Source: Tessaracoccus sp. MC1679 (GTDB lineage: Bacteria > Actinomycetota > Actinomycetes > Propionibacteriales > Propionibacteriaceae). Taken from it: a DNA stretch of 64,000 bases. The stretch spans positions 186,001 through 250,000 of the forward strand of contig NZ_JACJGB010000006.1 in the NCBI RefSeq assembly GCF_014164775.1. Reading direction: 5' to 3'. Within the stretch, counting starts at the first letter, position 1. Every line of letters starts with the position of its first letter. This document shows, piece after piece, positions 1 through 64,000 of this stretch. The notes under the pieces were generated by a model, which ran no database searches, had not been told where the DNA came from, and was given only the letters and a program-made list of their open reading frames with translations. The translations under genes and the position numbers were made by a program.

Positions 1-2
1 TG

Positions 3-191
3 ATCGCCCGCGCCGCCGTCGACGCGCAGCTCGTGGTGGTGACGCACTCCCGGCCGCTGTTGGAGCAGCTCACCGAGGCCGTCCCCGCTGAGCACCTCGA
101 GGTGGTGGAGCTCGGCAAGGATCTCGGGGAGACGATGGTCGAAGGCCAGGGACTGCTCAGCCGTCCGACGTGGGAGTGGGGCCGACGGTGA
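3..191 (+). CDS. AAA-family ATPase, C-terminal fragment
   Basis: This is the 3' end of a gene that begins before the window. The open frame ends at a TGA at 189-191 and encodes 62 residues. It contains a hydrophobic strand followed by VVTHSRPLLEQL, which looks like the D-loop/H-loop region (conserved THS) of SMC/RecF-like ABC-type ATPases. The tail EGQGLLSRPTWEWGRR resembles the ends of predicted chromosomal ATPases of the COG4637/AAA_21 type. The Walker A part lies outside the window, so the family call rests on the tail alone. It converges on the RDD gene with a 9-bp gap. Confidence 0.5.
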   Translation: MARAAVDAQLVVVTHSRPLLEQLTEAVPAEHLEVVELGKDLGETMVEGQGLLSRPTWEWGRR

Positions 192-200
192 ACCCGCGGA

Positions 201-623
201 TCAGCGGCGGTTGACCACCACGGTGCCCAGCAGCAGGTCCGTGAGCGCCCGGCGCTCGGCGCCCACCACGATCGCAGGCACCACCATGCACTTCATCGCG
301 GTCCGCGCCACCGGGCGCCACCACCCGAGCGGCTGCCCGTCCAGGCGCGTGATCCCGATCCGCGCGATCAGCTGCCCGAATGATCCGCCGGCCAGGGCGG
401 TCAGCACGCTGGCCTCCACGAAGTAGACGGCCAGGATCAGGAACGACTCCCCCTGGTAGCCGGTCATCACATCCATCCCGAAAAGGCCGATCGCCACGAT
501 CATGCTCGCCGCCCAGTCCCCGATCATGGCCGCCACCCGCGCCCGCCACGACGCCAGCGACCCTGCGCCGGACTCCGGAAGCCCGAGGGTTGAGCCGGGG
601 TACTCAGCGGGGGTCGTCGTCAC
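201..623 (-). CDS. RDD family membrane protein
   Basis: This is a 140-residue protein with three predicted membrane segments and the RDD-family pattern: an early Arg in SLASWRARVAAMIGDW followed by an Asp in the first helix. A GSFGQLIARIGITRLDG motif sits between helices 2 and 3, and the C-terminus is basic. RDD proteins are small integral membrane proteins, some implicated in ion exchange; no specific substrate can be assigned. I chose the GTG at 623 because residues upstream of it in the same frame are low-complexity and cover the leader region of the neighbouring symporter. The gene is divergent from the symporter and convergent with the ATPase fragment. Confidence 0.75.
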   Translation of the reverse strand: MTTTPAEYPGSTLGLPESGAGSLASWRARVAAMIGDWAASMIVAIGLFGMDVMTGYQGESFLILAVYFVEASVLTALAGGSFGQLIARIGITRLDGQPLGWWRPVARTAMKCMVVPAIVVGAERRALTDLLLGTVVVNRR

Positions 624-707
624 GGGCGGCAGCCTAGCAGCGACCGCCGGGTCTGCCCTCGGCGAACGAGGTTGGTCCCCACCCGGTGGGCGTGGGAGGG
701 TGAGCCC

Positions 708-773
708 ATGCCTTTGCTCGTCGTCCGCCTGTGGGTGGACCTCTGCCGCGTCCAGGTCGGCAGCTGTCGCTGA
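708..773 (+). CDS. Short Cys-containing leader peptide (candidate attenuator uORF)
   Basis: This is a 21-codon ORF with an ATG start at 708 and a TGA at 771-773. A clear Shine-Dalgarno GGAGG (695-699) sits 8 nt upstream. The peptide ends in RLWVDLCRVQVGSCR. The arrangement R-x-W/H-V-D-L-x-R plus a C-terminal Cys-Arg resembles short actinobacterial leader peptides found upstream of sulfur and cysteine genes, some of which act as cysteine-responsive attenuators. The two Cys codons are TGC 744-746 and TGT 765-767. The stop codon is 46 nt before the symporter start. A small hairpin, CGCTG 768-772 with CAGCG 779-783, overlaps the stop codon. The family resemblance is from memory and regulation is inference. 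Confidence 0.6.
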   Translation: MPLLVVRLWVDLCRVQVGSCR

Positions 774-819
774 ACGCGCAGCGCCAACCCGCCACACCCC
801 CAGCAAAGGAATTCCCTTC

Positions 820-2169
820 ATGTCAACAGCCACGTCTGAGCGCGCCCTCGAGGCGACGCCGCAGCCACGCAAACCCTTCTACACCAACCTCGGCTTCCAG
901 ATCGTCGTCGGCCTCATCGTCGGCCTGGTTCTCGGCCTGATCGCCGTGGCCATCGGCCCCGACGGCGAGGAACGCAACTGGCTGGCCACGCTCCTCTCCG
1001 AGGTGGGCAACGCCTACGTCAGCCTGCTCACGCTCCTGGTGGTCCCGCTCGTCGTGACCGCCGTCATCTCCTCCATCTCCCGACTCCGTGAGGTGGCCAA
1101 CGCCGCACGGCTGGCCGTCCAGACGCTCGTCTGGTTCGCCATCACGGCTTTCGCCAGCGTGGTTGTCGGCATCGCGGTGGGGCTCCTCTCCGCGCCCTGG
1201 CTGACCGCCGGCGTCAACGGGGAGGCGGCCGCCGAGCCGAGCCGCGTGGGCTCATGGTCGGCGTTCCTCCTCGGGCTGATCCCCAACAACTTCCTCGGCC
1301 TCGGCGTCCGCATCTCCGGCGACCCCGAGGCGGGCTTCACCGCAGCCGCCAACTTCTCGGTCCTCCAGGTCCTCCTGATCTCAATCCTGTTCGGCGTCGC
1401 CGCGCTGAAGGTGGGCGACAAGGCCGCCCCGCTGGTCGGGTTCATGGAATCCGCCCTCTCGGTCATCCAGAAGGTCCTCTGGTGGATCATTCGGTTGGCG
1501 CCCATCGGCACCGCGGCGCTGATCGGCAAGGCTGTCGCCACCTACGGCTGGACCTCTCTCGCCTCGCTCGGCTCGTTCGTGGTGGCGCTCTACATCGGGC
1601 TCATCATCGTGTGGGCGGTGGTCTACCCCGCCATCCTCAAGGCTCACGGCCTGAGCGTGCGTCAGTTCTACCGCAACGTCTGGCCCGCGATCTCCCTGGG
1701 CTTCGTGACCCGTTCGTCGATGGGCACCATGCCGGTCACCGAGCAGGTGGTGGAGAGGAACCTGGGCGTCGCGCGCCAGTACGCGAGCTTCGCGGTGCCG
1801 CTGGGCGCAACCACCAAGATGGACGGCTGCGCCGCGGTCTTCCCTGCGCTGGCCTCGATCTTCGTGGCCCAGTTCTACGGCATCGACCTGGGCGTCACCC
1901 ACTACCTGCTGATCGCGTTCGTCGCGGTGCTTGGGTCGTCGGCCACAGCCGGCACCACGGGCGCGACGGTGATGCTCACACTGACGCTGTCCACCCTGGG
2001 CCTGCCGCTGGCCGGGGTCGGCCTCCTGCTGGCAGTGGAGCCCATCGTCGACATGGGCCGAACGGCGCTCAACGTCACCGGCCAGGCGCTGGTGGCCGCA
2101 GTCGTGGGCAAGCGCGAGGGCATCCTCGATCAGGCGACCTACGACGCCGAACCCCAGTTCAGCGCCTGA
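820..2169 (+). CDS. Dicarboxylate/amino acid:cation symporter (DAACS family), possible cystine transporter
   Basis: This is a 449-residue polytopic membrane protein of the GltP/GltT/TcyP family. It has about eight hydrophobic helices plus the two re-entrant loops. The serine-rich hairpin RSSMGTMPVTEQ is near residue 298. The substrate and cation site motif TTKMDGCA is near residue 332, where classical glutamate carriers have NMDG. The start at ATG 820 follows an AAAGGA Shine-Dalgarno. The frame stays open upstream, but that part is leader sequence. Family members move glutamate, aspartate, C4-dicarboxylates, serine or cystine with protons or sodium. The Cys-bearing leader peptide directly upstream favours cystine (TcyP-like), which is inference. 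A hairpin follows the stop. Confidence 0.85.
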   Translation: MSTATSERALEATPQPRKPFYTNLGFQIVVGLIVGLVLGLIAVAIGPDGEERNWLATLLSEVGNAYVSLLTLLVVPLVVTAVISSISRLREVANAARLAVQTLVWFAITAFASVVVGIAVGLLSAPWLTAGVNGEAAAEPSRVGSWSAFLLGLIPNNFLGLGVRISGDPEAGFTAAANFSVLQVLLISILFGVAALKVGDKAAPLVGFMESALSVIQKVLWWIIRLAPIGTAALIGKAVATYGWTSLASLGSFVVALYIGLIIVWAVVYPAILKAHGLSVRQFYRNVWPAISLGFVTRSSMGTMPVTEQVVERNLGVARQYASFAVPLGATTKMDGCAAVFPALASIFVAQFYGIDLGVTHYLLIAFVAVLGSSATAGTTGATVMLTLTLSTLGLPLAGVGLLLAVEPIVDMGRTALNVTGQALVAAVVGKREGILDQATYDAEPQFSA

Positions 2170-2180
2170 CCCGCACCTCG

Positions 2181-2209
2181 CGCCCCGTCCTCCACCCAGG
2201 GGCGGGGCG
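2181..2209 (+). terminator. Hairpin after symporter gene
   Basis: CGCCCCG (2181-2187) pairs perfectly with CGGGGCG (2203-2209), 12 nt after the symporter stop codon. There is no T-tract, so this is a terminator-like hairpin rather than a textbook intrinsic terminator. Confidence 0.4.
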
Positions 2210-2268
2210 TCGGCGCGTCGTTCCGCCCCGGACGCCGCGGCCGCCGGCGCGGGAGTAGATTCCGGGCC

Positions 2269-2988
2269 ATGGCACATCCCGCCGCGGAGGCCCGCGGCCT
2301 CGTCGTCCATCGCGCCAGGAACGAGATCCTGCACGGGCTGGACCTGACCCTTGCCCCCGGCTCGGTCACCGGCCTCTTCGGTCCCTCCGGCTGCGGGAAG
2401 ACCACCTTGATGCGCGCCATGGTGGGCGTCCAGAAGATCACCTCCGGCACGCTGAACCTGTTGGGGCTGCCTGCCGGTGACCCGCAGCTGCGCCGTCGCG
2501 TCTCGTACACCAGCCAGTCGCTGAGCATCTACCGCGACATCTCCGTGCGCGCCAACGTCCTCCTCTTCGCCCGCCTCCACGGCGCCCCCGACGAGGCCGC
2601 CGACGACGCGATCGCCTACGTGGAGCTGTCACACCTGGCCGCCAGGCGCGTCGAGACCCTCTCCGGGGGCGAGGCCAGCCGCGCGTCCCTGGCCTGCGCC
2701 CTCGTCGGGAAGCCGGAGGTGCTGATCCTGGACGAGCCCACCGTCGGCCTCGACCCGCTGACGCGGGAATCGCTGTGGGAGCACTTCCGGATGCTCGCCT
2801 CCTCCGGGACCACCCTGCTGGTGTCCAGCCACGTCATGGACGAGGCCACCCGCTGCGACTCGGTCCTGCTCATGCGCGAGGGCCACTTCCTCGCCAGCGG
2901 GCACATGGACGAACTGATGGCCGCCAGCAGCGCCGCGACCCCCGAGGCCGCGTTCCTGGCGCTGGTCCGACGCGAGGTCGCGGCGTGA
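2269..2988 (+). CDS. ABC exporter ATP-binding protein (ABC-2 type)
   Basis: This 239-residue ABC ATPase has Walker A GPSGCGKTT at residues 38-46 and signature LSGGEAS near residue 131. Walker B with VLILDEPTVGLDP is near residue 151, and the switch histidine is in VSSHVMDEATR. The DEPTVGLDP and MDEATRCD features are typical of drug or antibiotic exporter ATPases (CcmA-like). The start codon lies 7 nt after a TAGATT box (gggagTAGATT), which suggests a leaderless mRNA. It overlaps the next gene by 4 nt (GTGA), so the two form one operon and one transporter. The substrate cannot be read from the sequence. Confidence 0.88.
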   Translation: MAHPAAEARGLVVHRARNEILHGLDLTLAPGSVTGLFGPSGCGKTTLMRAMVGVQKITSGTLNLLGLPAGDPQLRRRVSYTSQSLSIYRDISVRANVLLFARLHGAPDEAADDAIAYVELSHLAARRVETLSGGEASRASLACALVGKPEVLILDEPTVGLDPLTRESLWEHFRMLASSGTTLLVSSHVMDEATRCDSVLLMREGHFLASGHMDELMAASSAATPEAAFLALVRREVAA

Positions 2989-3767
2989 ACGGCCCTCGGC
3001 ACGCGGCCCCGCGCAGCCGCGTGGCACCGTTGGCCACCGTCGCCCGGATCCTGGCCCAACTGCACGCGGACCCGCGCACCATCGGCCTGGTGATGGTGCT
3101 GCCCATCGTGTTCATCTCGCTCCTGTACTACGTGATGATCGACCTCCCCACCCCGCCCGGGGCGCCGACGGCGTTCGACACGATCGGGCCGACGATGCTG
3201 GCCGTGCTGCCGATGATGCTGATGTTCCTGGTCACCTCCATCGCCATGCTGCGCGAGCGCACCACCGGAACCCTGGAGCGGCTGCTCACGACGCCGCTGA
3301 GCCGCTGGAATCTGCTGGCCTCCTACGGGCTGGTGTTCGGCGTGCTCGGCGTGGCCCAGGCCTCGCTGCTGGCCACGTTCGTGCTGGGCGTGTTCGGCGT
3401 GGACATCGAGGGTCCCCTCTGGGTGCTGCTGGTGATCACCCTGCTCGACGCCCTCGTCGGGGTGTCCTTCGGGCTGCTGGCCAGCGCCTACGCCCGCACC
3501 GAGTTTCAGGCGGTGCAGTTCATGCCGATGTTCATCGGGCCCCAGATCTTCCTGTCCGGGCTCTTCGCCCCCGTCGATCTGATGCCCGACGCGCTGGCGG
3601 CGGTCGCGCGCGTCCTGCCCATGACGTGGGCCGCCGAGGCGGTCCTCGATGTGACCGGCAACGCCGAGGTGGCCTCCAGCACGTGGGTGGGCATCGCGCT
3701 GCTGGCCGCTCTGGTGATCGGGATGCTGGTGATCGCCGCGGCGTCGATGCCCCGCCAGACCCGCTGA
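2985..3767 (+). CDS. ABC-2 type transporter permease
   Basis: This 260-residue membrane protein has six predicted helices and the ABC-2 family layout. After the second helix comes MLRERTTGTLERLLTTPLSRW, the conserved cytoplasmic coupling segment of ABC-2 permeases. Near the end is a PMTWAAEAVLDV motif like the P-x-x-(Y/W)-x-x-x-A loop before the last helix. The start is GTG 2985, overlapping the ATPase stop by 4 nt and therefore translationally coupled. It probably exports a lipid, polysaccharide or toxic compound; there is no direct evidence for which. Confidence 0.85.
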   Translation: MNGPRHAAPRSRVAPLATVARILAQLHADPRTIGLVMVLPIVFISLLYYVMIDLPTPPGAPTAFDTIGPTMLAVLPMMLMFLVTSIAMLRERTTGTLERLLTTPLSRWNLLASYGLVFGVLGVAQASLLATFVLGVFGVDIEGPLWVLLVITLLDALVGVSFGLLASAYARTEFQAVQFMPMFIGPQIFLSGLFAPVDLMPDALAAVARVLPMTWAAEAVLDVTGNAEVASSTWVGIALLAALVIGMLVIAAASMPRQTR

Positions 3768-3790
3768 CGGCCCTCAGTTCCGGAAAAGCT

Positions 3791-3828
3791 GTAACAGCGC
3801 TGTTACTCATCGGCAACTGACGGACAAG
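3791..3828 (+). promoter_or_regulatory. GlnR-like operator upstream of glnA
   Basis: A perfect 16-bp palindrome, GTAACAGCGCTGTTAC (3791-3806), lies about 80 bp before the glnA start. Read as half-sites the array is GTAAC (3791-3795), n6, GTTAC (3802-3806), n6, GCAAC (3813-3817), n6, ACAAG (3824-3828). The 11-bp period and the GTnAC/GnAAC halves match the actinobacterial GlnR box (gTnAC-n6-GnAAC, usually in tandem). The fourth half-site is poor. Binding by GlnR, or by another nitrogen regulator, is inference. Confidence 0.55.
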
Positions 3829-3884
3829 TTTTTCCCCGTATGGTCTCATTCAAGACATCCCGACACGTGAGGAAAGATCCGCCC

Positions 3885-5306
3885 ATGTTCCAAGGCGCAG
3901 ACGACCTGCTGGCTTACGTCAAGGAAGAAGGCATCGAGACCATCGACGTCCGCTTCTGCGACATTCCCGGGGTCATGCAGCACTTCACCGTTCCTGCCGG
4001 CTCGTTCGGCCCTGAGGTGTTCGAGGAGGGACTCAACTTCGACGGCTCGTCCATCACGGGCTTCCAGAAGATCCACGAATCGGACATGTCGCTGCTGCCG
4101 GACCCCACCACCGCCTACGTGGATCCCTTCCGCAAGTCGAAGACCCTCAACGTCAACTTCTTCGTCCACGACCCGCTGACGAAGGAGCCCTACTCCCGCG
4201 ACCCGCGCAACATCGCGCGGAAGGCGCAGGCGTACCTGGCCTCCACCGGCATCGGTGACACCGCCTTCTTCGCGCCCGAGGCCGAGTTCTACGTGTTCGA
4301 CGACATCCGCTTCGAGACCACGGCCAACTCGTCGTACTACCACATCGACTCCGAGGCCGGCGCCTGGAACACCGGGCGCCTCGAGGACGGCGGCAACCGC
4401 GGCTACAAGGTCAAGTACAAGGGCGGCTACTTCCCCGTGGCGCCCGTCGACCACTTCGGCGACCTCCGCGACGACATCGTCCGCCACATGGAGGCCGCAG
4501 GCCTCGAGGTTGAGCGCGCGCACCACGAGGTGGGCACCGCCGGCCAGGCCGAGATCAACTGGCGCTTCGACACGCTGCTGAAGTCTGCCGACGACGTGAT
4601 GAAGTTCAAGTACCTCGTCAAGAACACCGCGTGGGCCGCCGGCAAGACGGCCACGTTCATGCCGAAGCCCATCTTCGGCGACAACGGCTCCGGCATGCAC
4701 TGCCACCAGTCCATCTGGAACGAGGGCGTGCCCCTGTTCTACGACGAGAACGGCTATGCCGGGCTCTCGGACATGGCCCGCTACTACATCGGCGGCCTCC
4801 TCAAGCACGCCCCCGCGCTGCTCGCCTTCACCAACCCGTCGGTGAACTCGTTCCACCGCCTGGTCCCCGGCTTCGAGGCCCCGGTCAACCTGGTCTACTC
4901 GCAGCGCAACCGCTCGGCCTGCATCCGCATCCCGATCACGGGCTCCAACCCGAAGGCCAAGCGCATCGAGTTCCGCTGCCCGGACCCGTCCTCGAACCCG
5001 TACCTGGCATTCGCCGCCATGCTGCTGGCCGGCATCGACGGCATCCAGAACCGGATCGAGCCGATGGCCCCGATCGACAAGGATCTCTACGAGCTGCCCC
5101 CCGACGAGCACGCCCAGGTTCCGACGGTGCCCGCCTCGCTCGGCGCGGTGCTGGACGCCCTCGAGGCTGATCACGAGTTCCTGCTCGCCGGTGACGTGTT
5201 CACCCCGGACCTGATCGAGACGTGGATCGAGCTCAAGCGAGCCGAGATCCAGGCCATCGCGATGCGCCCGCACCCGCACGAGTTCGAGCTGTACTACGCG
5301 CTCTGA
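3885..5306 (+). CDS. glnA: Glutamine synthetase, type I (adenylylation-regulated)
   Basis: GlnA condenses glutamate and ammonia to glutamine using ATP; it is a cytoplasmic dodecamer. The 473-residue length fits type I-beta. The N-terminal beta-grasp holds [14 protein letters not shown] and the glycine/serine segment [11 protein letters not shown]. The catalytic domain includes [45 protein letters not shown] and [19 protein letters not shown] contains the adenylylation tyrosine (Tyr402), the expected target of GlnE encoded at 12640-15558. The start is ATG 3885 behind GAGGAAAG; an in-frame ATG at 3840 gives an unconserved extension. A GlnR-like box lies upstream and a hairpin lies downstream. 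Confidence 0.97.
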
Positions 5307-5325
5307 TCCGTAGCCCCTTGAGAGT

Positions 5326-5357
5326 GGCCCCCGTCCTGCACCGCAGGGTCGGGGGCC
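5326..5357 (+). terminator. glnA terminator hairpin
   Basis: The outer stem is GGCCCCCG (5326-5333) paired with CGGGGGCC (5350-5357). The inner stem is CCTGC-acc-GCAGG. It begins 20 nt after the glnA stop. No T-tract follows, which is common for high-GC actinobacterial terminators. Confidence 0.6.
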
Positions 5358-5388
5358 TCTGCCATTCACGCTCGGATGCAGAAGGTGA

Positions 5389-5477
5389 TGCATATATTGG
5401 ATTCAATCCATGCAGGATTGCTGTTTCAGCATATGCGATTTTAAGAGTTCATTCTAGGCAAAAGCTAGACTGGACTC
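5389..5477 (+). promoter_or_regulatory. AT-rich promoter region with small dyads
   Basis: This pocket is markedly AT-richer than its surroundings and lies upstream of the DUF4143 gene. It holds a nested dyad, TGCAT (5389-5393)/ATGCA (5410-5414) around GGATT-c-AATCC, and a second dyad TCTAG-n7-CTAGA whose right half is part of the -10-like TAGACT. The TAGACT box ends 6 nt before the ATG at 5478, so the transcript may be leaderless. Any regulator is unknown. Confidence 0.4.
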
Positions 5478-6728
5478 ATGTGCAGCTACAGACCACGCGT
5501 CGCTGACGGCGAACTCGCCCACCTGCGACGGGCGTTGGGGGCCATCCTCATAGAGGGCCCGAAAGCCTGCGGCAAGACCGAAACCGCCTCCCAGGTCGCC
5601 AGGACGGTGATCCAGTTCGACAAGGACGACACCGCTCGCGCCCAAGTCTCCTTGGATCCTGATGCGCTGTTCACGGGCGAGCCGCCGATCCTCTTCGACG
5701 AGTGGCAACTTGAGCCCACCATCTGGAACCGCGTCCGTCGTCAGGTCGACGACCGTCATGCCAAGGGGGAGTTCATCCTCACTGGATCATCGCGCCCCCG
5801 GGATGACGCAAGCCGCCACTCAGGCGCGGGACGCTTCGCAGTCCTGAGGATGCGCCCCATGAGCCTGTTCGAGTCGGGACACTCCAACGGGTCCGTCTCG
5901 TTCGCCGCACTCCTGTCAGGGGAGAGGCAACCCGGCGTGGGCACACACCTGACATTCACGGACCTGCTCAAGAGAATCGTCGTCGGTGGCTGGCCCGAGA
6001 TCATCGACTGGGCCGAGGAGGATGCTCGTTCCTGGCTGAACGGATACCTTGACCAGATCGTCGAAACGGACATCCCTGCCATGGGGCCACGTAGGAATCC
6101 GCGCAACCTGCGGAGGCTGTTAGCCTCACTGGCCCGCAGTGTGGGTCAACCTGTGAAGCTGTCCGAGTTGGCGAGGGACGTGGGCGGCGACGCCGGACCG
6201 ATCGCGCACGAGACGATCACGGGCTACATCGACGCACTTGAGCGACTCCGCCTCATCGACGACTCCGAAGCGTGGCGACCCCACATGCGCTCTCGGACAC
6301 GACTTCGCGCGGCTCCCGTCCGCTACTTCGTCGACCCCTCACTCGGTCCGGCGGCACTTGGCATCGGCTCGGCTGAACTGCGCGCCGATCCGCGGGCCAC
6401 CGGGTTCCACTTCGAAGCCCTTGCCATTCGTGACCTCCGAATCTTCGCCCAGCCGCACCGCGGCACGGTTGAGTCCTGGCGGGACTCCAACGGCAACGAC
6501 GTCGATGCCATCGTCTCGATCCGCGACAACAAGTGGGCGGCCTTCGAAGTCAAGCTGAATCCACGCGACGTCGACGCAGCAGCTGCGTCGTTGTTGCGTT
6601 TCGCAGCCAATGTCGACAGGGACCGTCACGGCGAGCCGGCCGCACTCGGGGTCATCACCAGCACTGGCGCTGCGGGACGTCGCGATGACGGTGTCCATGT
6701 CATCCCCGTGGGGTGTCTGGGTCCTTGA
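5478..6728 (+). CDS. AAA ATPase with DUF4143 domain
   Basis: This 416-residue protein has an N-terminal AAA_14-type ATPase domain with Walker A GPKACGKTE at residues 27-35. Walker B is ILFDEWQLEPTIWN, and the sensor strand is FILTGSSRPRDD followed by RFAVLRMRPMSLFESG. The C-terminal half is DUF4143, a PD-(D/E)xK-like fold seen here as DVDAIVSIRDNKWAAFEVKLN. Such proteins are common, mobile and functionally unassigned; some sit beside toxin-antitoxin or restriction genes, but none is adjacent here. It stands alone, with a leaderless-type start (TAGACT, 6 nt, ATG) and an AT-richer upstream region suggestive of horizontal acquisition. Confidence 0.85.
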   Translation: MCSYRPRVADGELAHLRRALGAILIEGPKACGKTETASQVARTVIQFDKDDTARAQVSLDPDALFTGEPPILFDEWQLEPTIWNRVRRQVDDRHAKGEFILTGSSRPRDDASRHSGAGRFAVLRMRPMSLFESGHSNGSVSFAALLSGERQPGVGTHLTFTDLLKRIVVGGWPEIIDWAEEDARSWLNGYLDQIVETDIPAMGPRRNPRNLRRLLASLARSVGQPVKLSELARDVGGDAGPIAHETITGYIDALERLRLIDDSEAWRPHMRSRTRLRAAPVRYFVDPSLGPAALGIGSAELRADPRATGFHFEALAIRDLRIFAQPHRGTVESWRDSNGNDVDAIVSIRDNKWAAFEVKLNPRDVDAAAASLLRFAANVDRDRHGEPAALGVITSTGAAGRRDDGVHVIPVGCLGP

Positions 6729-6853
6729 CGAGGAAGACATGGCAGCCCGCAGCCGAGCGGGACACGCCACGGCCTCTTCTCACACTCGACATCAACCGTT
6801 CGGCCGACCCCGCGACACTCCACTCCCCCGCCCCGCGACCCTAGGCTGAGCGC

Positions 6854-8998
6854 GTGTCCAAGACCCGTCTCGCGCGCATCGCGATCCCCGTTGCCCTCAT
6901 CCTGATCTGGCTCGTCGGCGCCGCTGTGGGCGGACCCTACTTCGGCCGCATCGAGGAGGTGGCCACCAACGACCAGTCGACGTTCCTCCCCACCAGCGCG
7001 GAGGCCACGATCGTCAGCGAGCGCTACCTGGACTTCGTGGACAGCTCCACCATCCCCGCCATCGTCCTGTTCACCTCCGACGAGGCCCTGACGCCAGAGA
7101 CGCTCACCGAGCTGGGCGAGCGAGCCGCGGCGCTGGCCGACGTCGAGGGGGTGGAGGAGGTCTCCCCCCTCATCCCGTCCGAGGACGGCAAGGCCGCGCA
7201 GGTCTTCGCCGGCGTGGACTCCGACGGCGAGATCGCCGAGGTCGTCACGCTCCTCCGCGAGGACTTCGCCGAGGGGCTCCCCGACGGCGTCACCCCCTAC
7301 GTCACAGGCCCCGCGGGGTTCACCGCGGACATCACCGAGGCCTTCAGCGGCATCGACGGGCTGCTGCTGGTCGTCGCCCTTGCCGTGGTGCTGGTGATCC
7401 TGCTGGTGGTCTACCGCTCGCTCATCCTGCCGTTCGCGGTGCTGCTCACGAGCATCTCCGCCCTCGCCGTCGCGCTGCTGGTCAACTGGTGGCTGGCCAA
7501 GGCGGGCATCGTCACCCTGACCGGACAGACGCAGGGCATCCTGTTCATCCTCGTCATCGGCGCGGCCACCGACTACTCGCTGCTCTACACCGCGCGCTAC
7601 GCCGAGGAGCTGAAGCGGCGCGCGTCGAAGGCCGACGCCACCCGGACCGCGCTCAAGGGGGTCATCGAGCCGGTGCTGGCCTCCGGCGGCACGGTCATCG
7701 CCGGCCTCATGTGCCTGCTGCTGAGCGATCTGGGCTCCAGCCGCTCGCTCGGCCCCGTCGCGGCCATCGGCATCGTGTTCGCGATGCTCGGCGCCCTCAC
7801 GCTGCTGCCGAGCATGCTGTTCCTCATGGGCCGCGCCTCCTACTGGCCACGCCGCCCCCGCTTCGACCCCAACCGCGGCGACGACACCCAGATGACCACG
7901 GGCATCTACGCGAAGGCGGCAGGGCTGGTGTCGCGGCGTCCCCGGACCGTGTGGATCGCGTGCGCGATCGCGCTGGCAGCCGGCGCCGCGTTCGTGCCCA
8001 CGCTCAAGGCCGACGGCGTCCCCCCGAGCGAGTTCGTGCTCGGAGCCTCCGAGGCCCGCGACGGCCAGGTCGCGCTCGCCGAGCACTTCCCCGCCGGGTC
8101 GGGCAGCCCCGCCCGCGTCCTGACCGACGAATCCCGGCTCCAGGAGGTGACCGACCTGCTTCTGGCCAACGACGGCGTGGACTCGGTCTCCGTGATCGCC
8201 GCCGACTCGCCCGCCGGCACCGCGCCGGTGACGTCCGAAGGCATCCAGCCGCTGGGCCCGCCCGGAACCCCGGCCCCGGCACCGTCCGTCAGCGACGGTC
8301 AGGTCCTGCTGCTCGCCACTCTGACGGACGCGGCCGACAGCGACGCCGCGTCGGACACGGTTCGCGCCCTCCGGCTGGACCTCGACGGCGCCGCCCAGAT
8401 CGGCGGCGAGACGGCCACCAACATCGACACCCGCGACACCTCCATCCGCGACCGCAACGTCATCATCCCTCTGGTGCTGGTGGTGATCCTGCTGATCCTC
8501 ATCCTGCTGCTGCGCAGCATCCTGGCGCCCGTGGTGCTGATCCTCACCACGGTGCTGTCCTTCGGCACCGCGCTGGGCACCGCCGCGCTCGTGTTCAACC
8601 ACGTCCTGGACCTGCCGGGTGCCGACCCGTCGGTGCCGCTGTACGGGTTCGTGTTCCTGGTGGCGCTGGGGATCGACTACAACATCTTCCTCATGACAAG
8701 GGTCCGCGAGGAGTCGATGATCCACGGCACCCGCGAGGGCATCAAGCGGGGCCTGGCCGTCACCGGTGGCGTGATCACCTCGGCGGGCCTGGTGCTGGCC
8801 GCCACCTTCGCCGCCCTCGCCGTCCTGCCCATCCTGTTCCTCATCCAGCTTGCGTTCATCGTCGCGTTCGGCGTCCTCATCGACACCTTCCTCGTGCGGA
8901 CCCTGCTGGTGCCGGCGCTGGCCTATGACATCGGCCCCGCCGTCTGGTGGCCGGCAAAGCTGAAAGCCGACCAGGCCGCGCACGCCAAGCTCGACTGA
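6854..8998 (+). CDS. MMPL/RND family membrane transporter
   Basis: This 714-residue protein has the twofold RND layout. Each half is one helix, a large extracytoplasmic loop, then a bundle of about five helices. The conserved helix-4 motifs are GAATDYSLLYTARYAEEL in the first half and GIDYNIFLMTRVREE in the second; the Asp-Tyr pairs carry the proton relay in MmpL proteins. Family members export lipids, siderophores or drugs using the proton gradient. There is no operon partner: the next gene starts 33 bp later with its own TANNNT box. The GTG start at 6854 lies 6 nt after TAGGCT, again a leaderless signature. Confidence 0.88.
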   Translation: MSKTRLARIAIPVALILIWLVGAAVGGPYFGRIEEVATNDQSTFLPTSAEATIVSERYLDFVDSSTIPAIVLFTSDEALTPETLTELGERAAALADVEGVEEVSPLIPSEDGKAAQVFAGVDSDGEIAEVVTLLREDFAEGLPDGVTPYVTGPAGFTADITEAFSGIDGLLLVVALAVVLVILLVVYRSLILPFAVLLTSISALAVALLVNWWLAKAGIVTLTGQTQGILFILVIGAATDYSLLYTARYAEELKRRASKADATRTALKGVIEPVLASGGTVIAGLMCLLLSDLGSSRSLGPVAAIGIVFAMLGALTLLPSMLFLMGRASYWPRRPRFDPNRGDDTQMTTGIYAKAAGLVSRRPRTVWIACAIALAAGAAFVPTLKADGVPPSEFVLGASEARDGQVALAEHFPAGSGSPARVLTDESRLQEVTDLLLANDGVDSVSVIAADSPAGTAPVTSEGIQPLGPPGTPAPAPSVSDGQVLLLATLTDAADSDAASDTVRALRLDLDGAAQIGGETATNIDTRDTSIRDRNVIIPLVLVVILLILILLLRSILAPVVLILTTVLSFGTALGTAALVFNHVLDLPGADPSVPLYGFVFLVALGIDYNIFLMTRVREESMIHGTREGIKRGLAVTGGVITSAGLVLAATFAALAVLPILFLIQLAFIVAFGVLIDTFLVRTLLVPALAYDIGPAVWWPAKLKADQAAHAKLD

Positions 8999-9031
8999 CC
9001 GCGGCCGTCCGGGACCACTAGGGTGATGGCC

Positions 9032-9997
9032 ATGCGTGGAATCGTGGTGCGGGACGACGGTGTGGCCCTCGAAGAGGGCTGCGAGGAGCTGCTGGGCGAC
9101 GAGGGCGTCCTCGTCGAGGTGGTGTACTCGGACCTCAACTACAAGGACGCCCTGGCCGTCACCGGGCGGCCGGGCGTGGTGCGTCAGCGGCCGCTGATCG
9201 CCGGTGTGGACATGGTGGGCCGCGTCGTCGAATCGCCCGACGAGCGCTGGGCCCCGGGAGAGTGGCTGATCCTCAACGGCGCCGGCCTGTCCGAGACCAG
9301 GCACGGAGGGTACGCCACCCTGGCCAGGGCGGACGCCGAGCTCGCGGTCCGCGTGCCGGACGGCCTCACCCCGGAGCGCGCCGCGGCCCTCGGCACCGCC
9401 GGCTACACGGCGGCGCTGGCGGTGCTGCGGCTGGTGATGGAGGGTGCCTCACCCTCCGACGGTCCGGTGCTCGTGACGGGTGCGACGGGGGGCGTGGGGT
9501 CGATCGCGACGATGCTGCTGGCGTCGGCCGGCTTCGATGTCGCGGCGTCGACGGGGCGCCCCGACGAGTTCGGCGGCTACCTCCGGGAGCTGGGCGCGGA
9601 CACGATCGTGGCCAGGGACGAGCTCGCCACGCCGGGGCGGCCGCTCCAGAAGGCCACCTACGTGGGCGTGATCGACTCGGTGGGTGGCCAGATCCTGGCC
9701 AATGCCATCGCGCAGACTCAGCCTCACGGCGTGGTCGCGGCCTGCGGGTTGGCGGGCTCCTCCGAGCTGCCGGCCACCGTGCTGCCGTTCATCCTCCGCG
9801 GAGTGACGTTGGCGGGGATCGACTCTGTGTGGGCGGACGTGGAGGACCGCGCCGACGCCTGGCGTGTGCTGTCGCGGGGGGTCGACACGGACCTGCTGGA
9901 CTCCATGACCACCCGGATCGGGCTCGACGGTGTGATCGCGGCCGGCGAGGACCTGCTCGCCGGGCGGCGCCACGGCCGCACCCTCGTCGAGCTCTGA
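9032..9997 (+). CDS. YhdH/YhfP-family quinone oxidoreductase (MDR, acryloyl-CoA reductase-like)
   Basis: This 321-residue zinc-free medium-chain dehydrogenase/reductase has the GroES-like part with SDLNYKDALAVTGRPGVVR and AGVDMVGRV. It has a Rossmann NADPH site VTGATGGVGSIATMLLASAG around residues 148-167. YVGVIDSVGGQILANA is characteristic of the YhdH/AcuI group, which reduces acryloyl-CoA or related enoyl substrates with NADPH. I chose ATG 9032, seven nt after TAGGGT. GTG 9023 and ATG 9026 are alternative starts in the same frame. The physiological substrate here is unknown. Confidence 0.85.
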   Translation: MRGIVVRDDGVALEEGCEELLGDEGVLVEVVYSDLNYKDALAVTGRPGVVRQRPLIAGVDMVGRVVESPDERWAPGEWLILNGAGLSETRHGGYATLARADAELAVRVPDGLTPERAAALGTAGYTAALAVLRLVMEGASPSDGPVLVTGATGGVGSIATMLLASAGFDVAASTGRPDEFGGYLRELGADTIVARDELATPGRPLQKATYVGVIDSVGGQILANAIAQTQPHGVVAACGLAGSSELPATVLPFILRGVTLAGIDSVWADVEDRADAWRVLSRGVDTDLLDSMTTRIGLDGVIAAGEDLLAGRRHGRTLVEL

Positions 9998-10003
9998 CCA
10001 TCG

Positions 10004-10203
10004 TTCCCTGAGGAGTCGACCCGCCGAAGGCGCGTGGGCGTCTCGAAGGGTCGAATCGCAACCTGACAACCCAGTCTCGCTCAAAGGTCACCACACAACC
10101 CTTCGAGACGGCCGACGGTCGCTCCGCGACGCCGACCTCCTCAGGGACCGATTGCGACGGCCGACGGTCGCTCCGCGACGCCGACCTCCTCAGGGACCGA
10201 TTG
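10004..10203 (+). repeat. Imperfect inverted repeat with a tandem 48-bp duplication
   Basis: A left arm beginning TCCCTGAGGAG and ending TCTCGAAGGGT (about 10006-10056) faces a right arm reading ACCCTTCGAGACGG to CTCCTCAGGGA (about 10098-10148). The arms are imperfect reverse complements of about 50 bp. The right arm's 48-bp segment (10107-10154) is repeated exactly at 10156-10203 with one base between. A related copy in the opposite sense lies at 23594-23676. There is no ORF with family features. This looks like a short interspersed (REP-like) intergenic element family. Confidence 0.75.
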
Positions 10204-10231
10204 AGACACGGCCGATGCGTCCCCACAAGGG

Positions 10232-10342
10232 AGGGTGACGGCAGGGCGGCACGGCGCAGTGATGCCCACCCCGACGATCGCCGAACTGGCGTCCCGCCCA
10301 GGCAGACCCGCACCGGGGCCGCCCTGCCGGCACACGCCCGAA
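10232..10342 (+). repeat. Dispersed element copy A with 12-bp inverted repeats
   Basis: This segment of about 110 bp is bounded by the perfect inverted repeat CGGCAGGGCGGC (10239-10250) and GCCGCCCTGCCG (10318-10329). Much of the interior (GCGCAG, GATCGCC, GGCGTCCCGC and so on) reappears in reverse orientation at 23853-23968. It has no coding signature. The rest of the gap, up to the RibY stop at 10513, holds only a GCTGCCCGGGCAG-type small dyad repeated at about 10386 and 10457. Confidence 0.7.
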
Positions 10343-10512
10343 GGTGACAACGCCACATCGGGACCAGCGCGGAGCCGGGAGACGCTGCCCGGGCAGCCCT
10401 CAACCACCCAGCCCCAGCGCGACAGGCAGGTGCCGATGCGGGCCAACCACCAGGGGCTGCCCGGGCAGCGGCTCACGTCTCCGCGCACCGTAGGCAGGTG
10501 GAAAGAGAACAA

Positions 10513-11535
10513 TCAGGCGAGGTCGATGTAAGGGTTCGCCGGGGCCTGCTCGATCACGCCCACCTCGACGAGGAACTCCGCCATCCGGCCGAACGCCGCG
10601 ACATCCAGCGACACGTCCACCTCCCCGTCCCTGGTCCACAGCCCCGTCGTGGCCTCCAGCACCCGGGCCGCCGACTCCCGCTGGGCGGGGTCCGCCAGGG
10701 CAGGCACCTGCTCGGCGGTGGCATCCAGCGCCGCCTCCGGGTCCGCGATGACCGCCTCCTGCGCCTCGCGCATCCCCGCCGCGACCGCCGCGAGCACGTC
10801 GTCGGGCACCTCGGTGCCGACGGTGACCAGGCTCGGCCCCACCAGCCGCGGCGACGCCGGGTCCGAGATCGGGATCGAGATCACGGGCTCGCCCTGGGCC
10901 TGCAGCTGCACCAGTTCGTTGTTGCGGAATCCCATGATGAAGTCCACCTGGCGGGCGGCCAACGCGCTGAGCTGCGTGTAGCCGATGTCCATCAGCTTGA
11001 CGTCGGCCTCGGTGAGGCCGGCTTCGTGCATGGCGGCCAGAGCAGCGTAGTAGCTGGAGCCGAAGTGGCCGGGGATGCCGAGGCTGCGGCCGGCGAGCAC
11101 GGTCAGCCCGTCGTCGGCCGACAGCCCCAGCCCGGCGCCTCCCATCACCTCAAGCGGGTAGGTCTGGTAGCTGGTGGCGAACGTGCGCAGGTCCTGCCCG
11201 TTGGCGGCCGCCACCATCGCCTCGTCGGCGGAGGCGAACACGACGTGCTCCTCGCGGGCCAGGACGGCGCCGAACACGTCCTCCTGCTGCCCGTGGTGAC
11301 GCAGCGTCACGTCCAACCCGTGCTTGGCGAAGATGCCCTGCGCCACACCCAGGTAGAAGGCGCTGAACTGCACGTTGGGAATGTAGGTGAGGCCCACGGT
11401 GAGCGTGCCGTTGGCGAGCATGCTGCCGCTTGCGGTAGGTGTGGGGGTGGCTTCGGGCTGGGAGGAGCAGGCGGCGAGGCCGGCTGCGCCGGCCACGGCG
11501 AAGCCGCCGAGGACGAGGGATCGTCGGGTGATCAT
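10513..11535 (-). CDS. ribY: Riboflavin ABC transporter substrate-binding lipoprotein (RibY-like)
   Basis: This 340-residue NMT1/THI5-like (ThiY superfamily) binding protein has a basic N-terminus and a lipobox LAAC with the lipidated Cys at position 23. Its core motif is VGLTYIPNVQFSAFYLGVAQGIFAKHGLDV. Family proteins bind pyrimidine or flavin compounds at the cell surface. The gene is second in an operon led by the permease (4-bp ATGA overlap), and that operon starts with an FMN riboswitch. This makes riboflavin, as in RibXY systems, the best-supported substrate. No ATPase gene accompanies the pair, which matches descriptions of other RibXY operons. The symbol is inferred from regulation and family. 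Confidence 0.78.
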   Translation of the reverse strand: MITRRSLVLGGFAVAGAAGLAACSSQPEATPTPTASGSMLANGTLTVGLTYIPNVQFSAFYLGVAQGIFAKHGLDVTLRHHGQQEDVFGAVLAREEHVVFASADEAMVAAANGQDLRTFATSYQTYPLEVMGGAGLGLSADDGLTVLAGRSLGIPGHFGSSYYAALAAMHEAGLTEADVKLMDIGYTQLSALAARQVDFIMGFRNNELVQLQAQGEPVISIPISDPASPRLVGPSLVTVGTEVPDDVLAAVAAGMREAQEAVIADPEAALDATAEQVPALADPAQRESAARVLEATTGLWTRDGEVDVSLDVAAFGRMAEFLVEVGVIEQAPANPYIDLA

Positions 11536-12371
11536 GTGGTTTCTCCTTGGAGTCTGGCGACCGCGGCGCGTTCAGCGACGAGGACGAGGCCGTGCAGGGT
11601 CAGTGAGGTGAGGCTGATCCAGGCGACGACGGCGAACAGGCCCGCTGTGTCCGCCGCCTCCCTGGTGAGGGTGAGGAGCGTGCCCAGTCCGGCGCCGCCC
11701 ATGACGAGTTCCCCGACGACTGCGCCGGTCATGGTGAGGACCACGCCGCCGCGGACGCCGGCGAGGATGGCGGGGGCCGCCATCGGTCCCTCGACGTGGA
11801 TCAGCCGCTGCCAGGCGCTGGCGCCGTCGAGCAGCGCGTTCTCGACCACCCGCATGTCGAGGGATCGGAGTCCCACCACCGTGGTGGTGATCATCGGGAA
11901 GAACGCGATGATGGCGCACAGCACCGCGATGGGCACGGTGCCGTAGCCGATCCACAGCACCAGCAGCGGCGCGATGGCCACGAGCGGAATGGTCTGCGAG
12001 ATGGCGACGAACGGCTCGACGACGGCGGCCAGGAGCCGCGAGTGGGTGATCACCACGCCGAGCGGGATCGCCACGGCGATGGCCATGAACGCGCCGAGCA
12101 GGGCGGCTCCCAGGGTGGGGGCGAGGTAGCGCCAGGCCACGCCGGTGGTGGCCTGGGTCACCATCCGCGCCACCACGTCGACGGGGTTGGGCAGATAGAC
12201 GGGGGCGACGAGACCGGTGGCGGTGACAGCCCACCACAGCAGGCCCACCAGCGCGAAGGAGACGAGCGTCGTCCGCCGCCGCCCCGCTGCGGGCCGGGTG
12301 CGGGCAGGGTAAGCGGACCACACGCCGAGATGCGCGAGGGTGCGCGCCCGTCGCCGCTCCTGGATGGTCAT
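11532..12371 (-). CDS. ribX: Riboflavin ABC transporter permease (RibX-like)
   Basis: This 279-residue binding-protein-dependent permease of the SsuC/ThiX type has about six helices. The EAA coupling loop reads LDGASAWQRLIHVEGPMAAPAILAG. A hydrophilic N-terminal stretch of about 35 residues (ERRRARTLAHLG) precedes helix 1. Translation starts at ATG 12371, preceded by an AAGGAC-type ribosome site that lies inside a possible hairpin. The FMN aptamer directly upstream predicts repression when FMN is plentiful. It overlaps ribY by 4 nt. The partner ATPase must be encoded elsewhere and shared. Confidence 0.8.
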   Translation of the reverse strand: MTIQERRRARTLAHLGVWSAYPARTRPAAGRRRTTLVSFALVGLLWWAVTATGLVAPVYLPNPVDVVARMVTQATTGVAWRYLAPTLGAALLGAFMAIAVAIPLGVVITHSRLLAAVVEPFVAISQTIPLVAIAPLLVLWIGYGTVPIAVLCAIIAFFPMITTTVVGLRSLDMRVVENALLDGASAWQRLIHVEGPMAAPAILAGVRGGVVLTMTGAVVGELVMGGAGLGTLLTLTREAADTAGLFAVVAWISLTSLTLHGLVLVAERAAVARLQGETT

Positions 12372-12374
12372 CGT

Positions 12375-12451
12375 CCCGGTCCTTCGTCTCAGGTCCCGGG
12401 GTACGCGCAGGCACGACGGCTGAATGCGCGCACGAAAGTGCGCACGCCGTC
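12375..12451 (-). promoter_or_regulatory. Expression platform of the FMN riboswitch
   Basis: Between the aptamer and ribX there is a strong hairpin. The outer stem is GACGGC (12415-12420) with GCCGTC (12446-12451). The inner stem is GCGCGCAC (12426-12433) with GTGCGCAC (12438-12445) around a GAAA loop (plus-strand view). Closer to the start, CCCGG (12375-12379) can pair with CCGGG (12396-12400), enclosing the ribosome-binding region. With no T-tract, translational control by sequestration seems likelier than transcription termination. This is inference from base pairing. Confidence 0.5.
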
Positions 12452-12458
12452 GCGCACG

Positions 12459-12587
12459 CGTGTTCCTCCCATCCAGACTTTGACTGTCGGTCTCGGAATT
12501 TCACCGAGTCAACCCTTCGGCCCTGATGGGCCTCGGGGGTCGCGGACTATCACCGCCGGTTCGGACTTACACCGACCCCGGAACACG
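12459..12587 (-). promoter_or_regulatory. FMN riboswitch aptamer (RFN element)
   Basis: Read on the minus strand, the element carries the hallmark RFN segments in order: GGGGTCGGTG, GGCGGTGATAGTCCGCGACC, GGTGAAATTCCGAGACCGA, CAGTCAAAGTCTGGATGG and GAGGAACACG. The closing P1 helix is perfect over 8 bp (12580-12587 with 12459-12466). FMN binding represses riboflavin synthesis or uptake genes in this class. It precedes the ribX-ribY operon. The match to the consensus is close to letter-perfect at conserved positions. Confidence 0.97.
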
Positions 12588-12639
12588 TTTGCACAGATGG
12601 TAGCACCGGAGAACCGGCACACCGCCGCCGGTCTCGGGC

Positions 12640-15558
12640 TCAGCTCTCCCAGAAGACGGCGTCCACCACGTCCGAGGCGCGGCGTAGCAGCCGGCGGGTG
12701 TCGTCGACCAGCTGAGAGGCCGCCCTGGGGCCGTAGCCCAGGAGGACCGAGACGGCGGCCAGCTCGCGCACGTCTGCGGGCAGTGCGTCGCTGGCGCGGC
12801 CGCGCACAAGCATCACCGCGTCCCGCAGCCGGCTCGCCCTCACCCACGCCTGCTCCAGGCGCTCGGCCTGAGGCTGCTCCAGCAGCTCCAACCGGGCCAG
12901 GAGGCGCAGCGCGCCGAGGGTGGAGGTGGTGCGGAGCCCCGGGTGGGCGTACGCGTGCTGCAGCTGGAGCAGCTGAATTGTCCACTCCACGTCCGAGAGG
13001 CCACCGGGGCCGAGCTTGAGGTGCCGCTCCCGCGGCACACCCTTGGGGATGCGTTCGGTCTCCATCCGGGACTTCAGCTTGCGGATGTCGGTGACCTGCT
13101 CGGGTCGGAGCCCACCGACGGGATACCGGAAGCCGTCCAGCGCGGACAGCACCTGCTCGGCGAGGGCGCGGTCTCCGGCACCTGGCCGGGCGCGCAGCAG
13201 CATCTGCGCCTCCCAGGTCGAGGCCCATTTGGCGTAGTAGGCGGCATACGACGACACGGTTCTCACCTGCGGTCCGCCCTTGCCCTCGGGTCTGAGGTCC
13301 GTGTCGACGACGAGCCCCGGGTCCGGCCCAGGCTTCCCGATGATGTCGGAGGCCAGGCGGACCAGCTCGGTGGCGCGGGTGAGGTTCTCCCCCTCGACGC
13401 CGTCGGGAACCACAAAGATGCAGTCAGCGTCCGAGGAGTAGGACATCTCGCTTCCGCCCCACCGGCCCACCGCGATGACCCCCACCTGCGGGGCTTCGAT
13501 GCGACGTCGGGCCAGCACGAGCCCCGCGTCGATGGTGGCCGACGCCAGGTCGCTCAGCGCCACCCCCACCGTCGCCAGGTCGGCGTCGCCCAACACATCA
13601 CTGAGGGCGATCCGGCACAGCTCCGCGCGGCGCAGCGCCCGAACTGAGGCGATGGCCTTGTCGAGGTCCTCCTGCCGGCTGGCGGCCCGCGTCATGGCCT
13701 CGGTCAGCTCCTCGATGGCGCGCGGGCGCAGCTCGTCGTTGCCGGCCAGCATGTGGATGTGGTGGGGGGCGCGCTTGAGCAGGTTGACCACGTACCGGCT
13801 CGAGGACGCGATGCGCGCCAGCCGGTGCGCCATGAAACCCTCGTCGCGCAGCGTCCGCAGGTACCAGGACGTGGTGCCCAGCGCCTCCGACAGCTGCCTG
13901 AACGACAGCAGCCCGAAGTCCGGGTTGGGGCCCTCGGCGAACCACTCAAGCATCGCGGGCATCAGCTGCCGCTGGATCTCGGCGCCGCGGTCGGTCCCCC
14001 GGGTGAGCGCCTGGATGTGGCCGAGCGCGGCCCGCGGGTCGGCGAATCCCAGCGCCCGCATGCGCGTCATGGCCGCGTCGGGGGTCAGCTTGAGGCCGTC
14101 GGTGGGGAGGTGGCTGACGGCATCGAGCAGCGGGGAGAAGAAGATCCGCTGCTGGAGGCGCCGGACGCGGCGCGTGGACTCGCGCCACTGCCTGGTCAGC
14201 TCGTCTGCGGTGAGTCCCAGGGAGCGGGCGACGTGCCGCAGCGCCAGCTCCTCGTCGGGCACCAGGTGCGTGCGCCTGAGCCGCCTCAGCTGGACGCGGT
14301 GCTCGAGCACGCGCTGGAAGCGGTAGGCGTCTGCCATCTCAGCGCCGTCGGTGCGGCCGATGTAGCCGCTGCCCACCAGCGCCTTGAGCCCGGTGAAGGT
14401 GCCGCGGACGCGGAGCCGCTCGTCGGCCCGGCCGTGGACCAGTTGGAGCAGCTGCACGGAGAACTCGGTGTCGCGGAGGCCGCCGGAGCCCAGCTTGATC
14501 TCCTTGTCGGCCTGCTTGGCTGGGATCAGGGAGATCACCCGCTCGCGCATGCTGCGCACCTCGGCGAGGAACTCCGGCCGCTCCCCTGCCTGCCACACCA
14601 TGGGCCACACCATGTCCACGAAGCCCTGGCCGAGCTCGAGGTCCCCGGCCGCGGGGCGCGCCTTGAGCATGGCCTGGAACTCCCAGTTCTTGGCCCACTT
14701 CTCGTAGTAGGTCCGGCAGCTGGCCAGGGTGCGCACCAGCGGACCGGCCTTCCCCTCGGGCCGGAGCGCGGCGTCGACCTGCCAGATGGTGCCCTCGGCG
14801 GTGTGCGCCGAGCAGAGCCGCGCCTGCGCGGCCGCCAGCTTGGTGGCCGCGGCCATCGCCTCCTCGACGGTGGCCCCCTCCGCGGGCTCGGCCACATAGA
14901 GCACGTCGACGTCGGAGATGTAGTTGAGCTCCTGCGCGCCGGTCTTGCCGAGCGCGATGACCGCCAGGCGCGCGGAGCGCCAGCCGGGGACCTCGGCCCG
15001 GGCGTGCGCCAGTGACATCTCCAGCACGGCGTCGGCCACATGGGCGAGCTCGCGGGCCACGTCGTCGGCGACGGCGATCGGGTCCGGGGCGGTGAGGTCG
15101 CGGGCCGCGATCTCGATCAGCGCCACCCGGTCCGCGAGGCGCAGGGAGTCCGGGTTGCCCTGGGCGACGCCGTCGACCAGTCCGACGCGTCCGGCGAAGA
15201 AGGCGTGCCACCCCTCGCGTCCGCGTGCGCGGGGCTCCTCCCGGAGCGCCTCTGCCTCCTCCGGGTGACGCACCAGGGTCTGGGCCAGCACGGAGGATCC
15301 GCCGAGCACGGCCACGATCCGCCGGAGCCAGCCGTCGTCAGCGACCATCCGGGCGAAGAGCTCCGGGGCGGATTCTGAGATGCGCTCCAGGGCGTCGAGG
15401 GCGAGGTCGCGGTCCGCGACCGGCTCGAAGACGGCGAGGTCGACGGGCGGGTCGCCTTGCACCCGCTCCCGCCAGCGGTCCCAGACGCGGGCGCTCGCGG
15501 TGGCGGAGTCGAACCCGCGTCGGGCGAACTCGCCGATCTGCGACTGGTACCTGGTCAC
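12640..15558 (-). CDS. glnE: Bifunctional glutamine synthetase adenylyltransferase/adenylyl-removing enzyme
   Basis: This 972-residue protein has two GlnE nucleotidyltransferase domains, each followed by a PII-uridylyltransferase-type helical domain. The paired catalytic signatures are LNYISDVDVLYV (about residue 205) in the N-terminal adenylyl-removing half and MSYSSDADCIFV (about residue 705) in the C-terminal transferase half. Duplicated RPEGKAGPLVRT and RPEGKGGPQVRT also mark the internal symmetry. It adenylylates a tyrosine of GlnA in response to nitrogen status. The GTG start lies 6 nt after TAGTCT, a leaderless-type promoter, divergent from the sterol-carrier gene. A second glutamine synthetase gene lies 0.5 kb away. 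Confidence 0.97.
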   Translation of the reverse strand: MTRYQSQIGEFARRGFDSATASARVWDRWRERVQGDPPVDLAVFEPVADRDLALDALERISESAPELFARMVADDGWLRRIVAVLGGSSVLAQTLVRHPEEAEALREEPRARGREGWHAFFAGRVGLVDGVAQGNPDSLRLADRVALIEIAARDLTAPDPIAVADDVARELAHVADAVLEMSLAHARAEVPGWRSARLAVIALGKTGAQELNYISDVDVLYVAEPAEGATVEEAMAAATKLAAAQARLCSAHTAEGTIWQVDAALRPEGKAGPLVRTLASCRTYYEKWAKNWEFQAMLKARPAAGDLELGQGFVDMVWPMVWQAGERPEFLAEVRSMRERVISLIPAKQADKEIKLGSGGLRDTEFSVQLLQLVHGRADERLRVRGTFTGLKALVGSGYIGRTDGAEMADAYRFQRVLEHRVQLRRLRRTHLVPDEELALRHVARSLGLTADELTRQWRESTRRVRRLQQRIFFSPLLDAVSHLPTDGLKLTPDAAMTRMRALGFADPRAALGHIQALTRGTDRGAEIQRQLMPAMLEWFAEGPNPDFGLLSFRQLSEALGTTSWYLRTLRDEGFMAHRLARIASSSRYVVNLLKRAPHHIHMLAGNDELRPRAIEELTEAMTRAASRQEDLDKAIASVRALRRAELCRIALSDVLGDADLATVGVALSDLASATIDAGLVLARRRIEAPQVGVIAVGRWGGSEMSYSSDADCIFVVPDGVEGENLTRATELVRLASDIIGKPGPDPGLVVDTDLRPEGKGGPQVRTVSSYAAYYAKWASTWEAQMLLRARPGAGDRALAEQVLSALDGFRYPVGGLRPEQVTDIRKLKSRMETERIPKGVPRERHLKLGPGGLSDVEWTIQLLQLQHAYAHPGLRTTSTLGALRLLARLELLEQPQAERLEQAWVRASRLRDAVMLVRGRASDALPADVRELAAVSVLLGYGPRAASQLVDDTRRLLRRASDVVDAVFWES

Positions 15559-15628
15559 CGGCTCAGACTATCGACGCCGGCCCGGCCCCGCGGGTCCCAC
15601 GGCGCGCCGCCACTATCCTGGGCCGATC

Positions 15629-16054
15629 ATGTTCAAGCCCACCCCGAAGGTCGTCGCCGCGTTGCGGGCCCACCTGAGCGACGACGCCGCGATCGACGCA
15701 GAGCTCGCCCGCCGTCGCCCGGACCTCACCGGGCTCCTCCTGCGCGCCGCGAAGCTCCCGGGGCTCCTGGACCGGGAGCTCACCGCCGCGGTGTGCCGGG
15801 CCGGGTGCGCCCTCCTCGGTGAGCGGCATCCGGGGGCGTCCATCGAGGTGCGGGTGCCGCCGTTCGCGGCGGTTCAGATCGGGTTCGACGCCGGGCCGAG
15901 GCACACGCGCGGCACCCCGCCCAACGTCGTGGAGATGACGCCGGAGACCTTCGTGGGCCTCGCCGTCGGGCGCCTCGACTGGTCCGGGGCGACGCTCAGC
16001 GCCTCCGGCGTGCACGCCGGCGAGGCTGCCCGCGCTTTCCCGCTGGTGCGGTGA
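15629..16054 (+). CDS. Sterol carrier family protein (SCP2-like)
   Basis: This 141-residue soluble protein has no signal peptide. The second half carries VPPFAAVQIG, RHTRGTPPNVVEMTPETFVGLAVGRL and ASGVHAGEAA, the pattern of the small actinobacterial sterol-carrier-like family related to MDMPI/SCP2 C-terminal domains. No ligand is known for these stand-alone proteins. It sits between glnE and glnA2, a position I recall as common in actinobacteria, but a role in nitrogen metabolism is unproven. The start ATG 15629 lies 9 nt after TATCCT. It converges with glnA2, with only 6 bp between stop codons. Confidence 0.75.
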   Translation: MFKPTPKVVAALRAHLSDDAAIDAELARRRPDLTGLLLRAAKLPGLLDRELTAAVCRAGCALLGERHPGASIEVRVPPFAAVQIGFDAGPRHTRGTPPNVVEMTPETFVGLAVGRLDWSGATLSASGVHAGEAARAFPLVR

Positions 16055-16060
16055 AGGCCC

Positions 16061-17386
16061 TCACATGACGCGGATGTGGCGCTCCAGCTCCCAGGGCGTG
16101 ACCTGCTTGCGGTAGGCCGAGAACTCCTCGTGCTTGTTGCGCAGGAAGTACTCGAAGACGTGCTCGCCGAGGGTCTCGGCCACCAGCTCGCTCTCCTCCA
16201 TCAGCCGGAGTGCCTCGTCGAGGTTGTGCGGGAGCTCACGGATGCCGATGGCCTGACGCTCACGGTCCGTGAGGCGCCACACCTCGTCCTCGGTCTCCTC
16301 GGGGAGCTCGTACTCCTCCTCGATGCCCTTGAGGCCGGCGTTGAGCAGCACTGCGTAGGCGAGATACGGGTTGACCGCCGCGTCGACGGCGCGGTACTCG
16401 ATGCGCGCCGACGAGGTCTTGCCGGGGGTGAACTGCGGGATCCGGATGAGGGCCGAGCGGTTGGCCCGCCCCCAGCAGGCGTACGAGGGGGCCTCGCCGC
16501 CGCCGACGAGGCGCTTGTAGGAGTTGACCCACTGGTTGGTCACCGCCGTGATCTCCGGGGCGTGCCGCATGAGGCCGGCGATGAACTGCTTGGCGGTCTT
16601 GGACAGGTTGTACTCGTCCGAGGCGTCGTAGAAGGCGTTGGTGTCGCCCTCGAACAGCGACATGTGGGTGTGCATGCCCGAGCCGGGGTGTTCGGAGAAC
16701 GGCTTCGGCATGAACGAGGCGTGGATCCCCTGACTGACGGCCACCTCCCGGATCACCACGCGGAAGGTCATCACGTTGTCCGCCATGGTGAGCGCGTCGG
16801 CGTAGCGCAGGTCGATCTCATGCTGCCCGGGGGCGGCCTCGTGGTGGCTGAACTCCACCGAGATGCCCATCTGCTCCAGCATCGTGATGGCGTCGCGGCG
16901 GAAATCCGTGCCGTCGCCGAGCGTGGTGTGATCGAAGTAGCCGCCGTCGTCCAGCGGCACCGGCGGCGTCAGCGACCGGAGGAGGAAGAACTCGATCTCG
17001 GGATGGATGTAGAACGTGAAGCCCATCTGCCCGGCCTTCTGCAGGGCGCGCTTGAGCACGTAGCGGGGGTCCGCGAAGCTCGGGGAGCCGTCGGGCAGCT
17101 TGATGTCGCACAGCATCCGCGCCGTGGAACGGCCGGCCTGGCGCCAGGGCAGCACCTGATACGTCGACGGGTCCGGGTGCGCCACCATGTCGGACTCGAA
17201 GACGCGCGCGAAGCCCTCGATGGCCGACCCGTCGAACCCCACGCCTTCGGAGATGGCGCCCTCCACCTCGGCGGGCGCGATGGCGACGGACTTGAGGGAG
17301 CCCAACACGTCGGTGAACCAGAGTCTGACGAACCGGATCCCCCGCTCTTCCATAGAGCGCAGGACGAATTCAGTCTGCCTATCCAT
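16061..17386 (-). CDS. glnA2: Second glutamine synthetase-family ligase (GlnA2 type)
   Basis: This 441-residue type I glutamine synthetase has all the main elements: VGFDGSAIEGF, FYIHPEIEFFLL, GQHEIDLRYADAL, GSGMHTHMSLFEG, NSYKRLVGGGEAP and NRSALIRIP. The segment aligned with the adenylylation loop reads YELPEETEDEVWRLTDRER and lacks a clear KxLYxLPP tyrosine. It should therefore not be a normal GlnE target. Actinobacterial GlnA2 enzymes are either secondary glutamine synthetases or gamma-glutamylpolyamine ligases; the sequence alone does not decide. The start MDRQTEFVLRSMEERGIRF matches the family. A CAGACT box lies 6 nt before ATG. Confidence 0.92.
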   Translation of the reverse strand: MDRQTEFVLRSMEERGIRFVRLWFTDVLGSLKSVAIAPAEVEGAISEGVGFDGSAIEGFARVFESDMVAHPDPSTYQVLPWRQAGRSTARMLCDIKLPDGSPSFADPRYVLKRALQKAGQMGFTFYIHPEIEFFLLRSLTPPVPLDDGGYFDHTTLGDGTDFRRDAITMLEQMGISVEFSHHEAAPGQHEIDLRYADALTMADNVMTFRVVIREVAVSQGIHASFMPKPFSEHPGSGMHTHMSLFEGDTNAFYDASDEYNLSKTAKQFIAGLMRHAPEITAVTNQWVNSYKRLVGGGEAPSYACWGRANRSALIRIPQFTPGKTSSARIEYRAVDAAVNPYLAYAVLLNAGLKGIEEEYELPEETEDEVWRLTDRERQAIGIRELPHNLDEALRLMEESELVAETLGEHVFEYFLRNKHEEFSAYRKQVTPWELERHIRVM

Positions 17387-17525
17387 GGCCCCAGTCTGCC
17401 CGCACTTTGTTTCAAGCGCATGACGAACCGCGTCAGAGGTCGTGATTCCGAGCGTGGGTCCCGGCGCTTGCCAGCGCCCTTGGCGCCACTGGGCCCGTCC
17501 GGGGCCACCATCTACTATTGGCCCT

Positions 17526-18371
17526 ATGGCAGAGCCCGGCTGGTACGCGGACCCGACTGCGCCCCACGGACGGCGCTACTGGGACGGTCAGCGCTGGATG
17601 CAGGCCGGGCCCGTGCGCCAAGGGCCTGGCACGGGTCTGTGGGTGGTGATCGCGCTGCTGGTGGTCGCCGCCGTGGTCGCGGCCATCATCCTCGTGCCCC
17701 GAGGCGCCAATCCGTTCGCGGCCACGCCCGAGGACAACAGGTCCGCCCGCCCCTCAGGCACCCAGTGGAACGAGCTCGTCCCCACGGAGACGCCCAGCCC
17801 CACCCCCGTCGAGACGGGATTCGGGCAGCCGATCGACTGCCCCATCACCGGCGAATCCCCCCGCAGCGACCTCCGCGACGGCCGCCTCCACGGTGGCGGG
17901 CTCTCCATCGAGCCGCCGTCGGGCTCTGACTGGTACCAGTCCGGGGCCTGGATCGAGTGGCTGTACGAGTCCAACGGGATGATCCGCGACATCGCCACCG
18001 GCTGGATCAGCAACGTCAACGTCGGCTACATCCGCGTATCGGACGGCTTCTCGCCGGTGATGAGCACGGCCGCGGAGCAGTTCGTCACGTGTATGGCCTC
18101 CTCGGGCATGTTCTTCGGCTTCGAGCGCCGCGAGATCCTCATCAACGAGGACTACGTCGTCTCGGACCGGATCGGCTGGCGGCTCACCTCCAACATCTTC
18201 GTCGGCAACCAGCGCCATCAGGGCATCGAGGGCGACGTCGTCGACGTCATCCTGGTGCCCACCGGCGACAAGGACCGGTTCGCGGTGTACGTCTCGTGCG
18301 CCACCATCGACCATGAGGAGAACCAGCGGGAGGTCGAGCACGCGCTGGCCTCCCTGCGCTTCGACGGCTGA
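17526..18371 (+). CDS. DUF2510-domain membrane-anchored protein
   Basis: This 281-residue protein starts with a DUF2510 motif, [20 protein letters not shown] (residues 5-24). A single membrane helix follows at about residues 38-58, then a Pro/Thr-rich linker and an extracytoplasmic domain of about 180 residues with paired cysteines ([24 protein letters not shown]). DUF2510 is an actinobacterial cytoplasmic-side domain of unknown role, often attached to a helix. The outer domain is not one I recognise. The start is ATG 17526, seven nt after TACTAT. The map gene follows after 26 bp with its own TAGACT box. Confidence 0.7.
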
Positions 18372-18397
18372 TTCACCCGCACGTAGACTGGCGCACT

Positions 18398-19258
18398 GTG
18401 AACCCAGTGACACCCCACACCATCACCCCCTTGCGCGACGTCCCCCGCTCCATCCCGCGCCCCGAGTACGTCGGCAGGCCCGCACCCAAGCGCTATACCG
18501 GCTCGGACGTGCAGACCCCCGATGTGATCGAGCGGATGCGGGTGGCCGGCCGGATCGCGTCGGAGGCGATGCACGAGGCGGCCAAGGCCATCGCGCCGGG
18601 CGTCACCACGGATCAGCTGGACGCCGTCGCGCACGAGTACATGCTGGATCACGGGGCCTACCCGTCGGCGCTGGGCTACCGCGGCTTCCCCAAGTCCATC
18701 TGCACCTCGGTCAACGAAGTGGTCTGCCACGGCATCCCGGACCTGCGCCCGCTGGAGGACGGCGATCTGGTCAAGATCGACGTCACCGCGTTCAAGGACG
18801 GCGTCCACGGGGACAACTGCGGCACCTTCTACTGCGGCGACGTCGACGAGGAGTCGCGGCTCCTCTCCGAGCGCACCCTGGAGGCGCTGAACCGCGCCAT
18901 CAAGGCCGTCAAGCCGGGGCGTCCCCTCTCGGTGATCGGCCGCGTCATCGAGTCCTACGCCAAGCGCTTCGGCTACGGGGTGGTGCGCGACTACACCGGC
19001 CACGGCGTCCACACCGCGTTCCACTCCGGGCTGGTGGTGTTCCACTACGACGAGCCCCGGGTCACCACCATCATGCAGCCCGGCATGACCTTCACCATCG
19101 AGCCCATGCTCACCCTCGGCACCCACGAGACCGACCAGTGGGACGACGACTGGACCGTCGTCACCACGGACCGGTCGCGGGTGGCTCAGTGGGAGCACAG
19201 CCTGGTGGTCACCGCCGACGGCGCCGAGATCCTCACCCTCCCTGGCAACGCGGCGTGA
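18398..19258 (+). CDS. map: Methionine aminopeptidase, type I (N-terminally extended)
   Basis: Removes initiator methionine from new proteins. The 286-residue length includes an N-terminal extension of about 45 residues ([20 protein letters not shown]) typical of the type 1c group that binds ribosomes through a proline-rich segment. Metal ligands are visible in [38 protein letters not shown] and [10 protein letters not shown] second, shorter map is encoded at 50702-51517 next to adk, so the two are paralogues. GTG 18398 lies 8 nt after TAGACT. The gene overlaps the following transglutaminase gene by 4 nt (GTGA), an uncommon operon pairing. Confidence 0.95.
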
Positions 19259-20058
19259 GTATCAGGCGGGTCTCCAGCCACCTGGAGGTGGGGGTCGGCG
19301 CCACCGCGGACATGGTTTTCTCGGTCGCGGTGAGCACGCACTACCCGGAGGTCGACGAGACGCTGACCTTCAAGGTCGGCGACGACGAGCTCGAGGTCGA
19401 GGAACTGATCGCACCATCGGGCAGCCGCCTGCACCGGCTCCGCGACGCCCCCGTCGGCACCCTCCACGTGGACTACAACGCGGCCGTGCTGGCCCCCGCC
19501 CCCGAGTACCCCCTCCAAGGCATCGACGAGATCCTCTACACCCGGCCCTCGCGCTACTGCGACTCGGACCGGCTGGCCAACCTCAGCCACACCCACTTCG
19601 CCGGCCTCACCGGATTCGAGCTGATGAGCGCCGTCACGCAGTGGGTCCGCACCAAGGTGATCTACCGCCCCGGATCCAGCCGGGTCGTCGACGGCGCGCT
19701 GGAGACCTACCTCAGCCGGGCCGGGGTGTGCCGGGACTCGGCGCACCTCGTGGTCGCCTTCCTGCGCGGGGTCAACATGCCGGCGCGTCTGGTGTCGGTG
19801 TATGCCCCGGGCCTGACACCGATGGACTTCCACGCCGTCGTCGAGGCCTACTGGGAAGGGTCCTGGTACCTGCTCGACGCCACCGGGCTGGCGCCGCGCA
19901 CCCCCATGGTGCGGATCTGCACCGGGCGCGACGCCGCCGACACCGCCTTCATGACCACGCTCGGCGGGCGCACCACCCTCAACCGGTTGTCGGTCACCGC
20001 GACCGTCGACGGCGAGCTGCCCTACGACGACAACTTCAGCTTCAGGACGCTCACCTGA
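19255..20058 (+). CDS. Transglutaminase-like protein (BTLCP/transglutaminase core)
   Basis: This 267-residue protein has a beta-rich N-terminal domain and a papain-fold transglutaminase core. The triad is visible: Cys in [17 protein letters not shown] (about residue 159), His in [13 protein letters not shown] (about 192) and Asp in [11 protein letters not shown] (about 207). There is no signal peptide, so it is probably cytoplasmic. Starting at GTG 19255, it is translationally coupled to map. It points toward a second transglutaminase-like gene (20022-20984) and overlaps it tail to tail by 37 bp. In other bacteria such proteins accompany ATP-grasp/alpha-E proteins in predicted peptide-ligation loci. 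No reaction has been established. Confidence 0.8.
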
Positions 20059-20984
20059 GGCGCCTCGTCGCCCTCCATCGGGAGGACGTCGACACCGACG
20101 CTGAGCCGTGAGGTCGCGGCCTCGGTGACGATGACCCCCCGCAGCGGGCTCACGTCCGCGAAGTCGCGGCCCCAGGCCGTCACGATGTAGCGCGAGTCCG
20201 CGAACTGCCCGTTGGTGGGGTCGATGTCGATCCACGTCCCGGTGGGCGCCAGCACCGAGATCCAGGCGTGCGACGCGTCGGCGCCCTCCAACTTGGTCTG
20301 CCCGGGCCCCGCGACCGTCTCGATGTATCCGGAGACGTAGCGGGCCGGCACGCCGAGTGAGCGCAGGATCGCGATGCCGAGGTGGGCGAAGTCCTGGCAG
20401 ACGCCGGCGCGCAGCTCGAGGAGCTCGTCGACGGTGGTGCGCACGGACGTGACGCCCGGCCGGTACGCGAAGTCCCGACGGATGCCCCTGGTGAGCTCCA
20501 CCAGCGCCTCACCGAAGCCCAGCCCGGGCGCCAGGATGGTCTCGGCGTAATCGGCGAGGTCCTCCCCGGAGGCCACCGTCACATGCCGGGACGGCAGCGA
20601 GAACATGGCGCGGTCCAGCCGGAACGCGGCGTTGCCGGCGGTGGCGCGCCGGGCCGACGCCAGCGTCCACTGGTTGAGGGAGTCCACGTCCACCTCGGGC
20701 CAGGCCACGTCGACGATGGCCTCCTTGATCACCACGAGGTGGGTGTGAGGGTAGTGGATCTCCAGGTAGTGGCTGGTGTTGCCGAAACGGTCCAGATGCT
20801 CGGTGTGCAGCAGGGGATGCGGCAGCACCTGGGTGCCGTGGGCGCGGAGCCGCTGGGTGGCGGTGTCGCGGGGGGTGAGGAATCCCCGCTCGTAGCACAG
20901 CGTCACGGGCTCCGGATACTCGTAGCTGGTGCGATGCTTGACGAAGTAGCGGCGGGGCGTCAGGTTCTCGGGAAGCTGCCTCAC
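20022..20984 (-). CDS. Transglutaminase-like protein partnered with ATP-grasp/alpha-E
   Basis: This 320-residue protein has a bacterial transglutaminase-like N-terminal domain (YFVKHRTSYEYPEPVTLCYE) and a transglutaminase core. The triad is Cys in RAGVCQDFAHLGIAILRSLG (about residue 196), His in GADASHAWISVL and Asp in WIDIDPTNGQ. The tail DISPL-like segment ASVSPLRGVI-type (here FADVSPLRGVI) is typical of the group. GTG 20984 overlaps the ATP-grasp stop by 4 nt, so this is the second gene of that operon. The pairing of circularly permuted ATP-grasp, alpha-E and this transglutaminase type is widespread and predicted to make or modify a peptide; the product is unknown. Confidence 0.88.
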   Translation of the reverse strand: MRQLPENLTPRRYFVKHRTSYEYPEPVTLCYERGFLTPRDTATQRLRAHGTQVLPHPLLHTEHLDRFGNTSHYLEIHYPHTHLVVIKEAIVDVAWPEVDVDSLNQWTLASARRATAGNAAFRLDRAMFSLPSRHVTVASGEDLADYAETILAPGLGFGEALVELTRGIRRDFAYRPGVTSVRTTVDELLELRAGVCQDFAHLGIAILRSLGVPARYVSGYIETVAGPGQTKLEGADASHAWISVLAPTGTWIDIDPTNGQFADSRYIVTAWGRDFADVSPLRGVIVTEAATSRLSVGVDVLPMEGDEAPQVSVLKLKLSS

Positions 20985-23485
20985 GCGTCCTCCCCCAGGA
21001 GTGCCCCGGCGCTCCACTCGCTGAGCGTGGCCCGGCGCGGCGCGGACCGGGTCAGGTGCCTGCGGCTGAGCTCATCGGAGATCGCGCGAAGCTCGGACAG
21101 CTCGGCGGCCGCGAACCCGGTCACCAGCGCCCTCGGGCCGGTGAAGAGCCGCACCAGGTCCGCGTTGGCGAACGCCGCCACCAGCTCCGAGGCCCGCGCC
21201 GCCACCTCGTCGTCGCCGATGAGCTTGAGGTCCTCGACGAGCCGGTCCAGCTGGTAGGCCACGGATCGGGGGTTGGACCTGTCGCACAGCAGCAGTTGGG
21301 TGGCCGCCAGGGCCGGGCGACGGGGCCCCTCACCGGAGGCGGAGCGGCGGCGCTGCGTGATGAGCGACTCCCCCATCTCGAGGATCGCGTCTGCGAGCGG
21401 GTTCTCCACCACGGCCGCACGGTCGTCTCCGAGGGTGTGCAGCACCACAGCGAGCGTGCGCTGCGAGCGCTCGATCCGCACCCCGGCGTCGATGAACGCC
21501 CACGTCACGTCACGGGTCAGGCTCTCATTGTTCAGGCCCGCCACGGCCAGGGTGCCCGCGACGAGGTCGTCCAGGATGCCCGCCAGGTCGCGGCGCCTGC
21601 CCGCGTCGACGAGCAGCCGGTTGAGCTGGCTGAGGATGTGCCAGAGGTCGCTGGACATGATGTCGGGCACCTGGTTGGCGGCCTCCGTGAGGCGCCTGAT
21701 CGCGTGCGCCACGGAGCCGGTGGAACTCCCGTCGACGACGGCGGGGCGCAGCCGCTTCAGAGCGGCGCCGACGTCGCCCGCGGACAGGTCCAGGCCGGTG
21801 ATCCGCTCCCCGGCGACGAGGACGGCGCCGAGCACCTGGCCGCCGCGTGAGACCGGGCTCCGGCCATGGTCGTGGGCGAGGTCCACGGCCAGACGCAGCA
21901 GCCGCACCGTGCCGTCGGCGCGTTCCGCGTAGCGACCGAACCAGAACAGGTTGTCCGCGATGCGGGGCGCGAGCGTGGCCACACGCTGGATGGCGATCGG
22001 TCCCCCCTCGAAGGTGGGCGTCCACGTCTCCTGGACATCGTCCGGGTCCAGCACCCAGACGTCCTTGGTCAGGGCGCCGTTCATCGTGGTGATCCGGAAC
22101 CGTTCGTCTGGCGCGACCCGCGCCAGGCCACCGGCCAGGATCTCGTGCGAGTGGTCCACCTGGGCGGCGAAGCAGCGCAGCACCACGCGACGCGGCTCCA
22201 CGCCGTCGGCGGTGACCACCGGGGTGGTGGAGAGTTCGACGTTGTCCTGCCCGCACCACGCCCACGGCTCCGCCTCGATGCGGGCCACCAGCTCCGCCTT
22301 CTCGGCAGCGGTGAGCTCCCACCCGGCCAGCGTCGAGCCTCCGAAACCTCGATTGATGGGCTTGAGAAGCAGACTGTCCAGGTGCGTCAGGACGTGGCTG
22401 CGTTGCGCGTCGTCGCCGCACCACCACGTCTGGGCCGACGGCAGGAGGAGCTCCTCCCCGAGGAGCTGGACGGCCAACCCCGGGAGCAGGCCGAGGAGGG
22501 CCGGGTTCTCCAACACCCCGCTGCCCAGTGGGTTGAGGGAGGCGACGTTGCCGAGGCGCGCGGATTCGACGAGGCCGGCCACGCCGAGCTGGGAGTCGCT
22601 GCGGAACTCGAGCGGGTCACACAGATCCGAGTCCACGCGGCGGAGGATGACGTCGACCAGCGCCCGACCCTCAGGGGAGTTGACCCACACCTGCCCGTCG
22701 CGGAGCACCAGGTCCTCGGCCTCCACGAGCGCATAGCCCAGCAGCGTGGCGAGGAAGCCCTGCTCGTAGGCGGTCTCCGCACCGGCCCCGGACCAGAGGA
22801 GGACCCCCTTGGGGGTGTGTCCGGTGCGGGGGGCGAGCTGCTGCAGCCCGGCCCGCATCGCCGAGAAGTAGCTGCGCAGCCGCGCCGGGCGGGCGTCGTG
22901 GTGCAGGTCTGCCATCACGCGGGAGGTGAGCCTGCGGTTCGCCATCGCGTAGCCCATGCCCGACGGGGCATCGGTGCGGTCGGCCAGCACCGTCCACGCT
23001 CCCCCGGCTTCGCGGCCCAGGTCCGCGGCGGCCAGCGGCAGCCAGGCATGGCTCGGCGCCTCGATGCCGCTCGCGCGGTGCAGGAACCCGTGGTGGCCCC
23101 ACACGATCTCCGCGGGCAGCGCGCCCGAGGAAAGGAGCCGCTGCTCGCCGTACAGGTCCCGCAACACCAGGCCGAGCAGGCGGGCCCGCTGCTTGAGGCC
23201 GGCCTCCAGCGCGTCCCATTCGTCGGCCCCGATGACGAGGGGAAGCGGGTCGATCATCCAGGCGAGGCGCAGTTCGCCGCCGTAGTGGATTCCCTCGTCC
23301 TGGACCAGGCGGTCCAACTCCTCACGGGCCGACTGCAGCCCCCGCAGGCCGAGCGTTCCGATGGCGCCCTCGAGGAACGACTTCCCGGGCGTGGCTTCAG
23401 CCCCGGAGGTCAGCTCGTCCCACCCTGTGGTCAGCCGCTCACGGTAGGCCGCCAGATGGCTGGTCGGGGCTGCCGGGGCTGTCAC
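20981..23485 (-). CDS. Circularly permuted ATP-grasp fused to alpha-E domain
   Basis: This 834-residue two-domain protein has an N-terminal half (to about residue 480) that is the CP_ATPgrasp_2 type. Its segments include DEGIHYGGELRLAWMIDPLPLVI, GYAMANRRLTSRVM, VLLWSGAGAETAYEQGFLA, NPLGSGVLENPALLGLLPGL, LLKPINRGFGGS and RFRITTMNGALTKDVWVLD. The C-terminal half is an alpha-E helical domain starting RIADNLFWFGRYAERADGTVRLLR, with later NNESLTRDVTWAFIDAGVRIERS. In many genomes these are separate genes; here they are fused. The start GTG 23485 has AAGGTGG upstream; GTG 23494 is possible. Function is predicted to be ATP-dependent amide-bond formation. Confidence 0.88.
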   Translation of the reverse strand: MTAPAAPTSHLAAYRERLTTGWDELTSGAEATPGKSFLEGAIGTLGLRGLQSAREELDRLVQDEGIHYGGELRLAWMIDPLPLVIGADEWDALEAGLKQRARLLGLVLRDLYGEQRLLSSGALPAEIVWGHHGFLHRASGIEAPSHAWLPLAAADLGREAGGAWTVLADRTDAPSGMGYAMANRRLTSRVMADLHHDARPARLRSYFSAMRAGLQQLAPRTGHTPKGVLLWSGAGAETAYEQGFLATLLGYALVEAEDLVLRDGQVWVNSPEGRALVDVILRRVDSDLCDPLEFRSDSQLGVAGLVESARLGNVASLNPLGSGVLENPALLGLLPGLAVQLLGEELLLPSAQTWWCGDDAQRSHVLTHLDSLLLKPINRGFGGSTLAGWELTAAEKAELVARIEAEPWAWCGQDNVELSTTPVVTADGVEPRRVVLRCFAAQVDHSHEILAGGLARVAPDERFRITTMNGALTKDVWVLDPDDVQETWTPTFEGGPIAIQRVATLAPRIADNLFWFGRYAERADGTVRLLRLAVDLAHDHGRSPVSRGGQVLGAVLVAGERITGLDLSAGDVGAALKRLRPAVVDGSSTGSVAHAIRRLTEAANQVPDIMSSDLWHILSQLNRLLVDAGRRRDLAGILDDLVAGTLAVAGLNNESLTRDVTWAFIDAGVRIERSQRTLAVVLHTLGDDRAAVVENPLADAILEMGESLITQRRRSASGEGPRRPALAATQLLLCDRSNPRSVAYQLDRLVEDLKLIGDDEVAARASELVAAFANADLVRLFTGPRALVTGFAAAELSELRAISDELSRRHLTRSAPRRATLSEWSAGALLGEDA

Positions 23486-23593
23486 ACCCGCCACCTTAGT
23501 GGTGCTCCCGGCGGGGGGCGCTGCCGTCGGCGGCGGTGGACGACGAGCGGCCCGCTCCCTACGGCGGCCCGCGGCGCGGCGTGGGCCGTCCAT

Positions 23594-23676
23594 CGCTCCC
23601 TGAGGAGGGCCGCCCCTTCCCCGCTCCCTGAGGAGGGCCGCCCGCGGAGCGGCGTGGCCTGTCTCGAAGGGTTGTG
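23594..23676 (-). repeat. Interspersed repeat related to 10004-10203
   Basis: A 22-bp unit beginning CGCTCCCTGAGGAGGGCC occurs at 23594-23615 and again at 23622-23643. It is followed by GCGGAGCGGCGTGGCC and TCTCGAAGGGTTGTG (23662-23676). The last 15 bases are the exact reverse complement of 10094-10108. The order of blocks is the same as in the right arm at 10094-10150, in opposite orientation. Confidence 0.7.
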
Positions 23677-23852
23677 ACTACCACCTCTGCGCGGATCTTG
23701 TGGTCGGGTGCGGGGAGCCGTGCGTCGATGCCCGGGCGGCCGTTGTCCATGGTCTCGTTGTTCAGGCCGCCTGGGTCGGTGGTCGGGTTGTTGAGGCCGC
23801 CCGGGCGTCGTCTCCCGTCTCCCCGCACTCGTTCTCCTGTGGCGTTGCCTGG

Positions 23853-23968
23853 TTCGGGTGCGTCCCGGCAGGGCGGCGTTGCGGTTGGGTCTCCTTGAGC
23901 GGGATGCCGGTTGGGCGATCCTCGGGTTGGGCACCGCTGCGCAGTGCCGCCCTGCCGTCCCCCACCCT
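23853..23968 (-). repeat. Dispersed element copy B with 12-bp inverted repeats
   Basis: This is the reverse-orientation homologue of 10232-10342. It has the same perfect 12-bp inverted repeat, CGGCAGGGCGGC (23866-23877) and GCCGCCCTGCCG (23946-23957), with about 67 nt between. Interior blocks are shared, for example GCGATCCTCGGGTTGGGC here against the complement of GCCCACCCCGACGATCGC. The interiors differ at many positions, so the pairing ends are better conserved than the loop. Confidence 0.7.
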
Positions 23969-24390
23969 CGCTCTCAGCGGGACCCTCTGTGATCGAACCT
24001 GCCCGACCCCGCTGGGTGAGCCGGGCGCGCGCGAAGCGCCGCACCCGCGTCGAAGCCCCTGTCACCCGGTCCGGTGTCTCGACCGACGCTCCGCCGCGGA
24101 AGCGGGACGCCAGTGCCTCCCCTCACGCTCAGCCGAGGGCAGGGTGACCGGCGCTACAGGCACGTTTCCACGGAGGGGAGCGACCCACCATCGGCGGATC
24201 TGGGAGCTGCGGCCCTGCGCCCTCCTCGGCGAACTCGCGGCTGTCTCGGACCTCAGGAAAGTGGGGGCGCGGAATCGTGCCCGTAGTGGCACCCTCTGGT
24301 CAGCCCCTTGAGCGTGGAGCCCCGCACTGGCGCCCCGCCTCCGCGGACCTGGGACCCACCTGTCGGGGACCGGTCAGCCCAACAAGCAGA

Positions 24391-24420
24391 AACACCCCCC
24401 ACAAGCCTGTGAGGGGTGTT
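24391..24420 (-). terminator. rnpB terminator
   Basis: On the minus strand AACACCCC and GGGGTGTT form an 8-bp stem around a CACAGGCTTGTG inner dyad, immediately downstream of the RNase P RNA 3' end and followed by TTCTGCTTGTT. This is a good intrinsic terminator for rnpB. Confidence 0.8.
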
Positions 24421-24426
24421 CATAGT

Positions 24427-24795
24427 GGACGAGCCGGCCGGTAAGCCGGATTCTGTTTCCCAGATGATCATCTATCTGAGGCCCGACGTTGCCGCCGGGC
24501 TCCTGCAACCTACCCGGACGCCTCGCGCGAGCAGCGCTCAAGTGGCGTCCGCGGCCGGCCAAAGGCCGACCTTCTTGGTCTTGCTCCGGGTGGGGTTTAC
24601 CTAGCCGCACCGGTCACCCGGCACGCTGGTGGTCTCTTACACCACCGTTTCACCCTTACCTGTTGCCAGGCGGTCTGTTTTCTGTGGCACTGTCCCGCGG
24701 GTCACCCCGGGTGGGCGTTACCCACCACCCTGCTCTGAGGAGTCCGGACTTTCCTCAGCCACCGAAGTGGCCGCGATCATCTGGCCGACTCGTCC
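24427..24795 (-). ncRNA. rnpB: RNase P RNA (type A)
   Basis: This is the catalytic RNA of RNase P, which matures tRNA 5' ends. On the minus strand the conserved segments appear in order: GAGGAAAGTCCGGACTCC (P4/P3 5' side), GGTAAGGGTGAAACGGTG, GTAAGAGACCACCAGC, GGCTAGGTAAACCCCACCCGGAGCAAGACC, and near the 3' end AACAGAATCCGGCTTACC. P1 closes the molecule: GGACGAG..GGCC (start) pairs with GGCCGGCTCGTCC (end). Ends are set from P1. The RNA is about 369 nt, normal for actinobacteria, and is followed by a strong terminator. Confidence 0.97.
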
Positions 24796-24826
24796 GCAGA
24801 CCATCGTACCCGCTGGATGGATGCGG

Positions 24827-26260
24827 TCAGTTCGGCCGCGACAGTGTCACCTTGCCCGACCGCACATCCACCTTGTCGACGCGGACGCGGATCTCCGAGC
24901 CCACCTCCTTCTGCGACGCCTTGACGCGCAGCTCGACGGCGGGGTCAGGCACCTGCAGGGTGCCGACTCCGGTCTTGGGGTGCACGTCAGTGACCACGCC
25001 GGTCAGCACGCGGCCCAGGGCGCCGCGCAGGACGAGCGCCTCGGCCAGGTCGAGCACCCCGTTCTCGTAGGCCCGGGCTGCCCGCCCGGAGTCGGCCATC
25101 TCGGCCGGCAGCGCATCGAGGCCGTCACGGGCCCACTGCGGAACCTCCACACCGTTGAGCAGCGCGTGGCACACCTCAAGGACGTAGCGGTCGACGAGGC
25201 GGCGCAGCGGGGCCGTGGTGTGCGCGTAGGGCGCGGCGAGGGCGGAGTGCTCCAGGTGTGCGTCGGGGACCGCGCCGTCGAAGGCCAGGTAGCCGGCGCC
25301 GCGGAACAGCATGGTGCATTTGGTGAGCACGGCCAGCTCACGTGGATTGTCCGGGGACAGCGAGCGCACGAACTCGGGGTAGCCCATGGACTTCGGCCAG
25401 GCGACGCCCAGCGTGGCGGCCGCTCGGCGGAGCTTCTCCAGCGACCACTGTTCGGCGGGCGGCAGCGTGCGCAGGATGCCCACCCCGCCGTCGAGCATGG
25501 TGCGGGCGGCAGCGAAGCCGGTGAGCAGGGAGATCTGCGCGTTGTGGTCCTCGACCGGCACCAGGCTCCGGAACTCCAGCTGCCAGGTCCCGTCGTGCTC
25601 GAGGATCTCCTGCTCCGGCAGATTGAGCGAGACGCCTCCCCGCTGGATCTCCAGCTGGCGACGCAACTCCCCCACCTCCGGCAGGAGCGCGATGCTGGGA
25701 TGCGGCTCGTCGCGGTCGAGGTCGCGCTGGACGCCGTCGTAGTTGAGCTTCGCGCAGCTCAGCACCAGGGCCCTGGTCAGGGAGACCCCGCGGAGCTCCC
25801 CTGCGGAGTCGAGCCGGTGCTCCCACAGCATCGCGGGGCGTGGCACGCCGTCGGCCAGGAGGGAGGCCGCACCCTCCGCCAACACGGAGGGGTGGAGCGG
25901 GACGCGCGCGCTGGGGGCGTAGAACGTCTGGCCCCGGCGATGGGTCTCCTCCTCCAGGGCGGTGCCGGGCCGCACGAAGTGGGCCACGTCGGAGATGGCG
26001 TAGCGCACCAGGTAACCGTCGCCGTCGCGCTCGATCTGCAGCGCCTGGTCCAGGTCCGTGGAGGACTCCGGGTCGATGGTGACGAACTCGATGTCGGTGC
26101 GGTCCACATGCCCACTGGGCGGCAGCTGCGCCGCCAGCTCGGCCTCGGCCAGCACCTCCGCCGGGAAGGACGTGGGCAGCTCGAGCCGTCGCTGGAGATC
26201 CAGGAGGCCGTGGTGGACCTCAGCCGGGATATTGCGGATGTCCAGATGCGTCGACGGCAT
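24827..26260 (-). CDS. RNB-domain 3'-5' exoribonuclease (RNase II/R family)
   Basis: This 477-residue protein consists mostly of the RNB catalytic domain. The metal-binding signature DPESSTDLDQAL is at residues 63-74 with Asp63, Asp69 and Asp71. It is followed by YAISDVAHFVRPGTALEEETHRRGQTFY and VPLHPSVLAEGAASLL. A C-terminal TDVHPKTGVGTLQVPDPAVELRV segment is S1-like/OB but short. It is shorter than RNase R (about 800 residues) because cold-shock domains are missing at the N-terminus. It degrades single-stranded RNA. Its start overlaps the stop of the upstream zinc-ribbon gene by 1 nt (TGATG), so the two are co-translated. Confidence 0.9.
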   Translation of the reverse strand: MPSTHLDIRNIPAEVHHGLLDLQRRLELPTSFPAEVLAEAELAAQLPPSGHVDRTDIEFVTIDPESSTDLDQALQIERDGDGYLVRYAISDVAHFVRPGTALEEETHRRGQTFYAPSARVPLHPSVLAEGAASLLADGVPRPAMLWEHRLDSAGELRGVSLTRALVLSCAKLNYDGVQRDLDRDEPHPSIALLPEVGELRRQLEIQRGGVSLNLPEQEILEHDGTWQLEFRSLVPVEDHNAQISLLTGFAAARTMLDGGVGILRTLPPAEQWSLEKLRRAAATLGVAWPKSMGYPEFVRSLSPDNPRELAVLTKCTMLFRGAGYLAFDGAVPDAHLEHSALAAPYAHTTAPLRRLVDRYVLEVCHALLNGVEVPQWARDGLDALPAEMADSGRAARAYENGVLDLAEALVLRGALGRVLTGVVTDVHPKTGVGTLQVPDPAVELRVKASQKEVGSEIRVRVDKVDVRSGKVTLSRPN

Positions 26261-27000
26261 CAGAGGCCGGACTCCGCCGTGCGCACCAGGATGCGGTCAC
26301 ACTCGACGCAGCGCACCACCTGCTCCGCGGGCGCCCGACGGTAGAGATCCAGGTCCGAGACGGTCAGCTGCAGCTGGCAGCCGCCACAGCGCCCGGCCTT
26401 CAGGAGTGCCGCCCCCAGCCCGGACGAGGCCCGCATCTTCTCGTAGAGCGCCAGAACGGCGACCGGGATGCGCGCGGCGATGGGCGCGCGGGCCACGCTC
26501 AGGTCCTTCGCCTCCTGGCTCAGCTTGGCAACCGCCTCGTCGCGCACGGCCACCTCTTCGTGCAGCCGGGCCTCGATCTCGATCTTGCGGGCCGCGATCT
26601 TCTCCCGCTGTGCGACGGCCTCCTCCAGCCGGCCCATCACCTCCAGCTCCGAGTCCTCCAGATCCGAGATGCGGCGCTGGAGGTGGGCGACCTCGTCCTG
26701 GAGCGAGCGCAGGATCTTGCCGTCGGAAACCGAACCGTCGACGATGCGCTTCTCGTCTCGCGCCAGCCTGGCCCGCACCGGCTCGAGGTCCGCCTCCGCC
26801 TTGCTGACGGCCACCTGCAGATCGTCGGCCTCGGTGGTGGAGAAGATCAGCTCGTCGGTGACGCGCTGGCGGGCGGCGATGAGGTCCGCGATGGCCTTGT
26901 GCTGAGGAAGGGACCGGGCCGCGTGCTGAATCCTGGCCACCTCCGAATCGAGGTCGGCCAACGTGAGCAGCGAGCGTTGGGCGGCGGGGTCAGCGAGCAT
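26260..27000 (-). CDS. Coiled-coil zinc-ribbon protein (DUF164/zf-RING_7)
   Basis: This 246-residue protein has a long antiparallel coiled coil (about residues 10-165; heptads such as VAHLQRRISDLEDSELEVMGR) and a C-terminal C4 zinc ribbon. The cysteines are at 205 and 208 (CGGC) and 231 and 234 (CVEC). The family includes chlamydial CT398 and Helicobacter HP0958, which act as chaperone or RNA-binding partners in secretion or flagellar assembly. The actinobacterial role is not settled. It is upstream of and coupled to the RNB exonuclease gene, a context that hints at RNA metabolism. Confidence 0.82.
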   Translation of the reverse strand: MLADPAAQRSLLTLADLDSEVARIQHAARSLPQHKAIADLIAARQRVTDELIFSTTEADDLQVAVSKAEADLEPVRARLARDEKRIVDGSVSDGKILRSLQDEVAHLQRRISDLEDSELEVMGRLEEAVAQREKIAARKIEIEARLHEEVAVRDEAVAKLSQEAKDLSVARAPIAARIPVAVLALYEKMRASSGLGAALLKAGRCGGCQLQLTVSDLDLYRRAPAEQVVRCVECDRILVRTAESGL

Positions 27001-27063
27001 CGGGGCGTCCTTTATCCAGTTTGGGGTGCGCCCCAGACTACCCGCCGGGCCTGGCCCGGAGAC

Positions 27064-28416
27064 TCAGAGCGCTAGACGCGACTTGACCTTCTCAGCGAGG
27101 GTGTCGGCGATCCGGCGCGCCGCCTCGTCCGTGGGCGCCTCCACCATCACGCGCACCACCGGCTCCGTGCCGGAGGGGCGAAGCAGCACCCGTCCCGCGT
27201 CGCCCAGCTCCCGGGACGCGGCCGCCACCGCCTGCTGAACCCCTGTGTCGATGCCGGCGCGCAGCTTGTCCACACCGCGGACGTTGATGATCACCTGAGG
27301 GAGCACCGTCATGACGGAGGCGAGCTCCTTCAGGGACCTGCCGGTGGAGATCATGCGGGCCGCCAGGTGCAGGCCTGTGAGGGTGCCGTCTCCGGTGTTG
27401 GCGAACTCGTTGATGATGACGTGGCCGGACTGCTCGCCGCCGAGGGCGAAACCGTTGGCGTTCATGGACTCCAGAACGTAGCGGTCCCCCACCTTCGTCT
27501 GATCCACGCGGATGCCGTGCTCCCGCATCGCGTTGATCAGCCCCAGGTTGCTCATCACGGTTGCGACGACGGTGTCGGAGTGCAGACGGTGCTCCTCCTT
27601 CATGGCGATGGCGAGGATGGCCAGGATGTGGTCGCCGTCCACCACGTTGCCGGCATGGTCGACGGCGAGGCAGCGGTCCGCGTCCCCGTCGAGGGCGATG
27701 CCCAGATCCGCGCCCTCGGCCTTGACGCGCGCGATCAGGTCGCCGAGGTGGGTGGAGCCACAGTCGCGGTTGATGTTGAGCCCGTCAGGATCGGCGTGGA
27801 TGGCGATCACCCGCGCACCCTGGGCCGCGAACGCCTCCGGGGCGGTGGCCGAGGCGGCGCCGTTGGCGCAGTCGATCACCACGGTGAGGCCCTCCAGGGA
27901 GGCGTCCTCGCCCAACGAACCCACCAGGTGAGCGACGTAGGCCTCGACGGCGCCCAGATCGCTGCGGATGCGGCCGACGGCGTCCCCGATGGGACGCTCC
28001 CAGCCTTCACCCATCCGGGTCTCGATGGCGTCCTCCAGGTAGTCGTCGAGCTTGACGCCGCCCTTGGAGAAGAACTTGATGCCGTTGTCCGGCATGGGAT
28101 TGTGCGAGGCGGAGATCATCACGCCCAGATCAGCGTGCAGGCTGTTGACCAGGAAGGCGACGCCCGGCGTGGGCAGCACCCCGAGCCGCAGCACATCCAC
28201 ACCCGCCGAGGCCAACCCGGCGATGACTGCCGCCTCGAGGAACTCGCCGCTGGCTCGCGGGTCTCGGCCGACGAGGGCCACGGGCCGATGCCCGGCGAAG
28301 GCGCCGGCCTCCCCCAGGATGTGCGCCGCCGCGACCGAAAGGTCGAGCGCCAGCTCGGCGGTCAGTTCGCTGTTCGCGACGCCACGGACGCCGTCGGTAC
28401 CAAAGAGTCGTGCCAC
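27064..28416 (-). CDS. glmM: Phosphoglucosamine mutase
   Basis: GlmM interconverts glucosamine-6-phosphate and glucosamine-1-phosphate for peptidoglycan precursor (UDP-GlcNAc) synthesis. The 450-residue length is standard. Visible features are [13 protein letters not shown] at the N-terminus, the phosphoserine loop [16 protein letters not shown] (Ser104), the metal loop [13 protein letters not shown], the sugar-binding GGEQSGHVI and the phosphate-binding [15 protein letters not shown]. The start is GTG 28416, seven nt after TAGTCT. The gene is downstream of rpsI in the conserved actinobacterial order rplM-rpsI-glmM, with 104 bp separating it from rpsI. Confidence 0.96.
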
Positions 28417-28520
28417 GCAGGCGAGACTACCGCCGCCTGACGCAGCCGGGCGAATTCCTCGTCGAATGCGACGAACGCCCACCCCCTGCGCGGGGATGGG
28501 CGTTCGAGGAGCGGCTGGAA

Positions 28521-29048
28521 TCAGCGCTTGCTGTACTGCGGGGCCTTGCGGGCCTTCTTGAGACCGGCCTTCTTGCGCTCGATGATGCGGGAGTCACGCG
28601 TCAGCATCCCGGCCTTCTTGAGGGCGGGACGCGAAGCCTCGGTGTCCACCGCGTTCAGCGCGCGGGCGATGCCCAGGCGGAGGGCGCCGGCCTGGCCGGT
28701 GATGCCGCCGCCGTGGATGCGGGCGATCACGTCGTAGGAGCCGGACACGCCGGCCACCACGAACGGGTCGCTGACGAGCTGCTGGTGCACCTTGTTGGGG
28801 AAGTAGTCCTCAAGGGTGCGGCCGTTGATGGTCCAGGAGCCGGAGCCGGGAACGATGCGGACGCGGGCGACCGCCTCCTTGCGGCGGCCGGTGGCGCCCA
28901 TGGGGGCGACGACGGCGGGACGCACGTCGGAGCCGGCGGCGGCAGCCGGGTTGGCGTCCGAGCGGTAGGCGATCTCGCGGTTCTGATCGTCGACGAACGG
29001 GGTGATCTCGTCCGCGACGGTCTCTTCGATGTCAGCAGTCTGGGTCAT
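28521..29048 (-). CDS. rpsI: 30S ribosomal protein S9
   Basis: S9 is 175 residues here. The C-terminal 128 form the conserved S9 fold ([76 protein letters not shown]). The Lys/Arg tail reaches the P-site tRNA. The N-terminal extension of about 45 acidic and polar residues ([15 protein letters not shown]) is usual in actinobacteria. ATG 29048 is chosen; a GTG at 29069-29071 overlapping the rplM stop codon would add seven or eight residues. The gene is 20 bp after rplM, so it is in the same operon. Confidence 0.96.
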
Positions 29049-29068
29049 GGGATGCGTCTCGCTCTCGC

Positions 29069-29512
29069 TCACTGGGCGATCTGGGTGATCTGGTAGGCCT
29101 GCGGCTGTTGCGCGGCGTGCGGGTGCTCCGGGCCGGCATAGACCTTGAGCTTCCCGATCAGCTGACGGCTCAGCTTGTTCTTGGGCAGCATGCCCCACAC
29201 AGCGAGCTCAACCGCCTTACGGGGATCCTTGTTCAGCATCTCGCCGATGGAGACGGCCTTGAGGCCGCCCGGTCGGCCGGAGTGCGAGTAGCGCATCGAA
29301 TCCGTGCGCTTGTTGCCGGAGACGGCGATCTTCGAGGCGTTGACGACGACGACGAAATCTCCGCCGTCGACGTGCGGGGCGAAGGTGGCCTTGTGCTTGC
29401 CGCGCAACAGGGTGGCAGCGGCCACGGCGAGACGCCCGAGGATGACGTCCTCGGCATCAATCACATGCCAGTTCCGGGCGATTTCGCCCGGCTTTGGGGT
29501 GTACGTAGACAC
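29069..29512 (-). CDS. rplM: 50S ribosomal protein L13
   Basis: L13 is an early-assembly 23S rRNA-binding protein. The 147 residues contain [20 protein letters not shown], the family segments [25 protein letters not shown] and [12 protein letters not shown], and [26 protein letters not shown] 29512 gives the standard [15 protein letters not shown]-terminus. The frame is open further upstream but that part is not conserved. It is the first gene of the rplM-rpsI unit; a 247-bp divergent region separates it from the EF-G2 gene. Confidence 0.97.
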
Positions 29513-29759
29513 GAGACCAACTTCCATTCGTTTCCAAACAAACTGCGGATCGCACTGGCGGCGTCGACTCGCGGAGCCGCAGCCGACCCCAGAAAGTCGC
29601 ACAGGCCTCTCGGCGCGCAACAGCTGCCAAGCTTACGTGGCCGGAGGGCGGCGGGGCAAATCGGTGCGCCACCTCGACGGTGCCCGCCCGGGAGGCGCTC
29701 CCCCACCGATTTGCGGGGGTTGCCTCATTGCGCCCTCACGAGGGGTCTAACGTTAGGCC

Positions 29760-31841
29760 ATGGCCTCAAAGACGAGTCCCCAGATCGCCGTCTCGACCCC
29801 CATCGACGTCCGCAACGTCGTCCTCGTGGGAGCCAGCGGCTCGGGCAAGACAACACTGTTCGAACATCTTCTGCGCGCCCGCATCGAGGGCTACCGCGGC
29901 GAGAAAGACACCCCCGAGAGGGGGGCATCGCTGACGCTGGCCTCGATCCCGTCCAACAATGTGCAGATCAACCTCCTCGACGCCCCCGGGCATGCGGAGT
30001 ATGTCGGCGAGCTGCGGGCGGGCCTTCGGGCTGCCGACGCGGCGATCTTCGTCGTCGCCGCCGGCGAGGACATCGACGCCGGCACCGTCGCGCTGTGGCA
30101 CGAATGCCAGGACGTCCAGATGCCCCGCATCCTCGCCATCACCAAGCTGGACCAGGGGCGCGCGGACTTCGAGCTGATGGTCTCGGTCGTGCAGGACACG
30201 TTCGGCGACAACATCATCCCTGCCCTCATCCCGCTCGAGGTCGACGGGGAGAACGTGGGCAACCTCTCTCTGCTGAACAAGCGCGCGCACGACTACTCGT
30301 CGGGAGTCCGGGTGTCGCGGGATGCCACGGAGGAGGAGTTGGCGCTCATCGACGAGCGCCGCGCCCCCTTGCTGGAGGCCATCATCACCGAGGTGCAGGA
30401 CGAGGACCTCATGGAGCGCTACCTCGAGGGCGAGGAGCTGGCCGCCGAAGAGGTGCACACCGCGCTGCTGGCGGCGGTGGAGTCGGGACGGTTCTTCCCG
30501 GTGCTGCCTGCCCACACCACCTCGGACAAGGGCACCGAGGAGCTGATGCGCTGGATCGAACGCGGCTTCCCGGCCCCGGCGTCGCACCACATCCCACCGA
30601 TCACCACACCCAACGGCGCCACGCTGCCGCCTGCGTCGTGCGAGCCTGACGGCCCGCTCGTCGCGCAGGTCATCCGCACCACGTCGGACAACTTCGCCGG
30701 CCGCACCAGCCTGGTGCGGATCTTCAGCGGGTCGCTGAGGGTAGACGACGTCGTCCACGTCTCGGGGCACCGCGAGCTCTTCGGCGCGGAGGCCGACCCG
30801 ATGCATCCGGACCACGACGACGACGAGCGGATCGGCCCGATGAGCGTCACCCTCGGCGGCGAGATCGTCGCCAAGCCGGTGGCTGTCGCGGGCGAGATTG
30901 TCGCGGTGACCCGGCTCTCGAAGGCCGAGACCGGGGACACGCTGTCGGATCCCGCCCGCCCCGCGCTGCTTCCGCCCTGGTCTCTACCCTCGCCTCAGCT
31001 GCCTGTCGCCATCCACGCGGCCAGCCGCGGCGATGAGGACAAGCTCGCATCCGCCCTCCACCGTCTCGCGCTGGAGGACCCCACGGTGCATCTGGAGCGC
31101 AACGCGGGCACCGAGCAGCAGCTGCTGTGGGTGATGGGCCAGGCCCACAAGGAGCTGCTCTTGGCGCGGCTCAGGGACCGCTACCAGGTGGGCTTCAAGG
31201 AGGAGCCGGTGCGGGTGGCGTTGCGGGAGACGTTCGTGGCGCCGTCGAAGGGCAAGGGCCGCCACGTCAAGCAGTCCGGCGGGCATGGTCAGTTCGCGGT
31301 CTGCGACGTCGAGGTGGAACCCCTCCCCCGTGGCGGCGGTTTCGAGTTCGTGGACAAGGTGGTGGGCGGTTCGGTGCCGCGTGCCTACATCGGCTCCGTC
31401 CAGAAGGGCCTCGAGCAGCAGCTTGCGCACGGCACCACCTTCGGGATGCCGATGGTGGACGTGCGGGTGACCCTCTACGACGGCAAGTCCCACTCGGTGG
31501 ACTCCTCGGACATGGCGTTCCAGGTGGCCGGCCAACTCGCGCTCCGGGACGCCGCCGGCCCCGGGAAGGTGGGCCTGCTGGAGCCCATCGACCGGGTGCG
31601 CGTCACCACCGGCGACTCGTTCATGGGCTCGGTGCTCACGGACCTCGCCGGCCGCAGGGCGCAGGTGCAGGGCAGCGACCTCGACGGCCAGGGCCACGCC
31701 ACCATCGAGGCACTGGTTCCGCAGAGCGAGCTCGTGACCTACCCGATCGACCTGCGCGGCGTCGCGCAGGGCACCGGCAGCTTCACCCGCGAGTTCCACG
31801 GCTACGAGTTGATGCCCGAGGAGCTCTGGCCGAAGCAGTAG
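29760..31841 (+). CDS. Elongation factor G-like GTPase (EF-G2)
   Basis: This 693-residue translational GTPase paralogue of EF-G has G1 GASGSGKTT (residues 24-32), G3 DAPGH (74-78) and G4 TKLD (128-131, where canonical EF-G has NKMD). Domains II-V are full length, including [24 protein letters not shown] of domain IV. Switch I lacks the canonical RGITI and reads [11 protein letters not shown]. Such EF-G2 proteins occur across actinobacteria beside a normal FusA; their role is poorly defined. Mycobacterial FusA2 lacks translocation activity, which I cite from memory. The start lies 6 nt after TAACGT, suggesting a leaderless mRNA. Confidence 0.88.
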
Positions 31842-31872
31842 TTCCAGGCAGAGTCGCGGCCGCGTGTTCCCG

Positions 31873-33096
31873 TCAGGGGCGCGCGGCCGCGCCGCGTCCG
31901 GGATGCCCCACGACGGCGTCGAGGAGCGCGTCGGCGACCTCACGTTTGGTGCCTGCCGACTCGGCGATCACCGCATCGTCGGCGCCCAGGATCAGCACCC
32001 TGTTGTCCGCCGCCTCGAAGCCCTTGTGCCAGCCCACCTCGTTGACGGCCAGCAGGTCGACGCCCTTGCCGCGACGCTTGGCGACGGCGCGGCGCAGCAG
32101 TTCGTCGCCGGTGGAGGTCTCCGCCGCGAAGGCGACGATCAGCTGCCCGGGGCGGCGCCGGGCGGCCAGGCCGGCGACGATGTCCTCGTTCTCCACCAGC
32201 GTCAGCACCGGCGGGGCCCCCGCCTCCTTGGTGAGCTTCCCTTCGGAGGTTTCAGCCACCCGGTAGTCCGCGACGGCGGCCGCCATGATGACGACGTCGG
32301 CCGTCCGCGTCAGCTCTCCCATCACGGCCGACAGCTCGGAGGCTGACCCGGCGGTGCGCGTCTCGATCCCGGGCCGCTGGGCGGGGCGCAGCACGTCGGC
32401 GTCGATGTTGCAGGCCGCGAGGTAGACCCTCGCGCCGCGCTCGGACGCCGCCACCGCCAGCGCCACCCCCTGCCGACCGCTGGACCGGTTGCCGAGGTAG
32501 CGGACGGGATCGATGGGCTCGCGGGTCCCTCCGGCCGACACCGCGACGGTGAGCCCCGCGAGATCCTGCCGGTGGGCGCTGATCCGCCGCGCCGCCGCGT
32601 GGATCTCGTCGGGTTCGCTCATCCGGCCCGGCCCGGAGTCGCCGCCGGTGAGCGGTCCGTCTGCCGGCCCGATCACGTGCACGCCCCTGGACCTGAGCGT
32701 GGCCATGTTCGCCACCGTCGCCGGGTGCTGCCACATCTCGGTGTGCATCGCCGGCGCGATCAGCACCGGTGCGCGGGTGGCGAGCAGGGTGGTGCCGAGC
32801 AGGTCGGAGGCGAGGCCGGCCGCCATCGACGCGATCGTGTTGGCGGTGGCCGGCGCGACCACCACCAGGTCGGCCCGCTGGCCGAGCGCCACGTGCCGCA
32901 CCTCGGGCACGTCGTCGTGGACGGAGGTGGTGACCCGGTTGCGGGAGATCGCTTCCCACGTGGGAAGCCCGACGAACCGCAGAGCATCCTCGGTGGGGAC
33001 GACGTGCACCTCGTGCCCGTCGAGTACGAACAGGCGGACGAGCTGGACGGCCTTGTGGGCGGCGATGCCGCCCGTGACTCCCACGACGATGACCAT
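31873..33096 (-). CDS. coaBC: Bifunctional phosphopantothenoylcysteine decarboxylase / phosphopantothenate-cysteine ligase
   Basis: CoaBC catalyses two consecutive steps of coenzyme A synthesis. The 407-residue fusion has an N-terminal flavoprotein CoaC part (VTGGIAAHKAVQLVRLF, the PATANTIASMAAGLASDLL motif and APAMHTEMWQHPATVANM). The C-terminal CoaB ligase part has VSAGGTREPIDPVRYLGNRSSG, AAAVADYRVAETSEGKLTKE and FAAETS. The PxMNxxMW motif reads PAMHTEMW, a His-for-Asn form that I recall as usual in actinobacteria. It converges on the EF-G2 gene with about 30 bp between, where CGCGGCCGCG repeats could form a shared hairpin. Confidence 0.95.
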   Translation of the reverse strand: MVIVVGVTGGIAAHKAVQLVRLFVLDGHEVHVVPTEDALRFVGLPTWEAISRNRVTTSVHDDVPEVRHVALGQRADLVVVAPATANTIASMAAGLASDLLGTTLLATRAPVLIAPAMHTEMWQHPATVANMATLRSRGVHVIGPADGPLTGGDSGPGRMSEPDEIHAAARRISAHRQDLAGLTVAVSAGGTREPIDPVRYLGNRSSGRQGVALAVAASERGARVYLAACNIDADVLRPAQRPGIETRTAGSASELSAVMGELTRTADVVIMAAAVADYRVAETSEGKLTKEAGAPPVLTLVENEDIVAGLAARRRPGQLIVAFAAETSTGDELLRRAVAKRRGKGVDLLAVNEVGWHKGFEAADNRVLILGADDAVIAESAGTKREVADALLDAVVGHPGRGAAARP

Positions 33097-33164
33097 GCCG
33101 ACGATTCTTCCAGAGGCATCCGCGTTGCGCGGGTACGGCGACCGGGGCCGGGTACTGTCGCGGC

Positions 33165-33869
33165 ATGTGCACTGTGGTGATCCGGGTGCCGGAGCCGGGT
33201 GAGGGTCCGGTCCGGGTGCTGGCGGTCCGAGACGAGGACCCGGAGCGTCCCTGGCTGCCGTGGGGCGCCTGGTGGCCGGATCGGCCGTCGGTACGCGGGG
33301 TCCGGGACGAGCTTGCCGGCGGGGCCTGGCTCGCCGCCGACGGGTCGCGGCTCGCCGTGCTGCTCAATCGCGCGGGCGGCGCGGACGTGCCGGTGCCCAC
33401 CTCGAGGGGATCGCTGGTGTTGGACGCGGTGGCGGGGCGGCCGCTGCCCGAGCCGCTGACCACCCTGGGCTTCAACCTGGTGGAGGCCCACGCCGAGGGC
33501 GCGCGCGTCACGTCGTGGGAGGGCGGGCGCCCCAGTGTCACGGACCTGGCGCCCGGCACGCACATGGTGGCCCACGAGGACGTCGATGATCCCACCACCC
33601 CGAGGATCGCGCAGTGGTTGGGCCGCTTCGCGACCACCGCCACCGACGACCGGGGCGACGGCCGCTGGTGGGAGGCTTGGCTACGGGTGCTGGAGGAGTC
33701 CGCCCGGCTCGAGGCCGCCGACGACAGGGCGATCATCCGCGACAACCGGCCTCACGGCTACCCGACGCTCAGCCTGCTGGTGGCCGTCGCGTCGCTGGAC
33801 GCTTCGGGGGTCCGGGTAGCCACGGACGCGCTGGCGCGACCCGGTCAGTGGAACCGTCCGCGCCTCTGA
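33165..33869 (+). CDS. NRDE/TANGO2-family protein
   Basis: This 234-residue protein starts with Cys2 (MCTVVIR), consistent with an N-terminal nucleophile after Met removal. It carries AVRDEDPERPWLPWG where the family usually has ANRDE. Other family segments are GVRDELAGGAWLAADG and LAVLLNRAGG. TANGO2/NRDE proteins are linked to heme or lipid handling in eukaryotes; the bacterial function is unknown. The substitution of Val for Asn in the NRDE motif is notable. The start lies 6 nt after TACTGT (leaderless type). It converges on the YccF gene. Confidence 0.78.
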   Translation: MCTVVIRVPEPGEGPVRVLAVRDEDPERPWLPWGAWWPDRPSVRGVRDELAGGAWLAADGSRLAVLLNRAGGADVPVPTSRGSLVLDAVAGRPLPEPLTTLGFNLVEAHAEGARVTSWEGGRPSVTDLAPGTHMVAHEDVDDPTTPRIAQWLGRFATTATDDRGDGRWWEAWLRVLEESARLEAADDRAIIRDNRPHGYPTLSLLVAVASLDASGVRVATDALARPGQWNRPRL

Positions 33870-33877
33870 AGGGTGGC

Positions 33878-34261
33878 TCAGAAGATGGAGCCGTTGTCCA
33901 CGATCTGCTTGCCGAAGGGGAAGCAGGTCACGGGGATCATCTTGAGGCTGACGTAGGCGTTCGCGATGCCGATGATCGTGAGGGTCTGCGCCAACGCCGC
34001 GGCGACGTGCGCCAGGGCCAGCCACCAGCCGGCGATGAGGAACCAGATCACGTTCATGATCGCGGATCCGGCCCCGGCTTCCGGCCGCCTGGTCACGCTC
34101 CGCCCGAAGGGCCAGAGGACGTAGTTGGCCATCCGGAACGAGGCGACGCCGGCGGGGATGGTGATGATGAAGATGCAGGCGATCACGCCGGCGACGAAGT
34201 AGCCGAGGGCGAGCCAGAACCCGCCGAAGACGACCCAGATGATGTTGAGCAGTGTGCGCAT
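33878..34261 (-). CDS. YccF-domain inner-membrane protein
   Basis: This 127-residue protein contains two copies of the YccF hydrophobic unit: NIIWVVFGGFWLALGYFVAGVI at the N-terminus and NVIWFLIAGWWLALAHVAAALA in the second half. They alternate with ITIPAGVASFRMANYVLWPFGRSV and IGIANAYVSLKMIPVTCFPFGK. Four membrane segments are likely. E. coli YccF has unknown function. The start is ATG 34261, with AAGGAGAG upstream. It is a single-gene unit divergent from trmB. Confidence 0.85.
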   Translation of the reverse strand: MRTLLNIIWVVFGGFWLALGYFVAGVIACIFIITIPAGVASFRMANYVLWPFGRSVTRRPEAGAGSAIMNVIWFLIAGWWLALAHVAAALAQTLTIIGIANAYVSLKMIPVTCFPFGKQIVDNGSIF

Positions 34262-34381
34262 TGTCTCTCCTTGTGGCGCGGCCGACATGCACAAGCGTAT
34301 GCGCTGCGCGGCGGGCTTCGGGCGGGCCGGGCCGGGTAGGGCCCAGGCTGAGCCGACGGCGATCACCACTAGGCTGGTCCG

Positions 34382-35113
34382 GTGGATCCGCTGCCCCCCA
34401 GACTGCACCGCGACGTTGTGAGCTTCGTCCGACGCAGCGCGCGCATGAACGAGTCCCAGGCGAGGTCCTGGGAGCGCCACCGCGACACCTACGTGGTCGA
34501 CCTGCCCCGGGGGCCGTTGTCCACCTCAATCGCCGACGATGCCACCGTGGACTGGGCTGCGGAGTTCGGGCGCGAGGCACCCCTGATCGTGGAGATCGGC
34601 TCCGGCACGGGAGACTCGCTGGCCCCGATGGCCGCCGGTCGGCCGGAGGCGGATGTGGTGGCGTTCGAGGTTTTCGAGCCCGCCATCGCTTCCACGGTGG
34701 GGCGGCTGGCCCGTGCCGGGGTGCGCAACGTCCGCATCGTCATCGCCGACGGCGCCCAGGGCCTGGACAGGCTCTTCGGCGACGGCACGGTCAGCGAGCT
34801 GTGGACGTTCTTCGCTGATCCCTGGCACAAGAAGCGCCACCACAAGCGGCGGCTGGTGGGGCCGGACTTCGCGGATGTGGTGACGGCCAAGCTCGCCCCC
34901 GGGGGACTGTGGCGGCTGGCCACCGACTGGGAGGACTACGCGCTCTGGATGAGGGATCACCTCGATGCCGCGCCGGGCCTGGTCAACGAGCACGACGGTT
35001 GGGCGCCGCGTCTCGCGGAGCGGCCCGTGACCAAGTACGAGGCCAAAGGGCTCGCCGCGGGCCGCCGCGTCTACGACCTCACGTATCGGAGGATCGATGC
35101 GGCTCAGGCTTGA
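34382..35113 (+). CDS. trmB: tRNA (guanine-N7-)-methyltransferase
   Basis: TrmB methylates G46 of tRNA using SAM. The 243 residues include the SAM loop VEIGSGTGDSLAPMA, the acidic strand FEVFEPAIAS and the signature FADPWHKKRHHKRRLVGPDF, which is diagnostic of TrmB. The start is GTG 34382, six nt after TAGGCT, with no Shine-Dalgarno sequence. It overlaps truA by 17 bp, so the two tRNA-modification genes are co-transcribed. Confidence 0.94.
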   Translation: MDPLPPRLHRDVVSFVRRSARMNESQARSWERHRDTYVVDLPRGPLSTSIADDATVDWAAEFGREAPLIVEIGSGTGDSLAPMAAGRPEADVVAFEVFEPAIASTVGRLARAGVRNVRIVIADGAQGLDRLFGDGTVSELWTFFADPWHKKRHHKRRLVGPDFADVVTAKLAPGGLWRLATDWEDYALWMRDHLDAAPGLVNEHDGWAPRLAERPVTKYEAKGLAAGRRVYDLTYRRIDAAQA

Positions 35114-35930
35114 TCTGGCCTACGACGGCACCGCGTTCCACGGCTGGGCCACCCAGCCAGGGTTGCGTACCGTGCAGGAGGTGGTGGAGGAGCGGATCGG
35201 GCAGCTGCTGAGTCTGCCGGTGAGGCCCACGCTGGTGGCCGCCGGGCGCACCGACGCGGGCGTCCACGCCCGCGGTCAGGTCTGCCACCTCGATCTCGTC
35301 CTCCCTGAGGGTGCACCCGCCGCGCACCAGCCGGACGGCGCGGCCTACCTCTACCGCCGCCTCCGCCGCGCCCTCCCCGCCGACGTGGTCGTCAAGGCCG
35401 TCTCCCCCGCCCCGGCGGGATTCCACGCCCGCTATTCCGCCATCTGGCGGCGGTACTGCTACCGGGTCCTGAGCGCCGACTCCCCGCCGGACCCGTTGGT
35501 GCGGAGCCACGTGGTGTCGCTGCGACACACCGTCGACTTCGACCGCTTCAACGCCGCGGCCGCGACCCTCATCGGTTTGAGGGAGTTCGCGCCGTTCTGC
35601 AAGCCCCGCGACGGTGCCACCACCATCCGCGAGCTGCGGGAGTTCAGCGCCACCCGGCGCAGCGACGGCCTGATCGAGATCCATCTTCTGGCCGACGCGT
35701 TCTGCCACTCCATGGTCCGCTCACTGGTGGGCGCCGTCACTGCGGTGGCCGCCAGCCGCCGCGACCTCGCCTGGCTGGAGCGGGTCGCCGCCACCCCTGC
35801 CAGGCACGGCGAGGTGCTCGTGATGCCCGCCCGTGGGCTCACCCTCGAAGAGGTGGGCTACCCCGCCGACGACCGCCTCGCGGCCCGCGCCCTCGAGGCC
35901 CGCGCCACGCGCACCCTGGAGGATCTGTGA
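35097..35930 (+). CDS. truA: tRNA pseudouridine synthase A
   Basis: TruA makes pseudouridine at tRNA positions 38-40. The 277-residue protein begins MRLRLDLAYDGTAFHGWATQPG. Its catalytic Asp lies in AAGRTDAGVHARGQVCH. Later segments FNAAAATLIGLREFAPFCKP and AFCHSMVRSLVGAVTAVA are family landmarks. In many actinobacteria truA lies next to rplQ/rplM; here it sits in a tRNA-modification operon between trmB (17-bp overlap) and a methyltransferase (4-bp overlap). Confidence 0.95.
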   Translation: MRLRLDLAYDGTAFHGWATQPGLRTVQEVVEERIGQLLSLPVRPTLVAAGRTDAGVHARGQVCHLDLVLPEGAPAAHQPDGAAYLYRRLRRALPADVVVKAVSPAPAGFHARYSAIWRRYCYRVLSADSPPDPLVRSHVVSLRHTVDFDRFNAAAATLIGLREFAPFCKPRDGATTIRELREFSATRRSDGLIEIHLLADAFCHSMVRSLVGAVTAVAASRRDLAWLERVAATPARHGEVLVMPARGLTLEEVGYPADDRLAARALEARATRTLEDL

Positions 35931-36529
35931 GCCACTACTTCCACACGCCGGAGGGTCCGGTCTCGACCCGGCAGATCACCGCGCACATCTGGGGCATGGA
36001 GCTGAGCTTCACCACCGCCGGCGGCGTGTTCTCCGGGGCCCGCCTGGACCCAGGCACGGCGATCCTGCTGAGGGAATCGCTGCCGCCTGAGGAGGGTCAC
36101 CTGCTGGACCTGGGGTGCGGCTTCGGACCCATCGCGGTGGCTCTGGCTGCGGCCTCCCCCGCGGTCACCGTCGACGCCGTCGACGTCAACGCCCTCGCCG
36201 TCGAGCTCACCGGTCTCAACGCCGCTGCTGCCGGGGTCGCGGAGCGGGTGCGGGCCACGGCCCCCGACGGCGTCGCGGCGGAGGTCCGCTACCGCGAGAT
36301 CTGGTCAAACCCGCCCATCCGGATCGGCAAGGTGGCCCTGCACCAGCTCCTGCTCACCTGGCTCCCCCGCCTTGAGCCGGGCGGCGTGGCGCGCCTCGTG
36401 GTGAACAAGAACCTTGGCGGTGACTCGCTCCAGCGCTGGCTCATCGAGCAGGGCTATCCCACCGAGCGGGTCGCCTCCGCCAAGGGCTTCCGGATCCTCG
36501 AGGTGTCCCCGGGCCCGTCGCCCGAGTGA
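35927..36529 (+). CDS. RsmC/RlmG-like class I SAM methyltransferase
   Basis: This 200-residue protein is a single MTS-type methyltransferase domain. It contains HLLDLGCGFGPIAVALA (SAM motif I), AVDVNALAVELTGLNAAAAG and the catalytic EIWSNPPIRIGKVALHQLL motif (N-P-P-I), typical of N2-guanine methyltransferases of RNA. It lacks the N-terminal pseudo-MT domain of E. coli RsmC. The operon with trmB and truA supports an RNA substrate, but the target base is unknown. GTG 35927 overlaps the truA stop by 4 nt. Confidence 0.82.
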   Translation: MSHYFHTPEGPVSTRQITAHIWGMELSFTTAGGVFSGARLDPGTAILLRESLPPEEGHLLDLGCGFGPIAVALAAASPAVTVDAVDVNALAVELTGLNAAAAGVAERVRATAPDGVAAEVRYREIWSNPPIRIGKVALHQLLLTWLPRLEPGGVARLVVNKNLGGDSLQRWLIEQGYPTERVASAKGFRILEVSPGPSPE

Positions 36530-36695
36530 TCGCGCCCCTGAGGGTGGCGACGCGGTGATCCGCGACTCGAAGGACAGCGGGTTCTGCCTAGACTGACGTC
36601 TCGAAGCGCCATAGTTGAAGCACGAACTATTTTTCGCCCCTAGGATGGGAGAGTCAGCGCGCCCCCGGGCGCGAGTCTTTCCACAAGGAGTGAGC

Positions 36696-37310
36696 ATGAC
36701 CTACACCCTCCCCGACCTCGACTACGACTACAGCGCGCTTGCGCCCCACATCGCCCCCGAGATCATGGAGCTGCACCACAGCAAGCACCATGCCGCCTAC
36801 GTCAAGGGCATCAACGACGCGCTCGAGCAGCTCGCCGCCGCGCGCGAGAAGGGCGACCTGGGCGCCGTCAACAAGCTGAGCAAGGACGCCGCCTTCCACC
36901 TCGGCGGGCACATCAACCACTCCGTGTTCTGGAAGAACATGTCCCCCGACGGCGGGGACCGCCCCGACGGCGAGCTCGCCTCGGCGATCGACGAGTACTT
37001 CGGCGGCTTCGAAGGCTTCCAGAAGCATTTCAACGCCGTGGCCAACGGCATCCAGGGCTCCGGCTGGTCGATGCTCGTGTGGGACACCCTGGGCCAGCGG
37101 ATGAACATCAACCAGCTGTTCGATCAGCAGGGCAACCTGCCGGCCGGCCAGATCCCGCTGCTGCAGCTCGACATGTGGGAGCACGCCTTCTACCTGCAGT
37201 ACAAGAACGTCAAGGGCGATTACGTCAACGCCTGGTGGAACGTGGTCAACTGGGCCGACGTCGCCGAGCGCTTCACGAAGGCCAAGGCCGCCTCGGCCGC
37301 CCTCGCCTGA
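36696..37310 (+). CDS. sodA: Superoxide dismutase, Fe/Mn type
   Basis: Converts superoxide to peroxide and oxygen in the cytoplasm. The 204-residue protein carries the four metal ligands in their usual contexts: [29 protein letters not shown] and [12 protein letters not shown] (Asp and His). [10 protein letters not shown] is also conserved. The sequence does not firmly settle Fe versus Mn; cambialistic enzymes are known in propionibacteria. The start is ATG 36696 behind AAGGAGTGAGC. A perfect bidirectional terminator follows. Confidence 0.95.
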
Positions 37311-37321
37311 TCCGACGCCGA

Positions 37322-37364
37322 CACGTTGAAGGGCCCCGGGGATTCCCCGGGGCCCTTCAACGTG
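37322..37364. terminator. Bidirectional terminator, 43-nt perfect palindrome
   Basis: Arms 37322-37342 and 37344-37364 are exact 21-nt reverse complements around a single T. The arms run CACGTTGAAGGGCC to GGCCCTTCAACGTG. It lies between the convergent sodA and ABC ATPase genes, ending 6 nt before the ATPase stop codon, so it serves both transcripts. Confidence 0.9.
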
Positions 37365-37370
37365 ATCGAG

Positions 37371-38162
37371 TCAGTCGAGGAGGGTGCGGTCCGCCAGGCT
37401 GGCTCCCTTGATCTTCGAGAACTCCTCCAGCAGGTGCTCGGCGGTGATGTGCTTCTTGGCCGCCTCGTCGACCTCGAGGACCACCTTGCCCTCGTGCATC
37501 ATGATGAGCCGGTTGCCCAGCTCGATGGCCTGGTGCATGTTGTGGGTGACCATGAGGGTGGTGAGGCGGTGGCGGGCGACGGCCTCCCCGGTCAGCCGGG
37601 TGATCAGCTCCGCCCGCGACGGGTCCAGGGCCGCGGTGTGCTCGTCGAGCAACAGGATCGACGGCTGGGCATAGGTGGCCATGAGCAGGCTGAGCGCCTG
37701 CCTCTGACCGCCCGACAGCATGCCCACGCGCATCTGGAGCCGGTCCTCCAGGCCGAGTTCCAGCGTGGCCAGCGCCTCGCGGTACAGCGCCCGCTTCGGC
37801 TTGGTGACCGCCATCCCCAGGCCCCGGCGCTTGCCGCGCTCGAAGGCGATGGACAGGTTCTCCTCGATGGTGAGGTGCGGCGATGTCCCGGCCATGGGGT
37901 CCTGGAACACGCGCGCCACCCACTTCGCGCGGCGGTGCTCGGGCATCCTCGTGACCTCGCGTTCGTCGATCAGCACCTGTCCGCCCTCGGCGAGATAGCG
38001 ACCCGCCACCACGTTGAGCATCGTGGACTTGCCGGCGCCGTTGGAGCCGATGACCGTGACGAAGTCGCCCTCGTGCAGGGTGAGGGTCAGGCTGTCGAGC
38101 GCGAGCCGCTCGTTGACGGTACCGGGGAAGAACCGCTTGGTGACGTTGACGAGCTTGAGCAT
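37371..38162 (-). CDS. ABC importer ATP-binding protein (TrpX-type cluster)
   Basis: This 263-residue ABC ATPase has Walker A GSNGAGKST (39-47) and Q-loop RVFQDPMAGTSPHLTIEENL. The signature is LSGGQRQALSLLMAT, Walker B is SILLLDEHTAALDP (His where Pro or Ala is usual after DE) and the switch is MVTHNMHQAIELGNR. The DEHTAALDP form is typical of ATPases that work with ABC_sub_bind/TrpX-like importers. It is last in a four-gene operon, overlapping the permease stop by 1 nt (TGATG). The frame remains open upstream through the permease gene, but that is not coding. Confidence 0.88.
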   Translation of the reverse strand: MLKLVNVTKRFFPGTVNERLALDSLTLTLHEGDFVTVIGSNGAGKSTMLNVVAGRYLAEGGQVLIDEREVTRMPEHRRAKWVARVFQDPMAGTSPHLTIEENLSIAFERGKRRGLGMAVTKPKRALYREALATLELGLEDRLQMRVGMLSGGQRQALSLLMATYAQPSILLLDEHTAALDPSRAELITRLTGEAVARHRLTTLMVTHNMHQAIELGNRLIMMHEGKVVLEVDEAAKKHITAEHLLEEFSKIKGASLADRTLLD

Positions 38163-39067
38163 CAGGCAGCCGCCCCTTCGGTGATCGCCTTGGCGCGCCT
38201 GGACTGCGAGCGCAGCCGCCGGATCGGATCCCACGCAGGCAGGACGAGGGCGAGGACGACGAGCACCGCGGAGACGAGTTTCATGTCGTTGGGGTTGAAC
38301 CCGTTGCTGAGCGCCACCTGGATGACGCCACGGTAGATCACGGAGCCGAGCGCGGCGGCCATGACGGCCTGCCACACCGAGGTCAGTCCGAAGATCGCCT
38401 GGCCCACGATCACCGACGCCAGCCCGGCGACGATGAGGCCGATGCCCATGGAGATGTCGGAGAAGCCCTGATACTGGGCCACGAGCGTCCCGCCGAGCGC
38501 CACCAGGCCGTTGGAGATCATGAGGCCGACGATCTTGGTGGACCCGGTGTTGATGCCCTGCGACTGGGCCATCAGCTCGTTGTCGCCCGTGGCGCGCATC
38601 CCGACGCCGTAGCTGGTGCCGAGGAACCAGTACACCAGCACGCCGATCACGATCACCACGACCGCGAAGAGGCCCACCGACGTCCAGGTGCCCAGCACCT
38701 TGTCCGCCCGCAGGCCGGAGAACAGCGTCTCCTGGCGCAGCAGCGGGACGTTGGCCTTGTTGCCCATGATCCGCAGGTTGATCGAATACAGGGCGATCTG
38801 GGTCAGGATGCCCGCCAACAGCGGGTTGATCCCGCCCCACACGTGCAGCAGGCCGGTAACGGCGCCGGCGATCATGCCGGCCACCACCCCGGCCACCATC
38901 GCGAGCGGGATCGGGGCCCCGTTCACGATGAGGATGGCGCAGGTGGCCGCCCCCGTCGTGAAGGAGCCATCCACCGTGAGGTCCGGGAAGTCCAGGACCC
39001 GGTAGGTGAGATACACCCCCAGCGCCATGACGGCGTAGAGGAGTCCGATCTCGAGCGCGATGATCAT
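38162..39067 (-). CDS. ABC importer permease (BPD_transp_2 type)
   Basis: This 301-residue permease has about eight helices, of the branched-chain/ribose-type (BPD_transp_2). It begins MIIALEIGLLYAVMALGVYLTYRVLDFPDLTVDGSFTTGAA and has GVGMRATGDNELMAQSQGINT, which corresponds to the R-A-x-G-x-N-x-x-A-A cytoplasmic coupling motif. It works with the ATPase (1-nt overlap) and the lipoprotein 20 bp upstream. Members of this cluster type import tryptophan, tyrosine or unknown small molecules. Confidence 0.88.
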   Translation of the reverse strand: MIIALEIGLLYAVMALGVYLTYRVLDFPDLTVDGSFTTGAATCAILIVNGAPIPLAMVAGVVAGMIAGAVTGLLHVWGGINPLLAGILTQIALYSINLRIMGNKANVPLLRQETLFSGLRADKVLGTWTSVGLFAVVVIVIGVLVYWFLGTSYGVGMRATGDNELMAQSQGINTGSTKIVGLMISNGLVALGGTLVAQYQGFSDISMGIGLIVAGLASVIVGQAIFGLTSVWQAVMAAALGSVIYRGVIQVALSNGFNPNDMKLVSAVLVVLALVLPAWDPIRRLRSQSRRAKAITEGAAA

Positions 39068-39087
39068 GGTGTGTGTCTACTCGTCGG

Positions 39088-40113
39088 TCAGAACTGCTTG
39101 GTGGCGCGGGAGACGATGGCCTCGGGCAGCGTCAGGCCCTGCTTCGCGGCGCCCTCCACGTTGACGAAGAGGTCGAACTCCTTCTGCGTCTCCACCGCGA
39201 TCTCGGAGGCCGGGGTGCCCTCCAGCAGCTTGAGGAACACCGCTGCGGCGTCCTTGCCCTGCTGGGTGTAGTTCACCGACAGGCCGGCGGCCGCGCCGCG
39301 CTCCATCGTCGACTCGTCCGAGGCGAACACGGGCTTCTGCTTCTGTTCGGCGACCTGGATGAGCGACTCTGCGGCGGAGACCACGGTGTTGTCGGTGGGG
39401 ATGAGGTAGGCGTCGACGTCGAGGGACTCGGCGGCCTGCTGGACCTCAGACGAGTTCGTGACGGTGGCCGACACGATCTCGATGCCCATCTCGCCGGCGG
39501 CCTCCTCGGCCTCCGTGACCTGGACCTCGGAGTTGACCTCGCCGGAGGAGTAGACGATGCCGACGGTCGCCACCTCGGGCAGCGCCTCCTTGATCAGCTC
39601 GAGCTGCTCCTTCATCGGGTTGAGGTCCGAGACGCCCGTGATATTGGCGTCCGGGGCGTCCCACGACGACACCAGCCCGGCCTCAACCGGGTCGGTGACG
39701 GCCGCGAACACGATGGGGCGGTCCGTGATGACGTTGGCCAGCGACTGCGCCGTGGGCGTAGCGATGGCGAGGAAGCCGTCGTAGTCCGACGAGGCGAACG
39801 TGTTGGCGATGTTGGTGAGCGTGGACTGGTCGCCCTGGGCGTTCTGGAGGTCGAACTCCGCGTTCTCGCCTTCCACGTAGCCGGCCTCGGCCAGCGCGTC
39901 GATGAAGCCCTGCTGGGCGGCGTCGAGCGCGGGGTGGGACACGATCGTGGCGATGCCGACGCTGATCGACTCGGGCGCAGCCTGGGACTCGGCGGCCGAG
40001 CTTGAGGCGGCGACGGTGGACTCGGCGGGGCTGGTGGCGGGGCTGGTGGTGCCGCCGCAGGCGGTGAGTGCGAGGGCGCTGGCTGCGCCGATCGCGAGGG
40101 CCTTGAGCTTCAT
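39088..40113 (-). CDS. ABC_sub_bind family substrate-binding lipoprotein 1
   Basis: This 341-residue lipoprotein has a signal peptide with lipobox LTAC (Cys19) and a Ser/Thr/Ala-rich linker. The body is the PF04392 type: GIATIVSHPALDAAQQGFIDALAEAGYVEGENAEF, NTFASSDYDGFLAIATPTAQSLAN, RPIVFAAVTDPVEAGLV, VGIVYSSGEVNS and DVDAYLIPTDNTVVSAAESL. Such proteins bind aromatic amino acids in characterised TrpX cases. It is encoded directly upstream of its permease. A paralogue is encoded 89 bp further upstream. Confidence 0.88.
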   Translation of the reverse strand: MKLKALAIGAASALALTACGGTTSPATSPAESTVAASSSAAESQAAPESISVGIATIVSHPALDAAQQGFIDALAEAGYVEGENAEFDLQNAQGDQSTLTNIANTFASSDYDGFLAIATPTAQSLANVITDRPIVFAAVTDPVEAGLVSSWDAPDANITGVSDLNPMKEQLELIKEALPEVATVGIVYSSGEVNSEVQVTEAEEAAGEMGIEIVSATVTNSSEVQQAAESLDVDAYLIPTDNTVVSAAESLIQVAEQKQKPVFASDESTMERGAAAGLSVNYTQQGKDAAAVFLKLLEGTPASEIAVETQKEFDLFVNVEGAAKQGLTLPEAIVSRATKQF

Positions 40114-40202
40114 GATTCTCCTAGAAGGGGTTCCGCTGATTCGGTGTCTCGCTGATGGCTCAGCGTAGTTTCAGGGCGGGGGTCGCAACGAGCCCGTCCA
40201 CA

Positions 40203-41219
40203 TCAGTAGGTGGTGGCCGCGTCTTCAGCCACGTCGTCCGGGATGGTGACGCCCATCCGCTCCGCGGCCGCCGGGTTGATCACAAGATCGAGCGCCTCCG
40301 CCAGCTCCACAGGCGTCTCGGCGGGGTCAGCGCCCTCGATGATGCGGGCGATCATGGCCGCGGTCTGCAGACCCTGGGCCTTGTAGTCGGTGGCCAGCGC
40401 CGCGGCGGCGCCCCGCTCCACGGAATCAGGATCGGAGGTGACGAGGAGGCGCTGGCGCTGCTCCGCCACCTGGATCATGGATTCCATCGCCGAGACCACC
40501 GTGTTGTCCACCAGCACGAAGTAGGCGTCGACGTCCAGGGACTCCGCGGCCTGCTGCACCTCGGAGGAGTTGGTGATGGTGGCTGTCTTGACCTCGATGC
40601 CCAGCTCGGCGCCGGCCTCGATGGCGGCCTCCGCCTGCACCTGGGCGTTGACTTCGGCCGACGAGTAGACGATCCCGACGGTCTTCACCTCCGGCATGAT
40701 GCGCTGGATGACGGCGAGCTGCTCGTCGGTGGGCAGCTGGTCGCTGGTTCCGGTCACGTTGCCGCCGGGGTTGTCCATGGATTCGACGAGCCCCGCGGCA
40801 ACGGGGTCCGTCACAGAGGCGAACACGATGGGCCTGTCCTGGACCACCTGTGCCAGGGCCTGCGCCGGCGGCGTGGCCAGCGCGACGAACAGGTCGTGGT
40901 CCGAGGCTGCGTAGGTGTTGGCGATGCTGGTGAGCGTCGCCTGGTCCCCCTGCGGGTTCTGGAACTCGAGCGTCAGGTTCTCGCCCTCCACGTAGCCGGC
41001 CTGCGCCAGGCCCTCCCTGATGCCCTCGAACACTGCGTCCAGTGACGGGTGGGACACGATGGTCACCGCCCCGATCGACACGGTCGCCTTCTCGGGGGCG
41101 CCGGAACCGCCGTCTCCGGGCGCGGCCTCGGAGCCCCCTGGGTCGGTGGTGCCTGTTCCGCACCCGGCCACCAGCAGTGCACCGGCCAGAGCAACAGCCC
41201 ACACTTCGCGTCGCGTCAT
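40203..41219 (-). CDS. ABC_sub_bind family substrate-binding lipoprotein 2
   Basis: This 338-residue paralogue of the preceding lipoprotein has lipobox VAGC (Cys20) and the same block order: SIGAVTIVSHPSLDAVFEGI, LAQAGYVEGENLTLEFQNPQGDQATLTSIANTYA, RPIVFASVTDPVAAGLVESMDNPG and DVDAYFVLVDNTVVSAMESM. It is probably the first gene of the importer operon; ATG 41219 has AGGAGG 8 nt upstream. GTG 41222 is an alternative. Two binding proteins for one permease suggest a widened substrate range or recent duplication. Confidence 0.86.
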   Translation of the reverse strand: MTRREVWAVALAGALLVAGCGTGTTDPGGSEAAPGDGGSGAPEKATVSIGAVTIVSHPSLDAVFEGIREGLAQAGYVEGENLTLEFQNPQGDQATLTSIANTYAASDHDLFVALATPPAQALAQVVQDRPIVFASVTDPVAAGLVESMDNPGGNVTGTSDQLPTDEQLAVIQRIMPEVKTVGIVYSSAEVNAQVQAEAAIEAGAELGIEVKTATITNSSEVQQAAESLDVDAYFVLVDNTVVSAMESMIQVAEQRQRLLVTSDPDSVERGAAAALATDYKAQGLQTAAMIARIIEGADPAETPVELAEALDLVINPAAAERMGVTIPDDVAEDAATTY

Positions 41220-41309
41220 CACAGTCTCCTCCTTCGGCGTCGCCCAACCTTATCTACGACGGGCGTCGCCACCGAAACCGGGCCCACCAGTGGTGTCCGG
41301 GAACGCAAA

Positions 41310-41333
41310 GAGGGGGCCCTCGAAGGCCCCCTC
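41310..41333 (-). terminator. rplQ operon terminator
   Basis: GAGGGGGCC (41310-41318) pairs with GGCCCCCTC (41325-41333). Read on the minus strand the stem is followed by TTTGCGTT, and it begins 15 nt after the rplQ stop. It ends the alpha operon. Confidence 0.85.
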
Positions 41334-41348
41334 TCTGTAGTGTGCGTG

Positions 41349-41891
41349 CTACTTGGCGTCGGTCTCCTCGACCTCAGCCTCGTCAGCCTCGTCAGCGGCG
41401 GCCGGGGCCTCGTCGACGAGGTCAGCCTCCACAGTCTCGTCGGCAGCGGACTCCTCGACGACCGGGGCCTCGTCGACGACCGGGGTCTCCTCGACCTTGT
41501 CGGCCTTCTTCGCGGCCTTCGGCTTCGACACGACGGGCTCGGTGATGATCTCGATCACCGCGAGCGGGGCGTTGTCGCCCTTGCGGTTGCCGATCTTCGT
41601 GATGCGGGTGTACCCGCCTTCACGACCCTCGAGCGACGGCGCGATCTCCTCGAACAGGCGACGCACGACGTCCTTGTCCGTGACGGAGGTGAGCACGAGG
41701 CGACGCGCGTGCAGGTCCCCCCGCTTGGCCTTCGTCAGCAGCTTCTCAGCCAGCGGCTGGACGCGCCGGGCACGCGTCTCGGTGGTGGTGATGCTTCCAT
41801 GCTCGAAGAGCTGGGTGGCGAGGTTGCGCAGGATGAGGCGCTCGTGGGCCGGGCTGCCGCCCAGACGAGCGCCCTTGGTTGGCTTGGGCAT
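41349..41891 (-). CDS. rplQ: 50S ribosomal protein L17 with acidic tail
   Basis: The first 120 residues or so are L17 ([62 protein letters not shown]). They are followed by a tail of about 60 residues rich in Glu, Asp, Ala and Val ([20 protein letters not shown]). The tail is low-complexity and likely disordered; shorter acidic tails occur on some actinobacterial L17 proteins. Last gene of the alpha operon, 26 bp after rpoA. Confidence 0.96.
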
Positions 41892-41917
41892 GTCTATTCT
41901 CCAGAACTAGTGGGCGG

Positions 41918-42940
41918 TCAGTACTGCTCGGTCTCGGCGAAGTCAGCGTCCTCGTCGTTGTCCTCGTCGTAGCGCTCGATGGCCTGCAACGGGTCGAAGC
42001 CGGGGTGCGAGTCACGCAGCGCGAGACCGAGACCGGCCAGCGTCTCCTTGACCTCGTCGATGGACTTCGATCCGAAGTTGCGGATGTCGAGCAGGTCCTC
42101 TTCGCTGCGGGCCACGAGCTCGCCCACGGTGTGGATGCCCTCGCGCTTGAGGCAGTTGTAGGAACGCACCGACAGCTCAAGATCCTCGACGGGGAGGTTG
42201 AGCGACTCGGCGATCTGCTCGTCGACGGGCGACGGGCCGATCTCGATGCCCTCGGCATCTGCGTTGAGCTCCCGGGCGAGGCCGAAGAGCTCCACCAGGG
42301 TGCGGCCGGCCGAGGCCATGGCATCGCGGGGGGCGATCGACGGTTTGGTCTCCACGTCGATGATGAGGCGATCGAAGTCGGTGCGCTGGGCCACGCGGGT
42401 GGCCTCCACCTTGTAGGTCACCTTCAGGACCGGCGAGTAGATCGAATCCACCGGGATCCGGCTGATCTCGGCGTCGGGGTTCTTGTTCTGCACGCTGGAC
42501 ACGTAGCCGCGGCCTCGCTCGACCACCAGCTCCATCTCGATCTTCCCGTTGTCGTTGAGCGTGGCGATGTGCAGCTCCGGGTTGTGGATCTCGACGCCCG
42601 CGGGGGGCTGGATGTCACCAGCGGTGACGGTGCCTGCGCCGGCCTTCCGGAGGTACATGACCACCGGCTCGTCCTCCTCGGAGGAGAGCACGAGGCTCTT
42701 CAGGTTGAGGATGATCTCGGTGACGTCTTCGACGACGCCCTCAAGGGTGGAGAACTCGTGCTGGTTGCCCTCCACCTTGATGCTGGTCACCGCGGCGCCA
42801 GGGATCGAGGACAGCAGGGTACGGCGCAGTGAGTTGCCGAGCGTGTAGCCGAAGCCGGGCTCCAGCGGTTCGATCATGAACCGTGAACGGAACTCGGAGA
42901 CGACGTCCTCGGAGAGGCTGGGGCGCTGTGCGATAAGCAT
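41918..42940 (-). CDS. rpoA: RNA polymerase alpha subunit
   Basis: The 340-residue alpha subunit nucleates RNA polymerase assembly and contacts activators. The N-terminal dimer domain has [32 protein letters not shown]. The C-terminal domain has [42 protein letters not shown], including the 265-type DNA-binding determinant region. The C-terminus is acidic ([12 protein letters not shown]). The start is ATG 42940 ([14 protein letters not shown]), preceded by GGAAGGAACACCC; an in-frame GTG upstream is disregarded. Confidence 0.98.
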
Positions 42941-43042
42941 GGGTGTTCCTTCCCGCACCAACCGATATCTGATGGTGCGAATGCGGCCGCGAGGCCTGAG
43001 GGTGATACGGGCCGACCGGAACTCCCGGCCGGCCCATCAGCA

Positions 43043-43648
43043 TTACTTCGAGTAGAGCTCGACGATCATCTGCTCCTGGACATCCACGACGATCTGCTCG
43101 CGGACGGGGAGCTGGTGCACGAGGATCCGCATCCGGTTGGGACGGGCCTCGAGCCACGCGGGGACCGCGCGGTCGCCGTGGGTCTCGCGGGCGATGACCA
43201 ACGGGGCCATGGTCAGCGACTTCTCCGCGACGTCGATGATGTCGTGCGCGCGGACGCGGTACGACGGGATGTTCACGCGCTGACCGTTGACCAGGAAGTG
43301 GCCGTGGACCACGAGCTGGCGGGCCTGCCGACGGGTGGTGGCGAAGCCTGCGCGGTAAACCACGTTGTCCAGGCGCGACTCGAGGATCTGCAGCAGACGG
43401 TCACCGGTCTTACCCGGGTGACGATCAGCTTCCTGGTAGTAGCGGCGGAACTGCTTCTCCAGGACGCCGTAGGCGTAGCGCGCCTTCTGCTTCTCCTTGA
43501 GCTGCAGCGAGTACTCGGAATCCTTCGTGCGGCCGCGACCGTGCACACCCGGGGGGTACGGACGGCGCTCGAAGGCCTTGTCGTTGCCAACCAGGTCTGT
43601 CCCGAGACGACGAGACTTCTTGGTCAAAGGGCCGGTGTAACGAGCCAT
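43043..43648 (-). CDS. rpsD: 30S ribosomal protein S4
   Basis: S4 binds 16S rRNA early and can regulate its own operon. The 201 residues include RYTGPLTKKSRRLGTDLVG, the S4 RNA-binding segment LESRLDNVVYRAGFATTRRQARQLVVHGHFLVNGQRVNIPSY and the C-terminal VREQIVVDVQEQMIVELYSK. The form without N-terminal zinc cysteines is normal for many actinobacteria. It is fifth in the infA-to-rplQ order, 102 bp before rpoA. Confidence 0.97.
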   Translation of the reverse strand: MARYTGPLTKKSRRLGTDLVGNDKAFERRPYPPGVHGRGRTKDSEYSLQLKEKQKARYAYGVLEKQFRRYYQEADRHPGKTGDRLLQILESRLDNVVYRAGFATTRRQARQLVVHGHFLVNGQRVNIPSYRVRAHDIIDVAEKSLTMAPLVIARETHGDRAVPAWLEARPNRMRILVHQLPVREQIVVDVQEQMIVELYSK

Positions 43649-43676
43649 TTTCTTCTAGTCCTTTTCTCTCGGGCGA

Positions 43677-44087
43677 TCAGACGCGACGGCGCTTGGGCGG
43701 GCGGCAGCCGTTGTGCGGCGTCGGGGTCACGTCCGAGATGGCGCCGACCTCGAGGCCGACGGCCCCCAGGGAGCGGATCGCGGTCTCACGGCCGGAGCCG
43801 GGGCCCTTGACGAACACGTCGATGCGCTTCATGCCGTGCTCCATGGCACGACGGCCAGCGGCCTCGGCAGCCATCTGCGCAGCGAACGGCGTCGACTTGC
43901 GGGAGCCCTTGAAGCCGACGGTTCCGGCTGAGGCCCACGCAATCACAGCCCCGGTGGGATCGGTGATCGAGATGATGGTGTTGTTGAAGGTGCTCTTGAT
44001 ATGCGCCTGACCGGCGAGCACGTTCTTCTTTTCCTTGCGGCGCACCTTGGTTTTGGTGGCGGCCGCCTTGCGGCTTGCAGTAGCCAT
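43677..44087 (-). CDS. rpsK: 30S ribosomal protein S11
   Basis: S11 is part of the 30S platform. The 136-residue protein has a basic N-terminus, then [46 protein letters not shown] and the conserved C-terminal end [18 protein letters not shown]. The frame is compact with a 28-bp gap to rpsD. Start ATG 44087 is preceded by GGAGAAGGA-like sequence. Confidence 0.97.
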
Positions 44088-44123
44088 TGAGTCCTTCTCC
44101 TAAGTCCTGCAGAGGGGCGCGGG

Positions 44124-44498
44124 TTAGCGCGCCTTCTTCTTGCCAGCGACGGCCTTCTTCTTGCCCTTGCGGGTGCGCGCATTGGTGCGCGTGCGCTGAC
44201 CACGAACCGGCAGACCACTGCGGTGGCGACGGCCCTGGTAGTTACCGATCTCAACCTTGCGGCGGATGTCGGCGGCAACCGTACGGCGGAGGTCGCCCTC
44301 GATCTCGTACTTGCCTTCGATGTGGTCGCGCAGGGCGACGAGCTGGTCCTCCGTGAGCTGGTGGACTCGGACATCTCCGCTGATACCAGTGGCGGAGAGG
44401 GTCTCGGCGGCGCGGGTCTTCCCGACGCCGAAGATGTAGGTGAGTGCGACTTCCAGACGCTTTTCGCGCGGGAGGTCAACACCAACGAGGCGTGCCAT
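44124..44498 (-). CDS. rpsM: 30S ribosomal protein S13
   Basis: S13 contacts the P-site tRNA and forms subunit bridges. The 124 residues begin [26 protein letters not shown] and contain [27 protein letters not shown] near the C-terminus, followed by a Lys-rich tail. The frame is open upstream through the leader, but conservation begins at ATG 44498. It is 36 bp before rpsK and separated from rpmJ by a 249-nt structured leader. Confidence 0.97.
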
Positions 44499-44748
44499 CA
44501 GGCGGTTACCTTTCTCAAACATGTCGATCCTGACTCGATGAGGAGCCCGGTCGCGGACCGCGAAGGTGTGTGGCGTGAAGCGTCCCCGCCGCCTGTGGTG
44601 CACTCATGCACCGACGGGGCCCTGGCCTTCGCCCAGGGGTGGGGACCCCGAGAGGGGTCCTTGCGTTCACGTTGCTTTCAGTTGTCGGCGGAGTGGGCGA
44701 TCGACCCGTCCCGCGGTGTTCTGCATGCCAGGGGCCAGTGGCCCCGGG
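44499..44748 (-). promoter_or_regulatory. 249-nt rpmJ-rpsM spacer with three hairpins
   Basis: In most actinobacteria rpmJ and rpsM are nearly contiguous; here a long non-coding spacer holds three clear stems. GGGGCCA (44731-44737)/TGGCCCC (44739-44745) follows the rpmJ stop. GGACCCC (44643-44649)/GGGGTCC (44654-44660) lies in the middle. GTGCA (44598-44602)/TGCAC (44607-44611) is nearer rpsM. This could be a terminator plus a new promoter, or an r-protein-responsive leader. No known motif was recognised. Confidence 0.45.
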
Positions 44749-44862
44749 TCAGCCCTGCCGCTGCTTGTGGCGAGGGTTTTCGCAGATCACCATCACACGA
44801 CCGTGCCGGCGGATGACCTTGCACTTGTCGCAGATCTTCTTGACGCTCGGCTGAACCTTCAT
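44749..44862 (-). CDS. rpmJ: 50S ribosomal protein L36 (zinc-binding form)
   Basis: This 37-residue protein begins [19 protein letters not shown] and ends [13 protein letters not shown]. The three Cys and one His (CDKC, C, H) form the zinc ribbon of the C+ L36 type. It is too short for most gene callers to separate from the longer upstream frame, but the conserved protein begins at ATG 44862, preceded by AAAAGG. It lies between infA and rpsM as expected. Confidence 0.96.
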
Positions 44863-45049
44863 TCGAGCAACCTTTTCAATCGGCGACTGGGAGCGCGGAC
44901 GCGCCCAATCTTGTGGTGGATAGCTTGATCGACATGCCGGGCATGCAGACATGTCCGGTCATAGACGACCGACGCACCACTCTACGTGACGAGGGCTCGA
45001 GTTGCCAAAACGAGGAGGCTCCCCTGGGCTGGGGTGGCGGTGGCGCGAC

Positions 45050-45093
45050 GGGAAAAGCAAAAAGGGCCCCCGCCGTCGATCGGCGAGGCCCTT
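45050..45093 (-). terminator. infA terminator
   Basis: On the minus strand AAGGGCC...GGCCCTT (45062-45068 with 45087-45093) encloses GCCG/CGGC. The stem is followed by TTTTTGCTTTTC, a genuine T-tract. It implies that infA is transcribed separately from rpmJ onwards. Confidence 0.85.
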
Positions 45094-45122
45094 CTCTGTG
45101 GCGTGCGACGGGTGTGCCGCGC

Positions 45123-45344
45123 TCACTTGTGACGGTAGACGATGCGTCCGCGCGTCAGGTCGTAGGGAGACAGCTCCACCACGACGCGGTCCGCGGGGAG
45201 GATGCGGATGTAGTGCTGGCGCATCTTGCCGCTGATGGTCGTGAGGACCTTGTGTCCGTTGGCCAACTCCACGCGGAACATCGCGTTGGGCAGGGCCTCG
45301 ACCACGGTGCCCTCGAGCTCGAGGGCTCCTTCTTTCTTCGCCAT
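45123..45344 (-). CDS. infA: Translation initiation factor IF-1
   Basis: This 73-residue single OB-fold protein reads [20 protein letters not shown] through [38 protein letters not shown] and RGRIVYRHK. It binds the 30S A site during initiation. ATG 45344 is the conserved start, following AACGAGAG. It is followed by a strong terminator and then a gap of about 260 bp to rpmJ. Upstream lies a divergent YciI gene instead of the usual map gene. Confidence 0.97.
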
Positions 45345-45465
45345 GTATTCTCTCTCGTTGCCCCGGCCCGCCCACTGCGCGCCGGTTAGTACCAATCGGC
45401 TATTCTACGCTGCCCCGCCCGGCAAGGCCAAACACTGACCCCACCCGTGGGGCTAGCCTGGGGCC

Positions 45466-45747
45466 ATGAGCTACTTCGTGGTCCAGTACACCTACACAGA
45501 CGACCCGCGGGCCCTCGACGCCGAGCGCCCCCACCATCGCGCCTACCTCACGTCCCTGCTGGACGACACGCTGGTGACAAGCGGTCCATATGTGGGAAGC
45601 GACCTCCCTGGGGCACTGCTGATCTTCACCGCCGATTCCGCCGCCGAGGTCGAGGACCTCCTGGACCGCGACCCCTTCTGGGCGGCGAACCTGATCGCCG
45701 AGCGCTCGATCGAGGAATGGAACCCGGTCCTCGGTTCGCTGGCCTGA
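45466..45747 (+). CDS. YciI-like protein
   Basis: This 93-residue dimeric alpha-beta barrel-type protein contains FVVQYTYTDD, RPHHRAYLTSLLDDTLVTSGPYVGSDL, where the His and the SGP turn are family landmarks, and DPFWAANLIAERSIEEWNPVLG. YciI proteins are of uncertain enzymatic role; some act as dehalogenase-like or chlorohydrolase domains. The start lies 6 nt after TAGCCT with no Shine-Dalgarno. It marks the right edge of a block inserted between infA and map. Confidence 0.85.
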   Translation: MSYFVVQYTYTDDPRALDAERPHHRAYLTSLLDDTLVTSGPYVGSDLPGALLIFTADSAAEVEDLLDRDPFWAANLIAERSIEEWNPVLGSLA

Positions 45748-45760
45748 TCCAGGGGAGAAT

Positions 45761-47140
45761 TCAGCGCTGGAACAACTCGGCGATCGACGGATGGGCAGCC
45801 GCGTAGCCGTCGAGCAGCTCCTTGCCCAGGCGCGGCGAGGCCACCAGGGGATGGATGGAGAAGCCCTCCCACGCCTTCTCGCGGTTGCCCGTGAGCGCCG
45901 CCTCGGCGATCGCCTGCTCGGCGGCCCGGAGGGTGCTCATCTGACCCAACTGCTGCAGCGTCAACGGCGCGACCGGCTGCGGGTGAACCCCCGTCCCGTC
46001 CGCGAGGCAGCCCACCTCCACCACGACGTCGTCGGGCAGCTCCGGCACGATCCGCCCGGCTGAGCTCCGGTTGCCCACGTCGAGGATCATGCGTTCCGGA
46101 GCTCCGGTGGCCAGCGCGGTCATGAGCCGCAGCGCCACCTCCTGGTAACCGCCACCGGCGACATCCTCGTCGTTGCGGGCCTCGTCGCCCTCGCGGGCCT
46201 CGGCCATGTAGGTGGCCTCGCGTTCGTGGAGGGCATCGTGCCAGAGCCCTAGCGGCGACTCGCAGCAGGCGACCGCATCGTAGAAGCGGCCCTGCTGGTC
46301 GCCCAGGTACTGGCCGCGCGTCTGCGCCGCGCGACGGATGTTGCGGATCGCCTCGTCGGTCTTCCAGTAGTAGTAGAGGTATTCGTTGGGCAGCGCGCCC
46401 ATCGCCCTGACCCACGGCTTCTCCAGGAGCCGCGCCTCCTCGACGTGCTCCAGCGCGTCGTCCGAGGCGAGGAGGCCTGGGAGCAGGTCCACGCCGTCCA
46501 CGCTCACCGACCTCAGCCAGCCGAGGTGGTTGAGGCCCACGTAGTCGTAGTCGACGCGATCGCGGTCGTGCTCGAGGGAGACCCCGAGCAGCCGCGACAC
46601 GCGCCGCACCAGGCCGATGGGGGTGTCGCAGATCCCCACGACGCGGTCGCCGAGGACCGTGCGCATCGCCTGGGTGACGATCCCCGCCGGGTTGGTGAAG
46701 TTGATGGTCCAGGCCTCGGGTGCGACCTCAGCGATGGTCTCGGCCACCTGCCTCATGACAGGCACCGTGCGCAGCGCGTAGGCCAACCCTCCGGGGCCGA
46801 CTGTCTCCTGGCCCAGGAGGCCCAGGTTGAGGGCGACCCGCTCGTCGGCGATCCGCCCCTCGGCGCCGCCGACCCGGATGGCGGCGAAGACGAAGTGGGC
46901 GCCGACGAGGGCGTCGCGCAGGTCCGTGGTGACGCGCAGGCTGGGTGGATCGACGAGCTGGCGGGCCCGTTCGCCGATCACCCGTCCGATCGCTTCGAGC
47001 CTTGAGGCCGAGGTGTCGTGGAGGACCACCTCGGTGATGTCTACCGCGGGACGTCCCGAGGCGGACAGCGCGTTGGTGGCGACGGCGTCGTAGACCAGCG
47101 GCACGCGGAAGCCGCCTCCGCCAAGGATCACGAGCTTCAT
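45761..47140 (-). CDS. Family 4 glycoside hydrolase (6-phospho-beta-glucosidase type)
   Basis: This 459-residue protein is NAD- and metal-dependent by family. The Rossmann start is MKLVILGGGGFRVPLVYDAV. Other segments are FVFAAIRVGGAEGRIADERVALNLGLLGQETVGPGG, WTINFTNPAGIVTQAM, VGICDTPIGL (the Cys metal ligand) and YVGLNHLGWLRSV (the His ligand). GH4 enzymes cleave 6-phospho-glucosides by an oxidation-elimination route. The start ATG 47140 has GGAGG upstream. It is divergent from a PfkB sugar kinase gene, which suggests a carbohydrate function for the pair; no PTS gene is nearby, so the source of a phosphorylated substrate is unclear. Confidence 0.88.
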   Translation of the reverse strand: MKLVILGGGGFRVPLVYDAVATNALSASGRPAVDITEVVLHDTSASRLEAIGRVIGERARQLVDPPSLRVTTDLRDALVGAHFVFAAIRVGGAEGRIADERVALNLGLLGQETVGPGGLAYALRTVPVMRQVAETIAEVAPEAWTINFTNPAGIVTQAMRTVLGDRVVGICDTPIGLVRRVSRLLGVSLEHDRDRVDYDYVGLNHLGWLRSVSVDGVDLLPGLLASDDALEHVEEARLLEKPWVRAMGALPNEYLYYYWKTDEAIRNIRRAAQTRGQYLGDQQGRFYDAVACCESPLGLWHDALHEREATYMAEAREGDEARNDEDVAGGGYQEVALRLMTALATGAPERMILDVGNRSSAGRIVPELPDDVVVEVGCLADGTGVHPQPVAPLTLQQLGQMSTLRAAEQAIAEAALTGNREKAWEGFSIHPLVASPRLGKELLDGYAAAHPSIAELFQR

Positions 47141-47273
47141 GGGTGGCAACCTCCGGTCGACAATGATCCGCTCAGCCGGCGGAGTCGCCGACGTCCAGCT
47201 CGCGGCCCTGCAATGAGTGGCAGTATCGAGCATAACGATTCGATTCCGGTACGCCGGAAGGAGCGGCCACGCC

Positions 47274-48434
47274 ATGACGGAGCACGAGCACGCCGAGGAC
47301 GACGACACGCCGCTGTGCGAGGAATGCTCGCCGTGGGACCCCCTCGAGGGTCAGCGCACACCTGAGGATCCCCCGCTGGACGTCATGACCACCGGGACCA
47401 TCTTCTTCGACATCATCTTCACCGGTCTCCCCCGCCTGCCGGAGCCGGGCGAGGAACTCTCCAGCGCGGGCATGGGCTCGTGTCCAGGCGGGATCGCCAA
47501 CCTCGCCACGGCGGCCGCGAGGCTCGGGCTCCGGACCGGCCTGGTGGCCGGGTTCGGCGACGACACGTACGCGGACTGGATGTGGGACACCCTCAGCGGG
47601 CAGGAGAAGATCGACCTCACCGCCTCACGTCGATTCTCGAACTTCCACTCGGCCCTCACCGTGTCCATGGCCTTCAAGGGCGACCGCGGCATGGTGACCC
47701 ACATGCACCCCCTGCCCGAGTCCCTCGAGACTGACCTCTTGGCCGCCCCCGCTGCCCGTGCGGCCACCGTTGAGCTGACGGACCCCGCCTCGTGGTGGCG
47801 CACGTTCAAGGATCGCGGCAGCCTGATCTTCGCCGACGTGGGCTTCGACGACACCGGGCGCTGGGACCGATCGGTTCTACAGCTCCTCGAGGACTGTCAT
47901 GCCTTCACTCCCAACGCGGTGGAGGCCATGTGCTACACCCGCACAGACCGCCCCACCGATGCCGTGCGCAAGCTGGCTGGTCTGGTGCCCCTGGCTGTGG
48001 TGACCGACGGCGTCCACGGCTCCTTCGCCATCGACCAGGCGACCGGGGAGGAGGCCTACTGCCCGGCGGTCCCCGTCGAGGCGATCGACCCCACCGGCGC
48101 GGGCGACGTGTTCGCCGCGTCGATCCTGTTGGGGACGCTGGCCGGCTGGCCGCTGCAGCACCGCCTGCATTTCGCGGCCCTGACGTCCTCGCTCGCCGTG
48201 CGCCAGTTCGGCGGCTCGCTCGCGGCGCCCGGCTGGGGCGACGTGGCGGACTGGTGGCGGTCCACCTCCGCCCGTGCCGCCGGGGGCGACCTCAAGGCCT
48301 CCTATGTCCTTCGGGACTACGGCTTCATCCGGGACCTGCTTCCGGATCATCCGGTCCTCGGGGTGCGTCGGGCGCAGGGCACCTTCGCGATGGCGTCGGA
48401 CGCCGGTGCCCGCCACGCCCCTTCCCGCGGCTGA
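47274..48434 (+). CDS. PfkB-family carbohydrate kinase
   Basis: This 386-residue kinase has an early TTGTIFFDIIFTGLPRLPEPGEE sugar-binding start, SCPGGIANLATAAARLGL and the catalytic signature AIDPTGAGDVFAASIL, where the Asp of DPTGAGD is the base. The N-terminal extension of about 35 residues (HAEDDDTPLCEECSPWDP) contains two close cysteines and is unusual. The C-terminus carries an extra segment of about 45 residues after the usual end. Start ATG 47274 is preceded by GGAAGGAGCGG. Located head-to-head with the GH4 gene (133-bp intergenic). The substrate is unknown. Confidence 0.85.
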   Translation: MTEHEHAEDDDTPLCEECSPWDPLEGQRTPEDPPLDVMTTGTIFFDIIFTGLPRLPEPGEELSSAGMGSCPGGIANLATAAARLGLRTGLVAGFGDDTYADWMWDTLSGQEKIDLTASRRFSNFHSALTVSMAFKGDRGMVTHMHPLPESLETDLLAAPAARAATVELTDPASWWRTFKDRGSLIFADVGFDDTGRWDRSVLQLLEDCHAFTPNAVEAMCYTRTDRPTDAVRKLAGLVPLAVVTDGVHGSFAIDQATGEEAYCPAVPVEAIDPTGAGDVFAASILLGTLAGWPLQHRLHFAALTSSLAVRQFGGSLAAPGWGDVADWWRSTSARAAGGDLKASYVLRDYGFIRDLLPDHPVLGVRRAQGTFAMASDAGARHAPSRG

Positions 48435-48455
48435 CGGCGGTTTCTTGACGAAGCC

Positions 48456-48486
48456 TTGACCTCAAGCGCACTTCAGGTCCTAGCGT
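48456..48486 (+). promoter_or_regulatory. MerR-type long-spacer promoter with dyad operator
   Basis: The -35 is TTGACC (48456-48461) and the -10 is TAGCGT (48481-48486), separated by 19 bp instead of 17. This is the spacing that MerR activators correct by distorting DNA. The dyad GACCTCAAG (48458-48466) n4 CTTCAGGTC (48471-48479) fills the spacer and resembles SoxR/MerR-class boxes (CCTCAAG-n4-CTTGAGG). The -10 ends 7 nt before ATG 48494, so the transcript should be leaderless or nearly so. Confidence 0.75.
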
Positions 48487-48493
48487 CGATGAC

Positions 48494-48835
48494 ATGAACG
48501 TCCTCACTGGCACCGTCCGCACGCTCTACGCCGCCGCCGCACTGCTCCAGGTGGTCCTGGCCGTGGCCGTCTTCACCCGCGCCTGGGGGATCGCTCTCAT
48601 CTTCCTCGGAGCCGCTGCCCTGTTCGCACGTGGCGCAGTCCGCGGTTGTTCGCGCAACTTCCTCGTCGGTTCGATCCTCGCGCTTGCCGCGCCCCTGCTG
48701 ATCGGGCTGACGGGAATCGAGCCGTTCGAGATCCTGCACCACCTCCTCCGGCTCGCCGTTCTCGGCGGCATGCTTGTGGCATGGCACCTGATCAAGCGCT
48801 CAGCATCGGCGCCGTCGCCCGCGCCGTCGGCCTGA
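48494..48835 (+). CDS. Small integral membrane protein, MerR-controlled
   Basis: This 113-residue protein has three predicted helices (LLQVVLAVAVFTRAWGIALIFLG, ILALAAPLLIGLTGIEPF and LLRLAVLGGMLVAWHLI) and a Cys/Arg-bearing loop VRGCSRNFL. No family is recognised. It is first in a two-gene unit; its 3' end overlaps the MerR gene by 55 nt. Control by the MerR-type promoter suggests a stress- or drug-responsive membrane function, which is inference. Confidence 0.6.
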   Translation: MNVLTGTVRTLYAAAALLQVVLAVAVFTRAWGIALIFLGAAALFARGAVRGCSRNFLVGSILALAAPLLIGLTGIEPFEILHHLLRLAVLGGMLVAWHLIKRSASAPSPAPSA

Positions 48836-49206
48836 GCGTCGAGGCCGTCCGTTACTACGAGACCGAAGGCCTGCTCAGCCCTCAGCGCGACCAGTCAGGA
48901 CACCGTCGCTACACACAGGTGGATCTCGATGCGGTCAAGGTCATCACCGCGCTGCGTCAAGCGGGGTTCGGGATCCGAGACATTGAGCAGGTCATCGGCG
49001 CGAAGAGGGCTGAGGACACCCCCGAGCAGCGGATCAGCGCCGCCCTCGAGGTGCTGGCCGAACTCACCGAGCGCCTCGACGCCCGTCAGTCCGCGCTCGA
49101 CGCCGCACGTGCGCTGTGCCGCGGTTGGCAGCATGACCTCAGCGCAGCCCGCGATGCGATCGCGGCGGGCGGCGACGTCGAACACCTGGTGCGGGACCAG
49201 GGCTGA
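48781..49206 (+). CDS. MerR-family transcriptional regulator
   Basis: This 141-residue regulator has a winged helix at the N-terminus: LSIGAVARAVGLSVEAVRYYETEGLLSP, RRYTQVDLDAVKVI and TALRQAGFGIRDIEQVIG. A dimerisation coiled coil follows (ALEVLAELTERLDARQSALDAARAL). The C-terminal sensor part has a single Cys (ALCRGWQ), so it is not an obvious metal or redox (multi-Cys) sensor. It starts inside the membrane-protein gene, with a 55-nt overlap. It probably autoregulates the promoter at 48456-48486. Confidence 0.85.
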   Translation: MAPDQALSIGAVARAVGLSVEAVRYYETEGLLSPQRDQSGHRRYTQVDLDAVKVITALRQAGFGIRDIEQVIGAKRAEDTPEQRISAALEVLAELTERLDARQSALDAARALCRGWQHDLSAARDAIAAGGDVEHLVRDQG

Positions 49207-49236
49207 CCGAGGTGTGATCGGGCCGCTCTCAGGCAT

Positions 49237-50238
49237 TCAGTCCACGTCGGCGGGGTCCGCCGTCCAGGTGTTGCAGTTGGCAAGCGTGGCGGAGTACAGG
49301 CCGCGCATGCCCCAGGTGGCCACCGAGTCCTGTGAGCCGTGGATCCCGTCCTCGATGACGGCACGCAGATAGGGCTCGAAGGAGTCGTACACCTCGCGGG
49401 TCATCTCAAAGGACCCGTCGTGGGCCATCATCGCGTAGGAGAAGCAGGTGGCCTGAAGCTCGAGCCGGCGAGCCGACTCGTTGTCACCACCCACGCTGTA
49501 CTCCGCCATGAACATGCCCGCCTCTGACTGGAGGTGGTGCCCGTATTCGTGCCCGGCCATGTCCTTGACGCCGAAGTCGTGCCAGGAGGCGCCGTTGAGT
49601 GTGGTCTCCCCGAAGTAGATGGCGCCCCCCTGCGCCGAGCAGTACAGCGCCGGCGCGACCACCTCGCCACACGGCGTCTCCACCCGGTCGCCTGCGTAGA
49701 AGAAGACCGGGATGTCCTCGGTGCTGTAGCCCAGCGACGCCAACGTGGGCTTCCACGCCTCCTGGAGACAGGCCATCTGCGCCCGGGCGGCGCCTTCGAG
49801 CTCCTCCAGCGAGAACACCGCCGCCGGAGTCGGGCAGTCGTCAAGGGTGGGCAGGGCGGGTCCGTAGAGCGCGCTCTGCTGCAGCGTGATCCAGTCCGGG
49901 TGGGTGGAGTTGGGTCCGGGGAGAGGAGGCCAGTCCCGGGCCGGCAGCCCGAGGGGCTCCGGCTGCACGCTCGGCGTGACGGGCTCCGACGCGGCCGGTG
50001 TGGGCGGCGCGGAGTCCTGTGCCACGGTGGGCTCGGGGACGGACGGGGGTGGGTCCGGCAGGACGATCTGCGGATCGCGGGAGGTCATCCCCACCAGCGC
50101 GCCGAACAGTGCGGCCGCGACGATCAGGCCCACTCCCCCGAGCACAAGCAGAACCAGGAGCACGACGCCTGCGCCCCCACGCGAGCGTCGCGGCGGCGGC
50201 TGGACCCAGACGCGGTGCTGCGAGTACCAGTCCTGCAT
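49237..50238 (-). CDS. Membrane-anchored zinc metallopeptidase-like protein
   Basis: This 333-residue protein has a cytoplasmic N-terminus, one membrane helix (about residues 22-48) and a Pro/Ser/Thr-rich linker. The extracellular domain carries the zincin motif HEYGHHLQ (about residue 229), followed by ESARRLELQATCFSYAM, where the Glu may be the third ligand. It resembles YpfJ-type putative neutral zinc metallopeptidases. The substrate is unknown. ATG 50238 has AGGAGG 6 nt upstream; a TTG one codon earlier is less likely. It is 39 bp downstream of a DUF1707 protein gene. Confidence 0.8.
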   Translation of the reverse strand: MQDWYSQHRVWVQPPPRRSRGGAGVVLLVLLVLGGVGLIVAAALFGALVGMTSRDPQIVLPDPPPSVPEPTVAQDSAPPTPAASEPVTPSVQPEPLGLPARDWPPLPGPNSTHPDWITLQQSALYGPALPTLDDCPTPAAVFSLEELEGAARAQMACLQEAWKPTLASLGYSTEDIPVFFYAGDRVETPCGEVVAPALYCSAQGGAIYFGETTLNGASWHDFGVKDMAGHEYGHHLQSEAGMFMAEYSVGGDNESARRLELQATCFSYAMMAHDGSFEMTREVYDSFEPYLRAVIEDGIHGSQDSVATWGMRGLYSATLANCNTWTADPADVD

Positions 50239-50277
50239 CAACGACCTCCTCGGCCTCGGGAACCCAGCGGCAGCGGC

Positions 50278-50640
50278 TCAGAGAAAGGTGATCACCAGAA
50301 GGAGAAGCAGGACGGCCACCAGCGCCACGCCGACGACTCCCACACCGAGGGCGATCGGCACCAGGTTGCGGGGTTCTGACACCCTGCCGGCCGGAGGACC
50401 GCCCTGCTGGACGATGGCGGGAACTTCGGTGGCGGCGGCGGGCAGCCGCTCGATGACGGGGACCAGGTCCCCCAGCGTCCGCGCCGCGTAGACGACATCC
50501 ATGGAGCCGGCGTACTCGTCGTGGGTGATCCGCCCGTCGGCGAACGCCGAGTTCAGCCTGGTGGTGAGAGACTCGCGCTCAGTCTCGTCAACCGGGTCGG
50601 CTGCGCGTTGGAGGTATTTGGAGGACGGTGGGAGCGCCAT
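50278..50640 (-). CDS. DUF1707 domain protein with C-terminal membrane helix
   Basis: This 120-residue protein has the DUF1707 pattern DETERESLTTRLNSAFADGRITHDEYAGSM followed by YAARTLGDLVPVIERLP, a short Pro-containing linker and a single helix (IALGVGVVGVALVAVLLLLLVI) at the C-terminus. DUF1707 is an actinobacterial N-terminal domain of unknown role, often attached to membrane segments. The start lies 6 nt after TAAGAT, suggesting a leaderless transcript with the metallopeptidase gene downstream. Confidence 0.8.
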   Translation of the reverse strand: MALPPSSKYLQRAADPVDETERESLTTRLNSAFADGRITHDEYAGSMDVVYAARTLGDLVPVIERLPAAATEVPAIVQQGGPPAGRVSEPRNLVPIALGVGVVGVALVAVLLLLLVITFL

Positions 50641-50701
50641 GGCCCCATCTTAGGCTGGGCCGGCAAGCCCCTGATCCTCGCTCACCAGCGACGCCCTGTC
50701 G

Positions 50702-51517
50702 TCAGTCGGCCAAGGGGCCGAAGAGGTCTCCCAGCCTCTCGGCGCCCCCGTCGTGCTCGGTGAGGACCCACAGGCCCTTCGCGGTGAGGGCGACGGTGTT
50801 CTCCCAGTGGGACCCGCGCGATGAATCCCTGCTCGCCACGGTCCAGCCGTCGTCGAGCTCGATCGTCTGATGGAGGCCTGTGGTGAGCATGGGCTCGATG
50901 GCCAGGGCCATGCCCACCGCGAGCTTCGGGGTGGGGCGCCGCCGGTACCAGTTAGGCACGTCCGGCTCCATGTGCATCTCGGAGCCGATGCCGTGCCCTG
51001 TGTATTCGCGGAGGGTGGCGTAACGGACCGGCAGCGACTTCACGTAGTCCTCGATGGCCCGCGACACATCACCGACGCGCCCACCTGCGCGCATCGCGCG
51101 CGCACCGGCCCACATGGCCTCACGGGTGGCGTCGATCATCGCCACGTCCTCCGGCACGGGGGTCCCGACGATGATGGTGCGGGCGGCATCGCCGTGCCAG
51201 CCCTGCACGATCGCGCCGAAGTCGATCGAGACGAGGTCGCCGTCGCGCAGGACCCGCTCCCCCGGCACGCCGTGGACGAGTTCGTCGTTGACGGAGATGC
51301 AGGCCACTCCCGGGAAGCCGACGCCCCACATCGAGCCGTAGTCCAGGAAGGAGGACTCGGCGCCGTGGCGGGCGAGGACCTCGCGCCCGATGGCGTCGAG
51401 TTCGCCTGTCGTGATGCCCACCGCGGCGGCGCCGCACATGGCGTCGAGGCCCTCAGCGACGACGAGACCGGCCTTGCGCATCAGCCGGAGCTCGTCGGCC
51501 GACTTCACCTCGATCAT
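50702..51517 (-). CDS. map: Methionine aminopeptidase, type I (second copy)
   Basis: This 271-residue type 1a-like enzyme lacks the N-terminal extension found in the paralogue at 18398-19258. Segments are EVKSADELRLMRKAGLVVAEGLDAM, SFLDYGSMWGVGFPGVACISVNDELVHGVPG, LVSIDFGAIVQGWHGDAARTI, YTGHGIGSEMHMEPDVPNW (His ligand) and MALAIEPMLTTG. It follows adk in the classic secY-adk-map order. Start ATG 51517 overlaps the adk stop by 1 nt; GTG 51520 is an alternative. The infA gene that usually follows is displaced by about 5.4 kb. Confidence 0.94.
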   Translation of the reverse strand: MIEVKSADELRLMRKAGLVVAEGLDAMCGAAAVGITTGELDAIGREVLARHGAESSFLDYGSMWGVGFPGVACISVNDELVHGVPGERVLRDGDLVSIDFGAIVQGWHGDAARTIIVGTPVPEDVAMIDATREAMWAGARAMRAGGRVGDVSRAIEDYVKSLPVRYATLREYTGHGIGSEMHMEPDVPNWYRRRPTPKLAVGMALAIEPMLTTGLHQTIELDDGWTVASRDSSRGSHWENTVALTAKGLWVLTEHDGGAERLGDLFGPLAD

Positions 51518-52098
51518 CACGGTGTGCGATCGGTGTGCGCGTCGACCATGTCGAACATGCGCTGGCGCACCTCGTCCACGGTGCCGGTGCCGTCGAGATC
51601 AACCAGGAGGCCCTTGCTCTCGTAGTGGAAGAGGAGGGGCGCGGTCTGGCCGGCGTAGACCTCCATCCGGCGACGGATGGTGTCGGCGTTGTCGTCTGCC
51701 CGTCCCTCCTTCGCGGCGCGCGCGAGCAGCCGTTCGACGAGGGCCTCCGGCTCCACGTGCAGCGAGACGACGGCGTCGAGCTGCTGGCCCTGCGAGGCGA
51801 GGTAGCGGTCGAGGAAGTACACCTGGTGCATGGTGCGCGGGAATCCGTCCAGCAGGAAGCCTGCCTCGCAGTCCGGGGCCGCCAGGCGGTCGGCGACGAT
51901 CTCCTCGGTGACGTCGTCGGGCACGTACTCGCCCGCGTCGATCATCTCCTTGACCTTGACACCGAGGGGGGTCTGGTTCTTGATGTTGCTCCTGAAGATG
52001 TCCCCTGTGGAGATCGCCGGCACACCGTAACGCTCGGCGAGCGCGGTGGCCTGTGTTCCCTTCCCCGCCCCCGGCGCACCCATGATCAGCAGCTTCAT
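51517..52098 (-). CDS. adk: Adenylate kinase (short-LID form)
   Basis: Adk interconverts AMP, ADP and ATP. The 193 residues contain the P-loop [10 protein letters not shown] (7-16), [12 protein letters not shown] (AMP-binding), [15 protein letters not shown] and the LID region [25 protein letters not shown], which is short and without zinc cysteines, as usual in actinobacteria. Overlaps secY at its 5' end by 4 nt (ATGA) and map at its 3' end by 1 nt. Confidence 0.97.
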
Positions 52099-53408
52099 CG
52101 CAGGAAGCCCTCATAGTTGCGCTGCTGAAGCTGGCTCTCGATCTTCTTGACGGTGTCCAGCGCGACGCCGACGATGATGAGGATGGAGGTGCCGCCGAAG
52201 GGGAAGTTCTGCTGGGCGCCAACGGCCATGAAGGCGATGGTGGGGATGAGCGCGATGATGGCGAGGTACAGCGACCCGGGAGCGGTCAGCCGCGACAGCA
52301 CGTAGGCCAGGTAGCGCTCGGTGGGCTTGCCCGCGCGGATGCCGGGGATGAAGCCGCCGTACTTCTTCATGTTGTCCGAGACCTCCTCCGGGTTGAAGGT
52401 GATGGACACGTAGAAGTAACAGAAGGCGATGATCAGCACGAACTGCACCAGGTTGTACACCCACGACTGACCGCCCTGGCCCGTGAAGTTCGCCTGGATC
52501 CACTGCGAGATGGCGCCGTCCGGCCGGAAGGTCGAGTAGAGCACCGGGAGGTACAGCATGGAGGAGGCGAAGATCACTGGGATGACGCCGGACTGGTTGA
52601 CCTTGAGCGGGATGTAGGTGGTGGATCCGCCGACGAGGCGTCGGCCCACCATGCGCTTGGCGTACTGCACGGGGATCCGGCGCTGGCCCTGCTCGACCCA
52701 GATGATGCCCAGCATCACGAGCAGGCCGATACCGATCACGAGGAAGAACAGGAACCAGCCCGTCACGCCCTCGTGGCTCTGCTTGATGGACCACAGGCCG
52801 GCGGGGAAGCTGGCCGCGATCTGCGTGAAGATCATGATCGACATCCCGTTGCCGATGCCGCGCTCGGTGATGAGCTCGCCCATCCACATGATGACAGCGG
52901 TGCCAGCCGTCATGATCATCACCATGGTGATCAGGGGCAGCAGCTCGTCGCTGTACAGAATGCCGTCGCAGTCCGTGAAGAGCTGACCGGTGCGGGCCAG
53001 GGTGACGAAGGCCGTGGCGTTGAGGACCGCGAGCACCAGGGTGAGGTAGCGCGTGTACTCGGTGATCTTCTGCTGGCCCGTGCCGCCCTCCTTCTTGAGG
53101 GCCTCCAGCTTCGGGATCACGACGGTGAGCAGCTGGAGGATGATCGAGGCGGTGATGTAGGGCATGATCCCGAGCGCGAAGATCGTCAACTGGAGCAGCG
53201 CCCCACCCGAGAACAGGTTGATCATCGAGTAGAGGCCGGCCGAGTCGCCCTGCGCGGCGAGCGCCATACACTGGTCGATCCGCGAGATGCTCACGTTGGG
53301 TGAGGGGATCGTGGATCCCAGGCGGAACACGGCAATGATGCCCAGCGTGAAGAAGATCTTCCTGCGAAGATCAGGTGTCTTCAACGCATTAGCCAAGGCG
53401 GAGATCAT
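52095..53408 (-). CDS. secY: Preprotein translocase subunit SecY
   Basis: SecY is the central channel of Sec translocation. The 437-residue protein has ten helices. Landmarks are [72 protein letters not shown], the cytoplasmic loops [15 protein letters not shown] and [30 protein letters not shown], and LRS-like end YEGFLR. It is followed by adk with a 4-nt overlap. A strong hairpin and 193 bp separate it from rplO. Confidence 0.97.
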
Positions 53409-53540
53409 CCGACCCTACTTTCGGTTTCGTTGTACAACACGGCGCCGTGCAGTGTCGGCACGGCAACCAGGGAAGCCTATCAAGGCACGTACTGGCACCA
53501 AAACGCCGGAGCACCCGAGGGGCGCGCCGGAAACGCCGAC

Positions 53541-53572
53541 GGGGTGGACCCGGGAGACCCCGGGCCCACCCC
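53541..53572 (-). terminator. Hairpin between rplO and secY
   Basis: GGGGTGGACCCGGG (53541-53554) pairs with CCCGGGCCCACCCC (53559-53572) over 14 bp with one G-U-type position. It lies in the 193-bp rplO-secY gap. It could attenuate transcription into secY-adk-map. No T-tract follows on the minus strand. Confidence 0.55.
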
Positions 53573-53601
53573 GACGGTGGTGTAGCTGGTGCGCGACCGA
53601 C

Positions 53602-54042
53602 TCAGAGTTCGGTCACGGATCCGCCGGCGCCTTCAAGCTTCGCCTTGGCGGAGCTGGAGAACGCGTGGGCGGTCACGTCGAGCGCCACGGTGACGTCGCC
53701 GTTGCCGAGGATCTTGACGAGGTTGCCGGAGCGCACAGCGCCTGCATCCACGAGTTCCTCGACGCCCACGGAACCGCCCTCGGGGAACAGCTCGGAGAGA
53801 CGGCCGACGTTGACCACCTGGTACTCAACCCGGAACGGGTTCTTGAAGCCCTTGAGCTTCGGGATCCGCATGTGCAACGGCATCTGGCCGCCCTCGAAGT
53901 TCTGGGGAACGTTCTTACGCGCCCCGGTGCCCTTCGTACCGCGACCAGCGGTCTTACCCTTCGAACCCTCACCACGGCCAACACGGGTCTTAGCCGTCTT
54001 GGCGCCGGGGGCGGGGCGCAGATGATGCAGCTTGAGCGTCAT
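53602..54042 (-). CDS. rplO: 50S ribosomal protein L15
   Basis: L15 is a late-assembly 23S rRNA-binding protein. The 146 residues include [57 protein letters not shown] and a C-terminal [22 protein letters not shown] 54042 gives the conserved MTLKLHHL start; GTG 54048, overlapping the rpmD stop, is the alternative. It is the last gene before the secY gap. Confidence 0.96.
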
Positions 54043-54044
54043 CG

Positions 54045-54227
54045 TCACTTCACCTCTTCCACGGTAACCAGATGGGCGACGGTGCGGATCATCCCGAGCA
54101 CCTCGGGGCGGTCCTCACGGACCACCGAGGAGCCGATGCGACCCAGACCGAGCGTCCGCAGCGTCTCACGCTGGTTCTGCTTTCCACCCACCCCAGACTT
54201 TGCCTGGGTGATCTTCAGCTCGGCCAT
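54045..54227 (-). CDS. rpmD: 50S ribosomal protein L30
   Basis: The 60-residue protein starts [20 protein letters not shown] and contains [37 protein letters not shown], the full L30 family sequence. ATG 54227 overlaps the rpsE stop by 1 nt (TGATG). It is short enough to be lost inside a longer open frame. Confidence 0.96.
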
Positions 54228-54832
54228 CAGTGAGCCACCTCTTCCTTCGAGGCGCGGATGAGCGCCGCCGGAGCGACGTCCTCGATCGCCATGCCGCGAC
54301 GCTTGGCCACGGCCTGGGGCTCTTCGAGCTGCTGAAGCGCATCCACCGTGGCGTGCACCACGTTGATGGCATTGGACGAGCCGAGCGACTTGGCGAGCAC
54401 GTCGTGCACGCCGGCGCACTCGAGGACGGCGCGAGCCGACCCACCGGCGATGACGCCGGTACCCGGGGACGCGGGGCGCAGCATGACCACGCCCGCGGCC
54501 TTCTCACCCTGAACCGGGTGTGGAATCGTGCGCTGGATCAACGGCACGCGGAAGAAGTGCTTCTTGGCCTCTTCAACACCCTTGGCGATCGCGGCCGGCA
54601 CCTCCTTCGCCTTGCCGTAGCCGACGCCCACCATGCCCTCGCCGTCGCCGACGACGACCAGAGCGGTGAAGCTGAAGCGACGACCACCCTTGACCACCTT
54701 GGCGACGCGGTTGATGGTCACCACGCGCTCGAGGTACTTGCTTTCTTCCTTCGGAGCCTGGCCACGACGATCGTCACGGCCACGACGCTCACCTGTAGCG
54801 CCAGAACCTCGGCGCTGTTGGGTTTCACTCAT
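54227..54832 (-). CDS. rpsE: 30S ribosomal protein S5
   Basis: S5 acts in decoding accuracy. The 201-residue protein has an N-terminal extension rich in Arg/Gly, then [47 protein letters not shown] (double-stranded RNA-binding part) and [45 protein letters not shown]. The 1-nt overlap with rpmD couples their translation. Confidence 0.97.
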
Positions 54833-54858
54833 CGTGAAAAACCTTTCCTTTCGTCGTG

Positions 54859-55242
54859 TTAGAAGCCGAGCCCGGCCTCGCGGGCTGCATCCGCCAGAGC
54901 AGCGATCCGCCCGTGGTACTTGTTACCCGCACGGTCGAAGACGACCTGCTCGACGCCGGCAGCCTTCGCGCGCTCGGCGATCAGGACACCGACCTTGCGT
55001 GCCTTCTCGGACTTGTCCGCCTCGGTGCCGCGCAGGTCGGCCTCCATGGTGGACGCGGACGCCAGCGTCTTGCCCTGGACATCGTCGATCACCTGAACGA
55101 ACAGGTGCCGGGAGGACCGGTTGACCACCAGACGGGGACGATCGGCCGAGCCGTTGATCTTCTTGCGGCCACGGAGCTGCCGACGGGCGCGGGACGCCGT
55201 CTTGGGAGCCAGCGACTTGCGGTTGCTGAGCGAAATGGCCAT
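54859..55242 (-). CDS. rplR: 50S ribosomal protein L18
   Basis: L18 binds 5S rRNA. The 127-residue protein has [43 protein letters not shown] and [30 protein letters not shown] 55242 ([11 protein letters not shown]) overlaps the rplF stop by 1 nt. GTG 55245 is the alternative start. Confidence 0.96.
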
Positions 55243-55784
55243 CACTTGCCAGCCTTTCCGGCCTTGCGGCGGACTTGTTCGCCCGCGTAACGGACACCCT
55301 TGCCCTTGTAGGGCTCGGGCTTGCGGATCTTGCGGATGTTGGCCGCGGTCTCGCCGACAAGCTGCTTGTCGATGCCGTGGACGCTGAACCTGGTGGGCGC
55401 TTCCACCACGAAGGTGATGCCCTCGGGGGCGTTCACGATCACGGGGTGGGAGAATCCGAGCGCAAATTCCAGCTGCTGCGGGCCCTTGAAGATCACGCGG
55501 TAACCAACGCCGACGATCTCAAGCTTCTTTTCATAGCCCTCGGTCACGCCCTGGATCATGTTGCTGATCAGGGTGCGGGTGAGGCCATGGAGGGACCTGC
55601 TCTGACGCTCGTCGTTGGGACGGGCGACGGCGAGCTGGCCGTCTTCCTGCTTCTCGATGGTGATGGGCTCGGCGACGGTGAGCGTCAACGACCCCTTGGG
55701 TCCCTTGACGTCAACCTGTCGGCCGTCGAGCAACACGTCGACGCCGGATGGGATGGCGATGGGGAGCCTGCCAATACGCGACAT
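55242..55784 (-). CDS. rplF: 50S ribosomal protein L6
   Basis: L6 binds 23S rRNA near the factor site. The 180-residue protein reads [17 protein letters not shown], with later segments [49 protein letters not shown] and [25 protein letters not shown], the family's characteristic C-terminus. It lies 25 bp after rpsH. Confidence 0.97.
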
Positions 55785-55809
55785 TAGTTTTTCTCCTTAC
55801 CTTCGCCGG

Positions 55810-56214
55810 TCACCAGACGTAGGCGAGTACTTCGCCGCCCACGGACTTGGCTTTGGCGTCCCTGTCGGTCAACAGACCCTGGGACGTCGAAATGATGGCG
55901 ATGCCGAGACCGCCCAGCACCTTCGGCAACTCCGTGGACTTCGCGTAGACGCGGAGCCCCGGCTTGCTGATGCGACGAATGCCCACGATGGAGCGCACGC
56001 GCGAGTCGCCGTACTTCAGAGTGACCTTGAGGACCTTGCCAACCTGCCCCTCAACCTCGGTCAACTCGAAATCCGAGATGTAACCGTTGGCCTTGAGGAT
56101 CTCGGCGATGCCCACCTTGATCTTCGACGACGGCATGGTCGTCGAGTCCAGGAACGCCTGGTTGGCGTTCCGCAGACGTGTCAGCATGTCTGCAATCGGA
56201 TCAGTCATTGTCAT
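55810..56214 (-). CDS. rpsH: 30S ribosomal protein S8
   Basis: S8 nucleates the central domain of 16S rRNA and can repress the spc operon by binding its own mRNA in other bacteria. The 134 residues begin [21 protein letters not shown] and end with [31 protein letters not shown]. The MTMTDPIAD start is standard in actinobacteria. An 83-bp gap separates it from rpsN. Confidence 0.97.
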
Positions 56215-56297
56215 GACTTGTTGCCTCTTTCTCGCGCCGGTTTCCGGGGGACCCGGACCTGTCGCAACTTGAATTCCTTAGGAACAGTGGTTCCGGA

Positions 56298-56483
56298 TCA
56301 CCAGGACGACTTGGTCACACCGGGCAGTTCGCCGGCGTGCGCCATGTCGCGCAGGCAGATGCGGCAGAGGCCGAACTTGCGGTAGACCGAGTGGGGCCTG
56401 CCGCACTTCTGGCAACGGGTGTAGGCGCGCACGCCGAACTTCGGCTTCCGGGCCTGCTTGACCTTGAGTGCTGTCTTTGCCAT
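56298..56483 (-). CDS. rpsN: 30S ribosomal protein S14, zinc-binding type
   Basis: The 61-residue S14 of the short zinc-binding (type Z) kind reads [20 protein letters not shown], with [23 protein letters not shown] carrying the four zinc cysteines. Genomes with this form may keep a longer zinc-free paralogue elsewhere for zinc limitation. It is 8 bp after rplE. Confidence 0.97.
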
Positions 56484-56491
56484 GGGTCAGC

Positions 56492-57121
56492 TCACTTCTT
56501 CTTCTTGGCGTAGAACGCGGGGCCGCGCTTCGACTTCTGCTTCTTGGCGTCATCGACGGCCTTGAAGGGGAAGCCGAGGAGCTTGAGCAGCGCCAGGCCT
56601 TCCGCGTCGTTGGCCGCCGTGGTCACGAAGGTGATGTCCATGCCGCGGACACGATCCACCTTGTCCTGATCGATCTCGAGGAACATGACCTGCTCCGAGA
56701 GGCCGAAGGTGTAGTTGCCGTTGCCGTCGAACTGGTTGCCGTTGAGTCCGCGGAAGTCGCGGATACGGGGCAGCGCGAGCGTCAAAAGCCGGTCTGCGAA
56801 CTCCCACATGCGGTCGCCGCGCAGCGTGACGTGGCAGCCGATGGGCTGACCCTCACGAAGCTTGAACTGGGCGATCGACTTGCGGGCCTTCGTCACCGAC
56901 GGCTTCTGGCCGGTGATGGCGGTGAGGTCCTTGATGGCGCCCTCGATGATCTTCGAGTCGCGCGCGGCCTCGCCGACGCCCATGTTGACCACGATCTTGA
57001 CCAGACCGGGGATCTGCATGACGTTGTCGTAGTTGAACTCGTCCTGCAGTGCCGGGACGATGCTCTCGCGGTACTTGGCCTTCAGCCGCGGAATCGCGGT
57101 GGGGGCTGCGGTGGCGGTCAT
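56492..57121 (-). CDS. rplE: 50S ribosomal protein L5
   Basis: L5 binds 5S rRNA and the P-site tRNA. The 209-residue protein includes [81 protein letters not shown] and [25 protein letters not shown]. Length and order are typical. ATG 57121 overlaps the rplX stop by 1 nt. Confidence 0.97.
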
Positions 57122-57492
57122 CAGATCTCCTCCCCGGTCTTGCGGGCGATGCGCACGGAGCGCTGCGCGGTGTACTCGGAGCCGTCGGGGCGGCGCTTGG
57201 TGACGTCGACGCGCTTGTGACCGATGCGCGTGACGACCTCCTTGCCGTCGACCTTGACCACGAGCTGCACGTTGGACACATGGATGGGGGCCTCGACGGT
57301 GATCACACCGCCCTCGACCTTGCGGCCGGCCGCGGTCTGGGACTCGCGACGGTGCTTCTTGACGAGGTTGACACCCTGCACGGTGACGCGCTTCGTTTCG
57401 GGGTTCACGGCGATGACTTCGGCGACGACACCCCTGTCCTTGCCCGAGATGACCTTGACGCGGTCACCCTTCTTGATGTTGAGCGATGCCAT
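57121..57492 (-). CDS. rplX: 50S ribosomal protein L24
   Basis: L24 is an assembly initiator protein with a KOW motif. The 123-residue protein begins [21 protein letters not shown] and has [41 protein letters not shown]. The length is slightly longer than enteric L24 (103) because of the C-terminal tail. It is 2 bp after rplN. Confidence 0.97.
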
Positions 57493-57494
57493 GA

Positions 57495-57863
57495 TCAGAT
57501 CACCTCCGGGGCGAGCGAGACGATGCGCATGAACTTCTTCTCGCGGAGTTCGCGCGCAACCGGGCCGAAGATGCGGGTGCCGCGGGGCTCCCCGTCGTTC
57601 TTCAGGATGACGGCGGCGTTCTCGTCGAACTTGATGTAGGACCCGTCGGCGCGGCGACGCTCCTTGACGGTGCGGACGACGACGGCCTTGACCACGTCGC
57701 CCTTCTTGACGTTGCCGCCAGGGATCGCGTCCTTGACGGTGGCGACGATGGTGTCGCCGAGGTAGGCGTAGCGGCGCTTAGAGCCACCGAGCACACGGAT
57801 GCACAAGATCTCCTTGGCACCAGTGTTGTCGGCGACTTTCAGTCGCGACTCCTGCTGGATCAT
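57495..57863 (-). CDS. rplN: 50S ribosomal protein L14
   Basis: L14 forms inter-subunit bridges. The 122-residue protein reads [20 protein letters not shown], with [39 protein letters not shown] and the C-terminal [16 protein letters not shown]. It is the first gene of the spc operon here. No rpsQ or rpmC precedes it; the 240-bp upstream region holds a small GTCCCA/TGGGAC dyad (58010-58028) and presumably the operon promoter, which I could not define. Confidence 0.97.
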
Positions 57864-58103
57864 CTACTTCTCCTTGATCCACCGGTTCCCATGCATGGGG
57901 CCTTGTGAAACTAGAAATGAACCCCCTGGATTTTGCCAGGCGGCAGCCCCCAGCCCGAGAGAGAGGGAGCGTGGTGTGAACCCGGGAAAGGTCCCCTCGA
58001 AAGGGCACAGTCCCAAGGCAACTGGGACAGTCTAGCCCGTAGTGGACCCGGGGAAGAAATCAGCCCCGACGAGGCCCTCTCCCGTCTCCACGCGCCTCTG
58101 CCG

Positions 58104-61100
58104 TCATTCGCTGCGCAGCGCCTCGACCGGGTCCTTGCGCGACGCGGCCGACGCCGGGATCAGGCCCGCCAGCGCCGTCAACCCCATGCTGACCAGCACC
58201 AGGATCACAGCCGCCTGCAGCGGCAGCTGAGCCACGTTCGGCACGTCGAAGTTGGCCTCGACGATGGCGTTGGCGGGAATGGTCAGCAGGAACGTGACCA
58301 CCACGCCGAGCAGGCCCGCCACGAACCCGACAATGAGGGTCTCGGCGTTGAACACGCGCCTGATGTCGCGCTTGCTCGCACCGATGGAGCGCAGGATTCC
58401 GATCTCCTTCTTGCGCTCCAGCACCGAGATGTAGGTGATGACGCCGATCATGATGGAGCTGACCACCAGGGAGATCGCCACGAAGGCCACCAGCACGTAG
58501 CTGATGGTGTTGATGATGTCGGTGACCGAGCCCATCAGCGCCCCGACGATGTCGGTGAAGGTGATGACGCGATCCTCGTCGCCGGCCTCCTTGGCGCTGG
58601 CGTTGTAGGCGTCGAGGATGTCCAGCACGCGCTCCTTGGACTCGAAGTCCTTGGGAAAGATCTGGATGGTGGACGGGTCGGTGAGATCGGCGAAGCCGAG
58701 CGTACGCAGGTTGCCCTCGTAGGAGCTCAGCTGCCGCGTGGTCATCGCCATCAACAGCTGGGTCAGCTCGTCCTGGTTGCGGTTGAGCTGGAACGCGTCG
58801 GCGAAGACCGCCTCGTCGATGCTCATGGCGTCGGCCATGTTCTCGCTCAACCGGCCCATCGAGCCCTCGATGGCGGCGGAGACCTGGGTGCCGAGCGCGT
58901 CCGCCAGCTGCGTGGACAGGGCGCCGGTCAGCTCTCCCATCACATCCGCGATGTAGGAGCCCATCGCGCCTTGCAGCTGCGCGGTGAGGGCGTCGGTGTC
59001 GATCAGGTCCCCGGCCGCGGCGAGGAGGTCCGCGCCTTGAGGCGAGGCGAGGAAGCCGTCGAGGTTAGCCTCCACGCCGTCGATGGGCAGGCCGTTGTCG
59101 ACGGTGTAGGCCAGGTAGCCGCGCACCAGCTGCGTGAGCAACCCGGCCTCCTCCCCCGGTGCCTCGGCAGCCGGTGCCTGCCCGGGGGGCGTCGCCCCCA
59201 GGCGCGTCAGCAGGTCCAGGCCCTGCGGCGAGTCCAGGAAGGCCCGCACCAGCGCCGCGACGTCCGGCTGCTCGTCCGTGGCCGGCTGCGCCTGCTCGAC
59301 GAACCGGTCATAGGCCTGAGCGGCGGCCACCAGCGCCTCCGGGTCGATGAGCCCGCCGGTGGCCGCCAGCGCCGCCTGACCCTGCTCCGAACTCAGGAAC
59401 GCCTCGACCCTCGCCTCAGCGCCGGGCGACGGGGCGCTCGGCGCGGGGGCGGGCTGCTCGGGGGCGTCGGACGGCGGTTGAAGGGGCGTCGCGGCGAAGC
59501 CGAGGAGGGCCTCCAGCAGTCCTGCGAGAGTCTCGGCGTCGAGCGGACGAGGTTCCTGCACGGTGCCGACGAGGAGCTGTTGCCCGGTCGGCGATTGGAG
59601 GAAGAGCCGGAAGTTGGCCTCCGTGTCGGCCGGATCGAGCTGGTTCTCAGTGACGAAGACCGCGAACGAGGTGGCCAGCGAGGTGGTCCAGCTGACCACC
59701 TGACCGGCCTCGGCGCCCATGTCTGGCGCCGCGACGACGGAGGCCAGGTCGAGCTCCCCCAGGAGTGCGGCGAGATCCAGCTCCGGCAGGGACGAGGGGT
59801 CCAGAGCGAACTCCGGCAGGCTGAGATTCTCCAGTGCTGAGGTGTCGATCTCGAGGGCGTCCGCGTCGAAGGTGAAGGCCCCAGCGATGGCATCCTGGTC
59901 GAAGCTGATGAGCTGCGAGAGGTCCATCTCCTCGGCGGCGGCCCGGTCGTCGGCGAAGCTGCGGCCGGTGAGCACGTTGGTGTCGCTACGGGCCAGCTGG
60001 TCGGCGACGATCTCGCTGCCCGCCGCCTTCTCGATGACGTGCCTGGTGAGCGCGGGGGTGTAGTAGATGCCAGACTGCAGGATCGTGCTGTCCTCCACGG
60101 CCTGCACGACGCCGACCACCTCCAACGTCTCGGCCGAGTCGACGACGCTCGCCACGTGGCCCTCGTCGGAGCTCCGGTCGGTCCACACGCCGAACTCGGC
60201 GTCGTAGCTGTAGAGGTCGGGCACGTTGACGAGCCGGAATGTCGCGGCCAGCAGGTCGTCGTAGGTGACGGTGATCGCGGCACCGGGCTCGGTGATGGGT
60301 TCCTCGTTCGCGAGTTGGGTGACCATCACGTCGAGCTCAGCCGGGTCGCGCAGCCCCATGGCATAGAGCGTGAGGTCGCTCACCCTGCCGCTGGGGCTGA
60401 GCACGACGACGGTCTCGAGGGCGTCGTCGGGCCAGTCTCCGGCGAGCACCTCGTAGTGTGTCTCCACCAGCGACAGGTCCTCGACCAGCTCGCTGAACAC
60501 CCCGGATCCCGCGCCGGGGCCCAGGAGCGAGTTGACGGTGGAGGTAGGGTCCAACCCGACGGAGTTGAAGGTGGTGTCGGGGTTGACCTGGCGGGGCCCT
60601 TCCCGCGTCTCGGCGTAGATCCGCGGGGTGACGTCGTAGCTGTACTCGATGGAGTTGACGAAGTCGTCGATCCCGCTGTCGCCGTCGTCGAAGTATCTCT
60701 TCAGGGAGGCGAGGTCGTTGGTGCCGACCCCGCCGAGCATCCTGGAGACGCGCTGGGCCTCCGGCACCTCACCCTCGACGGGCTCCGGGGCATCGTCGTC
60801 GCGTCCGTCTGGCGACCCCGCCAGTAGGGAGGTGAGGTCGAAGCCCTGCCGCTCGATGGACAGCGGGTACATCGACAGCGTGTCCTCCTCGACACCCTTG
60901 ATGTAGAGGCCGACGCCGTTGGCGAGCGCGAGGATCGCGGCGATGCCGATGATGCCGATGCTGCCCGCGAACGACGTCATCAGGGTGCGGCCCTTCTTCG
61001 TCATCAGGTTGTTGAACGACAACGCGATGGCGGTGAGGAAGCTCATGGACGTGCGCCGCGCCGGGCGCCCGCTCTCCTGCTGCTGCTCGGGCTGGTAGGG

Positions 61101-61769
61101 GTCGGTGTCGGAGAAGACGACCCCGTCGCGGAGCTGGACGGTGCGGGTGGCGTACTCCTTGGCCAACTCGGGGTTGTGCGTGACCATGATGACCAGACGG
61201 TCGCGGGCGATGTCTGTCAACAGGGCCATGATCTGGACGCTGGTGGCCGTGTCGAGGGCGCCGGTGGGCTCGTCTGCCAGCAGGATGTCCGGGTCGTTGA
61301 TCAGCGCGCGGGCAATGGCGACGCGCTGCATCTGGCCGCCGGAGAGCTGGTTGGGGCGCTTGTGCACGTGCTCGGCCAGGCCCACCTCGGACAGCGCCGC
61401 CATGGCTCGTCGCTTCCGCTCGGAGGGCGAGACGCCTGCCAGCGTGAGGGCCAGCTCGACATTGGAGAGGACGCTCTGGTGCGGGATGAGGTTGTACGCC
61501 TGGAAGACGAACCCGATGCGATTGTTGCGGTAGGTGTCCCAGTCACGGTCGCGGTACTCGTCGGTGGGGATGCCGTCGATGACGAGGTTGCCCGAGTCGT
61601 AGTGGTCGAGACCGCCCACGACGTTGAGCAGGGTGGTCTTGCCGGAACCTGAGGGACCGAGGATCGCGACGAACTCGTTGTCGCGGAAGGCGATGGAGAC
61701 GTCGTCCAGTGCCACCTGGGTGAAGTCGCCTGTGGTGTACGACTTGCGGACTTTCTCAAGCTGCAGCAT
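58104..61769 (-). CDS. ABC ATPase-FtsX permease fusion with large repeat-bearing ectodomain
   Basis: This 1221-residue MacB-like fusion has an N-terminal ATPase with Walker [10 protein letters not shown] (38-46), the [22 protein letters not shown] region, signature [16 protein letters not shown] and DEPTGALD. After helix 1 ([25 protein letters not shown]) comes an ectodomain of about 800 residues. A C-terminal FtsX core follows with three helices and [25 protein letters not shown]. Four copies of FLxSPxGxxLL lie at about residues 718, 786, 840 and 902, separated by Pro/Ala linkers. Such fusions act as mechanotransmission transporters (bacteriocin, lipoprotein or toxin handling). The GTG/ATG start is ATG 61769. 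Confidence 0.88.
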
Positions 61770-61927
61770 GGGGCCTCGGTGACAGGATGTCGCGGCTTCT
61801 GGGCCGTGAGCCTTCCAGGATACGTCACTGCATCCAACAGACCAGAGCCGGTTCGCCGGACGTGCGAGTCGCCCGGGCCGCGTGGTGCGGACCGGGCGAC
61901 TTGTGACAGCTCAGGATGAGTGTCCCG

Positions 61928-63343
61928 CTAGCGGCTCCTGCGACGACCGCTCTCGGCCGAGAACCGGGCGACTCCACCCGCCGAGGCGGTGGCCGCAGCG
62001 GCGGGCCGTCGGGAACGGCCCTCGGCGGGACGCTCGCCGCGCTGGACCTGGGGACGCTGGCCGCGACCACCCTGCGGACGGTCGGACCCACTGCGCGGTC
62101 GCGCTGACGCCCCACCGCGACGGCCGCCACCGCCCTGCCCCTCCTGGGGTTCGGGCTTGATGAGGCCGCCCGGGAAGGAGCGCTCCCCGGGCGCGATCTC
62201 GCGCAGCACCGGGTGTCGCGCGTCGGCGCGGGTGATGGTGGGATTGACGCCCGCCTTGCGGGTGAGGTCGCGCACGTCCGAGCGCTGCCCGTCGAGCATG
62301 AGCGTGACGACGGTGCCCTCGGCCCCGGCGCGGGCGGTGCGGCCCGAGCGGTGCGTGTAGGCCTTGTGTTCCACCGGCGGGTCCGCGTGGATGACCAGGC
62401 CGACATCGTCGACGTGGATGCCGCGCGCCGCGACGTCGGTGGCCACGAGCGTCTGGGCCGTGCCTGCATGGAAGGCCGCCATGGAGCGCTCGCGCGCGTT
62501 CTGGCTCATGTTGCCCTGCAGCTCGACGGCCGGGATCCCGGCGGCATTGAGCTGGCGGGCGATCTTCTTGGCGCGGTGCTTGGTGCGGGTGAACACCACC
62601 GACCGGCCCGGAGCGGCCGCGAGGTCGATGAGGACCGGGAGGTGGTGGTCGTCTGCCACGTGCAGCACGTGGTGGGTCATCGTGGCGACGGGCGACTCGG
62701 CCGAGTCCGCCTCGTGCACGACGGGGTTGGTCATGAACTGGTTCACCAGGGTCCCCACGGCCTTGTCCAGGGTGGCGGAGAACAGCATGCGCTGCCCGGC
62801 CTTCGGGGTCTGGGACAGCAGCCGGCGCACGGACGGCAGGAACCCGAGGTCCGCCATGTGGTCGGCCTCGTCGATGATGGTGATCTCGACGCCGGCCAGG
62901 GAGGCGACGCCCTGGGCGATCAGGTCCTCCAGACGGCCCGGGCACGCGACGATCACGTCAACGCCCCTGGTGAGGGCCGCCGCCTGCGGCTTCTGGTTGA
63001 CGCCGCCGAAGATGGTGCGCGAGGTGAGCCCCGCGGAGGCCGCCAGCGGCGCGAGCGCCTCGTCGATCTGGATCGCGAGCTCCCGGGTGGGGGCGAGGAT
63101 CATGGCGCGCGGCCGCTTGGCGGCGCGACGGGTGCCGGAGGAGGAGAGGCGTGCCACCAGCGGCAGCAGGAAGGCGTAGGTCTTGCCCGAGCCTGTGCGG
63201 CCCCGGCCCAGCACGTCGCGGCCGCTGAGCGAGTCCGGCAGCGTCGCGGCCTGGATGGGCGTGGGGAGGGTGATGTCTCGCTCAGCGAGGATGGAGGCGA
63301 GGGGTGCGGGCACGCCGAGCGCGCCGAAGGACAGTGAAGACAT
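61928..63343 (-). CDS. DEAD-box RNA helicase
   Basis: This 471-residue helicase has the Q-motif segment LSFGALGVPAPLASILAERDITLPTPIQ, motif I GRGRTGSGKT (46-55), motif Ia PTRELAIQ, motif II DEAD in IIDEADHMADLGFL, motif III SAT in LFSATLDKAV and motifs V/VI in VATDVAARGIHVDDV and YTHRSGRTARAG. A Gly/Arg/Pro-rich RNA-binding tail follows. It unwinds RNA, probably during ribosome assembly or in the cold. The start is ATG 63343. The 5' region holds an inverted-repeat element, perhaps an mRNA leader. Confidence 0.94.
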   Translation of the reverse strand: MSSLSFGALGVPAPLASILAERDITLPTPIQAATLPDSLSGRDVLGRGRTGSGKTYAFLLPLVARLSSSGTRRAAKRPRAMILAPTRELAIQIDEALAPLAASAGLTSRTIFGGVNQKPQAAALTRGVDVIVACPGRLEDLIAQGVASLAGVEITIIDEADHMADLGFLPSVRRLLSQTPKAGQRMLFSATLDKAVGTLVNQFMTNPVVHEADSAESPVATMTHHVLHVADDHHLPVLIDLAAAPGRSVVFTRTKHRAKKIARQLNAAGIPAVELQGNMSQNARERSMAAFHAGTAQTLVATDVAARGIHVDDVGLVIHADPPVEHKAYTHRSGRTARAGAEGTVVTLMLDGQRSDVRDLTRKAGVNPTITRADARHPVLREIAPGERSFPGGLIKPEPQEGQGGGGRRGGASARPRSGSDRPQGGRGQRPQVQRGERPAEGRSRRPAAAATASAGGVARFSAESGRRRSR

Positions 63344-63393
63344 GAGGAAAGACTCCCGTGTGGGGGTGATGCAGCGGTTCTGCCCGGCGCGGA

Positions 63394-63562
63394 CTAGGAG
63401 TGTGCTGAACAATGCTGTCTCCGGCGAGGACGTGCCGGGCGGGATGAGGTGGTGCCACTACATCTGGTGCGTGTACTTGACGTCCATATCCAGATGGAGG
63501 GGTGCCAGATCGCCCGATCCGGTGCGCCGCAGCCGAGGCATGATTGTTCAGCAGGCTCCTAG
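63394..63562. repeat. 169-bp segment bounded by 20-bp inverted repeats in the helicase leader
   Basis: The left arm (63394-63413) reads CTAGGAGTGTGCTGAACAAT and the right arm (63543-63562) reads ATTGTTCAGCAGGCTCCTAG. They are reverse complements apart from 2 positions. Inside is a second dyad, CATCTGG...CCAGATG (about 63469-63504). It could be a miniature inverted-repeat element or the structured leader of the helicase mRNA. No target duplication is obvious. The rest of the 357-bp gap (63344-63700) shows nothing else. Confidence 0.65.
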
Positions 63563-63700
63563 GTGTCCGCAGCGCGATGGCATCGGAGAAAGAAGCTAGA
63601 GGAACTCAGAGCAGAACGATCCGAGTGCTGGGCGGTACTCTACCCCACGCGTTCCACGGAGGCCGCATCGTGCCTCGTCGCCGCTGGCAGGATGGGCGTC

Positions 63701-64000
63701 ATGGCACAGCGCAGAATCCTCATCACGGGCGCCACAGGCGGCATCGGAGCACTCCTGGCGCGCCGGTTGCGCGACGAGTACGACCTCGTCCTCCAGGGGC
63801 GTCACCCCGACGATGACGACCCGGACACCATCCGCATCGCGGACCTCACGGACTACGACGACACCCTCGCCCTCATGGAGGGGGTGGACACCGTCGTCCA
63901 CATGGCGGGCGCGGCATCGCCCGAGTCGACGTGGGACGCCGTGCTGAGCGCCAACATCGTGGGCCTGCGCAACGCGCTGGAGGCCGCCCGCGAGGCGGGG
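63701..64000 (+). CDS. NAD-dependent epimerase/dehydratase (SDR extended), N-terminal part
   Basis: The gene runs off the window; 100 codons are visible from ATG 63701. The Rossmann motif RILITGATGGIGALLARRL (GxxGGxG) is followed by RIADLTDYDDTLALMEGVDTVVHMAG, where DTVVHMAG is the typical extended-SDR strand. Members act on nucleotide sugars or related substrates; some are uronate dehydrogenase-like. The start lies 7 nt after CAGGAT. The 3' part is missing, so the substrate class is not determined. Confidence 0.75.
   Translation, partial: MAQRRILITGATGGIGALLARRLRDEYDLVLQGRHPDDDDPDTIRIADLTDYDDTLALMEGVDTVVHMAGAASPESTWDAVLSANIVGLRNALEAAREAG

Follow-up and report, generated by a model that had tools for sequence, protein, structure and literature searches.

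A short conserved leader gene that probably acts as a cysteine gauge before a TcyP-like symporter in Tessaracoccus

Mycobacterial polycysteine leaders, for which Canestrari et al. 2020 is the work cited, are said to be cysteine-responsive; their leader RNA is reported to mask the downstream Shine–Dalgarno (SD) sequence until ribosome stalling frees it. In Actinobacteria, leaders with runs of Cys codons were described in 2005 before the cys and cbs operons, with no obvious terminators and with a suggestion of Rho (PMC1262725). A Rhodobacterales cysS leader contains tandem Cys codons that are mainly UGC (PMC8632094), and a reannotation of Streptomyces lividans gives eight leader peptides, none of which has an RxxVDL...C motif (PMC8079986). 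In TnaC of E. coli, Trp12 and Asp16 are four residues apart, and in the arrested ribosome the A site holds the stop codon that lies nine codons after Asp16 (PMC8429421 and PMC10941005). The kind of ORF treated here is not new: NCBI has a curated family for it under the name of putative leader peptide, and the Cys-run leaders of 2005 and the mycobacterial polycysteine leaders are further precedents. In the literature searched, which included few subscription papers, we found no account of how such ORFs work or of a fixed codon in them, nor any link to a DAACS symporter, any split between peptide-level and codon-level constraint, or a constant UGU.

The locus lies in the window, by which we mean the whole stretch of DNA analysed, 64,000 nucleotides of Tessaracoccus sp. 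MC1679. Positions of residues and codons are counted from the Asp of the leader motif (D+2, D+9). The features are as follows.

694-700, + strand: GGGAGGG, containing the leader SD sequence GGAGG at 695-699, 8 nt 5' of the ATG
708-773, + strand: leader ORF, MPLLVVRLWVDLCRVQVGSCR*, with ATG at 708 and TGA at 771-773; 21 codons plus stop, 66 nt
726-743, + strand: codons of the R-L-W-V-D-L (RxxVDL) motif, whose R, V, D and L codons have pN 0.04 against pS 0.65 in 30 congeneric leaders
744-746, + strand: first Cys codon, TGC, at D+2, a variable position
765-767, + strand: constant Cys codon, TGT, at D+9, the proposed sensor and stall codon; TGT in 139 of 139 distinct leaders and 110 of 110 NF042934 loci
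774-804, + strand: C-rich, G-poor spacer that follows the stop codon of the leader; candidate entry region for Rho, proposed from its base composition
805-810, + strand: symporter SD sequence, AAAGGA
820-2169, + strand: DAACS symporter gene, TcyP-like, a probable cystine/cysteine importer (449 aa, PF00375)

A preliminary description of this DNA had pointed to the 21-codon ORF, its GGAGG site and the gap of 46 nt between the leader stop and the ATG of the DAACS gene (820), all of which the sequence bears out. It had also named an ORF without conservation in relatives as one outcome that would speak against it; the symporter is present in 30 of 39 congeneric genomes, and the leader is present in every one of those 30. 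The last 15 residues of the leader were scored against all forward upstream frames at 110 symporter loci. Apart from the window's own locus, 22 of the remaining 109 outscored the best (28) of 2,200 dinucleotide shuffles; these 22 include L011 and L017, which are second copies of L040 and L048, as well as L019 and L039, which are without Cys at D+9. Judged by these comparisons, the 21-codon ORF is a real leader. No match to a sigma-70-type promoter was found at 560-900 of the window. In its own genome, a scan for VDLCR-type motifs and an NF042934 search up to E 10 found no further leaders: the three other VDLCR-type matches sit inside reading frames of 192, 122 and 289 codons, and the only two other NF042934 matches are weak (12.8 and 10.3 bits), that of 12.8 bits overlapping a 356-codon frame on the same strand.

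The closest relatives of the symporter belong to Tessaracoccus, Arachnia and other Propionibacteriaceae. After the removal of five duplicates (L011, L013, L014, L017 and L021), a pattern scan that demanded a Cys between D+5 and D+9 placed a leader at most 330 nt upstream in 34 of 105 symporter loci, which come from Propionibacteriaceae, Cellulomonadaceae, a Tsukamurella and one Corynebacterium (L070), with leader-to-symporter gaps that range from 35 to 174 nt. Since no such leader was found in 71 of the 105 loci, 24 Arthrobacter and 19 Corynebacterium records among them, the symporter gene does not need the leader everywhere. A motif scan without the Cys requirement, likewise cleared of those five duplicates, gave 40 matches, 35 of them with Cys at D+9; the five without it are a second match in L036 and those in L039, L086, L088 and L092. 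L037, which has the motif and the Cys at D+9 inside the 400 nt scanned, was missed by the Cys-requiring scan.

Other elements precede some of the orthologues. At 17 of the 110 symporter loci, from Arthrobacter and related genera (L058, L071, L072, L076, L077, L080, L081, L083, L086, L089, L091, L092, L100, L104, L114, L118 and L119), a conserved element is found instead, running from GAGA through GGAATAA to TAAYATTTCTCAA and measuring 111-112 nt in 15 of the 17. Its sequence could represent either paired operators or an RNA element; five of these loci were scanned with Rfam, and none of them matched a family. Taking the McbR box to be TAGAC-N6-GTCTA, candidate McbR-like boxes with one mismatch stand before the Corynebacterium orthologues L065, L070, L075, L078, L079, L093, L101, L112 and L117; with one or two mismatches allowed, they occur before a number of Corynebacterium orthologues and also before those of L064 and L095. 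Such boxes suggest that the orthologue is there under another form of sulfur control; in L070, the box and the leader are both present. In an Rfam scan of 12 symporter loci, the sole match was an FMN riboswitch at 769-931 of L050, about 2 kb upstream of an Arachnia symporter gene.

The pattern of constraint within the leader separates a peptide from a codon. We aligned 29 leaders, chosen with a pattern that contains Cys and with N-termini partly set by hand; the residues shared by all of them are the Arg, the Asp and the Cys at D+9. In many leaders the D+2 Cys is swapped for R, L, M, G, Q, A or V. Among the 30 congeneric leaders, pS is 0.65 and pN 0.04 for the R, V, D and L codons of the motif, pS is 0.50 and pN 0.47 for the seven codons from D+2 to D+8, and both are 0 for the D+9 Cys codon, which never differs, wobble base included. 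This profile indicates that the motif is kept as a peptide, that the spacer between is free in sequence and constant in length, and that the Cys is kept as a codon. By this sequence comparison, what is conserved is Arg-x-x-Val-Asp-Leu plus one Cys exactly nine residues past the Asp. The preliminary description had proposed a check of the conservation of Arg-x-Trp/His-Val-Asp-Leu and the C-terminal Cys; Arg-x-x-Val-Asp-Leu and the D+9 Cys are kept. Its further proposal, that ribosomes stall at two Cys codons, is not supported, the D+2 Cys being often replaced and the D+9 Cys alone being constant, in one codon.

That codon is TGT in all 139 distinct leaders with a Cys at D+9, a set that comprises 33 symporter leaders, 95 others and new ones from the genus set, all preselected for that Cys. 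The other Cys residues of the same leaders are encoded by 25 TGT and 121 TGC codons (Fisher p 1.5e-55 against the D+9 TGT, a value that overstates independence and is not to be taken literally because the sequences are related), and the Cys codons of the downstream genes by 36 TGT and 223 TGC. In 136 of the 139 leaders, a C or a T follows the D+9 TGT; after the Cys codons of downstream genes, this holds for 97 of 259. When the reading frame of 110 NF042934 loci, which are high-scoring matches and not a random draw, was taken from the HMM match, the Cys stood at D+9 in all 110, encoded by TGT throughout and followed by C or T in 106. For five clipped loci in this reading, many offsets were scanned and the shortest peptide was kept; L144 and L145, unmatched in one NF042934 pattern scan, are included in it, as are ten loci unmatched in another and L233, which that scan had in a wrong frame and did not count among its 68. 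Because the D+9 Cys was preselected and is favoured by the HMM, and the codon was unselected, more weight falls on the fixed codon than on the fixed spacing.

Two causes of the TGT preference were considered and set aside. RNA pairing, as predicted, does not account for it: the wobble U is more often unpaired than average (0.47 versus 0.37 in 102 leaders), its predicted partners are scattered, with the commonest offset in 5 of 102, and a change of U to C would stabilise the fold slightly on average. A pattern search of the host genome, which would miss an unusual second gene, found one tRNA-Cys, with anticodon GCA (one of 20 loci fetched from 30 pattern matches). This anticodon reads UGU by G-U wobble, so that, with the single tRNA found, UGU would be wobble-read. 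The theory of selective charging of isoacceptors bears on codon choice (PMC1183508), and it is unlikely as the cause here if one tRNA-Cys serves both codons.

We propose that the 21-codon gene probably acts as a cysteine gauge. In the mechanism that we consider fairly probable, a cysteine-responsive leader, in which RxxVDL primes a stall at UGU and the output is by Rho, would control a TcyP-like cystine/cysteine symporter. Without help from the peptide, one UGU would make a weak sensor. The constant distance from Asp to UGU suggests that RxxVDL acts in the exit tunnel at the moment when UGU occupies the A site; a ribosome positioned at UGU would hold RxxVDL in the upper exit tunnel and be prone to arrest. 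If Cys-tRNA ran short, the ribosome would stall at this single sensor codon, since the tRNA-Cys (GCA) found reads UGU only by wobble. Stalled one to a few codons before the stop, it would shield the C-rich spacer and block Rho, and the symporter would be transcribed. With cysteine abundant, the ribosome would complete the leader and depart, and Rho would terminate the transcript early.

The Rho output is the least certain step. The first 40 nt after the stop of the 34 symporter leaders have mean fractions of 0.50 C and 0.21 G, compared with 0.34 and 0.33 in 34 window controls (p 5e-11), and the same 40 nt after 68 other leaders have 0.45 C and 0.29 G (p 1e-7); the 70 symporter loci without a leader have 0.29 C and 0.22 G. 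In the window leader, no intrinsic terminator was found at 560-900. A spacer rich in C and poor in G, together with the absence of an intrinsic terminator from that interval, makes a Rho-dependent output the best fit, and the C-richness favours it, although C-richness alone is no proof of a Rho site.

A classical codon-starvation attenuator, in which two Cys codons would slow the ribosome and the peptide sequence would be irrelevant, accommodates the two Cys codons of the window leader, the two or three in several relatives and the runs of up to six in some NF042934 leaders. It does not accommodate the frequent replacement of the Cys at D+2 by another residue, the peptide-level selection on RxxVDL, or a D+9 Cys that is present in all 110 NF042934 loci and is the only Cys position with a fixed codon. 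Because the peptide motif is under strong purifying selection, the leader is no plain codon-count attenuator, and we regard this explanation as unlikely.

Translational attenuation, by which the leader RNA would mask the symporter SD sequence until a stalled ribosome exposed it, draws on a pairing at the locus itself. CCTTTGCT, at the leader start (711-718), is exactly complementary over 8 nt to AGCAAAGG, over the symporter SD (802-809); the predicted fold pairs them, and L040 has the same CCTTTGCT/AGCAAAGG pair. With a ribosome placed at UGU, the predicted SD opening rises from 0.30 to 0.37 in the window and from 0.45 to 0.64 in L043. However, the predicted mean over the 34 symporter leaders is unchanged (0.478 without a ribosome and 0.476 with one at UGU); for the 14 leaders that lie no more than 60 nt from their gene, it is 0.480 without and 0.488 with. 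The window fold is ordinary (z -0.82), and the gaps of 35 to 174 nt also speak against such an arrangement. As a general mechanism, release of a sequestered SD by a stalled ribosome is not supported by the predicted openings, which show no mean effect despite the rises in single cases, and we hold it to be an improbable account of these leaders.

More doubtful still is a reading in which RxxVDL would form, in the tunnel, the binding site for free cysteine or another sulfur metabolite, much as TnaC binds tryptophan, and UGU would only set the site of arrest. The geometry resembles that of TnaC, with Arg and Asp four apart and Asp nine codons before UGU; if the ligand were cysteine, the expected direction would be opposite to that of TnaC, because the genes seem to be sulfur-acquiring and arrest should rise when cysteine is scarce. 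We give this reading little credence. That the ORF is a chance frame or a piece of an upstream DNA element, as its shortness and the lack of a sigma-70-type promoter match at 560-900 might suggest, is scarcely credible in view of the synonymous change around a fixed peptide motif and the leader in 30 of 30 congeneric loci.

The 449-aa symporter matches PF00375 (SDF) with 328 bits, and in BLASTP it scores 179 bits with TcyP (33% identity), 156 with GltP (28%), 147 with DctA (26%) and 67 with SstT. Like TcyP, it has in its TM7 region an insertion of one residue (GC-A) as well as [YF]PA, and it also has EP-[IL]-[IV]-DMGRTALNV; it differs in that the actinobacterial clade has KMDG where E. coli TcyP has GQNG. 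Among the NCBIfam models, DctA (185 bits, cut-off 513) and GltP (168 bits, cut-off 638) score highest, both far short of the cut-off and with no TcyP model listed, and the solved structures best matched are aspartate/glutamate transporters. In a tree, TcyP, GltP/DctA and the actinobacterial clade are separate on long branches. We take NCgl2463 and cg2810 of C. glutamicum to be one gene, the orthologue of the window symporter. NCgl2463 imports cystine or cysteine according to a review (PMC10821248), and cg2810, a symporter of the same family, is placed in the McbR and CysR sulfur regulons, with cyst(e)ine uptake suggested, in a 2008 report (PMC2580772). Because TcyP gives the highest BLASTP score of the four E. 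coli DAACS proteins compared, import of cystine or cysteine is likely, in support of the substrate first proposed for it.

The leader belongs to a wider set of ORFs. Against the NF042934 model, "putative leader peptide", it scores 18.8 bits (16.8 in the genome search; cut-off 27), and it contains R-x-x-[VI]-D-L and a D+9 Cys near the stop, the feature drawn here from NF042934 matches. These matches span many families of the class. Of 118 genomes sampled from the host's class, 77 contain NF042934 matches above the cut-off; a sample of 119 genomes from the phylum gave matches at E 0.01 in eight, of which seven belong to the class and the eighth is below the cut-off. Pfam assignments of the genes after 15 leaders (7 hand-picked of 24, and 8 of 10 regularly spaced, with L165 and L216 left out) gave three each of rhodanese, NIR_SIR (sulfite/nitrite reductase type) and DUF4395, and two each of NMT1-like binding proteins, other solute-binding proteins and luciferase-like monooxygenases. 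From these families, we infer that the downstream genes serve sulfur assimilation, and the proposal in the preliminary description of an actinobacterial RxxVDL...C leader kind before sulfur genes agrees with a leader that is conserved here and whose likes precede genes of sulfur-type families elsewhere. In the flanks examined of the 110 NF042934 loci, no relative of the window symporter was found. In L122, L124 and L125, NF042934 leaders join RxxVDL to runs of five or six Cys codons, with TGT at D+9 too.

A broader idea, which we offer tentatively, is that the RxxVDL-x7-Cys(UGU) leaders may form one arrest-peptide class gated by cysteinyl-tRNA, with a tunnel motif spaced as in TnaC, a single, wobble-read and hypersensitive UGU, a 3' context of C or T and possibly a sulfur metabolite bound in the tunnel. 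If so, each leader would control its own operon, and ribosomes would coordinate the sulfur regulon. If our reading of the window leader is right, a change of UGU to UGC and a change of the Asp would be sharp tests of single-codon amino-acid sensing by the ribosome, and the leader would hint at cystine or cysteine as the substrate where related DAACS genes of actinobacteria are concerned.

Among the known systems, the cis_reg_atten family NF042934 shares with the window leader the RxxVDL core, the D+9 Cys as TGT and the form of a small ORF before a gene, one of a sulfur-type family in the NF042934 cases and a probable cystine/cysteine importer in the window. The window leader departs from the family in the residue at D-2, which is Trp here and His or Ala in 93 of 95 NF042934 leaders, and in a score below the curated cut-off. 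The leaders described in 2005 are likewise actinobacterial, stand before sulfur genes and lack obvious terminators, and the Rho idea is common to both; as described, those of 2005 are Cys runs before cys/cbs operons and do not precede a DAACS gene (PMC1262725). The mycobacterial polycysteine leaders resemble the window leader as short Cys-bearing ORFs before cysteine-related genes, with a presumed response to cysteine. The window leader, however, has two separate Cys codons and no Cys run, its constraint falls on one UGU and a peptide motif, SD release is unsupported on average, and its GGAGG site argues against a leaderless transcript, a trait of the polycysteine attenuators. With TnaC, the likeness is geometric: if UGU is taken as the stall codon, it follows the Asp by nine codons, as it does in all 110 NF042934 loci, and the Arg stands four residues before the Asp; a shared ligand is not implied. 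The other residues differ, and a Cys sense codon stands here where TnaC has a stop codon, while for the window leader, as for TnaC, we propose that the arrested ribosome would block Rho.
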